From Sistotremastrum niveocremeum HHB9708 (lineage: Eukaryota > Basidiomycota > Agaricomycetes > Sistotremastrales > Sistotremastraceae), in assembly GCA_001630475.1 (NCBI GenBank), contig KV419401.1, forward strand, positions 186,001-250,000: a stretch of 64,000 nucleotides of DNA. Direction: 5' to 3'. The notes beneath the pieces are model-generated. The model saw only the letters and a program-made list of their open reading frames with translations. It searched no databases and was not told where the DNA came from. This document shows, one piece after another, positions 1-64,000 of the stretch. The position numbers were made by a program, and so were the translations under genes. Positions within the stretch are counted from its first letter, which is position 1. The number at the start of each line of letters is the position of its first letter.

Positions 1-177
1 ATTGGACTATCATACGACATCATCTACGCTTGTATCATTTAAAGTAAGACACCAACTGTTGGACGCGGTTGATTCCATCCCTCATCGGAGCCCTCGCAAC
101 CAGGCCACACTCGCCTTGTCCCCACGCCCATAGCCTCTTCCTTGTTCCTCCAAGCTTAGAGCCGCCCACCTACAGCC

Positions 178-576
178 ATGTCCATCGTCCGTTCCACTCT
201 TGCTCGCTATCTTTTCCCTAATGTGCGCTCTCTTCTTGCAACTGTGGTGGTGGACTCCGTTGACCCTGACTCCCTTTTTCAGACACCAGACGCGCCAAGC
301 GCGCTCTCTGTACCATCCTCTGTTGTAACACCTGTACCCACATCATCATCGAGACCGCCAGTATCGGTGAGTAGTCATTGTCTCTCATCGCGAAATCGGT
401 TTCAAACGGAGAACATCACAGCGAGCCTCATCGACGGCCTCGACAACATCCCAGTCAGACCAACCAAAGACAACCGCGTCGAGTTCATGGGATTTCCTCG
501 TCCATGGATCGCTCCTATGATCATGACCCCATCGGCTTGTCATTGTTCCATCTGTATTCCATCCGTGTACCCGTAG
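178..576 (+). CDS. Possible small Ser/Thr/Pro-rich hypothetical protein (weak)
   Basis: An ATG at 178 follows a CT-rich leader and opens a frame of 132 codons rich in Ser, Thr and Pro. A GTGAGT donor at about 366 and an acceptor ending near 420 would give a shorter spliced product ending near 520, also low in complexity. No domain is recognised and nothing outside the frame supports it. It could equally be a chance open frame. Confidence 0.2.
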   Translation: MSIVRSTLARYLFPNVRSLLATVVVDSVDPDSLFQTPDAPSALSVPSSVVTPVPTSSSRPPVSVSSHCLSSRNRFQTENITASLIDGLDNIPVRPTKDNRVEFMGFPRPWIAPMIMTPSACHCSICIPSVYP

Positions 577-3321
577 ACCACCATCTCTTCTCTCCATCCC
601 TGCCTTCATAATCCCTGCTTTCCTGCTTTTCCTTTTCCCTTGCATCTGGTTTTCTGTGTCGCCACGATCATTATGTATCCATCTGGGTTTTGTGAAGGAA
701 ATGTGTCCATAACATGCGTCTCAGCCTATCCGCACGAGTCTCGTGTATGCGGCCAGGTCCATGATCGCGTGGCTCCTTCCCTAAATACCTCACGACGACC
801 CCGCCATTCTTGGCAGATGCCCGTACTATACTTTTTACTGTAATTTCGTGGCATGTAGTTTCATTACATTGTGGCATTATCGTGTTTTCTATACACTTGG
901 GTCGCATCTCAAATCTGATTGCTGATGGAACGCCGTGGAACATGCTGCGGACCAGACCAGACCGAGTACCTCAGTACGTACTACCGAGAATCACATATAC
1001 ATGTGCTCCTCAGGTACCTGGCGTGCAAGTGATTAACCGACGCTGAGTTGTCTGGGCTAGACAGTTCGCACAGAATCCGAAGCAAAGCAAGCGGCAAAGG
1101 TTGACTTGTAGACTGAGACGACTGTGTATGGGGCAAGGGAGGGCGAGAGCGCTCTAATTTAGTGAGCCGCTGAGGTGAAGCTGATCGCGCTCTGGCGGCA
1201 GCGCCAATGTGAGCGCATTTTCTGCACGAGCCTTCAGCCAGCTTCGAAAACGCGAGATATGACACCAGTTCGATCATTAGGTTTCGTAATGGCCCTGCTC
1301 AGATGGCACCATGGCGGAAATCCCGAGTCGCACCAGCATGTCTCTTGAGGTAATCGCCAGTTTCCTTTCCGATCTCAATATTGTCATCGGTAGAGTGTCA
1401 GCGTGTATGGTATGATATAAGGCCGATGTATCACTCATGAACGCACGAGCTTCATGGACACACCCTGCCTAAGATTCGGCCGACAGCATGATGAGTGGAG
1501 TGGCAAAGTTCGAGGAAAATCTTCAAACGCAGATCCTAGACTCTCAGGCTCTCCAGAAGTCCAAGCAGAAAACATAGATGCGGAGATAAGGTAAAAGAGC
1601 CTCGAGTTCAAGATTGTTGCCAACCCCGCGTTGTCCATTTCGCAAGCTTCAACTTATAAGCGCCCGAGTGCCGAAGATGCCGAAGTCAAGTTTCCCACGT
1701 ATTCAAACAAGGCGCAGTCGATGTTTGAGCGAATGGAACTTTCGGACAGTGCATGAGATTGTCTTGTGCTGGCATGGAAGATTGACCAGACGATGGGCGC
1801 ATATATGTGTGAACCTTCACTGTATGAATTTTGAATTTTACTGCGGATGCCTCGTGGTCTATGAAGATGAAGCCTGAGTCAGCTTGGCAACTCGCCTTGA
1901 GACGCGGTGCTTGGGAGGATATACCAAGGTCAAGTACGAAGATCAATCTCGGAGAGCGAGTCGTTCGCAACCTGCGCCCATATCCTGATCTCGAGGGGCA
2001 GCAAGGTATTGCTTGATGGAGCGAAAGATGAGAGCTCCTTTGAGAACAAAGATTCCAACCTCGAGTTGAGTGGAAGGGTCGACAACGAATCTCCGGAAGG
2101 CAAGTTAGCAGTTAAAAACGGCACAGTGAGAGAGCTGATGGCTTCGTGAGAGTTAAACGACTCGTGAAAAAAATTGGTTGGACAGAGTCACTGGCGTCTT
2201 GGACGGCAATCACATTCGCGAAGTCCGACATGATGGCGGGGTGTGGAGACTTGCGTGAAAGAGCAGCAAGATACCCTTGCCCATGAAACCCTACAGACAG
2301 CCCTTGATATATAGCGCCGCCGGTCGGCAGCAGTAGCGAGAACCCTAAGCGCCGTAATTACGGTGAAGATCACCGCGACAGAAACATTTGCGAAGTGACT
2401 TCTCACCTTTGAAACCTGCAGGTTATCACTTCTAAAGTTCCGGCATTGATCCTATTCCGAAAGTCACCGGAGATCGCTGGTTGTTTCACTTTGGGAACAT
2501 TGCCTGACGTCTTTCATACACTATTGGGGTCTTGGGCTTCGATTGATTCATGGGCTGTGAGTCAAAGTTACAATAAGGGCCAAGAATAATCGGAGAGGCT
2601 GGACGCACCGGCTGGAAGCTCCACGATGATGGTAGTTGATGTTGAACAACTGATTGAAGTCAAAATGTCGAGTTGAAAGACACAGGACCTGATCGAGGAC
2701 TGATCAAGGGTTCGATTCCCACCCCGGTCAAGCCTATGCTTCTGAACGCACCCCTTTTTGCATGCCGCAATCTCGGGAAAGGTTTGGCGGCGAACTATAT
2801 CGGACTAGCACGCTTGCCGCCGCTTCGAGTTGTTTGTAAGGGCGACCCGCTGCGAGCAACCCGGACGAAAACCTGTCTCGACAAATTGTCGACCTCCGAA
2901 ATGGCAATGTATGGTAAGGGTCAAGAACCGCAATGACGACAGTCATTGATCGCTAGAAAGCAGTGCTATTGTGATGATCTTGGTCGCTTGCAACTCCGCA
3001 ACGTCGGGCTGGGAATGGAAAGACAATAATGTGACAGCAAGATGAGATCTAGTTCTGTCAGGAACATAAAGGAACGATGTGCTGTCGTTCTGACGAGTCT
3101 GATCCACGTTTCCAAGAAGCCCTGGTGCGCAAATGTTACAGGGAGATTTACAAGCGAACACGAGGAGTTTTGGGGCACATGAAAAATGATCATTTAGACG
3201 ACCATTTCAGCATGGATAGCTGAGAATTCAGAGTCGCCAAAGCCGATGCATATGAGACAAGGGACAAGACGCGTGACGCGCTGCAGAATGTACTGGGTTG
3301 GCTAGACGACGCCGACGACGA
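577..3321. other. Unassigned stretch, no supported gene
   Basis: Only short frames on both strands, none with a recognisable domain or a convincing splice chain. A T-arm-like string (GGGTTCGATTCCC) near 2706 is not part of a foldable tRNA. I see no repeat structure. Confidence 0.5.
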
Positions 3322-3676
3322 TCAAGACGAGGTCTTCTGGGAATAAGACAGCTGGAACGAGGCTTGGATGGGAATGGACTGCCGGACGAGCATTAGGTCT
3401 GGAATACCTTGTTAATGAAAAAAAGAGAAACCCTTGTTGTAGCCGTTGCGATGCACCGAAAAAAGGAATTGAGACTCCGACGTGTTCGGTTTCCTCTGCA
3501 GTGGAGTTCTGATTCCCGTCGCTTTCTCCCTGCTCACCACATCGTCCGCCCCGATAATCAATCGTCTCCAAGACGTGTCGAACGGTCGCCTCGTACGAGC
3601 TCACTGTACGTCGCGTCCAGACCTCATCTGCTCTCCATCCAAGCTTGCTCAAGACCACGTGTGCCAGCTTGGTCAT
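3322..3676 (-). CDS. Possible small hypothetical protein divergent from the kinase gene (weak)
   Basis: A minus-strand open frame runs upstream of the kinase gene. The longest version has no ATG; the first in-frame ATG is at 3676. A GTGAGC donor and an acceptor ending in TAACAAG would join it to a short last exon reading IPDLMLVRQSIPIQASFQ and ending at 3322. The product would be about 70 residues with no known domain. The spliced reading looks more protein-like than the unspliced one, which is the only reason it is listed. Confidence 0.2.
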
Positions 3677-3919
3677 ATATAGGTCACTAAGCCTGAGAGC
3701 ACTCTCGACGACCAAGCCACACTCTCCTTTTGCTAGGGACGCGACCGCAAGACGTGAGAGTATATTTTCTATGTGTTCACTAGTGTGGCTCACGCCGACT
3801 GCGCAGTTTTAGTTGGTCAACCCATATCACAACCTCGACTGCCACCCATCCTTAGTCACGCAGCCACTCTTCCCAAAATCTCCTTCTATCCCTGAAGCCA
3901 CCCTTGTATTTAGACTGCC

Positions 3920-6900
3920 ATGGACTCGTCGACCACACTCTCCCCTGAAATGGGAACTTCGCGCTCGTCGCGTCCAGCGTCAGCTGCTGTGGCATATCAA
4001 CCATCCGCATCCTCCTCTTCTCGCAAACGCGCTTCCCATCAAGTCACAACCCAACAACCTGAAGAACCAACTCCTACGCATGACGTCTATTCGCACCCCC
4101 ACGCACAAGCCTATCTCGCTGCGCATCCTAAACGAACGATTCCCCGTTTCGGTCCTTACTTGTTACTTCAAACATTGGGAGAGGGCGAATTTGGAAAAGT
4201 GAAACTGGGCTTGCATCACCAATGGGGAGAGGAGGTTGCCGTCAAGCTGATTAGAAGGGCTGGAGTTGACAACACCGTGCGAATGAGCAAGGTTTCACGG
4301 GAAATCGAAGTTCTCCGAGTAAGCTGCCTTCTTCATTCGTTTCCTTCTCTAACGGGTGGCATTGTATAGACAATCCAACACCCGAACATTGTGCATCTTT
4401 ACGATGTCATCGAGACCGATAAATACATCGGCATCATCCTCGAATATGCGTCTGGCGGCGAACTCTTCGATCATATTCTGGCCCATAGATATCTCAAAGA
4501 AAAGGACGCTTGCAAACTCTTCGCGCAGCTCATATCAGGCGTGGCTTATATCCATGCCAAAAAAATCGTTCATCGAGATCTCAAGCTCGAGAACTTGCTC
4601 TTAGACCGCAATCGGAATGTCATCATTACCGATTTTGGGTTTGCCAATAGATTCGAGGATAGACCGGATGATCTCATGCAAACCAGTTGCGGCAGCCCTT
4701 GTTACGCTGCTCCTGAGCTGGTCATATCGGAGGGACTCTACGTTGGCTCTGCCGTCGACATTTGGTCTTGTGGTGTCATCTTGTATGCCATGCTCGCAGG
4801 ATATCTTCCCTTCGATGACGACCCAGCCAATCCCGACGGCGACAATATCAACCTTCTCTACAAATACATCATCAGTACCTCCCTCACATTCCCCGACTAT
4901 GTCTCACTCGAGGCCCGCGATCTCTTGTCCAAGATGTTGGTTCCAGATCCTAACAAGAGAGCCGATCTATCGGTTATCATGTCTCATGTGTGGCTTCAGC
5001 CTTACGCGTACCTCTTCCACCGAACCGTGGAGGAGATGGAGGCTCTCACTTTAGAACAGCAGCGCCAGAAACGTCTGCACTACCAGAAGCAGATGCGTCC
5101 CGCAGAGAACGCTGGCAAGATGACCCGCAGTCACAGTTCCGCTGTGCCATCATCTGCCGCGACCTCGAGGAGAGGAATGTCTCCCGGCGGCGAGTCGGCC
5201 TACGATACCTCGATGGATCAAGAGGCAATGTACAGCACTCGTCAACCGCAATCTTCGCGTAGGGCTGCTGCATCCGCCATTGTTATGCCTACTGCACCTT
5301 CTGCTCTCGACGATCCCTTCGTCATTGATGCACCTTCACCTGCTAGAGAAACAATCACTGAGGCTTCTTCGCCTTCAGAACCCTCCCAGTCTCCCCGATC
5401 CCGTCGTTCGAGTTCAAAGGAAACCAGCAAGCCCTCGAAGAAACCTTCCGCAGCAGCATCTACCGATCTCCTTCCTGTCGCAAGATCCCCTGGTCAGGAC
5501 AGTGTGTCGCGTAGGAACACCGCTCGCCATACCATCCAGGTCGAATATGCCAAGCCTAATGAAGATGATGCCAATGAGTCCATTGCCACTGGTATCTACG
5601 TTGGCGACGCCGTCGCACCTCCCAGTGCTCCCACCAACACCCCGACTACGACACCCAAAAAGCGAACCGCTGCCCCCGAGCAAGAAGAGAGAACCCCACG
5701 CAAAACTACTCCTTCCTCTCCTTCCCCTACCGAGCGAACACCTCGAAAAACCACAACATCTTCCCCTGCCCCCGTTGTCACTTCTTCCATGTCAACGTCC
5801 ACGTCCTCCAAGGTTTCTCCGTCCTCTCCTACTTCTGCTCCACGTGCGGTCAACGGAAGATCCAGCGCCACTCGAGTCGATCGTGCCACTCCTCCTTCTT
5901 CATTCTCTAGGGGATCAGCAGCTAAACTCTCCAATCTTGCAAATGAAAAGGCTCCTTCTCCGACTCACGTGACGCAACCACCACCTCAACCCCAACCTCG
6001 TCCTCCTCAGGTCATCCAGTCTCCCGCTCCGGTCTCCACTGAGCTCAAAGTCGTCACCTCTGACTCGAGCGATTCAGCATCGTCTAGTAAACGTCATCGT
6101 CGTGGATTATCCGTGGATAAATTCGGCTTCGGGAAGCTCCTTAACGGCCACTCCGACAACGAAAGCTCGTCTCGTGCTGTCAATGGCTATGATCCCAAGA
6201 GAGCCACTCTCCAGACTCCCTTGCCATCCGGGTACTCGAGTCGCACGGCGTCTCTCGCAGCCGAGTCTAATGACTCTACGGCGACGGGAACTTCGACACT
6301 GCCATCTGCACCTGAAGAAGAGAGTTTGGCAGAGAAAAAGAAGTCACGGCGCAAGACCGCTTTGAGCTTGATGGTTGAACCATTGAGAAGCAAGTATGTG
6401 TTCGAGCTTATAATTCCGCCCATCGTCTTTACTTATTATATTTAGGACTATGCGAGGATATAAGAGGTCTTCGGCCACCGTAGAGCCAGAATCTGAGAAG
6501 GCAAACAATGCATCGCGTCAACAGGCTCCTCCAATGTCGGCCACCGTTCAGAGCACCACGACGCCAGTGAATGCCTCCTTCCTGAGCACGGTGCAAAGAC
6601 CAGGCGCCAAGGCACCCCTCAGTGCTTCCACCACCAAGGCTCAGAAGGTCATGAACTGGTTCCACCGGGGCAGTTCAGTGCGCGTTGGGAATAAGGTTGA
6701 TCCAGTCGTCGATATCCAACCTGAGGAAGATCGCTCGACCACGCCAACGCTTGACAGTTATCGAAACAATCAGGCAGCTTTGTCTTCGACCAGTACTATC
6801 AATCACCCGAGCATCTCGAAGCAACTCAATGGCACGGAAGGTCAATCTCAGAAGTCCGGTACGACTCCATCCAGCTGGAAGGGTCAGCGCAGTGCGTCGT

Positions 6901-7728
6901 CTGGAGACACTAGTAAAGGTATTGCTGGTCGTGCTCGTGATACCTTAAGTCACGTCGCCGCTGCCATGCCGAAGGGCGGTCACTCCAAGGGCTACGACAA
7001 GAAGGCCATGCGTGTCCATCATGGTGCTGTCGATCAAGGCACTGTGACAACTGGCGCTCCTCCCGAAGTCTTCGCGCAAGTGACGAAGGTTCTTCTTACG
7101 ATGGGCGTTGAACTGCAGAAAGAAACGGAGTACAAATATCGTTGCATTCGTCCCAAACAGAGAAAACCTGCAGTCGGGCTCGGCTTCGCAGATCCGGCAT
7201 CTCCTACCTTGGGTGCTTTCGCTGTCTCGGGCACCGCTGCTTCCAATGGGGTATGTACTGATTTCCCTCATGTTAACCCATTCGCTAATAACTTCTCGAA
7301 GGTCGATAAACGTGGATTACCTGTGCCCTCGCAGTCGACAGGCATGTTCCGTGGACTTCTTAGTCGTCGACAGTCCCAGCAAGCTGCTTCCGGCGCTACT
7401 CTGTCACCCGAAACCCATGATCCTTCTCCTTCGAGCAGCTCTGCTGGTCATCTCTCTCCCGAGATGGGTTCACCTCTGCCCTCTACGAACGGCGAACCAC
7501 TGTACGGCGATAAACATGTTGACCAGGGAGATGAAGTTCGATTCTCTGTGGAGCTTACCCGCATGGATAGACTGGATGATACCTTCAGTCTGGATATCAG
7601 AAGGCTGAAGGGTAATCTGCGGAGCTATAAGTTTTTATATGACACTCTGCGAGAGTGAGTCGTCTACCTTCTCCATGCTGCAGAATCCTGACGATGTTTC
7701 TTTCAGACGTTGCAACTTCCCTCAATAG
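3920..7728 (+). CDS. CAMKL serine/threonine protein kinase, Kin4-like, with C-terminal KA1-like end
   Basis: Five exons (3920-4318, 4370-6393, 6446-7250, 7302-7654, 7707-7728) give about 1,200 residues. The kinase domain spans roughly residues 75-355: Gly loop [14 protein letters not shown] lysine, catalytic loop [13 protein letters not shown] in DFGFANRF, activation segment [13 protein letters not shown]. That activation loop is typical of AMPK-related kinases. A long Ser/Thr/Pro-rich linker follows, then a block with [19 protein letters not shown] and a terminal ERCNFPQ, which resemble the KA1-like end of fungal Kin4/CAMKL kinases. Members act in cell-cycle checkpoint or polarity signalling; the exact substrate cannot be read here. 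The last intron matters: reading through it would remove the conserved terminal residues. The third intron is 51 nt and in frame. Confidence 0.9.
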
Positions 7729-8431
7729 ATCCCTTAGTTTTCGCTAGTCGAAAACGTAAATCTCCTTTGCTTGTACATTCTAGGATATCTTGCTCTTTTG
7801 TCTTCTCAATACTGCTTCAAGCGCCTCGTCTTCATAGCGCATACATTTCCTTCTAGTGTCTCTATTTCCTTCTCGTCTTTTACCGGTATTCTGGCCTAAT
7901 CTCTGCGGAGCTCGTCTATTTCATTCCCCTACTATGGCAAAAAAAGACACTTTTTTATTAGCTAGTCCCAATTCCTCACTTATTTCACTAAGCATGCATG
8001 TGTAGAAGTATTACGAGCATGGAGCGCTAGTCTAATAATAATCATGCATAAAAGCTCCTGCTTTCATTTCACTCTAAAGCTGAGCATGACCAGGACCCGT
8101 TTCAACCTCCCTGGCTCTGCAGCTTGCAAGGCTCGCAAAAGCGTCTTGTAACTTTGCAGATCTGCACGGCACGATTCACTCATTCGCCCAAAACGCTCGA
8201 GAGTCGAAGTCGCTGGTAGGGGAGCGAATGCAGGGGGTCTCATTGGCCCGCAGCGTTCTGCTCGACCTTGCAATAGTCTCAGCGCAGAAGTGACAGGGTA
8301 ATGAGTTCAAGCGGCGATAAAAGGACGGGAGGGATGTGGCTCTGAGACCTGCGATCCGATAGAGCCAGTCGAAAGGCTGTTGGCTGGAGATGTGTACATA
8401 TAGGAGGTGACCAGGATATTTGCCACCCACG
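7729..8431. other. Intergenic, convergent 3' ends
   Basis: Lies between the ends of the kinase and MED10 genes. T-rich and CT-rich, consistent with 3' UTRs; short frames on the minus strand have no recognisable content. Confidence 0.5.
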
Positions 8432-9245
8432 TTACGTCGTAGAGGTCGAGTTGAGTGCAGGGTCAGGTCTTTGGTCCATCTCGTTCTCGGCTTTCGTAGT
8501 CTCTATGCCGCCATCAACGTCATGAGTCTTGGATTCGGTGGTGTTGGCAGAGTCTGGATTCAAATAAGGCGAAAGCTCTGGGAACGCCTGCTCGAGCGCG
8601 CTGTCCAATAATTCTGTGTAGGTCTGACGAAAATTCAGCGAGACGGCTAGTCCAGACCGCTGGATCACAGACCTGTATAGCATCGATCTTCCCATTCATG
8701 AATTGGTTCTCCAACGCTGCACGTTCTATCCTGTCTCGCGTAAGGATCATAGGGTTTCGAGCATTGTCAACGTCTCTAAACTCAGGTGGTCAGGACGGTT
8801 GTATTCTGGCAAGGACAGATAACAAACGCGAGAACTTGGATCGGTATTGTGGTGGTCACATTTCGAGACAGATCCTCAATGGTGGCTAAGTGACGGACGA
8901 CTTCATTTCTACGTGGGAATGTGTAAGAAAAGAGCTTGTCGCAGACGACCGTGCTTACACTCTCGAGCCAATCTGCTTCTGTGGTTTATTGCCATTCTGA
9001 TCAAGCTTCTCGCGAGAGTTGTCATTAATGGCAGTCGTGCCCAGATTGTACAATGCATTCGCAAGAGCAATGAGCTCCAACTCGATGTCGCCGTTCAGAC
9101 CTGTGGGCGCGGGTGATATGGGAGAGTCAGGTCTCGGTGAATCATTGGCCCCAGGAGATGGAATGGCTATAGGGCTCGGAGCATTGCGAGTGGATGTCGA
9201 GGCGGCAGCAGCTGAGCGTTGTGCTGGTGTGTCCCAGTGAGCCAT
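8432..9245 (-). CDS. MED10: Mediator of RNA polymerase II transcription subunit 10
   Basis: Four exons (9245-8959, 8908-8828, 8775-8673, 8623-8432) encode about 220 residues. MED10 (Nut2) sits in the middle module of Mediator, bridging activators and RNA polymerase II in the nucleus. Support comes from a family-like block: ELIALANALYNLG, then IPIQVL, DNARNPMILTRDRIERAA, ENQFMNGKIDAIQ and ALEQAFPEL, matching the Nut2 pattern (VPLEVLxYIDxGRNP, LERAxxxNQxxNGK). The N-terminus is Ala/Ser/Pro-rich. All three introns are short and each junction keeps frame. The tail after AFPEL is acidic and probably disordered. Recognition rests on motif order. Confidence 0.8.
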
Positions 9246-9814
9246 AGCTGGAACCGATCATCCAGACATCGCCCGAAATGGTAGTACACTCGGCCGGCAA
9301 CGAGCGCTAATCAACAACAATGAACATCGAACACGAAGAGGGCACCGAGTCATTACTTACAGCCGTTGCTGACGCTGCTCTGCACCCTGATTACTATTGC
9401 ATCGTAAGACAGATTTCGTACTGTAGATACCCAAACTTAGTTTGCTGACCTTTCGAGTCGATCTTATTCGCCTGCTTCCCGCCTGGCGTCTGCGACGGGA
9501 ACTTGTTTGCGTACACTCACTCTTGAGAATGAGTAGTCCGCTATCTTGCGGATCAATTTTCTATTCAACTGAATAGTATCATGACAAAGCATCTTTCAAT
9601 CTTACGAGTTTTTTGCTGGTAGAGACGACATTCTCTGGACTTGCGCGTTTGCTTCGTCGGCGGCAGAATCGTCGCGGCAGGCCCTTGATCTTCCAGCATG
9701 GTGACTCCAACGGACACTGCCCGTGCTTGTTCCTGTGCCTGATAAAAGCGGGACTGGATTGCTGTCAGAGAGACTAACATACCCCACACGTGCACCCAGA
9801 CATTCCTAAATCCA
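9246..9814. other. Intergenic between MED10 and hydrolase copy 1
   Basis: Upstream regions of two divergent genes. A minus-strand open frame around 9565-9831 overlaps the hydrolase start and shows no domain. No clear promoter element identified. Confidence 0.4.
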
Positions 9815-10987
9815 ATGTCATCTCCGATCACCTTCCTCTACAAAAAAATCGACGACGTTGAGATCTCACTCGATGTTTGGCTACCGGATTCCAACGCTGT
9901 CCCCAGGTCTGAATCAGGCCACTGACCGGCTTTAATCTGGTTCCACGGAGGCGGAGGCTTCTGTGGCGACAAAGGTCCAGAAAAGTCACAATGGTTTGGC
10001 CACTGGATAAAGGGCAAGTGACTTTCCCTTTGTACATATGGACAGTCATTCATCCCCGGGCAGATTTCACGACCAAGTTGAATGGCCATTTCTTCATTTC
10101 CGCCAACTATCGACTCTTGATTCCAACCACTGCACACGATATGATTGACGATATTCGAGATGTATTCAAATATGTTTCTGAACATCTGGCTTTGGACCCC
10201 GTGGGCAACACTAAATTTTCCGTCGATCCATTCAAACTAGCGGTCGGTGGTGAAAGCTTCGGCGGATACATGGCCCGCTTGGCAGGAATCCATGTTGACC
10301 CCAAACCAAAAGCTTTGGTTTCCATGTATGGTAAGCATAGTCTATCAAAGCACGTGTTCTTGCCACTCACTGCCATGTTATCAATCAGGCATGGGAGGCG
10401 ATCTCCTTAGTCGTTTTTATCTCGATGGGATTGTCACCTCGGAGAAAATGCCGTTTGGAAGCCCCCTCTTTGATCTCTCCAACCCTAGATTCCAAACAAT
10501 CTACGAACTCTCGAAGGTTGAAACTTCCACTAAAGCCGGCTTCGACGAGAATCACCGACCTCTAGGAGGTGATCGACAAGGCCTATATCCTCTCACTATT
10601 CAGAGAGGAAAATATCTCGACTATCTCACTGGAATCAAGGGTCTCTCCCAGACTCTGGAAGAAGAGAAGATCTGGAGCGCGACCGAAGCCTCACAGCTGC
10701 AGCAAGTTCCCAAAGTAGCTCATAACGTCATTCCCCAACTGCTACTGAGTTCAGACTTCCCACCGATTTACTTGATTCACGGCACCGCGGATAGCGTTGT
10801 CTCGATTGACGAATCGGAGGCGACAGATAAACAGTTGAGAATATTAGGGGTGGAGACCCACTTCGTTGCCTACGAGGGCGGCGAACACGGGTTTGATAAC
10901 GCCGCAGGAACAAAAGCCCAACAGGGAGATCCAATCTATGAGAAACTCAAACCTTTGAAAGAGTGGTTGAGAGCGAAGCTCGAGTAA
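9815..10987 (+). pseudogene. Alpha/beta hydrolase (HGGG esterase/lipase-like), copy 1, with in-frame stop
   Basis: Exons 9815-10013, 10064-10330 and 10389-10987 align along their whole length with the minus-strand copy at 32261-33427. Visible: oxyanion motif HGGGGFCGDKG, nucleophile elbow GESFGGY, acid-region HGTADS and catalytic His in GGEHGFD. The reading frame carries a TGA at 9923-9925 (codon 37), where the paralog has Leu in HLPALVWFHGGGG. A protein starting at 9815 would stop before the oxyanion motif. Intron 1 (10014-10063) starts with GC (AGG|GCAAGT), while the paralog uses GT. Everything downstream is well kept, so inactivation is recent, or the stop is a sequencing error, or a downstream start is used. 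Likely substrate class: small esters; not determinable. Confidence 0.75.
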
Positions 10988-11655
10988 AATCACGGCCGTT
11001 TGTCGGAAAAACTGATCTTGTTTGGGACGATAAAATGTATCCTCTGTCGATCAATAAAATCAGATGCATATGGCTATTTCCATCTGAGATTGAAGATATT
11101 CCAGTGCCCTGTTTCAAACAAACCACAGCGCAGGAGCGTGTGACACGGCAATCGTTGAAGAGGCACCACTGTGCGATCAGGAAGCGTAGCGATCGAGGAG
11201 AAGAGCGAAATGGAATGGACTCTGGCAATGCCGATCGCTTCGTACAATCCTCAGGGGTATATAATACGAGATTGAGCCAGTGATTCACGAGGCTGGGGTG
11301 AGAAGGGGTGTTGGAGAAGCGAAGAAGAGGGAGATCTTCAGATCGTCGGCCAGTCGCGTGATAAGAGTTCGGAGCCGAGCGCGGCCCACTCTATTCTGTA
11401 ATTTCGGGGCAATATCGATGCATCAAACACCCCGCAAAACTAATTGATTTCCTTGTAAATAATAATTTGCAACAGTACAGATGATAGACGTAGCGAGGTA
11501 CGTTTTTGAAGAGATAACTGAGATCGTGGAGCGGAACTCAACCACGATATTACTTACTGTACAAGTTAGGTGCTCAAGGGTTAGAAAGGTCGAAATACAA
11601 CATCCCCAAAGAAACCAGAAAACAGAAGAAAAAACATGTAATTGATTAAGTGAGA
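10988..11655. other. Intergenic, convergent 3' ends
   Basis: Lies between the 3' ends of hydrolase copy 1 and the first DUF6534 gene. AT-rich patch near 11440-11470. Nothing coding recognised. Confidence 0.45.
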
Positions 11656-13545
11656 TTAGACTTCGTCATTCACATCTTTTTCACCTGGACTGTAGGGATA
11701 ATCTGATTTAGTGACCGATGATGCCAAGGAACCGGGTTTGAACGATTTGTCTTGACTCCAACGGGGAGCGGGACTGGTCACAGATCCAAGCTGTCAGGAG
11801 TACCATGAGATGGATCTTGATCGTCTGATGAAATAAGAGCGGGCCGGGACGAACCTCGTGGTCTTCCTCATCGGCATGACGCGCGCGAGTTGTATGAATG
11901 TGAACTGCGATATGAGACCGAGTCTGGGTTGATTCTAGAATGTCGTTGGTCTGCGCTCGGAGGGGGTTACGTGAGTTCAGGCTGGATAGGGAACATTAGT
12001 TTTCAACGACCATGTGCCATAAGAAAACGTCGTACCCAGCAACGGTTGAGGCGGTGTAGAGTTTGCTGATACTGAAGTGAATAGCAATCCAGACCGCATT
12101 GTGGGGCATGAGAGCAGCCTAGGTGAAGACCGAAAGATGTCCAGCGGCCCGTTGGCAATGGAAAAAAGCACTTACGCAAAGCATAGCGGCTCCGGCAACT
12201 ATACAAGTAGCGGCTCCCGACTGTATGGTGTAGCGAATCAGGGTAGCCAGAATAGCATCCATGCTGCAAGGATGTGAGATGTGAAATCTCAGAGAAAGCA
12301 TCGACTACAAACTTGCTGAACCCAGTTCGGCTTCTGGCAAGGTAAATGCAGAAAGCCGCCGTCACAAATATGTCCGACAAAACGGCAAGGGCTAGACCAG
12401 TGGTGAAGAGCCACTGATATTTATCTTAGCAAACGATAGGAATGCCTCGTTTATGAGCAACTTACGTGCACAAAGTGTGACAGGTTCTCATAGGTCTTTT
12501 GCTTGAAACTGTTGCAAATTTAGAAACGCAGATGCGAAAAATGGATACTGCATACCATTGTGTGGTTGCGGCTGAATGATCGAACAGCGATTAGCAAAGA
12601 ATGTCAGTGGGCACGAAAAAAAAGCCCGTACCCAGCCCAAACCCTTGAGATTATGACTTAGTGATGGCAAGGAAAATACCTAGGAGGAACTCACCTAGTC
12701 TCGCCGATGTCAAGAGAACGATGACACAAGGTATCCAAAAGATTGTGGGGTTTACTGGGCAAACGGTCGCATCAGCTATATTCACGGGGAAAGAATTTGA
12801 CAAAGCGTACGGATGTATAACTTGCGCGCAAAGAAGCAGTGCACAATGAATGTGATCAAGGCCTGTATTACGATTGGTTAAACTTCGGGGGACGTTTACT
12901 CGCGAGGAGCTCCCACCGTAATAGCAACCGTGATCTAACATCCGTAATTGATCAGCAAACTCTGTTAACGACGCCAATGGTTACTCACAGCAATAGACCA
13001 GTTGATGAAGGCCAAGGCAGACGGGTTGGAATAATTTAGGACCTGAAAAAAATGAAACCTGATGGAGACGTCGCGTAAAATAAGGTTACCAAATAATAGT
13101 ACATTCCATGCGACGCTAAACGTTGCTTCTTCAGTTTGTTACCTCACAACACTGAAACAATTACATACCAAATGCTATGTGCAGGGTGTCAAGGAACCTA
13201 TACGCCCCACCATGAGAACAGGCACAAATGAGCGGGGAAACCACGGAATATTCACCAAAGGACGGCAACCTACGAAAAAAAAAGCACACGACGATGAGGG
13301 GTCGACGAGAAACGACGCAGAGACTTCAACGCACCAATAGCTTTATCCATTGCTCCTGGAAAGTCGATTGGGTGAAGTAGATATAGGTTTGGAAAGAGCT
13401 GGTTCCCCAAATTCTGATTTTTTCGAGGCGTTGTTAAGGAGAATGTCCCAAATAACTGAATAGAAAACTCTGCTCACGCCAGCGCAACCATATCTCCTAT
13501 CAACAGTGCACCGACCGATGTCGAGAGCTGCAAATCGTCAGACAT
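11656..13545 (-). CDS. DUF6534-type multi-pass membrane protein, copy A
   Basis: A many-exon gene starting at 13545 (MSDDLQLSTSVGALLIGDM) and ending at 11656. Recovered exons give the family landmarks in order: GTSSFQTYIYFTQSTF, VAVLWFLDTLHIAFASHGMY, NPSALAFINWSIA, FIVHCFFARKLYI, ARSRTGF, DAILATLIRYTIQSGA, HFSISKLYTASTVAGLNSRN, then a charged cytosolic tail. These match the seven-helix-like DUF6534 proteins that are numerous in Agaricomycetes and have no assigned function. All junctions I checked keep frame and no stop interrupts it, so it looks intact. A second copy (14746-16671) lies just upstream on the same strand with the same intron positions. Confidence 0.8.
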
Positions 13546-14745
13546 GTTTGAGAAAAGAGTGTCGGGTATTGGAGAGAAAGACTGAGGTGAGGGTGGGGAT
13601 GAGAAACCCAAACGCAAGCCCAATCTGCGCCCATTTTAACCGCGAGAAGCTCTCGCCGACGACCTCCGGATTCTGAAGCAATTCAGTCTTCTAAACCAAA
13701 TAACTGAGGAGGCTTCGAAAACGAGTGCGCCCCGGCTGCTCGGCTCCACATTCATCGCCGTCCGGCCGGATCGTGCCGCTCCTGGACTCAGGGACGCTGG
13801 GAACCTGCCGAGCCGGGAAAGAGGGTTTTCCTGCGCTCTGGGCCACGGGACTCATAAAAGAAGAACTCCCCAGCTTCAGAATAGGTATATACTTCACCAC
13901 GCACCCAAAGGTTCCCATCTCTACTTGACCAAGAAAGAAATTTGAACTCAAGGTCTCTAACAGGAGAAAAATCTCCTGTGAAGCCTCCTAGACTTTTGAT
14001 CACAAGGGCGCCCAGGTACAAGGGGCTAGACAGCGGAAAAATAAGAAAAAGGTTAATAAAATCGATCAGGTTCTGGACAGCACGTCACCGGGACGCTGCC
14101 CAATTGGCACTTGCTAAAAACAGCCCGAGAGCCGGAACTTGGACGAAAGAGAGACGCTAGGCGAGAGATTACGCTCGTTGAGGTCATTTCCCGGCCGACG
14201 AAACTATCGCCGCCACAGATACGGAAGCTTCATCTCGGATAGCGACTCTTCTCAATGCTTCCGGTTGCCATCAAATGGCGAATGCGGTCAAAATCTGTTT
14301 ACGCGCCGGAAGTATACACCGTGAGACTGGCTGATCAGTAGAGTCTAAACAGAAAATCAGAACGACAATCGGCTAGATTGCACTTCTAATGTTGGGCGTA
14401 CCGCAGCGGCGAAGCTTCAAAGAGTTTATTGTGGTACAATAACTGCAGGGCCCGGTGTTCCAAACGTACAATAGTGGTACAAGAAGAATGATAAGTTAAA
14501 CATTCTACCCGTGGAAAACAATGACCCTCGTCGTGGATTGCTCAAAAGCAAGTAAATATTACCAAGTGAATATTATTATGTACGCCAAGAAGGGATGGTG
14601 ACCGCTCGCGTGAACAGAAGTTCCAGAGCCGGAAGACGTTGAAAAGGTAAAGCGAGTAAGGAACGAATATAGATGATAGCGAAAGCATGAAGGCCACAGC
14701 GGGAGAGCAAAAGATGGACGAATGGCGGGACAGATCTGTTGGAGT
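13546..14745. other. Intergenic between the two DUF6534 genes
   Basis: Promoter region of copy A plus about 1 kb of unassigned sequence. Its first half holds a possible SINE-like segment listed separately. The rest contains no supported gene. Confidence 0.4.
13690..14060 (-). mobile_element. Possible tRNA-derived SINE or other short repeat (weak)
   Basis: Read on the minus strand, this GC-rich noncoding block contains a B-box-like string (GAGTTCAAATTTC, near 13941-13953) about 60-70 nt into the segment, followed by an unrelated GC-rich body. It interrupts otherwise AT-richer intergenic DNA. No A box, poly-A tail or target duplication could be fixed, and no second copy occurs in the window. 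It may be an unrelated repeat fragment. Confidence 0.25.
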
Positions 14746-16671
14746 TTACACTAGACCCTGGGGAATTTTGACTCCATGACCGTGATCGGAACCTGATAGA
14801 CTCCGTAGGTGTGCGTGGTAGGTGTCCTCGTCATCATTAGAATCGCGGGTAGAACTCTTGACGGAGCCAAGCTAATGGAGACGCCCGCCTTGAGTACATA
14901 CGCTCTCAGGGAGATACAATTTATCGATCTCACCTCGAATGATGGTTCAACATGTCGAGCCCTTTCCGTGGAGATATGAATAGCCACTGGCGAGATATTC
15001 TGTTTTTCCTGGTCTACGACCTGGACTTTCAAAGGGTTCCGCGAATTAAGACTAGTGATATTGTTAGCTATGTGTGCGTGCTGTACAAAGCAAGACATAC
15101 CCGGCCACGGTTGAAGCGGTGTATAACTTGCTGATACTAAAGTGAACTGCAATCCATACAGCATTGTGGGGCATAGTGGCGGCCTATGTGATTCGTTGGT
15201 TAATGTCTCCGAGACTTCAAAGAAGTGGTATTCACGCAGAACATCGAGACCGCAGCAACGATCGCCGTCGCTGCGCCAGACTGAATGGTATAACGAATCA
15301 ACGCAGCCAAGACGGCGTCCATGCTGAAAGAGAACCGTCATCTGATCAGCTAACGATCTTGAAGTTTCTTAGAACACATACCTAGTGAACCCGGTCTTGC
15401 TCTTGGCGAGGTATATGCAGAAAGCGGCCGTGACGAAAATATCTGATAGCACCGCGAGTGCAAGGCCAGTAGTGAATAACCACTGGACAACAGTCAGGCC
15501 TAATCTAGTGGGATGTAGATATCAGCTACATACCCGAACATAGTGTGATAAGTTTTGGAAAGTATGTTGCTTGAAACTGGCGAAAGAACGTTCAATACTG
15601 GAAAGTAATTTCGGACAGTGGACGTACCATTGAGACGTGGAAGCTTTTTGCCATCAAGGGATCATCAGAGACTCAGTCGATACCATGAAATTAGACCCTC
15701 ACCTAGGCCGAATCCTGGGGAAAAATGTGAGTTTTCAGTGCGAAACAGATCAGTGGCACTACGCTTACCTAATCTCGCTGACGTCAAGAAAACGATGCAA
15801 GCGGGAATCCACCAAATGTTTCGATTTACTAGAAAGCAGTTAGTCGAGATGATATTCAAGTAGGAATACCCCGGACTCACAAATGTAAAGTTTGCGAGCG
15901 AAGAAACAGTGTACGATGAAGGTAATGAAAGCCTGCGACGGCCGTGAGAAAAGATCGGCTAGATAAGATCAAGGGACTTACAGTGATCGCTATAGTGAGC
16001 TAACCAGAAGCTTGATGAGATACGAGAATTGGGTGCATCATCCGAGGAACTTACGGCGATCGACCTAGGGAAGCAGGTGGGTGAGATGTCGGCAATTAAA
16101 GAAGTTCGATGCGTACCAGTTGATGTAGGCTAATGCACCGGGATTCATGTAGTTTTGTACCTGATCCACATTTAGGCGAGTCCATCGATTTGAAGGCCGA
16201 AGCAACTGACAAGATAGAAATACATTCCATGCGAGGCTATGCCAATGTATGAGCTTCAAGTCAGACTCAAATAGGGGTTAACTCACCGAATGCAATATGT
16301 ACTGTGTCAAGTATCCTAGCATGGATAGTGAGAGAGCGTTCTATATAACGGTGTTCTTTGAATGTACCATAGCACGGCAACCTAGACGGTGTACTGGGTT
16401 AGGATCAACTACGGGAGAATAAGTTGAGGTGGCGTACCAACAGCTTGATCCACTGCTCATCGTATGTAGACTGGGTGAAATAGATGTAGGTCTGGAAAGA
16501 GCTTGTTCCCCAGATTCTGATGGCGGTTCGGTCTCAATTCGGGTCTTTCTCGAGAGTGGGTTGGAGTGCGGGGACTCACGCTAAAGCTATCATATCACCA
16601 ATGAGCAAGGCCCCGACTGAAGTTGAAAGATGGAGATCTGTCGGCGCGGTATAGACTGGAGGAGCAGACAT
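14746..16671 (-). CDS. DUF6534-type multi-pass membrane protein, copy B
   Basis: Paralog of copy A with the same exon layout. It starts at 16671 (MSAPPVYTAPTDLHLSTSV) and shows GTSSFQTYIYFTQSTYDEQW, VAVLWILDTVHIAFASHGMY, VQNYMNPGALAYINWSIA, FIVHCFFARKLYI, WLFTTGLALAVLSDIFVTA, MDAVLAALIRYTIQSGAAT and HFSISKLYTASTVAGLNSRN. The last exon begins LGSV, as in copy A, which fixes its frame and moves the stop to 14746; the other frame would end at 14751. The tail then diverges from copy A. Integral membrane protein of unknown role; tandem placement and shared introns show a local duplication. Confidence 0.8.
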
Positions 16672-18707
16672 GCTGGGAAATGAAAGTAGAGGGGTGGCGG
16701 CAGGAGCAACAGAAGCCCATAGAGGTCTGAGACAGTTAAGAGGAGCGCTGCAGGTGAGTGCGGCTTGAATTCACTTTCCATAGAAGGAAACGGATCACGA
16801 GCTAGACAGGTTGGGCAGTGTGCCAGGATAGTCAGATCAAGAAAGCGGGGTCAACAAGTCCTAGCGCTGGCAAATAGGTGATCGAGGCCGCGGCTGACCG
16901 GGAAACGTGAGTTTGATCTTGATGGTCGGCAAACAAAGAAACTCGACCAGCAAATTTTTGAGTCATCAGATGCAACAGACAACGAGTCGTACAACTCGAC
17001 CAGCGAATATTCGACCGACCAAATCTTTGAAAACGGGCAGAACGCTCTGTGTTGCTGGTTCAAACAAGAAGTTCACTTGTGAGAACTGTCGGCCCCGGAC
17101 AGGCTTGCGACCCTGAAAAGAAGCGTGTCGCCTTCGGATGCAGCCGTGATCACCCTGGGCTATCCCACAACCAGCAATGCGCTGAGGACGGCTATCTGTC
17201 CTGCATAACCTGCAATCTTTGTTCGACTATCTTTGAGTCAACGTACCGACGGTCAGATGATCAGCCCTATAGACCCCAAGAGCGGTGAATAATTGGAATG
17301 GGTACGCTCCCTACTCAGTCGGACTCAGTCAGGAACTGACCATGGGAGCTCTGCCAACATTGGTGAATTGGGCACTCCGCCTGTGGTCTCATGGTCTCTC
17401 ACAGTACGTGACAGGAACTCTGCTTGAAGCTGCGAGCGCTTTCGTAGAGCGACCAGACGAACGGAGCTCTACAAATCACAACCGGCTCTTCTCTCCTCAC
17501 CCCGTTCACTCAGCAGGCACCTATGTGTATTGGACAGGAAAAGAATAATTCTGGACCCAACGCACTGGGTTAATCTTACGCAACACGATTGCGAAAATCG
17601 CTTTCCATACGTCATCTCACAAGGGTGAAGGCCCCCTAAAGGTCATGCTTCCTAACATTTTCAGTCCCCTTGCCCCAAATCTTCGGCAGTCAGGCGTTCA
17701 ATGTCACAATCCGTTGCACAATAAGGTCCCGATCACATTGAACTCATGTCTTGACATAAGCCACACTTCCTTTCATTTCGGCCTGATAGACCTTCCAGTC
17801 CAACATCGAAACGGCAGTTCGTCCTCAATCGGCCAGGTGGGAGCACAACACCTCAGTTAAAAGCTTCTTCTCTTCTCGCTGTTCCTCATGAAACCTGTCT
17901 GAGGGCAAGTGGCAATGTGGCATGGACGGTGTACCTGAGACTCACGTCAGCGAAAATTTTCGTGATCCTAACGGCGCCTTTGGATCACGCTGTGATCTGG
18001 GGATTACACCATTTCTTGCCGCCAAGTCTCAGAATTTCTTGATCTGGCAATATCTACCGTACCTTAGGCCTTATGGGAGGAGCCTACCGCACAGCGTACT
18101 CGTTTTTGTCTCCGAAAGCATAAGCTCCATCGCGGGTCTGTCTGCACAGCCTACAATACGTAAACTTCGGTATACTTTACGGGACTATTGTCTAGGATAC
18201 CAACTTGCCGAACAGATCAGTATCTTCATCGCCTCAATCATCGGTCAATCGCAAAGACGTTCTCTGGTCAAGCAGTATGGTCCGAACCCGTTCTTGAGTT
18301 ACAGTCACGGATGAGGCACCAGGAATCGTACGCCGGTGAATGAAATGCCGTGCACACGATGAATTCACAGTACCTGACCATCAAGGAGACAATACTCCTA
18401 TTTGTCGGGCATCAACATGCACCACCAATAGAATAGCTCAACTTCGATTTCCCAATCGGAGCATTGAACCCTTCCTCCCATTGTACAATGTTCCAAACAT
18501 AAGAATACACGAGTTTATCTATTTCCTGTTCCAGACCTATAAAGCAAGAAAAATATCAAGAAAGAAAAATAGTACTATGCTGCAATGTCGATATCATCGA
18601 GTTCGTCAAATAGTGCGTCCACAAGATCACCGCTCGTTCAAATCCAAGATGATAATAAGATCGAGGACTCATTCAATTGGAGGAGCCATCAAGGAAAGGC
18701 CCCATAA
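16672..18707. other. Unassigned 2-kb stretch
   Basis: Upstream of DUF6534 copy B and downstream of the GEN1-like gene. Several short frames on both strands, none with a domain or consistent splicing. It might hold eroded gene or repeat remnants; I see none I can name. Confidence 0.45.
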
Positions 18708-21650
18708 TTATGTCAGATCGATAACCTCAGACGTTGGACTCCGTTTACGAGCAAGAGCACTTGGCATACTCTTATTTGAGGTAGTGCGCGCGGCAGCAGG
18801 GCGAGGCTTTACTGGGCTATCATCGCTCGATATTGAGATGATAGATAGATCCGCGAGATGCGGCCTCACTCCCTGTCCTTTGCCTCCTATTTCTCTACGA
18901 GGAGATGGCCTATATGGCGATGGCGAAACTGGACGACCCGGTCGAGCCGCTGGTTCAACATCTGAGCTGGATGAGGTCTCATCGTCCAACGAGACAGGTA
19001 CTCGAGGACTTTGATGTTTCTTCTCCTTTCGAGGTGATTTCTTCAGTCGGAGGTCCAACGACTCTGTGCTCGATGACCCAAAACTATTTTTTCGGGTGTG
19101 CTTGACGCCTCGAGGTGACGGCGTGGTTAAGACCTTCAAGCGCGTAGGAGAGTCCTCTCTCCATAGTGGCGCGAATTCGCCATCTTCGTCGTCTTCAAAG
19201 GGGCTGCGAGATTTCGTTTTCGACTCACGAGTAGCGTTATTCCCCTTAGCGGTATTGAATAGAGCTTTGTACTTCTCGTCCAGGCTGTCGCTCCCGCTAT
19301 CTTCCTCCAGAGCTTGGGCGAAAAGCTTTTGGCTGTGCGTGATCGAGCCCTTGGCAAGCTCGGAAGTGACGCTACTGGACTTCGGCCCTGGCTTTGGTTT
19401 AGATTTCGCTTGACCATCCGGAACTTTGGCTGGAGCCGATTTAGTGGAACGCGGAAGCGCTGGTCGCGCCGAAGAAGGCTTAGATTTTGGAGCGGCCGAG
19501 ATGGGCTTCGTGGCCCGAACCTGCTTTTCAGCAAGTTCCAGAGGAAGGACAGGTGCTGCTCCTTTGCGAACGAGACCGGTAGTGCTGTCACTGTCTGAGA
19601 AGTTCGCTGGGCCTGAAGTCATGTTACTCTTAACCTTCGACGGCGCTTTGACTTTAGACGTTGGCGCCTTGGGTTCGTCGGCCGCCTTCTTCGCCTTCGC
19701 CGTTGCAGCAGGCTTCTTCTTCTTGTCGGCTTTCTTCAACTTGCGACTGTTGAAGTCGTCCACGACGCCTTTTTCCACAGGATCGACCATGAGGGCGGGC
19801 ATCCACATGCGAAATGTGCTGTCAGGATCCTCCCATTTCCCTTTGCGCTTCGTCCCCTTCCCGTCTTCTGCGTCGCTGTTTGCTTCGCCATCTTGGTCAA
19901 TGTCTCCGGAAGCGAATAGACCTTCGGTGAGAGGCGGTCGAATCCCGCGAACGCCAGCTTCAGCGGCACGAACCATAGCCCTTGGATCGATCTCCAGGCG
20001 GTATTCGAGTAGCATGTCCGTAGAAGCATGAGTCCGTTGCGAATGTATGCTCGTGATCATCGGTGCATCGTCCTGCTCAGGGTCGTCAAGATCTCCGGCC
20101 TTTTTGGAGGGCGAGTCCAGTGCAAGAGAAGCGAAGTGCTTCCTGATCATGGAAGATGGCGTTCCTGGCTGGAACCGCTCCTTGTCCCCATTCTTCCGCG
20201 GTGTCAAGGGCGATGACAATAGTGCTCTGCGGTCGAGCTCAATGACACTTCGGCGAAGACTGCGGCAGATTATTCCAGGCCACAAAACGGTCCTGAATCG
20301 TTTGACGATAACTTCTTTCACGCCCCATTCGAAATAGAGTTCGCAACACTCCGCGATCTTTGAAACGCTAGGCTCCCTTTCCCAAGTGATTTTGTTCACT
20401 TTCCGGCCTTCGGTTTCTGATGTGATAGGTTTCACGTAAGACATCAGAATTTCGATGTTTGGGAAGTCGTCAGTTATGGTTTTTGCGACGGCGGCTGCTT
20501 TTCGCTGGAGACAGCCAGATTCGTTCGTTTTGAGCTCGTGGATGAGGTCCGAACGCCATTTTTCCAGGAATTTAGGAAGGTCGTCTTTCGAAAGTTTGAT
20601 GGCTGCTTCATATAACGCATCGCCAAGACCAGCACGCGCGAGGCCGTGTGCAATTTTAGGACCACATCCTGTGACGCCAGCCTTGCAGAAACAAATGAAC
20701 AATCATAGAATCGTACCCTCAAAGGAATCTTACGGTATGGTAATCTCCACCGCTAAGTAAACCAATCAGGATGAGGCCGCCGATAGTGAGGTCAATTTCA
20801 GGCATAGAGGTGATGTCTTTCATGCTATAAGTCATGGTGTGGTTTCCGTCGTTCTTCCCGGCGGCATTTTCTAACGATGCTGAATTATTGCCGGTCAGTG
20901 TCGCGCTCGAGCTATATTCACCTGAGCACATTGACGTATCTGATGAAGTCAAATACTGACTTTCGAATGACCATGGTGGCACCGAAGAGAAATGTGTCGA
21001 CGTCGTCCGAAAGGATACCGTCAATGATCCCGATACGATTCAGATAAGCCAGCTCGGCCTCAGCTTCGCCTGGAGCCTTCGGTGAATTAATAAAAGCAAG
21101 GAATGTGAAATAAGAAACGTTGAGCTCACCGTGATCCACTCAAACCCGAAAGCCACTACAATATTCTTCACACCCTCAGTCAGCCAGTGACTGTTTCCGC
21201 TAATTTTCTTCCCGCGTTTGACACTGGGACGCTTTGGACCATCAAATACGAAGACCGGGAGGAAAGGCACGGTCAGAAGCTTCGCACAGCGGAAGAATAA
21301 TGTTCGGAGTTCTGGATTCTCTCCCTGCGCTAAAGTCAGTCTCGCCCTCGTCCTCGTCCGGTGGCACGATGCTAGAATACCTCTCTTCCATAGTTGGCGT
21401 GAAAAAACCAGATGCTGGATGCCAGAATTAAATTCGACGCGCAAAATCACAAGAGCAGTGCGCACCTCGCGTCTATACCAATTCTGAGACCTCGTACACC
21501 ATCCTTGTTTCGCTGAAAACCATCTACCACTGCTAGCTCGGTCAAAGACCGCGTTTTCGCTGAGGGACGAAGTACCTATGTGGCCAATTATTATTAGAGG
21601 TTTTTAGGTTGGAAAGGAAGACTCACATCCCACAGGCCTGCGACACCCAT
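18708..21650 (-). CDS. GEN1/Yen1-type Holliday junction resolvase (XPG/Rad2 family nuclease)
   Basis: Starts at 21650 with MGVAGLWD, the invariant XPG N-terminus that must stay free for catalysis. Spliced exons give RGLRIGIDASIWFFHANYGRE and FVFDGPKRPSVKRGKK (XPG-N acidic residues), then APGEAEAELAYLNRIGIIDG and SDDVDTFLFGATMVIRK (XPG-I acidic cluster), LIGLLSGGDY and AGVTGCGPKIA (helix-hairpin-helix). This is the order of GEN1/Yen1, which cuts Holliday junctions symmetrically in the nucleus. A long Lys/Ser/Pro-rich tail follows. Near the end are IISISSDDSP and the terminal VIDLT, both resembling SUMO-interacting motifs. The family assignment over FEN1 or EXO1 rests on the long basic tail and the overall layout. 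Confidence 0.85.
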
Positions 21651-21810
21651 CCCTGAACTGAGCTGGACGCGGTCACGGGATCAAAGTTGAATTACTCGAT
21701 GCGGAGTTTCAATTAAAATACGCGCTTTTATTCAACGGCGCCATCTGCGTACGCTCTACATCGCCTTGTTAGGAGATAAATCAGGTGTCTCTCTTCAATA
21801 CCATGAGACA

Positions 21811-23112
21811 TCAAGTCCGCCCATTAGGTTTTAATAATTTCTCCTCCAGTTCTACCAATTCTCGCCACGACTTCCACTCGGCTCCTAAAATTCTAAGACC
21901 GTGTTCAATAGCCAGGGTTGTATACTTCAGCGCCGTGTGCTTATCCTCAATCTCCGCATACGCTCTAGCAGCGTATGCATAAGATTCTGGTAAAAGCGTA
22001 TACAAGCGTTCCATCTCCACAAGATGAACAAGTCGTTCGGCGATTGCGGGTTTATCGGCCGGGAGAAGACGATTGGAATCCAGCATTCGCAAAGAATCAT
22101 TGAGTATCACGAGTCTGTTATCAGATTCTTCTTGCAGATAGGAAGGGAGGGAGCATAGTGAACATGCACAATCAAATCCCCATGTCGACTTGAGACGGGA
22201 TTGGCGTTGATGACTGCTGAAGTCGCCTCGGACGTAAGATATTGTTAACTAAATAATATAAATTCAGTAATATCTAATGGTTAGAGATGATGCCTGACCT
22301 CTTCGTCCTTCTCGATCCGCCGAGCTGCATGGAGTGTCATGGTAGCAGTGTCCTCAGACCAGTTGTATTCAAGACTTTACAACGGTGAAAATCCGTCAGA
22401 TTGCAGGTTGAAGGCTGCAACGCGTACGTAGGAAAACTCACTTGGGACGACAGTCATGATTGAGTCTTGCAACAGCAGGAAATAATCCGTGAAATGTATC
22501 TTCTCCGCCAAGGTTGATATTAAAGGAATTGGAATCAAAGCGAGAGTCCACAGGATCCGCGTGTTCATGCCATCCGGAGAGCTGCATGAAGTATTCATGA
22601 CTCTCTTGAGGAAGGCTCGCCGATAGTTCTCGGCGAAGCGAAATAATGTCTTGAGGCGAATACTCCGATTTGAGTTGAGCGTCGATTAGAATTAGTGGAC
22701 GCTCCGCTAACACAATCTCTCCAGGAAATATGACCCGCAAGGCTGCGAGTCCTTTTCCCTTTCCCAGTACGTCCACCTCAGCAAACGATGGTCTGCTCAT
22801 TGCACTAGATGGCATGTGCGCGAGGTATGGGTTGCTAGCCCACAAGGCTAAACGTTGCCATAAATATTCGTGCTTTTCCTCAAGAGCTAGGATGGAGATG
22901 CCCCGAGCATCGAAAGTGTAAGAATAGAGGATGCAGTATCGGGCGCCTGAGAATCCCTCCTTGCAAAGTCCTTTTGATAATTTATGAGTCGTTAGGCCAG
23001 AGACAACTGATGTTATAGGAGATCCAGGAGATAGAGATTGGAAGGAGACGGTGTAATTTGCATACACCTGGGCTGCGAAGAGGATGACAACTAAAAGAGT
23101 GTAAGGGAACAT
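21811..23112 (-). CDS. SET-domain protein (SMYD/SET5-like) with hydrophobic N-terminus
   Basis: Three exons joined by short introns. The first encodes MFPYTLLVVILFAAQVYA, a signal-peptide-like start, then GKGKGLAALRVIFPGEIVLAERP (start of SET), LFPAVARLNHDCRPN (conserved NHDCxPN), and after splicing TATMTLHAARRIEKDEELT, ISYV and a post-SET cysteine cluster CACSLC. A helical C-terminal region follows, as in SMYD-like proteins. The SET catalytic elements look complete, predicting S-adenosylmethionine-dependent lysine methyltransferase activity. A secretory N-terminus is unexpected for such an enzyme; an alternative start further in is possible. Confidence 0.8.
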
Positions 23113-23343
23113 GATGGGGCCTATGCGTTATAGCATGTGCTATAAACGATGTGCGCTTTTCACAGGCGAGCTCTAGCTGAGCGTCAAGCCTCAGAATGCC
23201 GTAGACCTGCCAGCTCTCGGTCAACAAAGCTAAAGCAAGCTGGACAGCGACAACTGCAAGAAACGTTCCGGATTCCGAAATGAACGGCGTTCTCGGCTTA
23301 CCCTCGGCCCGTGCAGTTACGTCCATTCCCCCGCAGTGCGAAC

Positions 23344-25505
23344 ATGGACCAGCGCCGATCCTTCCTTCCTATTAGCTCATCCTCCAGTGTTGACGAATTT
23401 TCGTCGTATTTTCTTCAAGGTCCAGTCCCTCGGTAAGGCTCGAGTCTTTGAACCCGCGACTACATGATGGGTTCTCTGATTTCCACATTGCACTCAGGCA
23501 TGCACTCGAGAATCCATTCCATTGTCGAGTCGCAGCACCATGGACGGATCATACGTGGATCTCGAGTCCAAACTCCTCGCATGTCCCTCCTCCTCCACCC
23601 AGTCACGGACAGCTTCAAATTCTACCCGATGGGGGTTTCGGGAGGTTTGATTTCGCCCGCCATCCTCAACTCTATGACCGACAATTGCCTCACCTGCCAT
23701 TGATACCCAAACGAAATGCGACCTTTTACGAATTTTATTCGCCACACGCTATGTTCGATCCCCTGCCTGATGCTGGCTTCAGGCCTGTCGAATCGGGAAC
23801 ACAAGGTCTTTGCACAGGCAAACTCACCCCCGAATTTGTCAACATCATCTCACAGGATGTCGAGACCATGGCCTATCACGTGGAAAAGGAAATTCAAACA
23901 TGGCGAACAGACACTCACCTGACCACTGTCGCTAATCATGCACGCAAATTATCTGCGCTCATGAATCACTGTCTCCATAGACTACAGGCTCTTTATATGT
24001 CCGTCCTCGACGCTAGAAGCACTCTCAGTGACTGCCAGAGATGCTGGCTTGAGCTTTACGCTCTGCGATTATACATGCATTTATTCGGAACAAATTCGCC
24101 ACAGTATACTCAGTCTCCCAAGCACTCATTAGCCGTGTCAACGCTCGGCGCATTTGTCGAGAACAAGCGTGACCTCCGCACACTCTATGACCTAGGATGT
24201 CCAGTCTGGTTCATTCGCCCACTCTCTGACCTCTTCTATCCCTCTAGCATTTACGCCGCGATTATCACCACCATAGACCTCGAGCCAGATACATCGTCGC
24301 AGGTTGATCGCCAAAGCAATCATATCCGTGGCGGAAATCGCCACTCGTACATCCTAAGTGGTCATTTAGCGCCACGGGATGTTCGCGACGCGATTTATAC
24401 GAACGCCTGGAACCGTGGTTCTTCTTCTCACACCCCAGCTTCTGCACCCAAGGTCGCCCCTACCCGAAGGGGGGGTTCTGATGCTAAATGTAAGTATTTC
24501 TTCTTGAGTGTATACAATGTATCTTCCTGGTCCTAACTTTTAATTATAGACTCCCCGTCTCCGCAACCATCATTTTTACCCACGCCGCTTCCACTGTGGA
24601 ATGACGCACTCACCATGCCCGCGGTCAAATTCACCGGCGATAGCTCAGATCCCAAAGCTACTTACAGCGTCCCGCACCCTTCCTGGTTCACCATCCTCAA
24701 CGAAGACAAACAACGCCGTTATTTCGTTAATTGGCTCACCGTTCGCAAAGCCTGGCTACATCGAATGAGCACACCCCGTGCCAAACCATTGACCCCTCGC
24801 ATGTGGAAAGACTTTCTCAGCCACGGTACCGAACGAGGGCCTCTAGACCCCGCTCAGAATCGGCTACCCAAGTCCCTCGACAAGGTTAAAGCTGTACGAA
24901 ACGCCAAAGAGATAAGGTCGGCGGGGCGTCTCTCTGCGCGGCAGCAATCCCAAAAATATTTTCTGGAGATGATTCCGAACGTACTATCGTTTCAAGAAAG
25001 TACTTCTCTCCGTTGGCTTGGTGCCCCCCTTTTCTCGTCTGACCCAACGCACGACTGCTTCGTGCGTCGGCAGATTTTGGCAGAGATCATTGACATTGGT
25101 TTCCATTCCGATCTCCTACATCTCGACAAAATCTTGCTTCCGAGTCTCCCGGAAACGCAACGACAACAGCGATTCTCGGAGCTATGGCAGTCAATGGGCA
25201 GAGACCCTCGACGCGGGTATCAGAGTCCTCCGACCTCTGCTATGCCATCGCTTGGAAATCCCATTTGGCATCTCAAAGTGCCAGTTTTGGAAGCTCTCAG
25301 ACAGATCATGTGTGAATGGCCCAACCCACCAGCTCTGCTCCTTCGCTCGATTTCTGCGGTTTCCGAGTCAGACGCCGATATCAAGCATGTGAATCAGCTT
25401 CATGCGGAGATTGCCACATTTTATATATCCACATTCACAAGACAGTTACGTCGAGAACCATTCATTCCCACCGTAGCAGTAGTAGACGTCGAAGTACAGC
25501 AGTAG
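23344..25505 (+). CDS. Large hypothetical protein, basidiomycete-type
   Basis: Exons 23344-23432, 23498-24489 and 24550-25505 give about 678 residues, divisible by three with no stops. I chose the ATG at 23344 because its exon splices in frame to RHALENPFHCRVAAPW; a later ATG at 23448 would read through that intron. The N-terminal half has proline runs and several helices; the C-terminal half begins TPLPLWNDALTMPAVKF and is rich in Trp, Arg and Leu (LNEDKQRRYFVNWLTVRKAW). I do not recognise a domain. The composition resembles multicopy unknown proteins of Agaricomycetes, some of which sit near transposons. Confidence 0.65.
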
Positions 25506-25742
25506 TACAAGCCGCTCTCAGGTCGAGATACATAGAAGACCCGGACCTTCTTTCTCCATCACCATGAACCATATTCATTCATATAAAGTACCCACTCGCA
25601 CACGGCGAAAAGGATAGCGTAAGGTGAAGTTGTCGAGCCTGTTCTGCAAAGGCGCCGGTCGGGATCGGCGATCTCGGCCCGCGAATTCTCTGATCCTCAG
25701 TCCAGCCTTAACTCAGAAAGCTCTTTGTCCGACGTTGGCTGG

Positions 25743-28104
25743 TCAAGAAGTATGCAACACCATGGCCGCAGCCTGTGATCGTGGTCTAAGATGACATTTG
25801 TACTTCTTGGGGTGACTACGATAAAGTTAGCATCGTCACAAACTTACAGAGAATGACACTTTACCTGACCAATCCAGGCTCGTATTCAAGATCAGGTAAG
25901 ATAGCTTCTCCTTTGTCGTCCAAACATGGTGATATCTCAAACACAGCCAGGAATGTGGCAATGGTGATCCACATCCATGCAGTTGCAAAATGACGGCCTG
26001 GGCATATCCTAGAACATCGATTGAGCAACTCGACTAATGAAAACCATTGCTTTATTAGGGATACCTTCGCCCAAATCCAAAAGCAATCTGTTCCGGATTT
26101 CTGACGTCCTCTCTAAGTGAATATCGATTCCCCTCAGATTTGAGGAAGCGTCGAGGAGAGAACCGAAGAGGATCTAGAAAGTCGGTTGAATCGTACATCA
26201 TCCCTCTAGTGGACATTTGAACATCGAATATCAAAGGTGCTTCGTGCTCTCACATTAAATTTGGGAAGATCATTGAGCCTGAGGCTATGGACATGCCCCG
26301 GTATTCGTCATCTTGTATGACACAATGAGGTACACCTGAAGTGCTTCATTTACTATACCCATTCTATCATATGACAAGGATCATACCTCCTGGAAGAACG
26401 GGTTTCCATCTATACTCCCTGGTCAAGCATTTTTATATCGATAAGTAACGTCTGGGACGAACCTCAACACTTCTCTCAAGATTGCCTCAACATATGGCAA
26501 GGACGCTCTATCTTCAAAAGTTGGCAGCCTCTCCCCTTGAAGCAATTCGTCAATGGTCTTTTGCGCTTCGAGCTGAATTTCTGGATGATGAATCATGGCA
26601 ATAATAAATGTATCGATGCTTGCTACAGTCTTGAGGCGCCGAATCAGTATCGTAGAGGCCCTCAATATTTAGAATGTTTACTGTGTCTGCCCCAGCTGCA
26701 CCGTTCTAATTAGCTTGATTTTGATAGAAGGGGGTTTAAGTACAGACCGAGATAAGTCATAGCAAGGCTTCCGTTGATTGCTTCCTCGTGCTCGACTCTA
26801 CCATCGGGTTTCAAATTGGCTTCAATGAGTGAAGTAGCCATGGATGGTATTGCCGTTCCATTCAACTGTGAACCAAAGTGAAGCTAAGTTACAAGGATAA
26901 TTGAGAGAGCAGGATGCACAAACAAAATCTCGCTTGACAACGTCATACGGCTTGGTTGTCGCCTCTCGAGTAGCTTCCTTCGTCGCAGCCATGTTGCGAA
27001 CAAACTTTTTGCCCCAAATTTGGAGGGGTAATTTGCTCACTGCAAAACATAGCTGAGTCTCTTCGGCACTTTACGATGAAGAGATTGAAAGGCGTACATA
27101 TTGGCCATATGTCAATTGGGTGGATACCAGCGGCGCCAACAGACTCCAGTTCGTGTACTGCTTTATCCGCGTTGACAATCCACTGATCGTCGTCCTCGAC
27201 CACTATCTTTCGTGAGTGTTCCATTTTTTTCTAGATCTATACACAGAAATAGTGGACACACCTTCATGTCCGTATGCCAGCTTCATTATGTTCGCTCCAG
27301 AGTACCTGTGACAAAATAAATCGGAATATTGAGGCTCGATAGCAATATACAGACTTCACCTTCGGTTATATGATTGTATTTTCATCGGTTGGTCCAACGC
27401 AGAGCGAGCAAATGCAAGTGCATTTCGGCTTAACGTATGGTAAGTCTTGTGTGTAGCCGTAGGGTTGAAGAATTGGTTGATCATTCGGCGTTTCAAGTGA
27501 AAGTTGGGCCCATATGGCTCGGTCGATACCGCGAAGCTCCAGCCGCCACTGCAAATTGACACTCTATTTTCAACACTGGTGTCGCATACTTGGCGGACAA
27601 ACTCACTGTTTTCGGATCACCTCCATCCTAGGACGGTCTGAGTAGATTGCACTACGCTTGTGCATTAACTCCAAGGCGTCCTCGCAAGAATTGACGATTA
27701 CAATTTTCATTCCCAAGGCCGTAAGAGAGTACACGTTGCCTGGTTCGGAATGGGGGTCAGTGGCTACAGTATTTCATTGCCCAAGAGAGTTGAAGTTTTC
27801 GAGACGAACCATGGATAGATGCCCACTCCATGAACTTCAACCAAGGCCTCACCAGCGGGATTTGGAGCGCATTTCCAAGAAATGGGAGGCCCTTTGGACC
27901 AGGAAGTTGGGATAGTTGTTTCCTCGAATGAAGGCCATAATATCGCAGAGAAAATATGCAAGTGACAACGAGGACTAGCCCATAGAACCATCCGTGGTTA
28001 AGGTGAGTCTGAAGAATATTATAATTAGTGACCAGGAAGACATCGTTCCTGGACAGGTTCGACAGAAGATCCTTGGGAGAAGAGTCTTCCAGGGAATGTT
28101 CCAT
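25743..28104 (-). CDS. Cytochrome P450 monooxygenase
   Basis: Starts at 28104 with a short tail, a membrane anchor (GWFYGLVLVVTCIFSLRYYG) and the proline hinge LPGPKGLPFLGNALQIP. Following exons supply IYSDRPRMEV, the GGWSFAV region, the I-helix AGADT (acceptor after GGTGCAG), the K-helix EVLR (ExxR), the RFSPRRFLKSEGN block and the heme loop FGFGRRICPGRHFA with its cysteine ligand. The gene has many short introns and no in-frame stop in the exons I assembled. Products of this class oxidise hydrophobic substrates at the ER using NADPH-P450 reductase. The layout resembles basidiomycete P450s often labelled O-methylsterigmatocystin oxidoreductase-like; the substrate is unknown. No biosynthetic cluster surrounds it. 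Confidence 0.85.
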
Positions 28105-28966
28105 TTGCCTGTAAAACGCCCGATCAAAGCTCAGTGAGTCAACGTCGAGTACAGTGCCAGGTGCAGAGCAGCGACTCGTCAGAGGGGCTGTCTTGACTCT
28201 TGAGATCTTGAGAGTATTGAAAACTTAGCCCTTTGCTGATTGTATTGACCGCCCATCTCTTCGTACAAACGTAATCGGCTAATCGACTACAGGGTCGCGT
28301 ACACTGTAAGTCAGTTCTGGCCAGTTGTAGTACATATTCAGCTTAGCGGCCCCCCAATTTAGGCAGCTTGGCATCATTCAACTGGAACACTAGTATACTG
28401 AGAAAGGCAGTTCCGTGCTCTTGTCCGGTCGCCGACTGAGCAAGTGGCAACCACGGTGGCAACTCAGCACGAGAGTTAGTGCTGTAATCTACATAGTAAA
28501 GATTGTTTTGGAAAAGATTTCAAGTGCCTTGCACATCTACGGGTGCTATCTCATGCCCTTCTCGAGTTCTCAGTGCAAGCCCGGTAGTCCGGCGCCTTGT
28601 GCAAACGAGTAGAAGCGCGGAATAGCTCGGCACACGCTGCTTCGCATTTACCCCTACACACCGTCTGCAACCCAAAGCTAACTAAAAGAGCCATGGCTTA
28701 TAAGGAAAAGTGGAGGCATGGCCAGATAGTGCAATGAGAACACAAAAGCTCTTTCAGTCCAGCGGAACCCGTTGTGATTTCGTCTCAGCAGAAATCCGGC
28801 ACATCGGCGGCGACGAAGAGACTTCAAAATTCGGGGATGGCTTCAGGAGTCCGTCGCAAGTAAATATGGTTCCCTTTCGGTCTATGACAGCAAATTCAGA
28901 AGTTTTCCTTGAGTGGGTCTTTGTCCCAAACATACCGAATTTGAACCTGGCCGCTCATTGGACTGG
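28105..28966. other. Intergenic, about 860 bp
   Basis: Upstream of the P450 and downstream of the SNAP43-like gene. A plus-strand frame near 28710-28970 has no recognisable content. Confidence 0.45.
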
Positions 28967-30020
28967 TTAGTGACTCCGGATTAATCCCAGTAAACCGGAA
29001 GGAGAGATTGCGGCATCTTCTGCGCGAATCAATCCCTCGCGACCTGTTTCCATTCCCTTCTCTGTGGTTTTCACATCAACGCGTCTTAGTCTCGACATTG
29101 TTTCATCTTCCGCGGCCTTTATGTCCTCTGAGGGAACTGTGTCGGCTATTTCTTGTTTTAAGGCGAGGTAGGACGCCAAGGCATCATCGTCAGCGTCCAC
29201 GGGGTGTTGCTCCCCGCCGTCAGCCAGAGCTTCCAACCTCCTCAGTTTTTCCAGAGCCAATAGTCCCTTTTGCTGCTTGTTTTTCCTCCCAGACTTTCCT
29301 TTTTCTAGTATCGGGACCTTTTTCAGAATACTATGGGGAAGTTTGACAGGGGAAAACGGTTCCAAGTCAGAGGCGGGGATTATGTAGAACGCGTGCGATT
29401 CGAGCAGGCGGCTGAGCACATGGATCACATAATGCGTCATATCCGATGATACCAAGGAAGGCAGCGCATGCAAACTGGCATGATAGTCTATAAGAAAATA
29501 TTCTGTCAGTACACCTCAGGGGAGCTCGTGATTTTCGCACCTATTGGGATAGAAATATGATGCTGTCTCCAGATCTTCGGCGATGCAACACTAGGTTGAG
29601 TGAAATATAGGGTATACAGGGCAAATAATGCGCCTATTTGATACAAGACTCCATTCGCATTTTCATGAAACGGAGGGCAAGCGATGTGCGCTGTTGGTAG
29701 GCTCAGCTCGCGTGAGGGAGGACGATGGTGGAACAAGACTCACTAACGAAGATCCTGAAACACGTATCTAAGAAGGCCTCCCTTGGAGCATCCGTGAGTT
29801 CTTTCAGATGTATCCAGTTCCATCCCTTCTGTCTCCAAATGTCCTTGAAAATGTCGAACGCGTGTCTTGGAGGAGGTTTCAGCGTGTATTGATCGTGAAA
29901 TGTTCTCAACAAGTCAACCAAATCTTCTGTGAACGCATCGACAAAGAGCGACGAGTAATAGTATTTCGGATCTAACAGAGGGACCAATGGCTGGACAGAA
30001 GGCTGGACGAGATGAGACAT
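28967..30020 (-). CDS. SNAPc subunit SNAP43-like protein
   Basis: Three exons. The first begins MSHLVQPSVQPLVPLLDPKY and has an aromatic helical region (FDIFKDIWRQKGWNWIHL). A perfect GTGAGT donor joins it to HIACPPFHENANGVLYQIGA, LFALYTLYFTQPS and, in exon 3, HISIPIDYHASLHALPSL, then THYVIHVLSRLLESHAFYI. The order (acidic-aromatic start, YxLYxLYxTQ helix, IxIPxDxWxxL strand, VxxRLxxxxAFxxxP) fits SNAP43, the SNAPc subunit that helps transcribe snRNA genes. The C-terminal third is Lys/Glu-rich and probably disordered. The assignment is by pattern only. Confidence 0.6.
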
Positions 30021-30287
30021 TCAATGTCCGGCGTCTCCGCCAGCTTGAACGTCCACGGTCCACCTGAACGCTTGAACGTCGATGTCTTCAAGTTGTGCTT
30101 CAGCCAGCCTTATCAGTGTCTATTGCACCGATGATCCTCCCTGCACAGGATGATCAACCCCTATTCCTATTACGATGGCCACGAGGAGTCAGGCACCCAA
30201 GCTAGCCAATAAAAACTTGGTTGCGCCCATGTCTTCGCCAGCGGTGTACGCATTACTGTCCTGCGTTTCTAGACAAATACTACAATC

Positions 30288-31148
30288 ATGCCTCAGTGTG
30301 AGTAACGAAGCCATACTCGAATAGGCTTGTGAGCGCTGATACATATGCTCCGTAGTGATTAGACTCGCGATGTTGCTGCAGGCATTCGTGTTTCTCTTGC
30401 TTGCGGCTGTGGGGTATCCGCCGATAGATCGCTTTCCTCTGACGAAGACCGTTTTCCCCAACGCATCAAGTCTACCATCTGTTGATGGAGTCGGCCCAGT
30501 GACCGAGCTTGGAGTGAGGAGACATCTGTACCTGACTGCACGACTCACCGACGCATTGCGTACAGGTTGGCATGTGGTATGTTTATTCCCTTCAAGCGCG
30601 ATCCATCTCTAATACACCTTGTTCAGGGGGCAGTGTATCATAGATACCGCTGGACATAGGAGTTGCCGAGGAGAGTTGTGTACAACGTTGGTGCGTTTCT
30701 ATGCTTATCTCTTGGAATGCACCGACGAGCAAGCTTGATCAGACCTCATTTCTTCTTCGAATGAAACCGTTAGCGTCTGTGTCAATCAGAGGGGCGAGGT
30801 CGAAGCTCGTCCTATTGCCCTCCTCTCCCTATTAGTTGGCATCATTGCCAGCCTCGCGTCTGACGATCGCGAGATCAACAGCTGTTCTCTTGGCATGTCT
30901 GTCGCTGGCTCGTTCGCCGTCTTCATGACCTTCTTGTTCGATGTGATGTTTTTCTCCTCCATTGGCAACGAAATGCATGCACTGCATGACTTTTCAAAAA
31001 CCAGCTTGGGAGGCGGTGAGTTATTCTGCCGGTTTCTTACAACCTTCGTTGATCGGACACTCGTGCAGCTTTTTGGCTGAACTTCGCGGCGATGCTGTTG
31101 CTACTAATAGATGGCATATATTCTATCAGGCTTGCGATCGCGCGATAG
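30288..31148 (+). CDS. SUR7/PalI-like four-helix membrane protein (lone copy)
   Basis: Multi-exon gene. Start at 30288 (MPQ), donor at 30298, then LIRLAMLLQAFVFLLLAAVG (helix 1) and a luminal part ending VTEL. An 11-nt microexon (30566-30576) joins to MWGQCIIDTAGHRSC, matching the WGYC-Cys pattern of the downstream family. Next come RPIALLSLLVGIIASLAS (helix 2), MSVAGSFAVFMTFLFDVMFF (helix 3), SIGNEMHALHDFSKTSLGGG and a last exon AFWLNFAAMLLLLIDGIYS (helix 4), stop at 31148. SUR7/PalI proteins act at the plasma membrane or eisosomes and in pH sensing; the role here is unknown. It is about 28 kb from the four-gene array of relatives and on the other strand. Confidence 0.65.
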
Positions 31149-31576
31149 AACCGTTAAAACTATTCTGGTAGTCTTCTCAGGTGTTGTGTTGTGTTCCATC
31201 TTCTTTGGCATTGTTCAATATATTCACTTTTCTCGTGGTTTCTTTGTGCTTCGTTGTGCTTCGTTGTGGACCGAACTTTTTGGGTTACATGCTGCTGACT
31301 ACAAGGGGATATCAACGCTGACCAGAAAAGGAAAATAAAATGCAGAATGACCATTCCCGAGTTCCGACTTCAACTTGTATTGTTGACAGTAACCACGCAA
31401 CAATATCCAGTGTTATGGAGCTTGACGTCGACACAAGCCACTCAAGTAAGCAACAACAGTGGCACAGTGGCGCATGGGCTATTTAAATAGCATCATTCCA
31501 CCGGCTGGGCCAAACATCTCCTTATCGTTCTCTCCTTCCACTGTCTTATTCGCTCTGATCACTCACTGTCTTTAAC
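31149..31576. other. Intergenic and promoter region
   Basis: Holds the upstream region of the small gene at 31577, with a TATA-like palindrome and a CT-rich stretch before its ATG. Short duplicated string GTGCTTCGTT near 31246-31268. Confidence 0.45.
31479..31490 (+). promoter_or_regulatory. TATA-like palindrome CTATTTAAATAG
   Basis: A 12-nt palindrome 87 nt before the ATG at 31577, followed by a CT-rich tract (CTCTCCTTCCACTG) typical of fungal transcription starts. It supports the plus-strand gene reading. Confidence 0.5.
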
Positions 31577-32085
31577 ATGGCCGTACTCATGAGTTCTGGT
31601 AACTCCGTAATTTTAGACACGCTGTCTGTTCCAGAAAGTCGAAGAGGAAGTTTGGTCTCGTTGAGTGAGCTCCAAGCTTGTCGAACTCCTGCTCTTCCCG
31701 TTATTCTCGAGGTAATATTGAGAATCTCAGTGGCATATACAGTGATCTCATCCCACTCGTCAGTTCCGAGAAAAGGGAACCTCTCCTCTCGTACACAGGC
31801 AGCTGCCGCAAAACGCATCATATATTGTGATCTCGGGGATGACGAGTAAACAAATCCAGAGTCAAATTCGTGTCTTGGTCTCTAAATTCTTGAACGTATG
31901 TGACTTTGCCACGTCTGCTGTTGAACCTGGACTGATACCTGTTTTTTCAGTTGAATTATGGCCCCCACATGGATGGCATTTGGTACGATGGCCCACTCCC
32001 GATCATTGACCTTCGAAACATCGTTCTCTTTCGGTACAAAAGGCTCGCAGATGGATCCCTGCACGTCAATTTCGGAAGTCAATGA
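31577..32085 (+). CDS. Small hypothetical protein with a conserved-looking C-terminal block
   Basis: Exons 31577-31711, 31764-31895 and 31951-32085 join to about 133 residues without stops. The middle exon reads VISGMTSKQIQSQIRVLVSK and the last begins LNYGPHMDGIWYDGPLPIID and continues NIVLFRYKRLADGSLHVNFG. The last block has the look of a compact beta-rich domain. No family recognised. A TATA-like palindrome and a CT-rich leader precede the ATG. Two introns of 52 and 55 nt each have good donors. The unspliced frame would be cut short, so the spliced model is preferred. Confidence 0.5.
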
Positions 32086-32260
32086 TATGGCGCACGTCAC
32101 GCTTGAGCGTTCTCTTCATTCTCCACGAAGGCCACTTCGGCTCCCTATCCCGTAATTCATAGAGAAGCATAGACCAGGATGTACTGGATACGACTGAAGT
32201 TACGTCATTATAGTTGTAAATTGTCACCCTCGTTTCTACGAGACACTCTTGTCAAAGAGT

Positions 32261-33427
32261 TTAGGCCAATTTCGCCTTCAACCAATACTCCACGGGCTTC
32301 AGTTCTTCATATAGAGGATCTCCGTCGACAACTTTGCACTCTGCATCAAACCCATGTTCTCCTCCTTCGTGAGCGATGAACTGCGTTTCAACTCCCAAGT
32401 CCTTCAGCTGCCTTTCCGTTGTCCTTGATTCCGAGATCAATACTGCACTATCTGCAGTTCCGTGCAGTAAGAACGTCGGAGGAAATGATGGTGTCAATAA
32501 AAATTGGGGAATGACTTCACGAGCGGCCGAGGGAAATTCGAGCCATTTGGTAGCCTCGTCTGAATCAGCCCCTTGGTTTTGTTTGAGCGTCTCAGTCAAC
32601 CCTTTTACACCGGTGAGCCAATCCAGATAGTCTCCCTTTTGGAGAGTGAGGGTGTAAAGCTCCTGGCGCTCTCCCCCAAGAGGACGCATTTGTTCGTCTT
32701 GACCCGCGAGAGTAGAAGTTTCTACTACCGTGCGATCGTAATAAGCCAGAAGCTTGGGGTCTGATAAATCTCGAAGTGGGAGTCCAAAGGGCATTTTGGC
32801 AGGATCGGTGATGCTAGTGAGGTAAAACGGACTAAGGAAGTCGCCACCCATGCCTGAATGACGAGTTGAATGGTATCTGATTATGGCATCGAGCTGTACG
32901 TACCAAACATGGAAACGACGGCTTTGGGTTTTGGCTCTGCGTAAATACCTGCTAGTCTGGCGCAGTATCCACCGAAGCTATCTCCTCCCACGGCCAACTT
33001 TGTAGGATCGATAGTAATTGACGAACCGGGAATCGGCGTGTGCGAAAGCTTCTGTGATATGAAAGTGAAGACATCCTTGATGTCCTCAATCATGTGATGT
33101 GCCGTTGTGGGGATGAGCAATCGATAGTTGGCAGAGATTAGGCAGTGTTGGTTCTTCTTTACTGTGATATCTGCCAGTGTCCGGTCCTTGTGAGCTGTCA
33201 TTTACGGAAGGAAGATCGTCAGCTTGACCTTTGATCCACTGTTCAAACCATTGCGATTTGTCGGGACCTTTGTCTCCACAGAACCCACCACCGCCGTGAA
33301 ACCAGACCAAAGCTGGAAGGTGTGCCGGCGTGGCAGAGTCGAGTTCTGGGATCCAAACATCCAATTCGATGTCAAGATCTCCAACCGTTTTATAGGTGAA
33401 GGTTGATGGACTTGATGTCAAAGTCAT
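32261..33427 (-). CDS. Alpha/beta hydrolase (HGGG esterase/lipase-like), copy 2, intact
   Basis: Exons 33427-33229, 33170-32904 and 32853-32261. Motifs: oxyanion HGGGGFCGDKG, nucleophile elbow GDSFGGYCARLAG, acid-region LLHGTADSAV and catalytic His in HEGGEHGFD, plus NYRLLIPTTAHHMIEDIKDV. No signal peptide. Intron 1 starts GTCAAG and is 58 nt; intron 2 is GTACGT-type. The same positions are kept in copy 1 (9815-10987), which has an early stop. The HGGG and GxSxGG combination suggests an intracellular carboxylesterase or lipase-like enzyme acting on small esters; the true substrate is not known. Confidence 0.8.
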
Positions 33428-33910
33428 TTTCGTTCACGTTGGTGTTCGAGTTCGAGCAACTTCAGACGGAAGCAAGCCAAATCGTCGATTATATTCAAGT
33501 CTCGGCGCTTATCGCAGATCAGACGGCATCGGATGTCCGGTGGTCTTCTTTTATCCGGTGTCCATAATGAAAGCCGCACTGTATAGCATTCGGTCACTTT
33601 GCTTTTCCCAAGTGACTTTTGTTTCGGACCTGGTGATTAAGAATATTTCTACGCTCTGTGTTTTTCTGAATGAATATGTCTGCTTTGCGGCACTATTCTC
33701 CTGCGCTCGGCCTAGGTCGGACTGAAGCCACGCTCCGCTGCTGCCACGCGTCGAATGACTGCGAGTCCCTTGATCGATATCGAAGAACTTGATGGCCACA
33801 TGCAAACACGATTGAGCGCTGTTAAGCAACTAGACCACCCCTACTGCGCTCAATGATAGTTCACAAGAAAAGGCAAGTACTCCACTTGTGCTCTCTTCGT
33901 CTTTCTCATC
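33428..33910. other. Intergenic between hydrolase copy 2 and carboxypeptidase 1
   Basis: Divergent upstream region of two genes. A minus-strand frame at about 33551-33829 shows no domain. Confidence 0.4.
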
Positions 33911-35817
33911 ATGTGGACGTGTGGATTGTTCGTCCAGGTCATCCTGTGGGCTTTAGTCCAAGGCTTTCAAATTCCTTTCGCCGTCAGGCAGACAGAGAAC
34001 AACTTCACTACATTGAGCCTGTCATCTTTGTCTGAAGAACACTACACCGTTCTCGAACATCCTCATTTCCAATCGCATTCTGTCAGGATTCGCAAGGCCC
34101 CCTCAGACTTTTGTGATCCGTCGGTCGTGAAATACACAGGCTACATCGATACTTCCGCGGCTCGACATATCTTCTTCTACTTCTTCGAATCGAGGAATGC
34201 TCCAGAAAGTGACGACGTCATACTGTGGACAAATGGTGGTCCTGGATGTTCGAGCTCAATGGGGCTGTTCATGGAGTTGGGGCCGTGTAGAATTGAAGAT
34301 GAAAATGGGACCAAAGTAAACCCATATTCTTGGAACGAGAATGCGAATATTTTCTTCATCGATCAGCCAGCGGGTACTACTTCCTTCCTTAGCAAATTTC
34401 AGGCGCTCAATCCAGTCACACAGGCACGGGATTCAGTTATGCAGAGTACGGCGAATCTGTCACTACTACTGAGGAGGCCGCCAAAGACATCGCCGCCTTC
34501 ATGGCTATCTTCTTCGAGACATTCAGTCAGTTTAAAGGACGCCCCTTCCACTTGTCTGGAGAATCGTATGCTGTCAGTCTTCGATATTTTCCTCTACTTG
34601 CTTTCTTAACGCCGAGATTAGGGACGTTATCTCCCCGTATTCGGCTCTGCCATATACGACCAAAATACTCAGCTGGTTGCTGCCGGTCTTGAGCCAATCA
34701 ACCTGAAGAGTGTGATGATTGGAAATGGGTGGACGGATGTGTACAGGTATGCTTCGTTGGTTTTCGTTGCTTCAAAAAGCTGAGAGTATTCAGAATGATC
34801 CCCTCCTTCTTTGACATGGTATGCACGCCTGCTTCGGTTGAGCCATTCGTCGACATCTCCACTTGCGTTCGAATGAAGACCGTCGTAAGCTCTGGGATCA
34901 CATCATGCAAGGATCCGCCTGGCTCAACCGAAGTGACAGATGCCAAGATGCGTAAAATGGCTTTCGGAAACGTGCGTGGACCGTTTGGATGCAATTTCTT
35001 GCGGGGCGGCATTCGAGTTCTGCAGCAATGAGTTCATGTTACCGTTCCTGTTAAGTGGTGAGTTTTCACTGGTGCAGTTTATGTCACAAAGCTCTCAATA
35101 ATCTAGGCACAAACCCGTACGATGTTTCCAAACCTTGTAGTGCAGGCAAGTAGCATCGCAACCGATTGGCCTTGTTGAGTGACTCACGCTTTCATCAGAG
35201 GAGTACAACAGTACACTTTGTTATCCGCAAACCCGGTTCGTTGTTCTTCTATCGATCTGTCATTTTTCATTGACCGTATGCTTCCTGTAGCCACATCAAA
35301 GATTACCTCAATCTTCCCTCAACTAGGAAAGAACTCGGTGTATCCCCACTTCTCGAAAACACCACATTCCAGTCTTGCAACATGGATCTGAACCTAGCCT
35401 TTGCACTAAATCTAGACATGATTCGTGGACATACCCCGTACTATCTGGAGAATCTTCTCGACCGTGGGGTCCGCGTCCTAATATATGTTGGGGATTATGA
35501 CTGGATCGCCAATTGGGTTGGGAATGAGCGTATGGTCGATTCATTGGAGTGGCATGGTGCAGCGTCTTTTAAGAAACAGGAATTGAAAGACTGGACTGTT
35601 GCTTTGGTTGAAGGAAAGGATTCCTCTCCGGCTGGAAAGGTGAAGAGTAGCGGACTGCTCACCTTTTTGACGATTCATGGGGCTGGACATATGGTCAGTG
35701 TCTTTCAATATGACTCTAATTTCTTGCCTCTTATTTACTGTTCAACAGGCCCCATACGACAAGCCTGTCGAGTCGCTGGAGATGGTAAATCGTTGGTTGA
35801 AGGGGGACCTGTTTTAG
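33911..35817 (+). CDS. Serine carboxypeptidase, family S10, copy 1
   Basis: Multi-exon gene beginning MWTCGLFVQVILWALVQG, a signal peptide. S10 landmarks in order: YTGYIDTSAARHIFFYFFES, ILWTNGGPGCSSSMGLFMEL (substrate-binding/oxyanion), FFIDQPAG, FHLSGESYAGRYLP (catalytic Ser), IGNGWTD, YVGDYDWIANWVGN (catalytic Asp) and GAGHMAPYDKPVESLEMV (catalytic His). Frame is open throughout after splicing, so the enzyme looks complete. It would release C-terminal amino acids from peptides in the vacuole or outside the cell. One intron (35146-35198) is GC-AG. First of three tandem S10 copies; a transposon lies directly downstream. Confidence 0.9.
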
Positions 35818-35970
35818 GCTCCCGGAGTGTCAAGAGAAAAAGAGAAAAATACATACGAATCCCAACTTAAATGTATAAGCATGTTGAAATGCCATCCCTT
35901 AACGATCTTGTACCACGACTCAGCAAAATAAAATCATTTGAAAGCTCCGAAGCGGGTTGGCCGTGCCGCG

Positions 35971-36032
35971 ACTTTCGGCATCAGCCCCAGCGGAAACGGC
36001 CATGTCATGAATCGGCTCCAGGCGGTGTCAGG
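35971..36032 (+). repeat. Left terminal inverted repeat of the transposon
   Basis: The plus strand here matches the reverse complement of 44516-44575. Shared core strings include ACGGCC, then a GTCA step, and CCAGGCGGTGTC, with scattered mismatches and small gaps. Confidence 0.5.
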
Positions 36033-36386
36033 GCATTCTCCGAGCGGAGACCCTGTGGGCCCGATTTGTGAGGCCGTTTTTCCGTATTTCGGCTCAAATA
36101 TCGGAGCATATCGGTTAGAGTTTCGTGAGAGTTCCCTTAGATTCGGGCAGGTTCCGCCTCATAAATCGGTGCTGAGCGGTGTTCCATGGTACATATATGG
36201 AATACAACAAATTTATTCTCAAATTTATTCTCCCAATGAAAGGAGGGCTGGTTCCATTGTACAGCATCCTATGAGAGTACCTGCACTCAAAAACAGGCAT
36301 AGATGTACAGTACATTCCACATTTAACTCAAATTGCGAAAAAAATGAAAAAATAAAGAAAAAACCCGCCCCCCGTGCACCGTTGAC

Positions 36387-39239
36387 TCATTTTGAGGGGG
36401 CAATCCGCACATTCATATTGAAGTACTTTGGTTCTTCCTGATACCGCTGCTGGAAGCCCTATAGCAAGAGAAAATATCAATAAACTTCATGAAATAGAAG
36501 AGATAAACTTACCGCCTGCTCGTCCTTCGACAACGAATCCCAATACCGCGTGAATAACTTCAGCGACAGATCGTCGCGCTCCTTATTGTCCTCCATCCAC
36601 TTGGCAAAAGCATAAGATCTGCTCGTCGTTGTTAGATTAAAATTACGAGAGAAAATATTGGTACGTACTTTCCGTCACTGACATTCCCGCGAGGCCTGTA
36701 CCGCTTCTTTCGAGCTGCCACCGAAGCCGAAGCGATCGCCATGTTCTGAGGATTTGGGGCGGCGGACGGAACACCGGAGGAAAGGACGTTTGTCGAAAGG
36801 GGGAGTGACGCCGACAAGTTGAGGGAAGGGGTGTGGAGACCAGGTACGGCGGTTTGGGCAGCTTGTGATGCAGCGTCAGTGATCTAGATTTCTGTGAGAA
36901 GACTCGAATGTATGTTGAATAATAAATGCGACTTACCGCGGTTTGGATTGCCGCTGCTGCCCCGCCTGGCGTCGACGATATTGCGGGTTCATCGTCGTCA
37001 TCGTCATCGAAGACGGGAGATCGACGAGCGTTTGCCCTTTGTTAGTTTTGGTTGGAGCAGTTGTTAGTTTTGGTTGGAGCAGTCGAGAGCGTGGCAAGGG
37101 GACTTACAAGAGATCGACCATCTATTACATGCGCATTAGTACATTGACAGCTGTGACTGATTTGAAATCGACTTACAGGAGGTGGGGATGTCGTGCGGCT
37201 CACAAGCGGTCGGCCTATGGCTTCTACGGCCGGTGTCGGACTGGGCTCGCGAGCTGGGCTTTCCGAGGAAAGGGGGGTTGGAGATGGCTGAGAGGGAGCA
37301 ATGGGAGAAATAGGAAAGGGGGGGAGGCCGCCGTTGTCGTTAGTTTCAATGCCGCCGATTGGCGGCACGCTGTTCCCATCCCCCAATAATTCTTGCTGGC
37401 TGCCGTTGTCGTGGATTTGATTGCCGCCGATTGGCGGCATGCTGTTCCCATTCCCCAAGGATTCTTGCTGGGGTTCCCCTATGAGAGTTCCTATGGCAGA
37501 CGGTGAGGGAGATGGGAGCTGGTCGGTTGAGGGGAGCTGGTCGGTAGACGTGACGGGGGCGGACGGTTGAGATGCGAGGGGAGCGGGGAGGTTTGCTGAC
37601 AGCTCGCCTGCCGGCGACGGTTCGTTGGTGGTCGATGGGACGGCTGCGATTGGGGTAGGTGTCCCCAATGGCGCGACTGGAGGCAGTTGGAGCCTGTCGG
37701 GGCGGTGCAGATGTGACAGGGGAGGAGAGGGGCTGTTTACTGATCAGATACGATAGATATTGGTATGAGAAAGAACTTACGGAGTATCAATGAGCATGGC
37801 TTCGTCGCCGTTACCTTGATGCTCGCCTGTAGACGGGGCGACGGGCATCGCGCTGCGACTCTGGGGCCCCTACGAGGACATTAGAAAATGTGATGGGGAC
37901 GGTTATCGGCAGACTCACAACATGCACGCGCTTCGTGTGATCTTTGGTTGGCGTGTTCCCCGTGCCAGGCTGACGACTACGCTTCTTGCCTGCACTTGCT
38001 CTCGATTTATTCCCACCTCCTGCTTCTCCGACCGTCTCAGATGCCCGTTCCGACTGTTCCGCTTTCAATTTCCCCCTAGCCTCTCGACAAAAATTTGAAT
38101 AGATCGATGAAACGACCTTTTTGGCTTTCCAGCTATCTTTCGCCCCCCGCAGCTCGTCGATCCTAAACTCCATCCAGCTAAAAAGCCAGGTCTGGCATGC
38201 GTCCTCCATCGCAGAGAAGTGAAGTGGGGTCCCATTGATGCTCTCCAGCGAGCGTAACAGCTTTCGTGTTATCTCGCGGATTTTGTCGGCTCGCGTCTCT
38301 GTGATGACTTCTCCTTCGGCATCGAAACAAAACCGCAAGGTCTTGTTTTCGGGGTGGTTGTCGGAGAGCACATCACGGGAGCCTTGGGAGGTGCGATGGC
38401 GGGTGGAGTTCGCATTGGAGATGCTGAAATCGGCTTGGCGGCGGTTGGCTTCGTCCCAAGCCGTTTCGGTTTCGAATTTTACCGGATAATTGGGGGGGGA
38501 GATGAGGACGGGGCATTGGTGGAGGAGGCTGACGCGGATAGAGGCTGGCATCTCGGCGTATGACATGACCTCGAAGGCTTTCCATTTATTATTAACCCTG
38601 AAAAGAATATTAGATTAAGCTCTTCATTACGAGTCGGAATACTTACTTGACTTCTTGCAATTCCTCCTCCAGCTCACGAGCTTTCTTCTCGGCGATGAGG
38701 AGGGCGAGCTTTGCCTCCAATTCGCTCACGTAGCTGGGCTCCGTTGATCTAGGAGGAGTGAGCTCGAGAGCGGCTCTTTTATGAGACCGATGGGAGGGGA
38801 CGTTGGATGCGGATTGCGATGGGCGGAGCGACGAAAACGAGTCGTTTCTCGTCATTCCCGCACTCGAGGCATGTGAGGGAGGGGGAGGGAGAGTGGACGA
38901 GTCGGGGATCTGGCTGCCAGACTGCGCTCGATACGAGCGTCTGGGGTGGAGACTGCGAGACCGGGACCGGGACCGTGATCGACGACGACGACTCTTGGAA
39001 TGCGAAGACTGGCGAGATGGTGAAGGTGAGAAGGAGAGACCAGAGCTCTCAGATGGGGACCGCGAGCGCGAACGAGAGGGGGTTGCGACGTTGCGGTGAG
39101 GCGATTTGCGACTACCATGGCGGGATCTTGATCGGCGATAGTCACCACGACGTTCTTGAGGGTGTTCAGCGCGTTCAGAACGTTCTTTCTCGCGATTGTA
39201 GCGAGTGGTGCGGTCGTCGTCGACGGCGCTCAACGACAT
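36387..39239 (-). CDS. RS-rich transposon-associated protein of unknown function
   Basis: Starts at 39239 (MSLSAVDDDRTTRYNREKER). The N-terminal third has dense Arg-Ser runs (SRRRRSRSRSRSRS), then a coiled-coil-like helix (AKLALLIAEKKARELEEELQ). Exon 2 (VNNKWKAFEVMSYAEMPASI) is a globular region of about 200 residues with conserved Trp and Phe, then a long Pro/Ser-rich part with a 24-residue tandem repeat, then KKRYRPRGNVSDGKSYAFAK and a helical end reaching APSK. At least seven short introns, all in frame, stop at 36387. It lies within the transposon and beside its transposase on the same strand. A role in DNA binding or excision is possible but not shown. Confidence 0.6.
37329..37470 (-). 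repeat. 72-bp tandem duplication inside the RS-rich gene
   Basis: Two adjacent in-frame units encode near-identical 24-residue blocks containing LGNGNSMPPIGG and LGDGNSVPPIGG. A shorter STDQLP duplication lies nearby at about 37510-37545. Confidence 0.75.
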
Positions 39240-39415
39240 GGGAAGAACAGCGGGATTTTGGAACTCCGCCCATCCTGCAACGCATATAGGCGGGAAATTG
39301 AATCCACTGGAGACTTCGATAAAATAAGAGCCAGAGGTGTATAAAATTCAGATATTATCATATAATACATCAGATGTTCAGTTCGTTCATAGTTAGTATA
39401 CATGTCAATCGTTGT

Positions 39416-42400
39416 CTATCTCCCAATGTCGAGTATCTGGTTCTGAGGTTCCTCTGAGTCAAAGGTCAGCGTGTTCCAGACCTCTAATCCAGGTTTCTCC
39501 ATCAGAAAGAATCGCCTTTTTCCTGTGATATCGTTTGGAAAGGTGATTCTGAACTGCGGATCTGGCGCCATCGCCACTACGGAGTTAATATAACGTACTT
39601 CGATAAACTCGAGGGCAGTGTCTCCTCGATATTCTGCGCTCCAGTAGGTATTATGAGATAGCGTCATTAAGTGAGGGTTTGGAGGACCATAAACAGAGAC
39701 TAGAGCAAGCGCTGTATCCTTGTCCAATTCAGCTCCGATGAAATATTGTACCTCCCCGATATTCACGATGCCATTCCGAATAAACTATTCGCTTTGTCAG
39801 TATGGCCGCGTTCATTTTAGTTCAGTAAGAGCGATACCTTGACATTACGAGATGATCGTGCTTCTTTCCGATTCTTGACTGGAACGGCGTTGACTGCCAG
39901 TGGCGGCAATGGGCTTTTCCGAGTCCTTTTTGGGGTGGGTTTTTCATTCATGGTAGAGCGAGCGATCTGGCCATTGGGAAGACGAAGAGTAGACCATCTT
40001 CTGACTTTGAAGTTGGCTCGATCTTTTATTCTTGGACTCGTAATCCCATTGAGAGAAAAGAAGCTATAGAGGAGGTCTTCGTGGGGTTTTTCGAGTTTCT
40101 GCATAGGGTCGTCGCGTTTGGGAAGAAGCACATAGCCATCATCGAGTCGACGTCCAGCCTGGGGCACTTTCACCCCATCAACTTGTTCATCGCATACATC
40201 CAGGTGTGGTAGAATAGTTTTGACGGCAATGAGCTGACAGCGGCGGACGGCGATATTAGCCAGATTGGTGAATGGATCCGAATGTAGGTGGATTTCTTCC
40301 CCTAGATTACCAATGGTTCTCTCCAGACACCACTGGGAGTGCAGAGATAGAGGTCCCTTGAGCTGCACTTGCGCTGCCAGGTGGATGGGAGTATGCATAC
40401 AAGCCCGGCAAAAATGAAGACGGCTGACTCTGCCTTTGTAGTAAATCCCTTCAAACATTTTGACCCAGAGCAAGAATTTCTCCTCTATTGCCGTCAAGGA
40501 CTCAACAGAAATTTTATTCTGCATAATCGCCTTGTATGCGCTGACCCCGAGAGCAAAATGCTTATAGAATTTCTCGGGCAAAACATTGGTGTAAAGGCAT
40601 GGACCGGCGCCAAAGAAGTATAGCAGCCACTCCCATGCTTTATAACCCGAGTTGGCTTTCTCTGCGGGGTTCCGCGGTGGGCGATCGAATGAGCCTGGAA
40701 GATAGGATGTTATGTCGGCCACCTTTTGCCCGTGGTCGCTCCACACTTTGGCGTCTCGAAACACACCCCAGGGCCAGTGCTTTCTCTCCTCGCCGTCGGA
40801 AGCAAACGTGGTTTTCCATAAACCAATGAATAAATCCGGTGTGTTTAAGGTAGGTAGATGCATGATGTCGAGTGCAAAGCATCCAGGAACCCCACTTATC
40901 ATTGTTCCGGCAGGTAGACCGCTGAAGATCGTCGGCTTGCATAACCCAGTCTTCAGTCGATTTTCCTTGTACTCCTTGGGGTTTCGAGAACCGCGCAATA
41001 TATTGAGGTTCCTCAAGTATCGTTCCTGACATTCTTCTGGTGTCGAACGATCTAGGATGGTCTTGAAACTGACATCTTCAGCCAGGGGGTGATCATATTC
41101 TCCTATTCGATCGGGGGGCTCGGTAGGTTTCATAGCCGCTGGGTAATAATGACTACCCTTAGGCTTGTTACGCCCTTCGATCGGACAGAACACTCGACAG
41201 TGGACTTTTCCATGATGTCCAACCGTGCCGGCGAGGCAGGCAATCCCTGGTCCATCAGCTAGAACGGCAGCGATGCGGATCCTCGATTTGAATCGAGTTC
41301 CAGTGCATGCGTTCCACACACTGAAGCCGCCTTCGTTATTAACGGCAGCAACGTGATGAAGGCCTGGAAATAGAAAAGAATCCATGTTCTTTGGTTTGTT
41401 GGGGCCTGGTATGACGCCACCAACGAGAACATGGCGCTTTTTATAGCGAAGAGCCGGGTCAATGTCGAGGACTATCCAGATATACAACCAACAATCTGAC
41501 GCTTTGTTGCGATATAGCTGAGCACCATCTGCTGACAGCATCACAACCATATCGTCATTGCTGATTGTCCCTTTTCGACAGGCATTGACATACTCTTGAC
41601 CATCGAAATAATCTTCATAATCTTTGGTCTTGACTCCTTTATGCTGCTGAATATCATCAAGAACAGTTTGCGTGAATTCTCGACGATACTGCAGCTTCTT
41701 TACCCCCTCTTTGGTCCTCCACATCGCCTGAAGCTGTGGCGCTAGAGGGATGGAGGTAAATGTCTTGGCTGCACGGAGTGTCCCATCCGAACTGATCGTG
41801 TGCCGAGAGGTTTGACAGTGTGGGCACTCCGTCAAGTTTTCGAACTCTCCTGCAAAAGCAACACAAGAATTGACACACATATCGTGCTCAATTGGCACGA
41901 TACCGCTCAACCTCTCCATAGCTTTCTGAACCAAATAATAACTTGGAAGATTGAGGGTACGTCCCGCCTTTTTGGCCTCTGCTTTGAAGACTTTTGACAC
42001 ATTCTCATACGTCTCTTTGCTGGCCTTGGTTCCGAGACTGATATAGAGCTGGATCCCAGACTCCAACGCGGGATCGTCGATTGTTGGCACGCCACTCGGC
42101 GCGTGCCGAAGTGCCTCCTTCGTGCTCTCTGGAAGCGGTTCGTTGGGATCGTCTAGTGTGGATTTTTTGAGAAGCTTAATGAAACGATCCGCAGTTCTGA
42201 TGTCTTCAAGGAGAGGGACGAAGGGGAGGGCATTCTCAGGCTCCTCTAAATCGTCGGGTTTATCGGCGTCATCAGCAGTCTCGCCCAGTCGCATGGCATG
42301 GCCAGTTCCTTCAGTCGAATTCTGCGCTTCGAATCCAGCTGTCATATTTGGCATACTCATAAAATCTTCATTCGTTTCGTCGAAGCTGTTGAAGAAATCT

Positions 42401-43144
42401 GAACCCTGGGCACCATCGGGAGTTCCATCGTAATCGTCATCATCGTCATCCACTCGAGCGGAATAACCCGTTCTGGAACCTTCTGACGAGCCTCCAGTGG
42501 CAAGAATTTGCCAAAACGAAGCTTCCTACCCGTTCTTTCAATATATCAAACAGAGACAGAGTATGGCGAGCTCACATATTGTTCGTGTATGGAAAGCATG
42601 CTGACATCGCCTGCGTCCTCCACATCCTCATTTGAATCGTCCAATGCCTTCCCAGGTGCGTCGTCAGGTGCCTTTGATTTTAACATCTACTAGTATCACG
42701 CTCTCACATTTTCCATCTCCATAGATAGATCCCCCAAATCCTCGATTATACCGCTCATGTCAGCTTCCAAAACTTCGTCCCCTGCTTGCGATGATGCTGC
42801 GCTCGTTGCTTGGCCAGGTATTGGAGCAATGGGCTGAGAGATAACGTTCTCTCGATTTTCTTGGGGCGCCGATGTCCGATTCTACGGATCTCATTCAATC
42901 GATCTCCTTTGGCCCTTGGATATGGTACGACACTCACCAAAGATCGCAATATCGGCTCATCTGGAATGTAGATCTTCACCGATCCGTCTCTACCACGAGC
43001 AGTGGCGGGATTCCAGACACCATTGTCTCTCCGATGGTTCGATCTCGTCTTGAGACACACCGGCTTCCTGTATAGGATTTTGATGCACTTCAAGCAATCG
43101 CAGAACACAGTCCTGCTCTGTTTGGTTGAAGACGTACGTCCCAT
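39416..43144 (-). CDS. Tnp2-family transposase
   Basis: Exons 43144-42938, 42881-42708, 42671-42576, 42525-39838 and 39784-39416 give about 1,177 residues. The N-terminus has a Cys motif (CDCLKCIKI) and an acidic region (DDDDDDY). The core has CVNSCVAFAGEFENLTECPH (zinc-ribbon-like), NDDMVVMLSADGAQLYRNKA, IVLDIDPALRYKKRHVLVGG, KVHCRVFCPIEGRNKPKGSH and GVPGCFALDIMHLPTLNTPD, the pattern of Tnp2 (PF02992-like) transposases of CACTA elements. The late exon after KFIRNGIVNIGEVQYF is a small beta-rich tail domain. One intron (42672-42707) is only 36 nt in this model. No stops occur in the assembled exons. Confidence 0.8.
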
Positions 43145-43633
43145 ATGCTCTTATCTTGATATAATGACACAGATCGACGACGAACAGGAACAGATTAGTA
43201 CTGGATAAGATGACAGCGGTGCTGTGACCCACATCGTCACTCCAGAATCTGTGTGAATTATGCCAGGGTACGCCTCGAGGCATTCAGGAACTTGCGAAAG
43301 AAGAGAATTTCGGCATAACTGAGACGCCTAGAACACTCGTCGAAGAGATCAGCTCACCAAACAGCCACTGCAACAGAATCTATCGACTCTTTGCTCCGTT
43401 TGAATCGCTTCAATCGAGGAGATCAACTTTGTTGTTGCGTTGGAGGAATTGTAGGTAAAGTTTGATAGACTCTGGGACGCTCTCACTCTCACGTAGCTTG
43501 GCATAAACCTCGGCATTATTATCAATAGCAATGTCATGTTCTAGTACTCGCAAGCAGATATATGAACGTTAAACAAATGCTGAGAACAGGTCAATATTCC
43601 GGTCAATAGGCACCCATACCGTAACGCTAGAAG

Positions 43634-43907
43634 AGAGACCAAGAGACGGAAGGTCATGTGGATGTGTGATGAATGCGATGTCGGAAGTGTCAGATAAAGA
43701 GACCAAGAGACGNNNNNNNNNNNNNNNNNNNNNNNNNNNNNNNNNNNNNNNNNNNNNNNNNNNNNNNNNNNNNNNNNNNNNNNNNNNNNNNNNNNNNNNN
43801 NNNNNNNNNNNNNNNNNNNNNNGATGTCGGAAGTGTCAGATAAAGAGACCAAGAGACGGATGATCGTGTGGATGTGTGATGAATGCGATGTCGGTAGTGG
43901 CAAAAGA
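43634..43907. repeat. 64-bp minisatellite with internal assembly gap
   Basis: A unit starting GATGTCGGAAGTGTCAGATA repeats every 64 bp on both sides of the gap (GAGACC at 43635 and 43699; GATGTCGG at 43823 and 43887). Outer copies have changes such as GAAGGTCATG versus GATGATCGTG. The true copy number is unknown. Confidence 0.85.
43713..43822. other. Assembly gap, 110 N
   Basis: Run of N inside the minisatellite. The spacing across it is not a whole number of units, so its size is probably an estimate. Confidence 0.99.
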
Positions 43908-44515
43908 GGGAAGAGGAAGTGCAGAACTTTGGGTCGATACCACAGTTTGAAGCCATTGTCCAAGACAGCCTCCATAACGTATGCCAAAGTCTCAGTGTTC
44001 TTTTTGTGAGAGTATATCCGAGCTACGGTGTCCAAACAATGGGTTTCGAAAGCAATCCCGACGATATGAGCACTCTCGCCCTCTCCCAGAATTCTTCTGG
44101 GACGCTTTCAAAGTTACTGAAATTTGATTTATTCATTGCCTGGATGGCAGATCTACCTCGTCCCAAACATAGCGCATATAATCTCGTCAATTTGGCCAGG
44201 TACAGTACATTTTTACTGGCATATAGACGTCGCTCTCGGATTATTAAGCCTTTCTGACCTCATATGAGCTGCTATAGATGTATTAGAAGGTTCTTTAATA
44301 ACTACGATACAGTGGCCTCGCTTGGAGGTACAAATACAGCTCGCGGAAGGGGCTCTACGCATTTCGGGCGGGGAGAAAACACCAAGTCCCTCACTTTACC
44401 GAGGTTTCGCCGCTCGGCTGGATCCCCGAAGTCGCCGTTTCCAATTCGACGCAGGCTAGACTTTGTCCGTCCGTTGGGCGCCGAACCGTGAGGGTCTTTT
44501 TCTCTTTCGGCTAGC

Positions 44516-44575
44516 CGACACCGCCTGGCTCCGAACCGTGACGTGGCCGTTACGACTGGGCATCAGCGGCGCATT
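44516..44575 (-). repeat. Right terminal inverted repeat of the transposon
   Basis: Reverse complement matches 35971-36032 over about 50 bases. Outside it continues a 59-bp segment repeated in inverted orientation at 46170-46228. Confidence 0.5.
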
Positions 44576-44633
44576 ACCGTCGTAATAGAGCGCCAGGATG
44601 AAAATCAACAAGTGATCCGATACTCGGCTCCGG
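44575..44633 (-). repeat. Inverted copy of the 59-bp segment at 46170-46228
   Basis: Read on the minus strand, 54 of 59 positions match 46170-46228 by eye, including the string TTTCATCCTGGCGCTCTATT. Lies directly outside or at the end of the right inverted repeat. Confidence 0.75.
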
Positions 44634-46169
44634 CAACACAAGACTCGGTTATCGCTTCATGTTCGGGTTCATCGGAGTTCATCGGCATAGACATATCGGG
44701 TATCCGAACTCTCCTGTGTTTGAATCGAGCGCATTGTTTGTGACATCAAATAGACCCATGTACATGTATTTCGGTACATGTAAAACTATAAATATGAAGT
44801 CTAACTCCTGAGACTTCTATTAGAAACCTTTATTGCCCAGAACAGCGGCGGAGTCGGTGCCATATCTCGCGAAGGAATTTCATCGTTGACGTCGGCTTTC
44901 ACGTTGTCATCGTTGGGCCTGAAGTCAGTCGAGGGGTAGGATGATGGGCACCATAGAAATGATATTCTGGATGGTGTGCCGTAGGTCTCGGGAACATCAC
45001 GAGCGAGGGGCGGTACACTTCTGATTTACTGGTTTTACTAGTATATTTCACTACGTTGGCGAACTACCTATGAATTCCAGTTGCTCAGGCGTCGATTGAT
45101 GCTTTTATTAAGAGCCTCGAAAACTACAGAGCCAGGCAACCATCCAATCAAGAAAGATCCTCGGACGTACCAAATCAATATACACAAATGTTTTCGGGGG
45201 GTGAGGCGGTGACGGAGGACGTGCCATAAAGGGAGATAGATTCGAGCCGAGAGCTCAAGTCGAACCACCGATGAGGTTCCATCAAGTCTGGTCATTACCG
45301 TTAGCATATAAGGCACCTGCGAAGGTTCGATAGCCCAAAGTTACCAGCGAACGGCTTCGAGAGTGTTCGCGCAGATCGTGGTACCCTTGGAATTTGGACG
45401 TTCTCGTTCGAGACTTCGACTTGGCAGTATTACATGTAATAATTGAAAACTAGTCCTTGATTGTGAGCAGTACTAAAATTGTGATAAATACGGAATCGAA
45501 TCAGTGTAGCAATTATCGAGTGAACAATCAACTCACAGAACGATCTTTACGCGTTTCCATCCTCGATCTTCTTTCCCATGGATGACCCTACCTGATTTGA
45601 TGAACTTGCTAGCCCTGTTTCGAAGATGATGTAGTCAATGATAACTTGTTCAATACTGAGTCAAAACTCCCAGCGTCGTACCTTGTCTCTTCGAACGTCG
45701 CCAAACTAGTAATAGATGTGAACCCACATCCATCCGGTATTCCCGGTGTCAACTCCCGTGGAATAGACAGTAGGGAAGAGGGAACTCTGGGGCTTATCTG
45801 AAACCAAAGGATGTACTCGTTTAGTTGTGATGCGACACGATGAGCAGACATAGGATAACAGGAACTTGAATGCCTTTCGGATTATACATGTCGAGTCATA
45901 AAAACATTGTGCAATGATAACTGTATCTTGAGATATTCTATGAGTGCTATATTTCAGCGTCTCGGACTGAAATCACCTCCTCAAACGCAATGTTGATTCA
46001 CTTTGAGTCCATGTTCGATGCAGATCCGACCCTCGGGCACGCCATGGCTATATCCGCAACCGAAAATGACCAGGATCACGGCGAGTATGATGTTATTTGA
46101 GTATCCGGGATTTGCCGGAAGATGACTTCGCTACTGTGACTAATGATTTCTACGGCCGAACTGTCTGAA
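44634..46169. other. Unassigned 1.5-kb stretch
   Basis: No gene supported. Minus-strand frames near 45068-45316 and 45609-45851 have no recognisable domain or splice partner. Confidence 0.45.
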
Positions 46170-46228
46170 CCGAAGCCGATCACCGGATCACTTTTTGATT
46201 TTCATCCTGGCGCTCTATTACGACGGTA
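46170..46228 (+). repeat. 59-bp segment repeated in inverted orientation at 44575-44633
   Basis: Lies 49 bp before the ATG of carboxypeptidase copy 2. The match weakens but continues past position 46228 toward sequence like the transposon end, suggesting a remnant end of a related element. Confidence 0.75.
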
Positions 46229-46276
46229 GGCGCATGCTTCCCCAGTCTTCGATGGGCAATTGCAGCATTCTTGTTC

Positions 46277-48170
46277 ATGCACATCATCGAAATAATTCTC
46301 TCTTCTCTATTAACGTCTTTGGTGTCTAGTTCTCAGTCTCCTCTGCAGGACCAATGGTCTCAACCCAACCTGACGACTCTGAGCTTATTATCTCTAACGG
46401 AAGAACATTACACCCTTCTCGAACACCCTCAGTTCAAGTCTCATTCTGTGAGGATTCGTAAAGCTCCCTCCGGATTCTGTGATCCAACAGTCGCTAAATA
46501 TACGGGGTATATCGATACAAGTGCCGCTCGTCATATCTTCTTCTATTTCTTCGAGTCGAGGCGTTCTCCTGATACTGACGACGTTATACTCTGCGGCCCT
46601 GGATGTTCCAGTGCAATGGGGTTGTTCATGGAGTTGGGTCCGTGTAGGATTGAGGATGAGAGTGGACCTAAATCAAACCCATATTCTTGGAACGAGAAGG
46701 CGAATATCTTCTTCATTGATCAGCCAGCCGGTACGCAGACACAGCTCCATTATATGACAGCATACCGTCTCATCTATTATAACAGGCGTCGGTTTCAGTT
46801 GTACGGAATATGGTGAATCCATCAGCTCGACGGAAGAGGCAGCGGAGGATATTGTGGCTTTTCTTGCCATTTTCTTCGAGACATTCAGTGAATTCAAAGG
46901 CCGTGCCTTTCATCTTTCCGGGGAGTCGTATGCTGTTGGTTGCTCTTCAGCCACATAGACTATCCTTCACATTCATCCCAGGGTCGTTACCTACCCCTCT
47001 TCGGTGCTGCAATACTCGATCACAATCCGAGATTGAGAGCGGCCGGCTTGGAGCCAATAAACCTGCGAAGCATCATGATAGGAAACGGCTGGACAGATGT
47101 GTACATGTATGTAATTTATAGATATGTTTACTACATATGATGACAGCTTTTAGGATGATTCCCTCTCTATACGACGTAGTGTGCACCCCAGCGTCTGTCG
47201 ATCCGTTCTTCGACATCTCAACCTGTGTTCGCATGAAAACCATTGTGGGTCAGAACAACCTTGAAAATGGTCCTCGTTCAAGTCACGGTCGACTGCTAGC
47301 TTCCCAAATGCATGGAGTGGCTCCGAGAATCTTGTGTTGACACATTTGACAAGATTTCATGTGCCGCGGCGTATCAATTTTGCGCTCGTGAACTGATGGG
47401 GCCGTTCTATGCCAAGGGTGGGTCATATTACTTTGTCTTATCAATTGCATAATCCGGTTCCTAACAGAGCGGAATCCTTATGACATGTCAAAGCCTTGCA
47501 CGAGAGGTACGAAACGCCTAGTGTGTCTCTGACTGCTGACTGACAACTACCTCAGAGGAATATAATACTACTTTGTGTTATCCTCAATCTCAGTCAGTTT
47601 CATATGGCACTCTTTACTCGTCGACAAGCTGTTCAACCGTATCCGGATAGACGCATCCGGAGCTATCTCGATCTTCCCGCAACAAAGAAACTTCTGGGCG
47701 TATCGCCTGTTCTAGACAACATCGCCTTCCAATCATGCAACATGGATCTGAACAAGGCGTTCATAGACAATATGGACAAACTCCGGGCACACACTGCGTA
47801 TTACCTCGAAAACCTACTTGATCGTGGAATTCGCATTCTGATCTATGTTGGGACCTATGACTGGATTGCTAACTGGGTCGGGAACGAACGAATGGTCGAT
47901 TCCTTAGAATGGCATGGGATGGATGACTTCAAGAAGCAGACTCTCAAGACGTGGAGCATTATCAATGGCCAAGGAACTTTGTCTCCGGCCGGAAGGGTGA
48001 AAAGTAGCGGATTGTTGACGTTTCTTACAATTGAGGGAGCAGGGCATATGGTTAGTGCCGCTTATACCGCTTCCTCAATACCCGTTGTCATCGTTGACCA
48101 GGTGCCATTGGACAAACCTATCGAGTCATTGGAAATGGTTGATCGCTGGTTGAAGGGTGATAGTTTTTAG
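46277..48170 (+). CDS. Serine carboxypeptidase, family S10, copy 2, with shortened substrate-binding motif
   Basis: First ATG is at 46277, giving signal peptide MHIIEIILSSLLTSLVSSSQ. The S10 order is kept: YTGYIDTSAARHIFFYFFES, FFIDQPAG, FHLSGESYAGRYLP (Ser), YVGTYDWIANWVGN (Asp) and GAGHMVPLDKPIESLEMV (His). But the oxyanion/substrate strand reads DDVILCGPGCSSAMG, where copies 1 and 3 have DDVILWTNGGPGCSSSMG-like sequence: nine bases, Thr-Asn-Gly, are gone and Trp has become Cys. In yeast carboxypeptidase Y this segment binds the substrate carboxylate and forms the oxyanion hole. Frame is otherwise open, and the intron matching the GC-AG one in copy 1 has a GT donor. The product may fold but be weak or changed in activity. 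Confidence 0.85.
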
Positions 48171-48459
48171 AATTATCAGAAGAAATTGCGATGGCAGTTG
48201 TTTTGTGTATAGTAAAACTAATTTTACCCAAGAAGAACCGTTGAACTGACCCTCATTCGTCCGACAAGAGAGTGACTCGGATAGTGAGAGTAGTAAGTTA
48301 CATCCCGCGTGCTTGGAATTTCTTTTGTGAAGCGGCGGACTCGCCGTGCCGGGCGTCCGGCATCCCATGCGCATCAGCATATGCCACCAACAGCATCAAT
48401 GCATTCGATAGCTATCTCGTGGGAGGCGGTGGCTCTCTCAGCATCGACCACCACTTATC

Positions 48460-50357
48460 ATGCGTTTCTGGCCAGTAATCGTTGACCTCGCCTTCCTGGC
48501 TCTGGTCCATGGATTCCAGATTCCCTTCCAGGAGCGTGAATCTGGCTACAACTTCACAACACTGAGCTTATCTGCCCTTCCGAGCGACTCATTCACCGTT
48601 CTCGAGCATCCGCATTTCAAAGATCATTCTGTTCGGATAAGAAGGACGGCCTCCGAGTTCTGTGATCCTTCGGTGGCATCCTACACCGGCTACATCGATA
48701 CGTCCGCTGCGCGTCACATCTTCTTCTACTTTTTCGAATCTAGAAGCTCTCCGGAAACAGACGACGTGATCTTGTGGACCAATGGCGGTCCCGGATGCTC
48801 AAGCTCGTTGGGCTTGTTCATGGAGTTGGGGCCATGTCGAATTGATGATGGAAATGGAACAAAAGTGAACCCTCATTCGTGGAACGAGAACGCGAACATT
48901 TTCTTCATCGATCAACCTATAGGTGAGTCACGAAAGGCTGTGATAGCCTTATACTCATTGTTCTTCAGGTGTGGGGTTCAGCTATGCAGATTATGGAGAG
49001 ACTGTCTTCACGACCGAGGAGGCCGCTCAAGACATCGCTGCCTTTGTTGCCATCTTCTTTGAGACTTTCAGCCAATTCAAAGGACGCCCTTTCCATCTCT
49101 CTGGCGAGTCTTATGGTGTAAGTTCTCATCTGTTAACACATCTCAGCGTAGTTTTGGAACTCACCGACCCGAATATGTCAACAGGGAAGGTACCTTCCTG
49201 TCTTTGGTGCAGCTATATGGGACCAAAATACGCACCTTGTTGCTGCGGGCCTTGAGCCCATCAATCTGAAGAGTCTCTTGATCGGAAACGGCGTCACCGA
49301 CGAGTTCAGGTGAGATTCACGACCAACGAATACGGGCTCCATGACTTATAGGGCTTAGAATGATACCCTCGTATTATGAGATGCAATGCACGCCAGCATC
49401 TGTAGACCCAGTGCTCGACATATCATCGTGCATCACGATGAAGACCGCCGTACGTTTCTTTGTCCTCCTCATCAGACACCCTATATAATCCGCCTGTACA
49501 GCTTCCAAGGTGCCAGAAATGGCTAAAGGAGTCTTGCTTGGATTCATTCGATACCATATCGTGTTCTGCTGCTTACAGTTTCTGCTCAACACACTTGATG
49601 GCCCCCTTGGAGGCCACTGGTACGTCATGATTTGCTCGGCATTCGGCTGTGCGCTCATAGTGGTTGTAGGGAGAAACCCGTATGATATCTCCAAACCATG
49701 TGAAGGTGAAGCTTCTCCTTTGTCGCAATATTCCGCTTCATTGACATCCATTGCAGATAGGAGTGCTTTGTGCTACCCTGTAACGAAGTTCGTGAGAATC
49801 CTCCGCGTTTCCGATTTTACTCAGGACGCTGCCACAGGTACATTCGTGACTACCTCAACGACCCGGAGACCAGAAAACTGCTCGGAGTCTCACCCGCTCT
49901 CGAGAATGTTACCTTCTCCTCTTGCAACATGGCAGTTGGTGCAGGCTTCCGCTCAAACATGGATATAATCCGCGGACACACTCCATACTACCTCGAAAAT
50001 CTGCTCGATCGCGGGATCAAAGTGTTGATCTACGTGGGAACATATGACTGGATTTGCAATTGGGTCGGCAACGAAGCTATGGTTGATGCTTTGGAGTGGC
50101 ATGGAGCTTCGGATTTCAAAGACCAAAAATTGAAGGCTTGGAGTACCATCAAGGGCCAAGAGGTCTCTTCTCCCGCCGGGAAGGTCAAGAGCAGCGGCGG
50201 GCTTACGTTCCTTACGATTGAAGGTGCTGGTCACATGGTATGTACAGGTGTAATCTGACGGTCTACATCGCGCTGAACGATTGATTAGGTGCCTTATGAT
50301 AAGCCTGCCGAAGCCTTGGAAATGGTGACCAGGTGGGTTCATGGAGGCTCCTTCTAG
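48460..50357 (+). CDS. Serine carboxypeptidase, family S10, copy 3
   Basis: Starts 290 bp after copy 2 with signal peptide MRFWPVIVDLAFLALVHG. Motifs: ILWTNGGPGCSSSLGLFMEL, FFIDQPIG, FHLSGESYGGRYLPVFGAA (Ser; Gly replaces Ala), IGNGVTD, YVGTYDWICNWVGN (Asp) and GAGHMVPYDKPAEALEMV (His). All introns sit at the positions used in copies 1 and 2. The open frame after splicing and complete motifs suggest an active secreted or vacuolar carboxypeptidase. Divergence from copy 2 in the GESY neighbourhood and the Asp loop (ICNW against IANW) hints at a different preference. Confidence 0.9.
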
Positions 50358-50872
50358 CGACGGAAATGACAGGATGAAATCAAATTAAACAAATGCTTCC
50401 GCGCTATATATGCTATATATTGCGATCAAAGAATTGTACTCAATCGACTGTACACAACATCGACCCGTCTGATTCACTTTAAGCTGGTGAATGCGCTTTG
50501 CCGCCTGCATTGATGTCAGAGTGGTACCAGTATAACTGTATATACACAAATACGAAAACGAGGAAAAATTTGAGCGCTCCGTCGCTCAGGACAACTACAA
50601 CACACCAAGAGTGAAAGAAAAGGCGAAATAAAATAAGTTATGCAAAGGATGAGCGGGCGATAAAGCCGAAAGCCAAGAACGCTCCAAAACGAGTCGTAAT
50701 ATGCCATTTTTGAACAAGTGAGGGAGGGAACTGCCAGAACGGCGGCGGTATCAGGTCTACGACGAGGTGAACGAGGGAAAATATGCAGTGGATCGGGGTG
50801 GATGAATGGATGCGATCGCTCCTAGGGAACTGGCGGAAGTACGCGACGATGGAAGAAAGTACGAGGGAGGAA
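50358..50872. other. Intergenic, convergent 3' ends
   Basis: Between carboxypeptidase 3 and DIM1, both ending here. No supported gene. Confidence 0.5.
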
Positions 50873-52032
<1,160 letters not shown>

Positions 52033-52121
52033 CGTCAGAAACGAAAGTTTTGTCGGAGTTTGAACGCTTACTCAAAAAAAAATCTGGGAATTCGATTTTT
52101 CTTGTCTGAACGACGAGTAAG
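52033..52121. promoter_or_regulatory. Shared divergent promoter region of DIM1 and RPO41
   Basis: Only 89 bp lie between the two start codons, so core promoters and 5' UTRs of both genes must fit or overlap here. Includes an AT-rich run (CAAAAAAAAATCTGGGAATT) but no clear TATA. Confidence 0.55.
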
Positions 52122-55100
52122 ATGATCCCGGTGTCGCGCACGACGTCTACGAAGCATTTCTTCGTTGCTAGTCGTCGCAGCTCCAAAACTCTGCGATTCT
52201 ATGTTTCGCATTCAAAACAAGCAAAGGCACCAGCTACTGCGACTTCGCAGGTTTTGCCGTCCGCATACGACCTCCCCCCTTCCTTTACTCGACGAAAAGA
52301 CTTGGACGAAGAGCTGTATCCTCTGAAGTCGGTCACTGTTTCCGACTTTCTTCAAAGGCGGCCTTCGTACACGGTTCTTCCAACACCCACACCAGCAGAT
52401 GTCACGTCTGAATACGACTTCTACTTTACCGATTCACCCACACAGGAGTCATTGGCTGTCGTAGATGCATGTTTGCATGGTGGATACGACGTTCCCCGCG
52501 CCAAACTCATCTTTGATCGATTGCGAGTGCAGAAGAGAGGAGATGCTTCGCTCGATTCAAGACTCTACGATGCCATGCTCAATGCGTATCTTCTGCGGGC
52601 GGAAGTCGAAGAAAATGCTAGAGAAACCTGGGTCAGTGACTTCTGGCACTTGTTCGATGTTCTGGAGTCAGGAGAGGAAAAAGTCCAACCGACCCAGCGC
52701 ACTTATGCTCTTGCCTTTCTGGCATGGCTTCGCTACGGGCTGGACTCTCCTCGTCCCGTCAACAATATCCTCACTCGAAATCCCAAAGCCCTTCTAAAGT
52801 CTCTCGTCGCTCGTGACATCCCGGCCACAGCTGTCATGACAGACAAAGCCATCCCATCAGCGGATGACGCTCAGAATATTCTTCGACAAATTTCTCGTGC
52901 CGCTGTCGAGCTTGGTCACACGAGTGTCGTGCGAGAACTCGGCGTAGCTGAGATCCTTGCCACTCAAGCTATTGATCCACTCGAGAACATCCCAGAAGTG
53001 ACGCCTGTCCAAAAACTTGCCAAAACGAAAGAAATTCAGGAGCGCAACGAGGCGGAAGCCGCGACAGATCCCGAAGCCCTTATCCCTTTCAATCTCAATG
53101 CCTTGAGAAAACGTTTACGAGAGGCAACCGATGCACGAAGGCTCTTGTCGAATGATGCCACCGCGCGACAGCGTTTGCTAGAGGAGTCTGTATACGATGT
53201 TGCAGTGGAACGCTTCAAGCACGAGATGGAGGTCATCCGGAGTTTGGAACTTCCTATTGATGGTGCAATGCAGTCCGTTAAGAAGTGGATGTGGGACTGG
53301 CATGTCAAACTAGAGTTGAGATTGGTCCAGGAGTTGGAACGAATAAAAAATGAAGAAGAAGAGATGGGTGAGTTTATCGGCTTAGACTCTATTGATCGGG
53401 CATTTACTCATGTTCCCAGTGGACCGCAAGAAACACCAGGCCTTAACTCCCTTCCTCTCCCTTCTGACCCCCAAGAAACTTTCACTTATCGTCATTCTGG
53501 AAGTAATGCGCCTGCAGGGCTCGGGTGGAATCCAGCAAGGAATGAAGACCGCTCGAGCACTCCTCACGATTGGAAAGGCTGTCGAACTGGAATACAAAGC
53601 TGAAATGTGCAAGATCAACGGGATTGATATCCCGGAACACATTACTATCCGAACGAATGGTGCATTCTTCACTGCGCTAGGTTACAGACACCTCCACGAA
53701 CGACGAGTGGCGGCGAGGAAACAAATGGAGGATGCAGAAGACTGGACAGCGGAGTGGACGCAGAGCGTTAGAGCGCGGCTGGGAAGTATATTGGTTGATG
53801 CGTTGATGGATGTGGCTACAGTCACGAGGACTGCCACAGACCCTCGAACAGGCGAAGATATGTACGTCTTTGTAGTTTCATCCTTCGGGCTCCCACTGAT
53901 ACGTTCTCCCACAGCTTCGAGGAGCAGCCAGCATTCTTCCACACGTACGAATATGTCAGAGGGCATAAGTTGGGCGTGCTCAAGGTCAATCCCGTCGTCT
54001 CAGACCGATTCGCCCGGGATCCCGTTCGTGATACACTCCATCCACGTCATCTGCCAATGCTTGTCGCTCCCAAGCCTTGGCTAAGCCACGACCAGGGTGG
54101 TTACTACTTCAGCAAAAGTGCGTCATTATTCATAATATTCTCCTATGACTGATCACAGAGTGCATCCTTAAATAGGTCACGCCATGCGTTACAAAGACTC
54201 GAGAGAGCAGCAGGTCTACATGCGCGAAGCATCACAAGCCGGAAATGTGGAGCTGGTTTACGCAGGCCTCGACGTTCTTGGAAATACGCCCTGGAATATT
54301 AACCGAGATGTCTTCAACGTCGTTTTAGACGTTTGGAACTCTGGCAAGAAACTCGGCAAGATTCCTGCCGCTGTCCTGGAGATTGAGGAGCCCGTGAAGC
54401 CGGCGAACTACGATGCAGATCTGACAGCAAAATCAAATTATCTCGAGCGCATGAAGGCAGTACAGGTTGCGAAGGGAAATAACCATTCAGACCGGTGCAG
54501 TGTGAATTACAAAATTGAGATTGCACGCGCAGTAAGCAAATTCAATGACCCGAGATTGACAGTCGTAATCTAATCTGGTTTAGTTCCTTGGTGATACATT
54601 CTACTTCCCTCACAATGTGGATTTCCGTGGTCGAGCGTATCCCATGCCACCTCATTTGAATCACATTGGCGACGACTTAAGCAGAGGTCTTCTGAAATTC
54701 GGTGAATCGAAGCCACTAGGGGAGTCCGGGCTCCGTTGGCTCAAGATCCACTTGGCAAATCTTTACGGTTATGACAAAGCCAACTTTCAGGAACGTGTAG
54801 ACTGGGTCATGGAGCGCCTCGACGATGTCTATGATTCTGCTGAAAATCCCTTGACCGGCAGAGGATGGTGGCAGAATGCTGATGAGCCCTGGCAATGCTT
54901 GGCTACATGCATGGAACTTCGGAATGCGCTCATGTCACCGGATCCCCATGCTTTTGAGTCGTCATTACCTGTCCATCAGGATGGCACCTGCAATGGTCTC
55001 CAACATTATGCTGCCCTTGGCGGAGATATGGCTGGCGCCCAGCAGGTCAATCTCATGGAGACTGATCGACCGGCAGACGTGTATACCTATGTTGCTGATC

Positions 55101-56516
55101 TTGTGGAGAAGTTGACGGCAGAAGATGCGGCGAATGGAAACAAGTACGCTCTACTGTGTCAGGGAAAGATTTCGAGAAAGGTGGTCAAACAAACTGTCAG
55201 CCTCTATCTATGAAAGATCCGCGTACATATGTACTCACTTTCTTATGCAGGTCATGACGACTGTCTATGGCGTCACGTTCATTGGAGCTCGTGAACAGAT
55301 CCAGAAACAATTGAAGGACAGGGCTGATTTGCCCGCCGAAGAATGTTGGCCCCTAGCCAACTATATTGCGCAAAAGGTTCATAAATCATTATATCCTCGA
55401 GCTCCCCTTCTGAACTTTATTCTAGACCATGCATTGCATTGGCGACCTTTTCAAAGGCGCTAAAGACATCATGACTTGGTTGAACCTGGCCGCCCGTATT
55501 GTTTCTAAATCGACACCACGGGACAGGCTTGAAGCAATTTCAGCCCCTTCGGCCGTAGATAAGCCTGTCTATGCCGAGACCTTCACGAAGCGTCTTTCCA
55601 AGGAGTTAATGACGTCTGTGATCTGGACGACCCCTTTAGGCTTACCGATCGTACAACCATATCGGAAGACAAAGAGAAAGCAAATCATGACCGCGGTACA
55701 AACGGTCTATATTTCCGACCCCAATACTCCTTCCGAAGGTAAGAAAACCTCTAGAACTGATGAATATAGCATTGCTAACCTGTCCTTCAGTGAACTCAGT
55801 CAAGCAAGCCTCGGCTTTCCCCCCTAATTTCATCCACAGCCTTGATGCCACTCACATGATGCTGACTGCTCTTGAATGCAAGGTCTGTGTCACTGCAGAT
55901 GATGTCGGACAATCGCTGAATCCATAAACAGTCTAACAACATCACCTTCGCCTCAGTGCACGATTCATACTGGACGCACGCGTCATCGATCGATCAAATG
56001 TCTACTATCATCCGGGATACCTTCATCGCACTTCATTCATCAGACATTCTTGGCCGCTTGAGAGACGAGGTTTGTCATATTGCCCATCAGGCTCAATCGA
56101 AAGCTAACACCATTTAGATCCGGGAGCGCTATGCCGACTACTGGGTCCCTATACAAGTCATGAATTTGCCAAGAATGAAGATGCTCCTTACTAGCATGGG
56201 TGGCGAAGTCCCTGCTAGCAATGCTACAATCGGGAGACCCTCGAAAAGAGCTGCTTCGGCCCGAAAGAGGACATCTAAGAAGGCGAAAGCCGCCGAATCG
56301 GAGTCTCCGCTTGCACTTTCTGAGGGAGATGAGGCAGCTATGGAGGGTGAAGAGAAGCTCGCACTGCTTCCTGATGAATCGGCTCCGCCCCTACCCTCAG
56401 GACATTTCCCTTGGCAGAAGTCCTTCGTCAAGCTGATAGATACCTTACCGCCAATTCCTCAGAAGGGGGATTTCAAGATTGACAACATTCGACAATCCAA
56501 ATACTTCTTTTCATAG
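52122..56516 (+). CDS. RPO41: Mitochondrial DNA-directed RNA polymerase
   Basis: Begins [20 protein letters not shown], an Arg/Ser-rich mitochondrial presequence. The N-terminal region has PPR-like helices. The T7-like core includes [19 protein letters not shown] (early core helices), [20 protein letters not shown], motif [20 protein letters not shown] (catalytic Asp), motif [16 protein letters not shown] (catalytic Lys and Tyr) and motif [13 protein letters not shown] (second catalytic Asp), ending in [17 protein letters not shown]. The enzyme transcribes mtDNA and supplies replication primers. A variable insert near [15 protein letters not shown] precedes the C-terminal finger. Many short introns, all in frame. 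Confidence 0.92.
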
Positions 56517-56800
56517 ATTCAACCTCCACTCATTCGCATTTCTTTCCGTCCATCGTCCGCTCACCACTCATCGTAGATTATTGCATTATTCTCTTGCTTT
56601 GCTTTTTAACCCATCCCCTAGTAATTTCGTATTCGCATTCCCTGTTTCCTCCCTTGCACATCCTGTATTGTAGTTCACGGTCATATCTTGCAAAGGCTAA
56701 TCATAATTCAGCGCATTGGAATCAGAAGTCCGCGTAGTCAAAGGTTGATCTATGGTTCATCCATTTTATTGTGGCAGGACCAAAACGATGACAGACATGG

Positions 56801-57350
56801 TTAATGATGTGCCTCGCGTTTTGGCAAGTCCTGCTCTAAGAAAGCCAAAAATTCCTTCGCTCCCCCAGAAGTGCCTTCTTCGGCGGAGGTAACGGTAGTC
56901 GTCACTGACTCGGCCAGGTCTGGCTCCTCGGCGTCGTACTTGGACAGTTCGGCAGCCAGATCAGCAGGGACGGCGGGTGGCTTGGGAGGGGATGGGGCAG
57001 AGTAAGATTTCACAGCGCCGACGTGAGCATCCTTAGCCTGAATTACGAAAATTAGGATGCTGTAACTGGTTGCAAAGTCATAGCAGACGGACCTGGGGAG
57101 GTGGCTTGTAAGCTTTTAATTCTCTAAGGTACAAGTCCTGGACCAAGTCTGCAATTGAAATGCACAAGATGAGTTCCTTCAGATGGACTGGATAAATTTG
57201 AGGTAGGTACCCTTCCGTGACACCGCCGACGCTGAGATCAAACGGGCACCTCGGACGCGCGAGGCTTGTGAGATCTGATGAATATATTAGTACAGCTTTC
57301 CTTAAGCAATCGGATTGGCGACATACAGCTGATGCAGCGTGCTTAAGCAT
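56801..57350 (-). CDS. ATP14: Mitochondrial F1Fo ATP synthase subunit h
   Basis: Four exons starting at 57350. After MLKHAASA come SQASRVRGARLISASAVSRK, a presequence ending before DLVQDLYLRELKAYKPPPQ, then AKDAHVGAVKSYSAP and a Pro/Ala/Glu-rich acidic tail ending KREAHH. The DLVQDLYLxELKxYKPxP and AKDAHVGxVKxYSxP blocks are the hallmarks of subunit h, a peripheral-stalk component of ATP synthase at the inner membrane. Length (about 125 residues) fits. The start codon lies 66 bp from that of IF1 copy 1 on the other strand. Confidence 0.88.
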
Positions 57351-57415
57351 CGTCGAGGCCAGCGACACTCAAGGTTTTGGATAAACAAGACCAAACAAAC
57401 TAGCTCACTCATATC
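57351..57415. promoter_or_regulatory. Shared divergent promoter of ATP14 and IF1
   Basis: Sixty-five bases separate the two start codons. Both products belong to the ATP synthase system, so joint control is likely. No clear TATA box. Confidence 0.55.
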
Positions 57416-57880
57416 ATGCTTTCAACTCGTATTTCTGCTGTTCGAAGGGGTGTTGCTGTGGCGTCCAGACGTATGTACTCCGAAGGAAGCGTTGGTGGAG
57501 GCTCCCCAGGATTCAAGTGAGCCGTTTCTTCTTGACAGAATATAGTGTGCTGATGAGGTGTTGCCGGGAACAGCAAAAAGGAAAAGGCACATGAAGGCAA
57601 ACTCTCCTCCAGAGCAGCTTTGAAAGTATATCTCATGAGCAGCAATATTAGATCAATATGCTCGTCAACAAGAGCAGGCAGCTTTGAAAAAGTTGAGGGA
57701 CAGTGTACGTGTTGATCGATGACGTCGCGTTTCTCAGCTCATTTCGCCCATAGATTGCAGAGGCCAAGCAACATCTGGTATACAAGCACGCTTTATTGCA
57801 TTGAAGTCCCATGCTCACTGCCATTATAGGAAACCCTCCAAAAGCATGCTGAGGAGGCAGAGAAGAAGGTACAGAAGTAA
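57416..57880 (+). CDS. Mitochondrial ATPase inhibitor IF1, copy 1
   Basis: Exons give MLSTRISAVRRGVAVASRR (presequence), YSEGSVGGGSPGF, NKKEKAHEDQYARQQEQAAL, KKLRDSIAEAKQHLE and LQKHAEEAEKKVQK: the IF1 inhibitory helix followed by a coiled coil. IF1 binds F1 when the matrix is acidic and blocks ATP hydrolysis. The small exon ending CATGAAG is followed by GCAAAC, so that intron (57597-57651) is GC-AG; copy 2 has GT at this place. Complete, about 85 residues before processing. Duplicated as copy 2 about 490 bp downstream. Confidence 0.85.
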
Positions 57881-58369
57881 TAAGGGAAGAATTCAGCACG
57901 GCATACAGTAGACAGTGAGCATCGGTTTCATTCATATTCGATTACCTGACCGATGGACTACAAGTATCTTCTGTGTATCTCTTTATTTGAACAAAATAAG
58001 ACCATTCACTGCTCAATTGCCAATGCAATCTTCTCCATGAATCCTCGCAGCCCATGAAGACTCGGTCCCGTTCTTCGAATTTCCGTAACATATCGGACTG
58101 ATATGGAACACTCTTGTTCGACATCACACTTCTAGACCGCGGCACTGAGGGATTCGCTCAATCTCGCTCGCCAACAGGAAGCAAATGTCATTAGCGCCAA
58201 ACGGTCCCAGCCGGGAACCAGACTCCAGAAACGCCGAGACCAGGGCAAGGCTTCCGCTTACCATGATGCTTCATCTGGCGTAATCCACATCATGTGAGAG
58301 TGCCGACATCTTAAATACCGACCCCTTTCTCATGGTGAGGCTCCCCAACAACCACACCATCCACTTGAT
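57881..58369. other. Intergenic between the two IF1 copies
   Basis: About 490 bp, promoter region of copy 2. A minus-strand frame at 57942-58145 has no recognised content. Confidence 0.4.
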
Positions 58370-58870
58370 ATGTTATCAAAACGAGCAATAGCTTTGACCT
58401 TGCCCTATCTCAGATCTTCGGTACGACAGGTGCATCTGAAAACCGAAGGCAGCGTTGCGCAGTCCAAAGAATGGGGGTACGTGTCTGCAACGTGATGCCA
58501 GTCGTCGGAATTTGATCCGTTGCGTCTTAGATCGAAGGAGCGTGCACATGAAAGTATGCACTTATCTCTTTAGACATTGTCGAGACGACGTTGATTGTAT
58601 TAAGATCAATTTGCTCGACAGCGAGAAAAGGAGGAACTGCAGAAGTTGAAAGTGCAGGTATAGTCATGCTTCCCCTCATCGGTAAATCGCGACTGCTAAA
58701 CAAGGGATAGCTTCAGAAAGCCAAGGAAGCACTTGTAAGTAACCAGGGAACTTGACGTCTATGATTTCAGGATGTTGATATCAGTGCAGCATGAATTGGA
58801 GAAGCACGAGCAAGCATTACATAAATCTCATCAAGAACGATGGGACGTGAGCAAATGGGTTGGAGATTAA
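58370..58870 (+). CDS. Mitochondrial ATPase inhibitor IF1, copy 2 (diverged paralog)
   Basis: MLSKRAIALTLPYLRSSVRQ (presequence) and HLKTEGSVAQSKEWG splice to SKERAHENQFARQREKEELQ, then KLKVQLQKAKEALHELEKHE and QALHKSHQERWDVSKWVGD. The FARQREKEELQKLK stretch matches the inhibitory helix of copy 1 (YARQQEQAALKKLR), and intron positions agree. All exons keep frame. The C-terminal coiled coil is longer, so dimer form or pH response may differ. The small exon ends CATGAAA with a GTATGC donor. Confidence 0.75.
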
Positions 58871-59244
58871 ATGTGAAGTCTTAGTACGCCGGGCCTCGTT
58901 TCTACAGCTTGACTGTCACTGACTGGCCTTCTAGGTGTCCCGTATCATATCATGCGAGACCTAAGTTTTCACGGCCAGGCCCTCGACGAGTCGACGACCG
59001 ATGTTCCTGCAATGCTGCTATTCGGCTGCTGTGTAATCATATCATTTTTATTGCCAAAGCTCCCCTATATTTTTGAACGACCTACTCTCTTGTGTCTGTG
59101 CCGTTCCATGCTGCGCAAACGTGAATCAAGAAGAATCCAAACTATTGATTGAGGATGAAACATTATGAAGACATGGAACGTATTATACAACGGAGCGTAT
59201 AACCAGACGTGGTTCCTGGATGCAATCGTAGCGAAGGCGTCTGG
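58871..59244. other. Intergenic, convergent ends
   Basis: Between IF1 copy 2 and the first SUR7/PalI-like gene of the array. No supported gene. Confidence 0.45.
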
Positions 59245-60215
59245 TCATGAAGCATTCCGGATTAAAGCTTCTTGGTGTGCATCGGAACGAGCATCTGATG
59301 GTTCATCCCACCAATGGTAGCATCTTGGGCCGACGACGAGGATGGTGGTCGTCATGATCAATTGTAAAACTGCCACAAAAGACAGCCAAAATACTACATT
59401 TCATCAGTCACGGCATTCTTCAGTTGATGTCAATATCAATATGACGAACCTCCACCAGTCTTTGTCGTGACTGGAACGCCCAATCCGCCGAGTCTGTGCT
59501 TTACCAGGGCAAAGAAGATGATTTCTGTTAGGAATGCCCCGAATGCCATCACAAGACCGACACCGGATGCGACAATAACTTTCCATGCTCCTGTAGTCTT
59601 GCGGCGCAATGGGAAGAGGATGTTGAAGATAAATGCAACCAGAACAAAGTATGCTGCAATAATTTCCAAGGCGACAATCGCGTTTGTCCATTCGGAGGGT
59701 ATGTTCACAGTTGTTCCATCTGGAGACTCGAGAGCTGGGCCGAATTAGCACAAGATGAAAACAATGTGAGGACGGCGTACTGAAATTGTAGCCTGCCATT
59801 GTCTGGCAAGTTCTGTGTCCAAATGCACTGGATGTACAATAACCCCTTAAGCCAATTTTAGTCAAGCCGAAACGGGCATATTAGGTATCGGATTACCATA
59901 AGCCCAACTACAGAAGAATGTTAAGCCCTGTTCAGAATAACAGGTATATATCGGGGCGTACTCTGAGTTCAGTAATAGTCCCATCGGGACCACTTGGTAA
60001 TGAGGAGGAGTTGTCGAAAGTAGCCTTAGCGGCATTCAGGCCAACGATTGGTGGACTGCTAATGCATGACAGGATCAAAACTACGAGCGCAGTAAACGAC
60101 CAGCAGATCCTGCAGATATCTGAACGACATATAGCATCAACCTGCACTGACTGTATTCTTGAAGCTTACAGAAAGAAGTCTCTGGTCGCATATTCAGTTT
60201 ACGAGGGATCTGCAT
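59245..60215 (-). CDS. SUR7/PalI-like membrane protein, array member 1
   Basis: Start at 60215 (MQIPRKLNMRPETSF), then helix 1 (WSFTALVVLILSCISSPPIV), ending TITELR. The 11-nt microexon 59897-59907 gives LGL and part of Trp, joined to GYCTSSAFGHRTCQ and MAGYNF. Then IPSEWTNAIVALEIIAAYFV (helix 2), VGLVMAFGAFLTEIIFFALV (helix 3), GLGVPVTTKTGG and a last exon FWLSFVAVLQLIMTTTILVV (helix 4). The paired cysteines between helices 1 and 2 are typical of SUR7/PalI proteins. Last intron acceptor was chosen because it restores FWL as in the relatives. Confidence 0.7.
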
Positions 60216-60655
60216 GTTGCCAAGCGGGTGGAAGTTCGAAGGTGGCAGCACATCCGCAGCGGTATATATGCGCTATATATATCGGACGGGCTTGTCAACG
60301 AGAGAGATTGCGCAGCACTCCAGCTCAGGGTCAATGGTCTCGTCAATGTCAACAATGGACGCCAGCTGAGGTCATGCTCCACATTCGGACGCGTTCCTTG
60401 ACGCGTTCAAACAGATGTTCCAGGAAAAGAGTAGCAGCTTCGCCGTGACTGCGCCGCGGCAGTGAGTCGTTGTCGAACCAGATCCGTTCAGGAAGCCGTG
60501 CAAAAAACGGATTAGATCAACAGAAAATTCCAGCGCAGTCGTGAAACAAGGTAGAGATGGAGATTAAGAAACAAATACAAACAACGGAAATGGAATGCAT
60601 AGATTTGCAAGCGAGTGTACCAGCCGACTCGACACGGATCCAAGACCCTTCGCGC
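60216..60655. other. Intergenic within the SUR7-like array
   Basis: About 440 bp. Contains the upstream region of array member 1. No supported gene. Confidence 0.45.
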
Positions 60656-61717
60656 TCACTTTCGGAAATGCTGCCATACTGGCTTTTCCGACTCCATCAC
60701 TAGACCTTTCTCGAAGTCCGCCTCTGAAGTCGTTCTGGAAGTGGTCATCTGGAGATCTTCTACTACCGCAGGCTGAGGATTAGCTTTGCGCATTGCAGCA
60801 GCACGGGCGGAGAGAAGCAAGAATGGAGCGAGGACCAGGAGCTCGATCACAGCGTCGAAGGTCAGCCAGAGACCTGTAATGAAAAGGCAATGAGCGCTAT
60901 GAAGGCAGAAGAATACAATCGAACGGACCTCCGCCAGTGTCAGTCGAGGGTTGACCAGCTAGTTTTCCCAGTTCTTTCTTGACGAGTGCAAAGAATACGA
61001 TGTCGTATATGAAGGCCACAAAGGTCATAAGGACGGCCAGGGTCGCTGTGACCAAGCCTAAATATGTACTGCCACGGCGTGTTGGTATGTTCACGATGAA
61101 CGCCACGAAATTGATGGCTGCGGCGATAGGTGTAAGGCCCAGAGCGTTGATCCATTCCGTTGGGATTGTAGCATGCGAACCGCTCGGCGAGGTCAAAGCT
61201 GAAGGACATACTGTCAGTCGAATTAAAACCGAGGCGATGCTATTTCTTACCAAAGGAGTATCCGATCTCGTTGTGGCAGCTGGTCTTGTTCTGTGTGTCA
61301 ACGATGCAGAAGCCCCTGGAACAAAAGCTTTCAGCACTTTGAAGACTCATGTTTGAGACAGTCATACCATGCACCAAGCTGGTTAATCACATTAGCACGT
61401 CGCACATCAGAAAATCGATCCGGCAACTCACATCCACTTCCTTTATCAACACAGGTGTTTGTGGTAGATAATTGGGCGTGTAGGTGGGCAAATTCGACGT
61501 GTCCTTGAACGTCGTCTTCGCCATGATCAGTCCGCTCATAGCAGGAGCCCCAATGCTCGAGATAGTCAGAAGCACAAGTGTACAGAATAGCAACGCCGTT
61601 CGATGAATGTCTATCCCCGGCAACAAAATTAGCCTCACTTCAATTTGAAGCCGTCCAAGACTCACAAAGCTTGGTCGCCGGGGACGGATTCCACTTCTTG
61701 CACTTAGACAGAGCCAT
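60656..61717 (-). CDS. SUR7/PalI-like membrane protein, array member 2
   Basis: Starts at 61717 (MALSKCKKWNPSPATKLY), helix 1 IHRTALLFCTLVLLTISSIG, then SGLIMAKTTF and VLIKEVD. Microexon 61368-61378 (LGA plus part of Trp) joins GFCIVDTQNKTSC and HNEIGYSF. IPTEWINALGLTPIAAAINF and VTATLAVLMTFVAFIYDIVF are helices 2 and 3; FALVKKELGKLAG leads to LWLTFDAVIELLVLAPFLLL (helix 4) and a charged tail ending WQHFRK. All introns match array members 1 and 3. Membrane protein of unknown role, likely at the cell surface. Confidence 0.72.
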
Positions 61718-62087
61718 GGTGAAGGTTGCAGCTTGGCTGGCTCGTCCGCAGTGCGTGTCTCATATATGGAGCTCCAGAAAGGGCTACGCAGTATCAGGGA
61801 GCCGACTATTCACTAGTGCATTGACGGTTGTGTAGCCAGGGTCAGGGGCAAACTACGCGGGCGGGGTTACCGTTCTGATACCACGACGCACGTGGTAAGT
61901 GAGTCTAAACAGTGCACGCTTACTTGTACAAAAATATATTTAGAAGATACCAGTAAGACTAGTAGTACAAAGATATTCAGTAGTCAGACAGACTGTAGCA
62001 CACTACGAAAAAAACAGAGGAAAATAGATCAAAGAAATATCTAATCCGGACTAAAATGAGGAGATCTCGAGATATTCGGAAAAATAT
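61718..62087. other. Intergenic within the SUR7-like array
   Basis: About 370 bp with an AT-rich patch near 61920-61950. No supported gene. Confidence 0.45.
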
Positions 62088-63068
62088 CTAGGATCGGCGG
62101 AAACGCTGCCAGAAGCCACGTCTGCTCGAGGACATGGGATAGCTCTGGTAGTTACCAGCATTGGCACGGTTTCGACGATGGCCGAAAATAACGGTACAAC
62201 CTCCAAGCAGGAGGAGGATGAAAGAGGCGAAGGTGAGCCAGAATCCTGTGTCATGACGACCATTAGCAACGTGCGCTTGCTAATCAAGTATTGAGGTAAC
62301 ACACCTGGAGCAGTGATGGTCTTAGCTTGAATCTGCAGATTGTCCATTTCGTGCTTGACGAATGCGAACAGAGCGATATCAATAGCGAACGCTATTAGAG
62401 TGAGCAATGCAGCCAAGAAGGACAGGATTGAAGCGACAATCTCCACGGTCAGATGTGAGGAGAGACTGAATAGGAAAGCCAGGAGAGTAACTGCTGCAGC
62501 GATGGGAGTGACGATAAGACCTCTGGTCCAATTGGCCGAAATATTGATGGTGTCGCCATTCCCGGGAGATTTGATAGCTACGAGATTGGATATGCATCGG
62601 TACCAGAGAGCAGAGAAAATGAAGAAAATACGCACAGAATGAATAGGCTCTATCACGGTGGCATGTCTTATCCCCAGCTTGGTTTATCGTACAGTATCCC
62701 CTGAAAGTCCACCCAAGTCAGCGATGAGTGGTCCCGAAGCTTCTAAGAGCTCACCATATTCCAAACTAATTATGCCCCAATTTTCTATGAGTTATCGAGC
62801 TACACGGCCAGGGACTGAGGAACACGCACCCTGACTGAATCCATTATCCCACCGTCAGGGGCCTGAGGCAGATGAGCCTGGTCATTGAAGTGCGTTCGAG
62901 CAGTATCGAGCCCGTCAAGGAATGGTACGCTGATGCTCGTCAGGACGAGCAAGACGAGGGCAGAGAACAGCAAAAAGACTCCTGGGATGCCTGAAATTCC
63001 GTTCAGCCAACAACACACAATTAGACAGCATGCCACTTCAAATTGAACTTACAGAGTGAACGTGCCAT
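62088..63068 (-). CDS. SUR7/PalI-like membrane protein, array member 3
   Basis: Starts at 63068 (MARSLC), then IPGVFLLFSALVLLVLTSIS (helix 1), LDGLDTARTHF and MDSVR. Microexon 62755-62765 (FGI plus part of Trp) joins GYCTINQAGDKTCHRDRAYS. Then NISANWTRGLIVTPIAAAVT (helix 2), IVASILSFLAALLTLIAFAI (helix 3), VKHEMDNLQIQAKTI and FWLTFASFILLLLGGCTVIF (helix 4), and a basic tail RRGFWQRFRRS. It is the clearest family member in the window and was used as the guide for the others. Confidence 0.78.
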
Positions 63069-63409
63069 TTGTTCAAGAGACTGCGGAGGTAATGAGACGC
63101 TGTTTGGAACGTGTGGGCTGCTATAAATGCGAATTGTTGAAACAGTCTATGCCAAACACGTCATAACAACAGGTCGTGCTTCCGAATATGATTCCGACGG
63201 TGACATCATGATGTAGATGTGATGCGCAGTTGGCCAAGCAGTTAGTGGTCAAGATAGAAACTTGTCTACAGCCCAGAGAGTGTATAATACAATCACGTAG
63301 AAGGAGAAGAACATCTCGAAATCTATTCGCGGCCCAAGCCAAAAACTCGGTCGCCAAAGAAAGTCAAGTCAGGCAATCATCAAAGCAACGCCACACATTA
63401 CTAGTGACA
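63069..63409. other. Intergenic within the SUR7-like array
   Basis: About 340 bp upstream of array member 3. No supported gene. Confidence 0.45.
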
Positions 63410-64000
63410 TTAGTACACTTGGACAGCTCGAGTATGTATCACCTCCTGATGGTAGACTAGACTCGCTGGCCTCGCTGCTACTGGCACTACATATGTATTT
63501 TGTCTCCGTGAATTTGCAATCAGTTCAAGGGTGCCGATAACCAAGAAAACGCTCGCGGCCAATGTAAGCCAGGACCCTGCATGATCTGGCGTTCATTTCT
63601 TGGACAGAAGTCAGACTAAGGACGTACGCACCTATGCCGAGCGTCGTCTTCGTGAGGTCCGTAATTTTGTCTATCCCGTGTTGTACGTGCGAGAAAAAAA
63701 GTATATCGATGACCAGAGCGACGATTGCCATGATCATGGCCAGGATGGATGTTAACGCGGCGATGACTTGTGCGAAGCGTTTGATAGATATTCGGGCGAA
63801 TATAATGGAGAGCAACGCCACGACGGTGAATGCTGCGGCTACCACGTGCATGATGAGTGGACCCGTGCGCGAAGTCGGGATAGTGAAGCTTGAAGTTTTG
63901 TGGTTCGCCGTAGCATTGATCACTGAATAGTTTCAACATAGGGCACTTCGCATGAATCGCAGTACAGACCAAGACTGTACGGTCGCTTATCGAAACAAGT
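63410..64000 (-). CDS. SUR7/PalI-like membrane protein, array member 4 (5' end outside window)
   Basis: The window edge cuts the gene within the cysteine exon (TCFDKRPYSL, matching TCHRDRAYSF of member 3). After a short intron: NATANHKTSSFTIPTSRTGP, helix 2 IMHVVAAAFTVVALLSIIFA, helix 3 AALTSILAMIMAIVALVIDI, FFSHVQHGIDKITDLTKTTL and, after another intron, SWLTLAASVFLVIGTLELIA (helix 4). The stop is at 63410. Helix 1 and the microexon lie beyond the edge. Confidence 0.7.

Follow-up and report, generated by a model that had tools for sequence, protein, structure and literature searches.

As described in excerpts of the published accounts, the Fusarium gene CYP621A contains a single-nucleotide exon within an intronic stretch of 139 nt in total, found in 20 Fusarium orthologues and backed by SRA reads for two of the species (PMC12940212). 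In Phanerochaete chrysosporium 41 P450 genes were described as having exons no longer than 29 bp, the shortest being 6 bp (PMC1184071), and exons down to two nucleotides were described from Phlebia radiata (PMC6540522). Conserved microexon clusters of plants have RNA-seq support in ten species, and their flanking introns tend to be detained (PMC8831610). In the excerpts of two Cryptococcus papers (PMC3990503, PMC8022950) microexons are named only in a mapper setting. Among the titles and abstract openings listed by our literature searches, none named a microexon in SUR7/PalI genes; the results were partly noisy, so absence from print is not established.

Gene structure of the SUR7/PalI-like cluster

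The window, i.e. the whole analysed stretch of 64,000 nucleotides from Sistotremastrum niveocremeum HHB9708, contains genes A to D and part of gene E (Table 1). Each of the five genes has six coding exons separated by five short introns, whose positions correspond from gene to gene; intron 4 of A, the most divergent gene, is ambiguous. In four genes exon 4 measures 65 nt, and in the preferred model of gene A 68 nt; the remaining exons are open in all five gene models. Exon 3 is 11 nt long in every gene, with AG upstream and GT downstream, the fifth copy (gene E) being located 83 bases past the window end. By the definition of a microexon as an internal exon that is at most 15 nt long and has a splice site at either end, all five are microexons. 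Each lies between a phase-0 intron upstream and a phase-2 intron downstream and codes for x-G-x plus two bases of Trp within the motif G-x-W-G-x-C. The GT..AG introns around the four copies in the window measure 52-64 nt upstream and 50-54 nt downstream, and across the five genes the flanking introns range from 48 to 64 nt. The original prediction had placed four 11-nt exons exactly at these positions, each between two short introns; its coding content (three residues and two Trp bases in W-G-x-C) agrees with the spliced readings, and the constant length and phase that it proposed extend to all five genes.

Table 1. Positions of the cluster genes, their 11-nt exons and neighbouring introns, numbered from the first base of the window.
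Feature	Position	Strand	Description
Gene A coding span	30288..31148	+	six exons
Gene A intron 2	30514..30565	+	52 nt, GTGAGG..CAG, phase 0
Gene A exon 3	30566..30576	+	11 nt, GTTGGCATGTG, V-G-M-W, spliced reading VGMWGQC
Gene A intron 3	30577..30626	+	50 nt, GTATGT..CAG, phase 2, CTAAT branch-like site
Gene A intron 4	30695-30742 or 30691-30789	+	two options
Gene B coding span	59245..60215	-	237 aa, SUR7/PalI E 7.2e-16
Gene B intron 2	59908..59961	-	54 nt, GTACGC..TAG, phase 0
Gene B exon 3	59897..59907	-	11 nt, TTGGGCTTATG, L-G-L-W, spliced reading LGLWGYC
Gene B intron 3	59846..59896	-	51 nt, GTAATC..AAG, phase 2
Gene C coding span	60656..61717	-	264 aa, SUR7/PalI E 3.1e-11
Gene C intron 2	61379..61431	-	53 nt, GTGAGT..CAG, phase 0, CTAAT branch-like site
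Gene C exon 3	61368..61378	-	11 nt, CTTGGTGCATG, L-G-A-W, spliced reading LGAWGFC
Gene C intron 3	61316..61367	-	52 nt, GTATGA..CAG, phase 2
Gene D coding span	62088..63068	-	227 aa, SUR7/PalI E 1.1e-21
Gene D intron 2	62766..62829	-	64 nt, GTGCGT..TAG, phase 0
Gene D exon 3	62755..62765	-	11 nt, TTTGGAATATG, F-G-I-W, spliced reading FGIWGYC
Gene D intron 3	62701..62754	-	54 nt, GTGAGC..CAG, phase 2, CTGAC branch-like site
Gene E in-window part	63410..64000	-	231 aa total, SUR7/PalI E 7e-16
Gene E exon 3	64093-64083 (contig C8:250093-250083)	-	11 nt, TTCGGAGTATG, FGVWGYC

Based on the sequence, we consider it highly probable that each of these five diverged neighbouring SUR7/PalI-like genes has a constitutive 11-nt coding microexon that would be spliced by intron definition. 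The spliceosome would pair sites across each short intron and remove the two flanking introns one after another, and the 11-nt exon itself would never need recognition because the sites pair across introns. Because a gene without the exon goes out of frame, selection for the protein motif would hold the exon's length and phase constant. A parallel comes from nematodes, where the flanking introns of the two PRP-40-independent microexons were very short and another microexon became independent of PRP-40 with an upstream intron of 58 nt, which the authors read as intron definition (PMC8378409, as excerpted). The cluster offers a small set of natural cases for testing how exons that are too small for exon definition are spliced in intron-dense fungi.

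Some splice-site features speak against this model: the donor GTAGAG in gene E and the acceptor AAG in gene B are non-consensus, and at the microexon donor the exonic bases are TG instead of the usual AG, because the Trp codon forces TG. The last full codon of the microexon ends in A in four of five genes versus 19% overall (binomial 0.006); this figure comes from five related genes at a site chosen post hoc, and we make no claim of splicing-driven codon choice.

Splice solutions and chance expectation

All GT-AG solutions between exons 2 and 4 were enumerated and scored for each of the five genes, and the best-scoring solution included the same 11-nt exon in every case. Alternative two-intron models of the same region were out-scored by models with this exon. 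The solution with the intron 2 donor of our models ranked first in genes B and D, second in E, and third in C and A (in A tied with the second); in A, C, and E the protein score alone does not decide precisely where intron 2 begins. Exons 2 and 4 are 113-129 nt apart, and this stretch might contain no exon at all and be removed as one intron or as a stwintron, in which one intron lies within another, a structure known in fungi (PMC6616335, as excerpted). However, if the whole stretch were removed, all five genes would lose the reading frame together with the x-G-x-W that uninterrupted paralogues encode. In each gene the best solution with a single intron scored lower than the model with the 11-nt exon (11.5-23.5 overall, compared with 24.5-47 for models with our intron 2 donor). 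In a stwintron a splice signal of one intron is interrupted by the other, with nothing coding in between; frame and motif here require the 11 nt. We therefore regard removal of the stretch without an exon as extremely improbable.

Whether the AG and GT could have been placed by chance, the genes being pseudogenes or using other sites, was addressed with 5000 dinucleotide shuffles per gene, in which plain GT..AG and a length of 40-75 nt were demanded of both introns. A stricter first filter, which the donor GTAGAG of gene E does not pass, left that gene with no solution in the real sequence, and the filter was loosened equally for real and shuffled sequence. Any in-frame mini-exon appeared in 13-54% of the shuffles and W-G-x-C alone in 1.9-8.5%, figures that would favour coincidence; therefore it is the full motif, and not a bare AG..GT pair, that constitutes the evidence. 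An in-frame G-x-W-G-x-C occurred at frequencies of only 0.0012 (A), 0.0008 (B), 0.0006 (C), 0.006 (D), and 0.0006 (E), thus in at most 0.6% of the shuffles per gene, yet it is present in all five genes. With the other exons open in all five models and B, C, D, and E above the Pfam cut-off, we give a chance origin hardly any credence.

We also considered the flanking introns as introner-type or mobile copies and rejected this, since introns 2 and 3 aligned with scores of only 9-12 within genes; the best score of any intron pair, 24, equals the 95% point of shuffles.

Consequences of exon skipping

As the original prediction proposed, the frame is lost without the exon: a length of 11 nt is not divisible by 3, and skipping therefore causes a frameshift in all five genes, although it leads to an early stop in only four, after residues 66 (A), 82 (C), 69 (D), and 69 (E). 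These stops lie 257-317 nt before the last exon junction, the distance for A being that of the first gene A model. None of the five exon-skipped products matched anything in a Pfam search at E 0.1. Such early stops are also what would be expected of a switch-like microexon with regulated inclusion, whose skipping turns the gene off (poison by omission), and a switch-like microexon has been reported for Trichoderma Xlr2 (PMC11121469, as excerpted). In gene B, however, the frame that results from skipping has no stop until residue 214, compared to 237 residues normally (77 of 5000 synonymous resamplings reach residue 214 too), and by analogy with nematodes the very short flanking introns would favour plain intron definition. 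A regulated switch appears improbable to us, and constitutive inclusion is our preferred reading.

Family identity and uninterrupted paralogues

Four of the genes score above the curated cut-off of 29.6 bits for the SUR7/PalI family (Pfam PF06687), namely B (58.9), C (43.8), D (77.9), and E (58.9 bits), and their spliced products align to Pfam SUR7 across the motif (E 3e-11 to 1e-21). The original label "SUR7/PalI-like" is thus borne out by Pfam for B, C, and D but not for gene A, for which a search up to E 0.1 found no SUR7 match and gave just weak sub-cut-off matches to YbjM and DUF6346. Judging from the common gene structure and 26-31% identity (30% to B), gene A is a relative of B to E.

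The claudin-like signature is G-L-W-x-x-C-x(8-10)-C. All five genes show the spacing G-x-W-G-x-C-x9-C, which fits G-x-W-x-x-C-x(8-10)-C, and by analogy with claudins we infer that the signature would lie in the first extracellular loop. The claudin profiles PF00822 and PF13903 gave no match to the cluster genes at E 0.1, and a claudin match was likewise absent for the uninterrupted frame of the paralogue on contig C1. For gene D there is a weak match, under the cut-off, to the calcium-channel-gamma-like family TMEM37 (E 0.0058). PDB matches were to glutamate-receptor chains (E 0.013-0.015), one of them named as a calcium-channel gamma-5 chimera; the alignment used for this search included a C1 row from a model omitting 69 nt. 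That model was rejected, as no GT-AG intron bounds the 69 nt and its SUR7 score is 78.9 versus 83.1 bits for the uninterrupted frame.

Searches of the organism's own genome revealed four other SUR7-like genes, a count that is a lower bound. None of the four has the exon, and in all of them the coding sequence crosses this site with no intron, with motifs such as FGVWGYC (C1), FGVLGYC (C14), and FGCWGYT (C56). The exon, which had been called conserved, is so in all five genes of the cluster on contig C8 but not in these four, and because they are uninterrupted it marks one diverged local cluster rather than the family. Genes A to E are mutually 26-39% identical and form one side of a single tree branch (support 100/99) in a tree using the uninterrupted C1 frame; the earlier C1 model gave the same grouping and support. 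The 11-nt exon probably predates the divergence of the cluster genes; its flanking introns may have been acquired in the cluster or have disappeared from the other genes. The data comprise one genome and five related genes, which on account of this relatedness are not five independent cases.

Weak matches within the genome on C30 (E 0.018) and C28 (E 0.24) were unrelated frames by eye. Two more weak matches, with E 0.019 and 0.78, are located on C8, some 1.6-1.9 kb to the left of where the window starts. With gene D as the only query, a viral genome collection yielded 6 and a prokaryotic genome collection 73 stretches with the peptide pattern, none of which encoded a relative.

The paralogue on C56 may have, in the region C56:123680-123810, a separate 6-nt microexon in the first membrane helix. 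It is tempting to extend these observations to the whole SUR7/PalI lineage of mushroom-forming fungi, in which the 11-nt exon would be an old constant element and a splice-dependent check on the claudin-type signature, the family would have gained microexons repeatedly (11-nt and separate 6-nt), and fungal membrane-protein families would consequently be missed or truncated systematically in annotations; we consider this extension doubtful. More narrowly, SUR7/PalI-like genes in such fungi may be mis-modelled.

Comparison with known systems

In the excerpts available for these systems, Fusarium CYP621A is similar in being a fungal microexon in a conserved protein motif and within a short intronic stretch, obligatory for the frame, and in having been inferred from the frame and an intronless relative. 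It differs in that it is a read-supported exon of 1 nt in an ascomycete P450, whereas the cluster exons have 11 nt and, as also in the comparisons with plants and Trichoderma below, are deduced from the DNA. The white-rot basidiomycetes P. chrysosporium and P. radiata resemble the cluster in having coding exons of very small size flanked by small introns; those exons belong to predicted models of other gene families, and a family-wide constant length and phase is not reported in the excerpts. Plant microexon clusters, often missed by annotation, are likewise grouped by size and phase and lie within protein motifs, but they have RNA-seq support. Xlr2 is also a fungal case in which use of the microexon determines the protein made; its inclusion, however, is glucose-dependent and experimentally tested (PMC11121469). 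Fungal microexons are already documented, white-rot basidiomycetes included, and the cluster exon is a new example of this known kind of tiny exon. It offers a checkable case, combining constant length and phase, a signature motif, several diverged copies, and uninterrupted paralogues in one genome.

Gene models and the 11-nt exon

The genome of Sistotremastrum niveocremeum (34.7 Mb, 111 contigs) carries a cluster of five SUR7/PalI-like genes on contig C8, termed genes A to E, and full gene models were obtained for each of them. The window covers positions 186001-250000 of this contig. In all five models exon 3 is 11 nt long. The four copies of this exon in the original prediction were placed exactly, and a fifth was found in gene E, 83 bases beyond the window end. 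Genes B to E have intron phases 1, 0, 2, 1 and 1, and exon 4 measures 65 nt in these genes and 68 nt in the preferred model of gene A. Intron 4 of gene A (region 30627-30789, plus strand) is ambiguous and has two readings: a 99-nt phase-0 intron whose donor is good, or a 48-nt phase-1 intron with the donor GTTTCT. The latter adds 17 residues that are alignable with the other cluster genes, and we prefer this 48-nt form. Genes B to E lie head to tail within 5 kb (59245-64360, minus strand) as a diverged tandem array with 27-39% identity; gene A is found on the opposite strand, 28 kb from the array.

Coordinates of gene models and very short exons (window numbering unless a contig is named)
Feature	Position	Strand	Description
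Gene A	30288-31148	+	six coding exons, five introns
Gene B	60215-59245	-	six coding exons, five introns
Gene C	61717-60656	-	six coding exons, five introns
Gene D	63068-62088	-	six coding exons, five introns
Gene E	64360-63410	-	six coding exons, five introns; spans window end
Exon 3, gene A	30566-30576	+	11 nt
Exon 3, gene B	59907-59897	-	11 nt
Exon 3, gene C	61378-61368	-	11 nt
Exon 3, gene D	62765-62755	-	11 nt
Exon 3, gene E	64093-64083	-	11 nt; fifth copy
Candidate 6-nt exon (L006)	C56:123750-123745	-	GTCTCC; flanking introns 49 nt and 56 nt

Alternative splicing solutions and chance expectation

For the stretch that starts 36 nt before the end of exon 2 and runs 37 nt into exon 4, all GT-AG solutions in which no intron was shorter than 40 nt were enumerated and filtered for correct frame and absence of stops. 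Their products were scored against the equivalent segment of three paralogues that encode this place without splicing. The filter was passed by 52 (A), 17 (B), 58 (C), 27 (D) and 12 (E) solutions, and the best-scoring one contains the same 11-nt exon in every cluster gene. With the intron 2 donor of the gene models the solution ranked first in B and D, second in E, and third in C and A (in A tied with the second). The solutions that outscored it shorten or lengthen exon 2 through other donors, and the exon 2 boundary is therefore supported by the splice-site consensus and the phase that the genes share rather than by protein score. The full enumeration returned no unspliced solution for this stretch in any cluster gene. 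One-intron solutions numbered 12, 3, 24, 8 and 2 (A to E) and were rejected, their best scores being 11.5-23.5 versus 24.5-47 for the 11-nt model.

As a chance control, exon ends were held fixed and the intervening stretch was dinucleotide-shuffled 5000 times per gene, with introns of 40-75 nt. A G-x-W-G-x-C solution arose in 0.12% (A), 0.08% (B), 0.06% (C), 0.6% (D) and 0.06% (E) of shuffles, the five results not being independent because the genes are related. W-G-x-C alone was found in 2.6%, 1.9%, 3.7%, 8.5% and 5.0% of shuffles. For in-frame mini-exons of whatever length the values were 28%, 13%, 46%, 54% and 50% (A to E in both cases), and for those of 11 nt 2-10%. Under relaxed rules, which were identical for real and shuffled sequence, the real sequences yielded the 11-nt solution only, except for an additional 8-nt one without Trp in gene A. 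A stricter-consensus run (4000 shuffles per gene) gave no real solution for gene E, because its donor is GTAGAG.

Encoded motif and consequences of skipping

The motif G-x-W-G-x-C-x9-C is encoded by all five cluster genes. Its spacing equals that of the claudin signature G-L-W-x-x-C-x8-10-C. A profile search of solved structures aligned the site with G-L-W-R-V-C of glutamate-receptor chains at weak E values (0.013-0.015); the name of the second-ranked match, within this weak range, marks it as a chimera with calcium-channel gamma-5. In the literature, proteins of the Sur7 family appear as tetraspanners of the MCC/eisosome in yeast that are similar to claudins (PMC10702824, PMC3285718). The spliced products of B to E gave Pfam SUR7 (PF06687) matches above cut-off that cover the motif; that of gene A gave none.

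Among the exon-skipped products of the five genes, in which exon 2 is joined to exon 4, none matched any Pfam family at E 0.1. Loss of the exon does break the frame, as had been predicted, with stops after residues 66 (A), 82 (C), 69 (D) and 69 (E). The frame is shifted in gene B as well but stays open to residue 214, with 146 codons in the shifted frame; this point was reached by 77 of 5000 synonymous resamplings, and such openness is uncommon, not extraordinary. In each of the five genes, retention of intron 2, intron 3 or both would bring a stop between residues 58 and 92. The present sequence analysis gave no sign of regulated skipping.

Distribution among paralogues

One family search and two protein searches of the same genome revealed at least nine SUR7-like genes, five on C8 and four elsewhere, these counts being lower bounds. 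The exon had been described as conserved in the four SUR7/PalI-like genes where it could be seen; it is present in all five cluster genes and in none of the four others found. Three of these, named by contig, read through the same place in one frame and without an intron (C1, FGVWGYC; C14:532.8k, FGVLGYC; C56, FGCWGYT). The fourth, C14:59k (IYAWGFYSHC), seen without a full gene model, also does so in one frame, with different spacing. C14:532.8k has the phase-1 intron 4 position in common with the cluster and lacks introns 2 and 3. The C1 paralogue (L001, about 1686-1752) has a longer stretch after the first loop cysteine; within it, 42 nt bounded by GT and AG (1686-1727) are possibly an intron open in frame, or simply coding, and the uninterrupted frame has a good Pfam SUR7 score.

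Pairwise identity between cluster genes is 26-39%. An unrooted tree was built from eight proteins, with C14:59k omitted, and is compatible with gain in the cluster or loss elsewhere. In it the five cluster genes form one side of a branch (support 100/99; recovered in all 200 bootstrap trees); gene A has a long row and is of unsure placement. Since all five carry the exon and fall on one side of this branch, the exon probably predates the duplications that made the cluster.

Another very short exon might occur in C56, whose 111-nt first intron can alternatively be read as two introns separated by 6 nt. With these the first membrane helix has the spacing G-x18-P, without them 16 residues in place of 18. 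C14:532.8k, C1 and D share the G-x18-P spacing; the count is 20 in E, and the pattern is not matched by A, B or C. Inclusion of the 6 nt gives a Pfam SUR7 score of 72.4 bits, compared with 69.5 when they are left out, and skipping them would leave the frame intact. The microexon is suggestive, not proven.

Probable splicing mode and comparison with known microexons

The introns flanking the 11-nt exon are 48-64 nt long, each with at least one candidate branch site (loose pattern) 10-30 nt before its end. In ascomycete fungi nearly every intron is small, and from this it is deduced that pairing takes place across the intron (PMC6616335). In nematodes, the two microexons reported as independent of the U1 factor PRP-40 were flanked by unusually short introns (down to 49 nt), and an upstream intron of 58 nt made another microexon independent of PRP-40. 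The authors interpreted this as intron definition (PMC8378409). In the cluster genes two ordinary short introns are most likely removed one after the other in a similar way, and the 11-nt exon would then never be recognised as a unit. In exon 3 of genes B, C, D and E, four of the five cluster genes, the complete codon that precedes the Trp codon ends in A, versus 19% of codons overall; this could aid U1 pairing, the cases being too few for a claim.

In Phanerochaete chrysosporium, a white-rot fungus, close to one-third of the P450 genes are reported to have exons that code for 2-10 residues (PMC1184071). Very short exons have also been reported from Phlebia radiata (down to two nucleotides; PMC6540522) and from Trichoderma (a glucose-dependent microexon; PMC11121469), and a read-supported one-nucleotide exon lies inside a motif of Fusarium CYP621A (PMC12940212). 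Plant annotations are reported to be often without microexons (PMC8831610), and in Ganoderma lingzhi long reads recognised very short exons less well, possibly through misalignment (PMC11590231). Microexons inside motifs are already known in fungi, and the SUR7-like 11-nt exon adds another case, notable for one length and one phase across five diverged copies.
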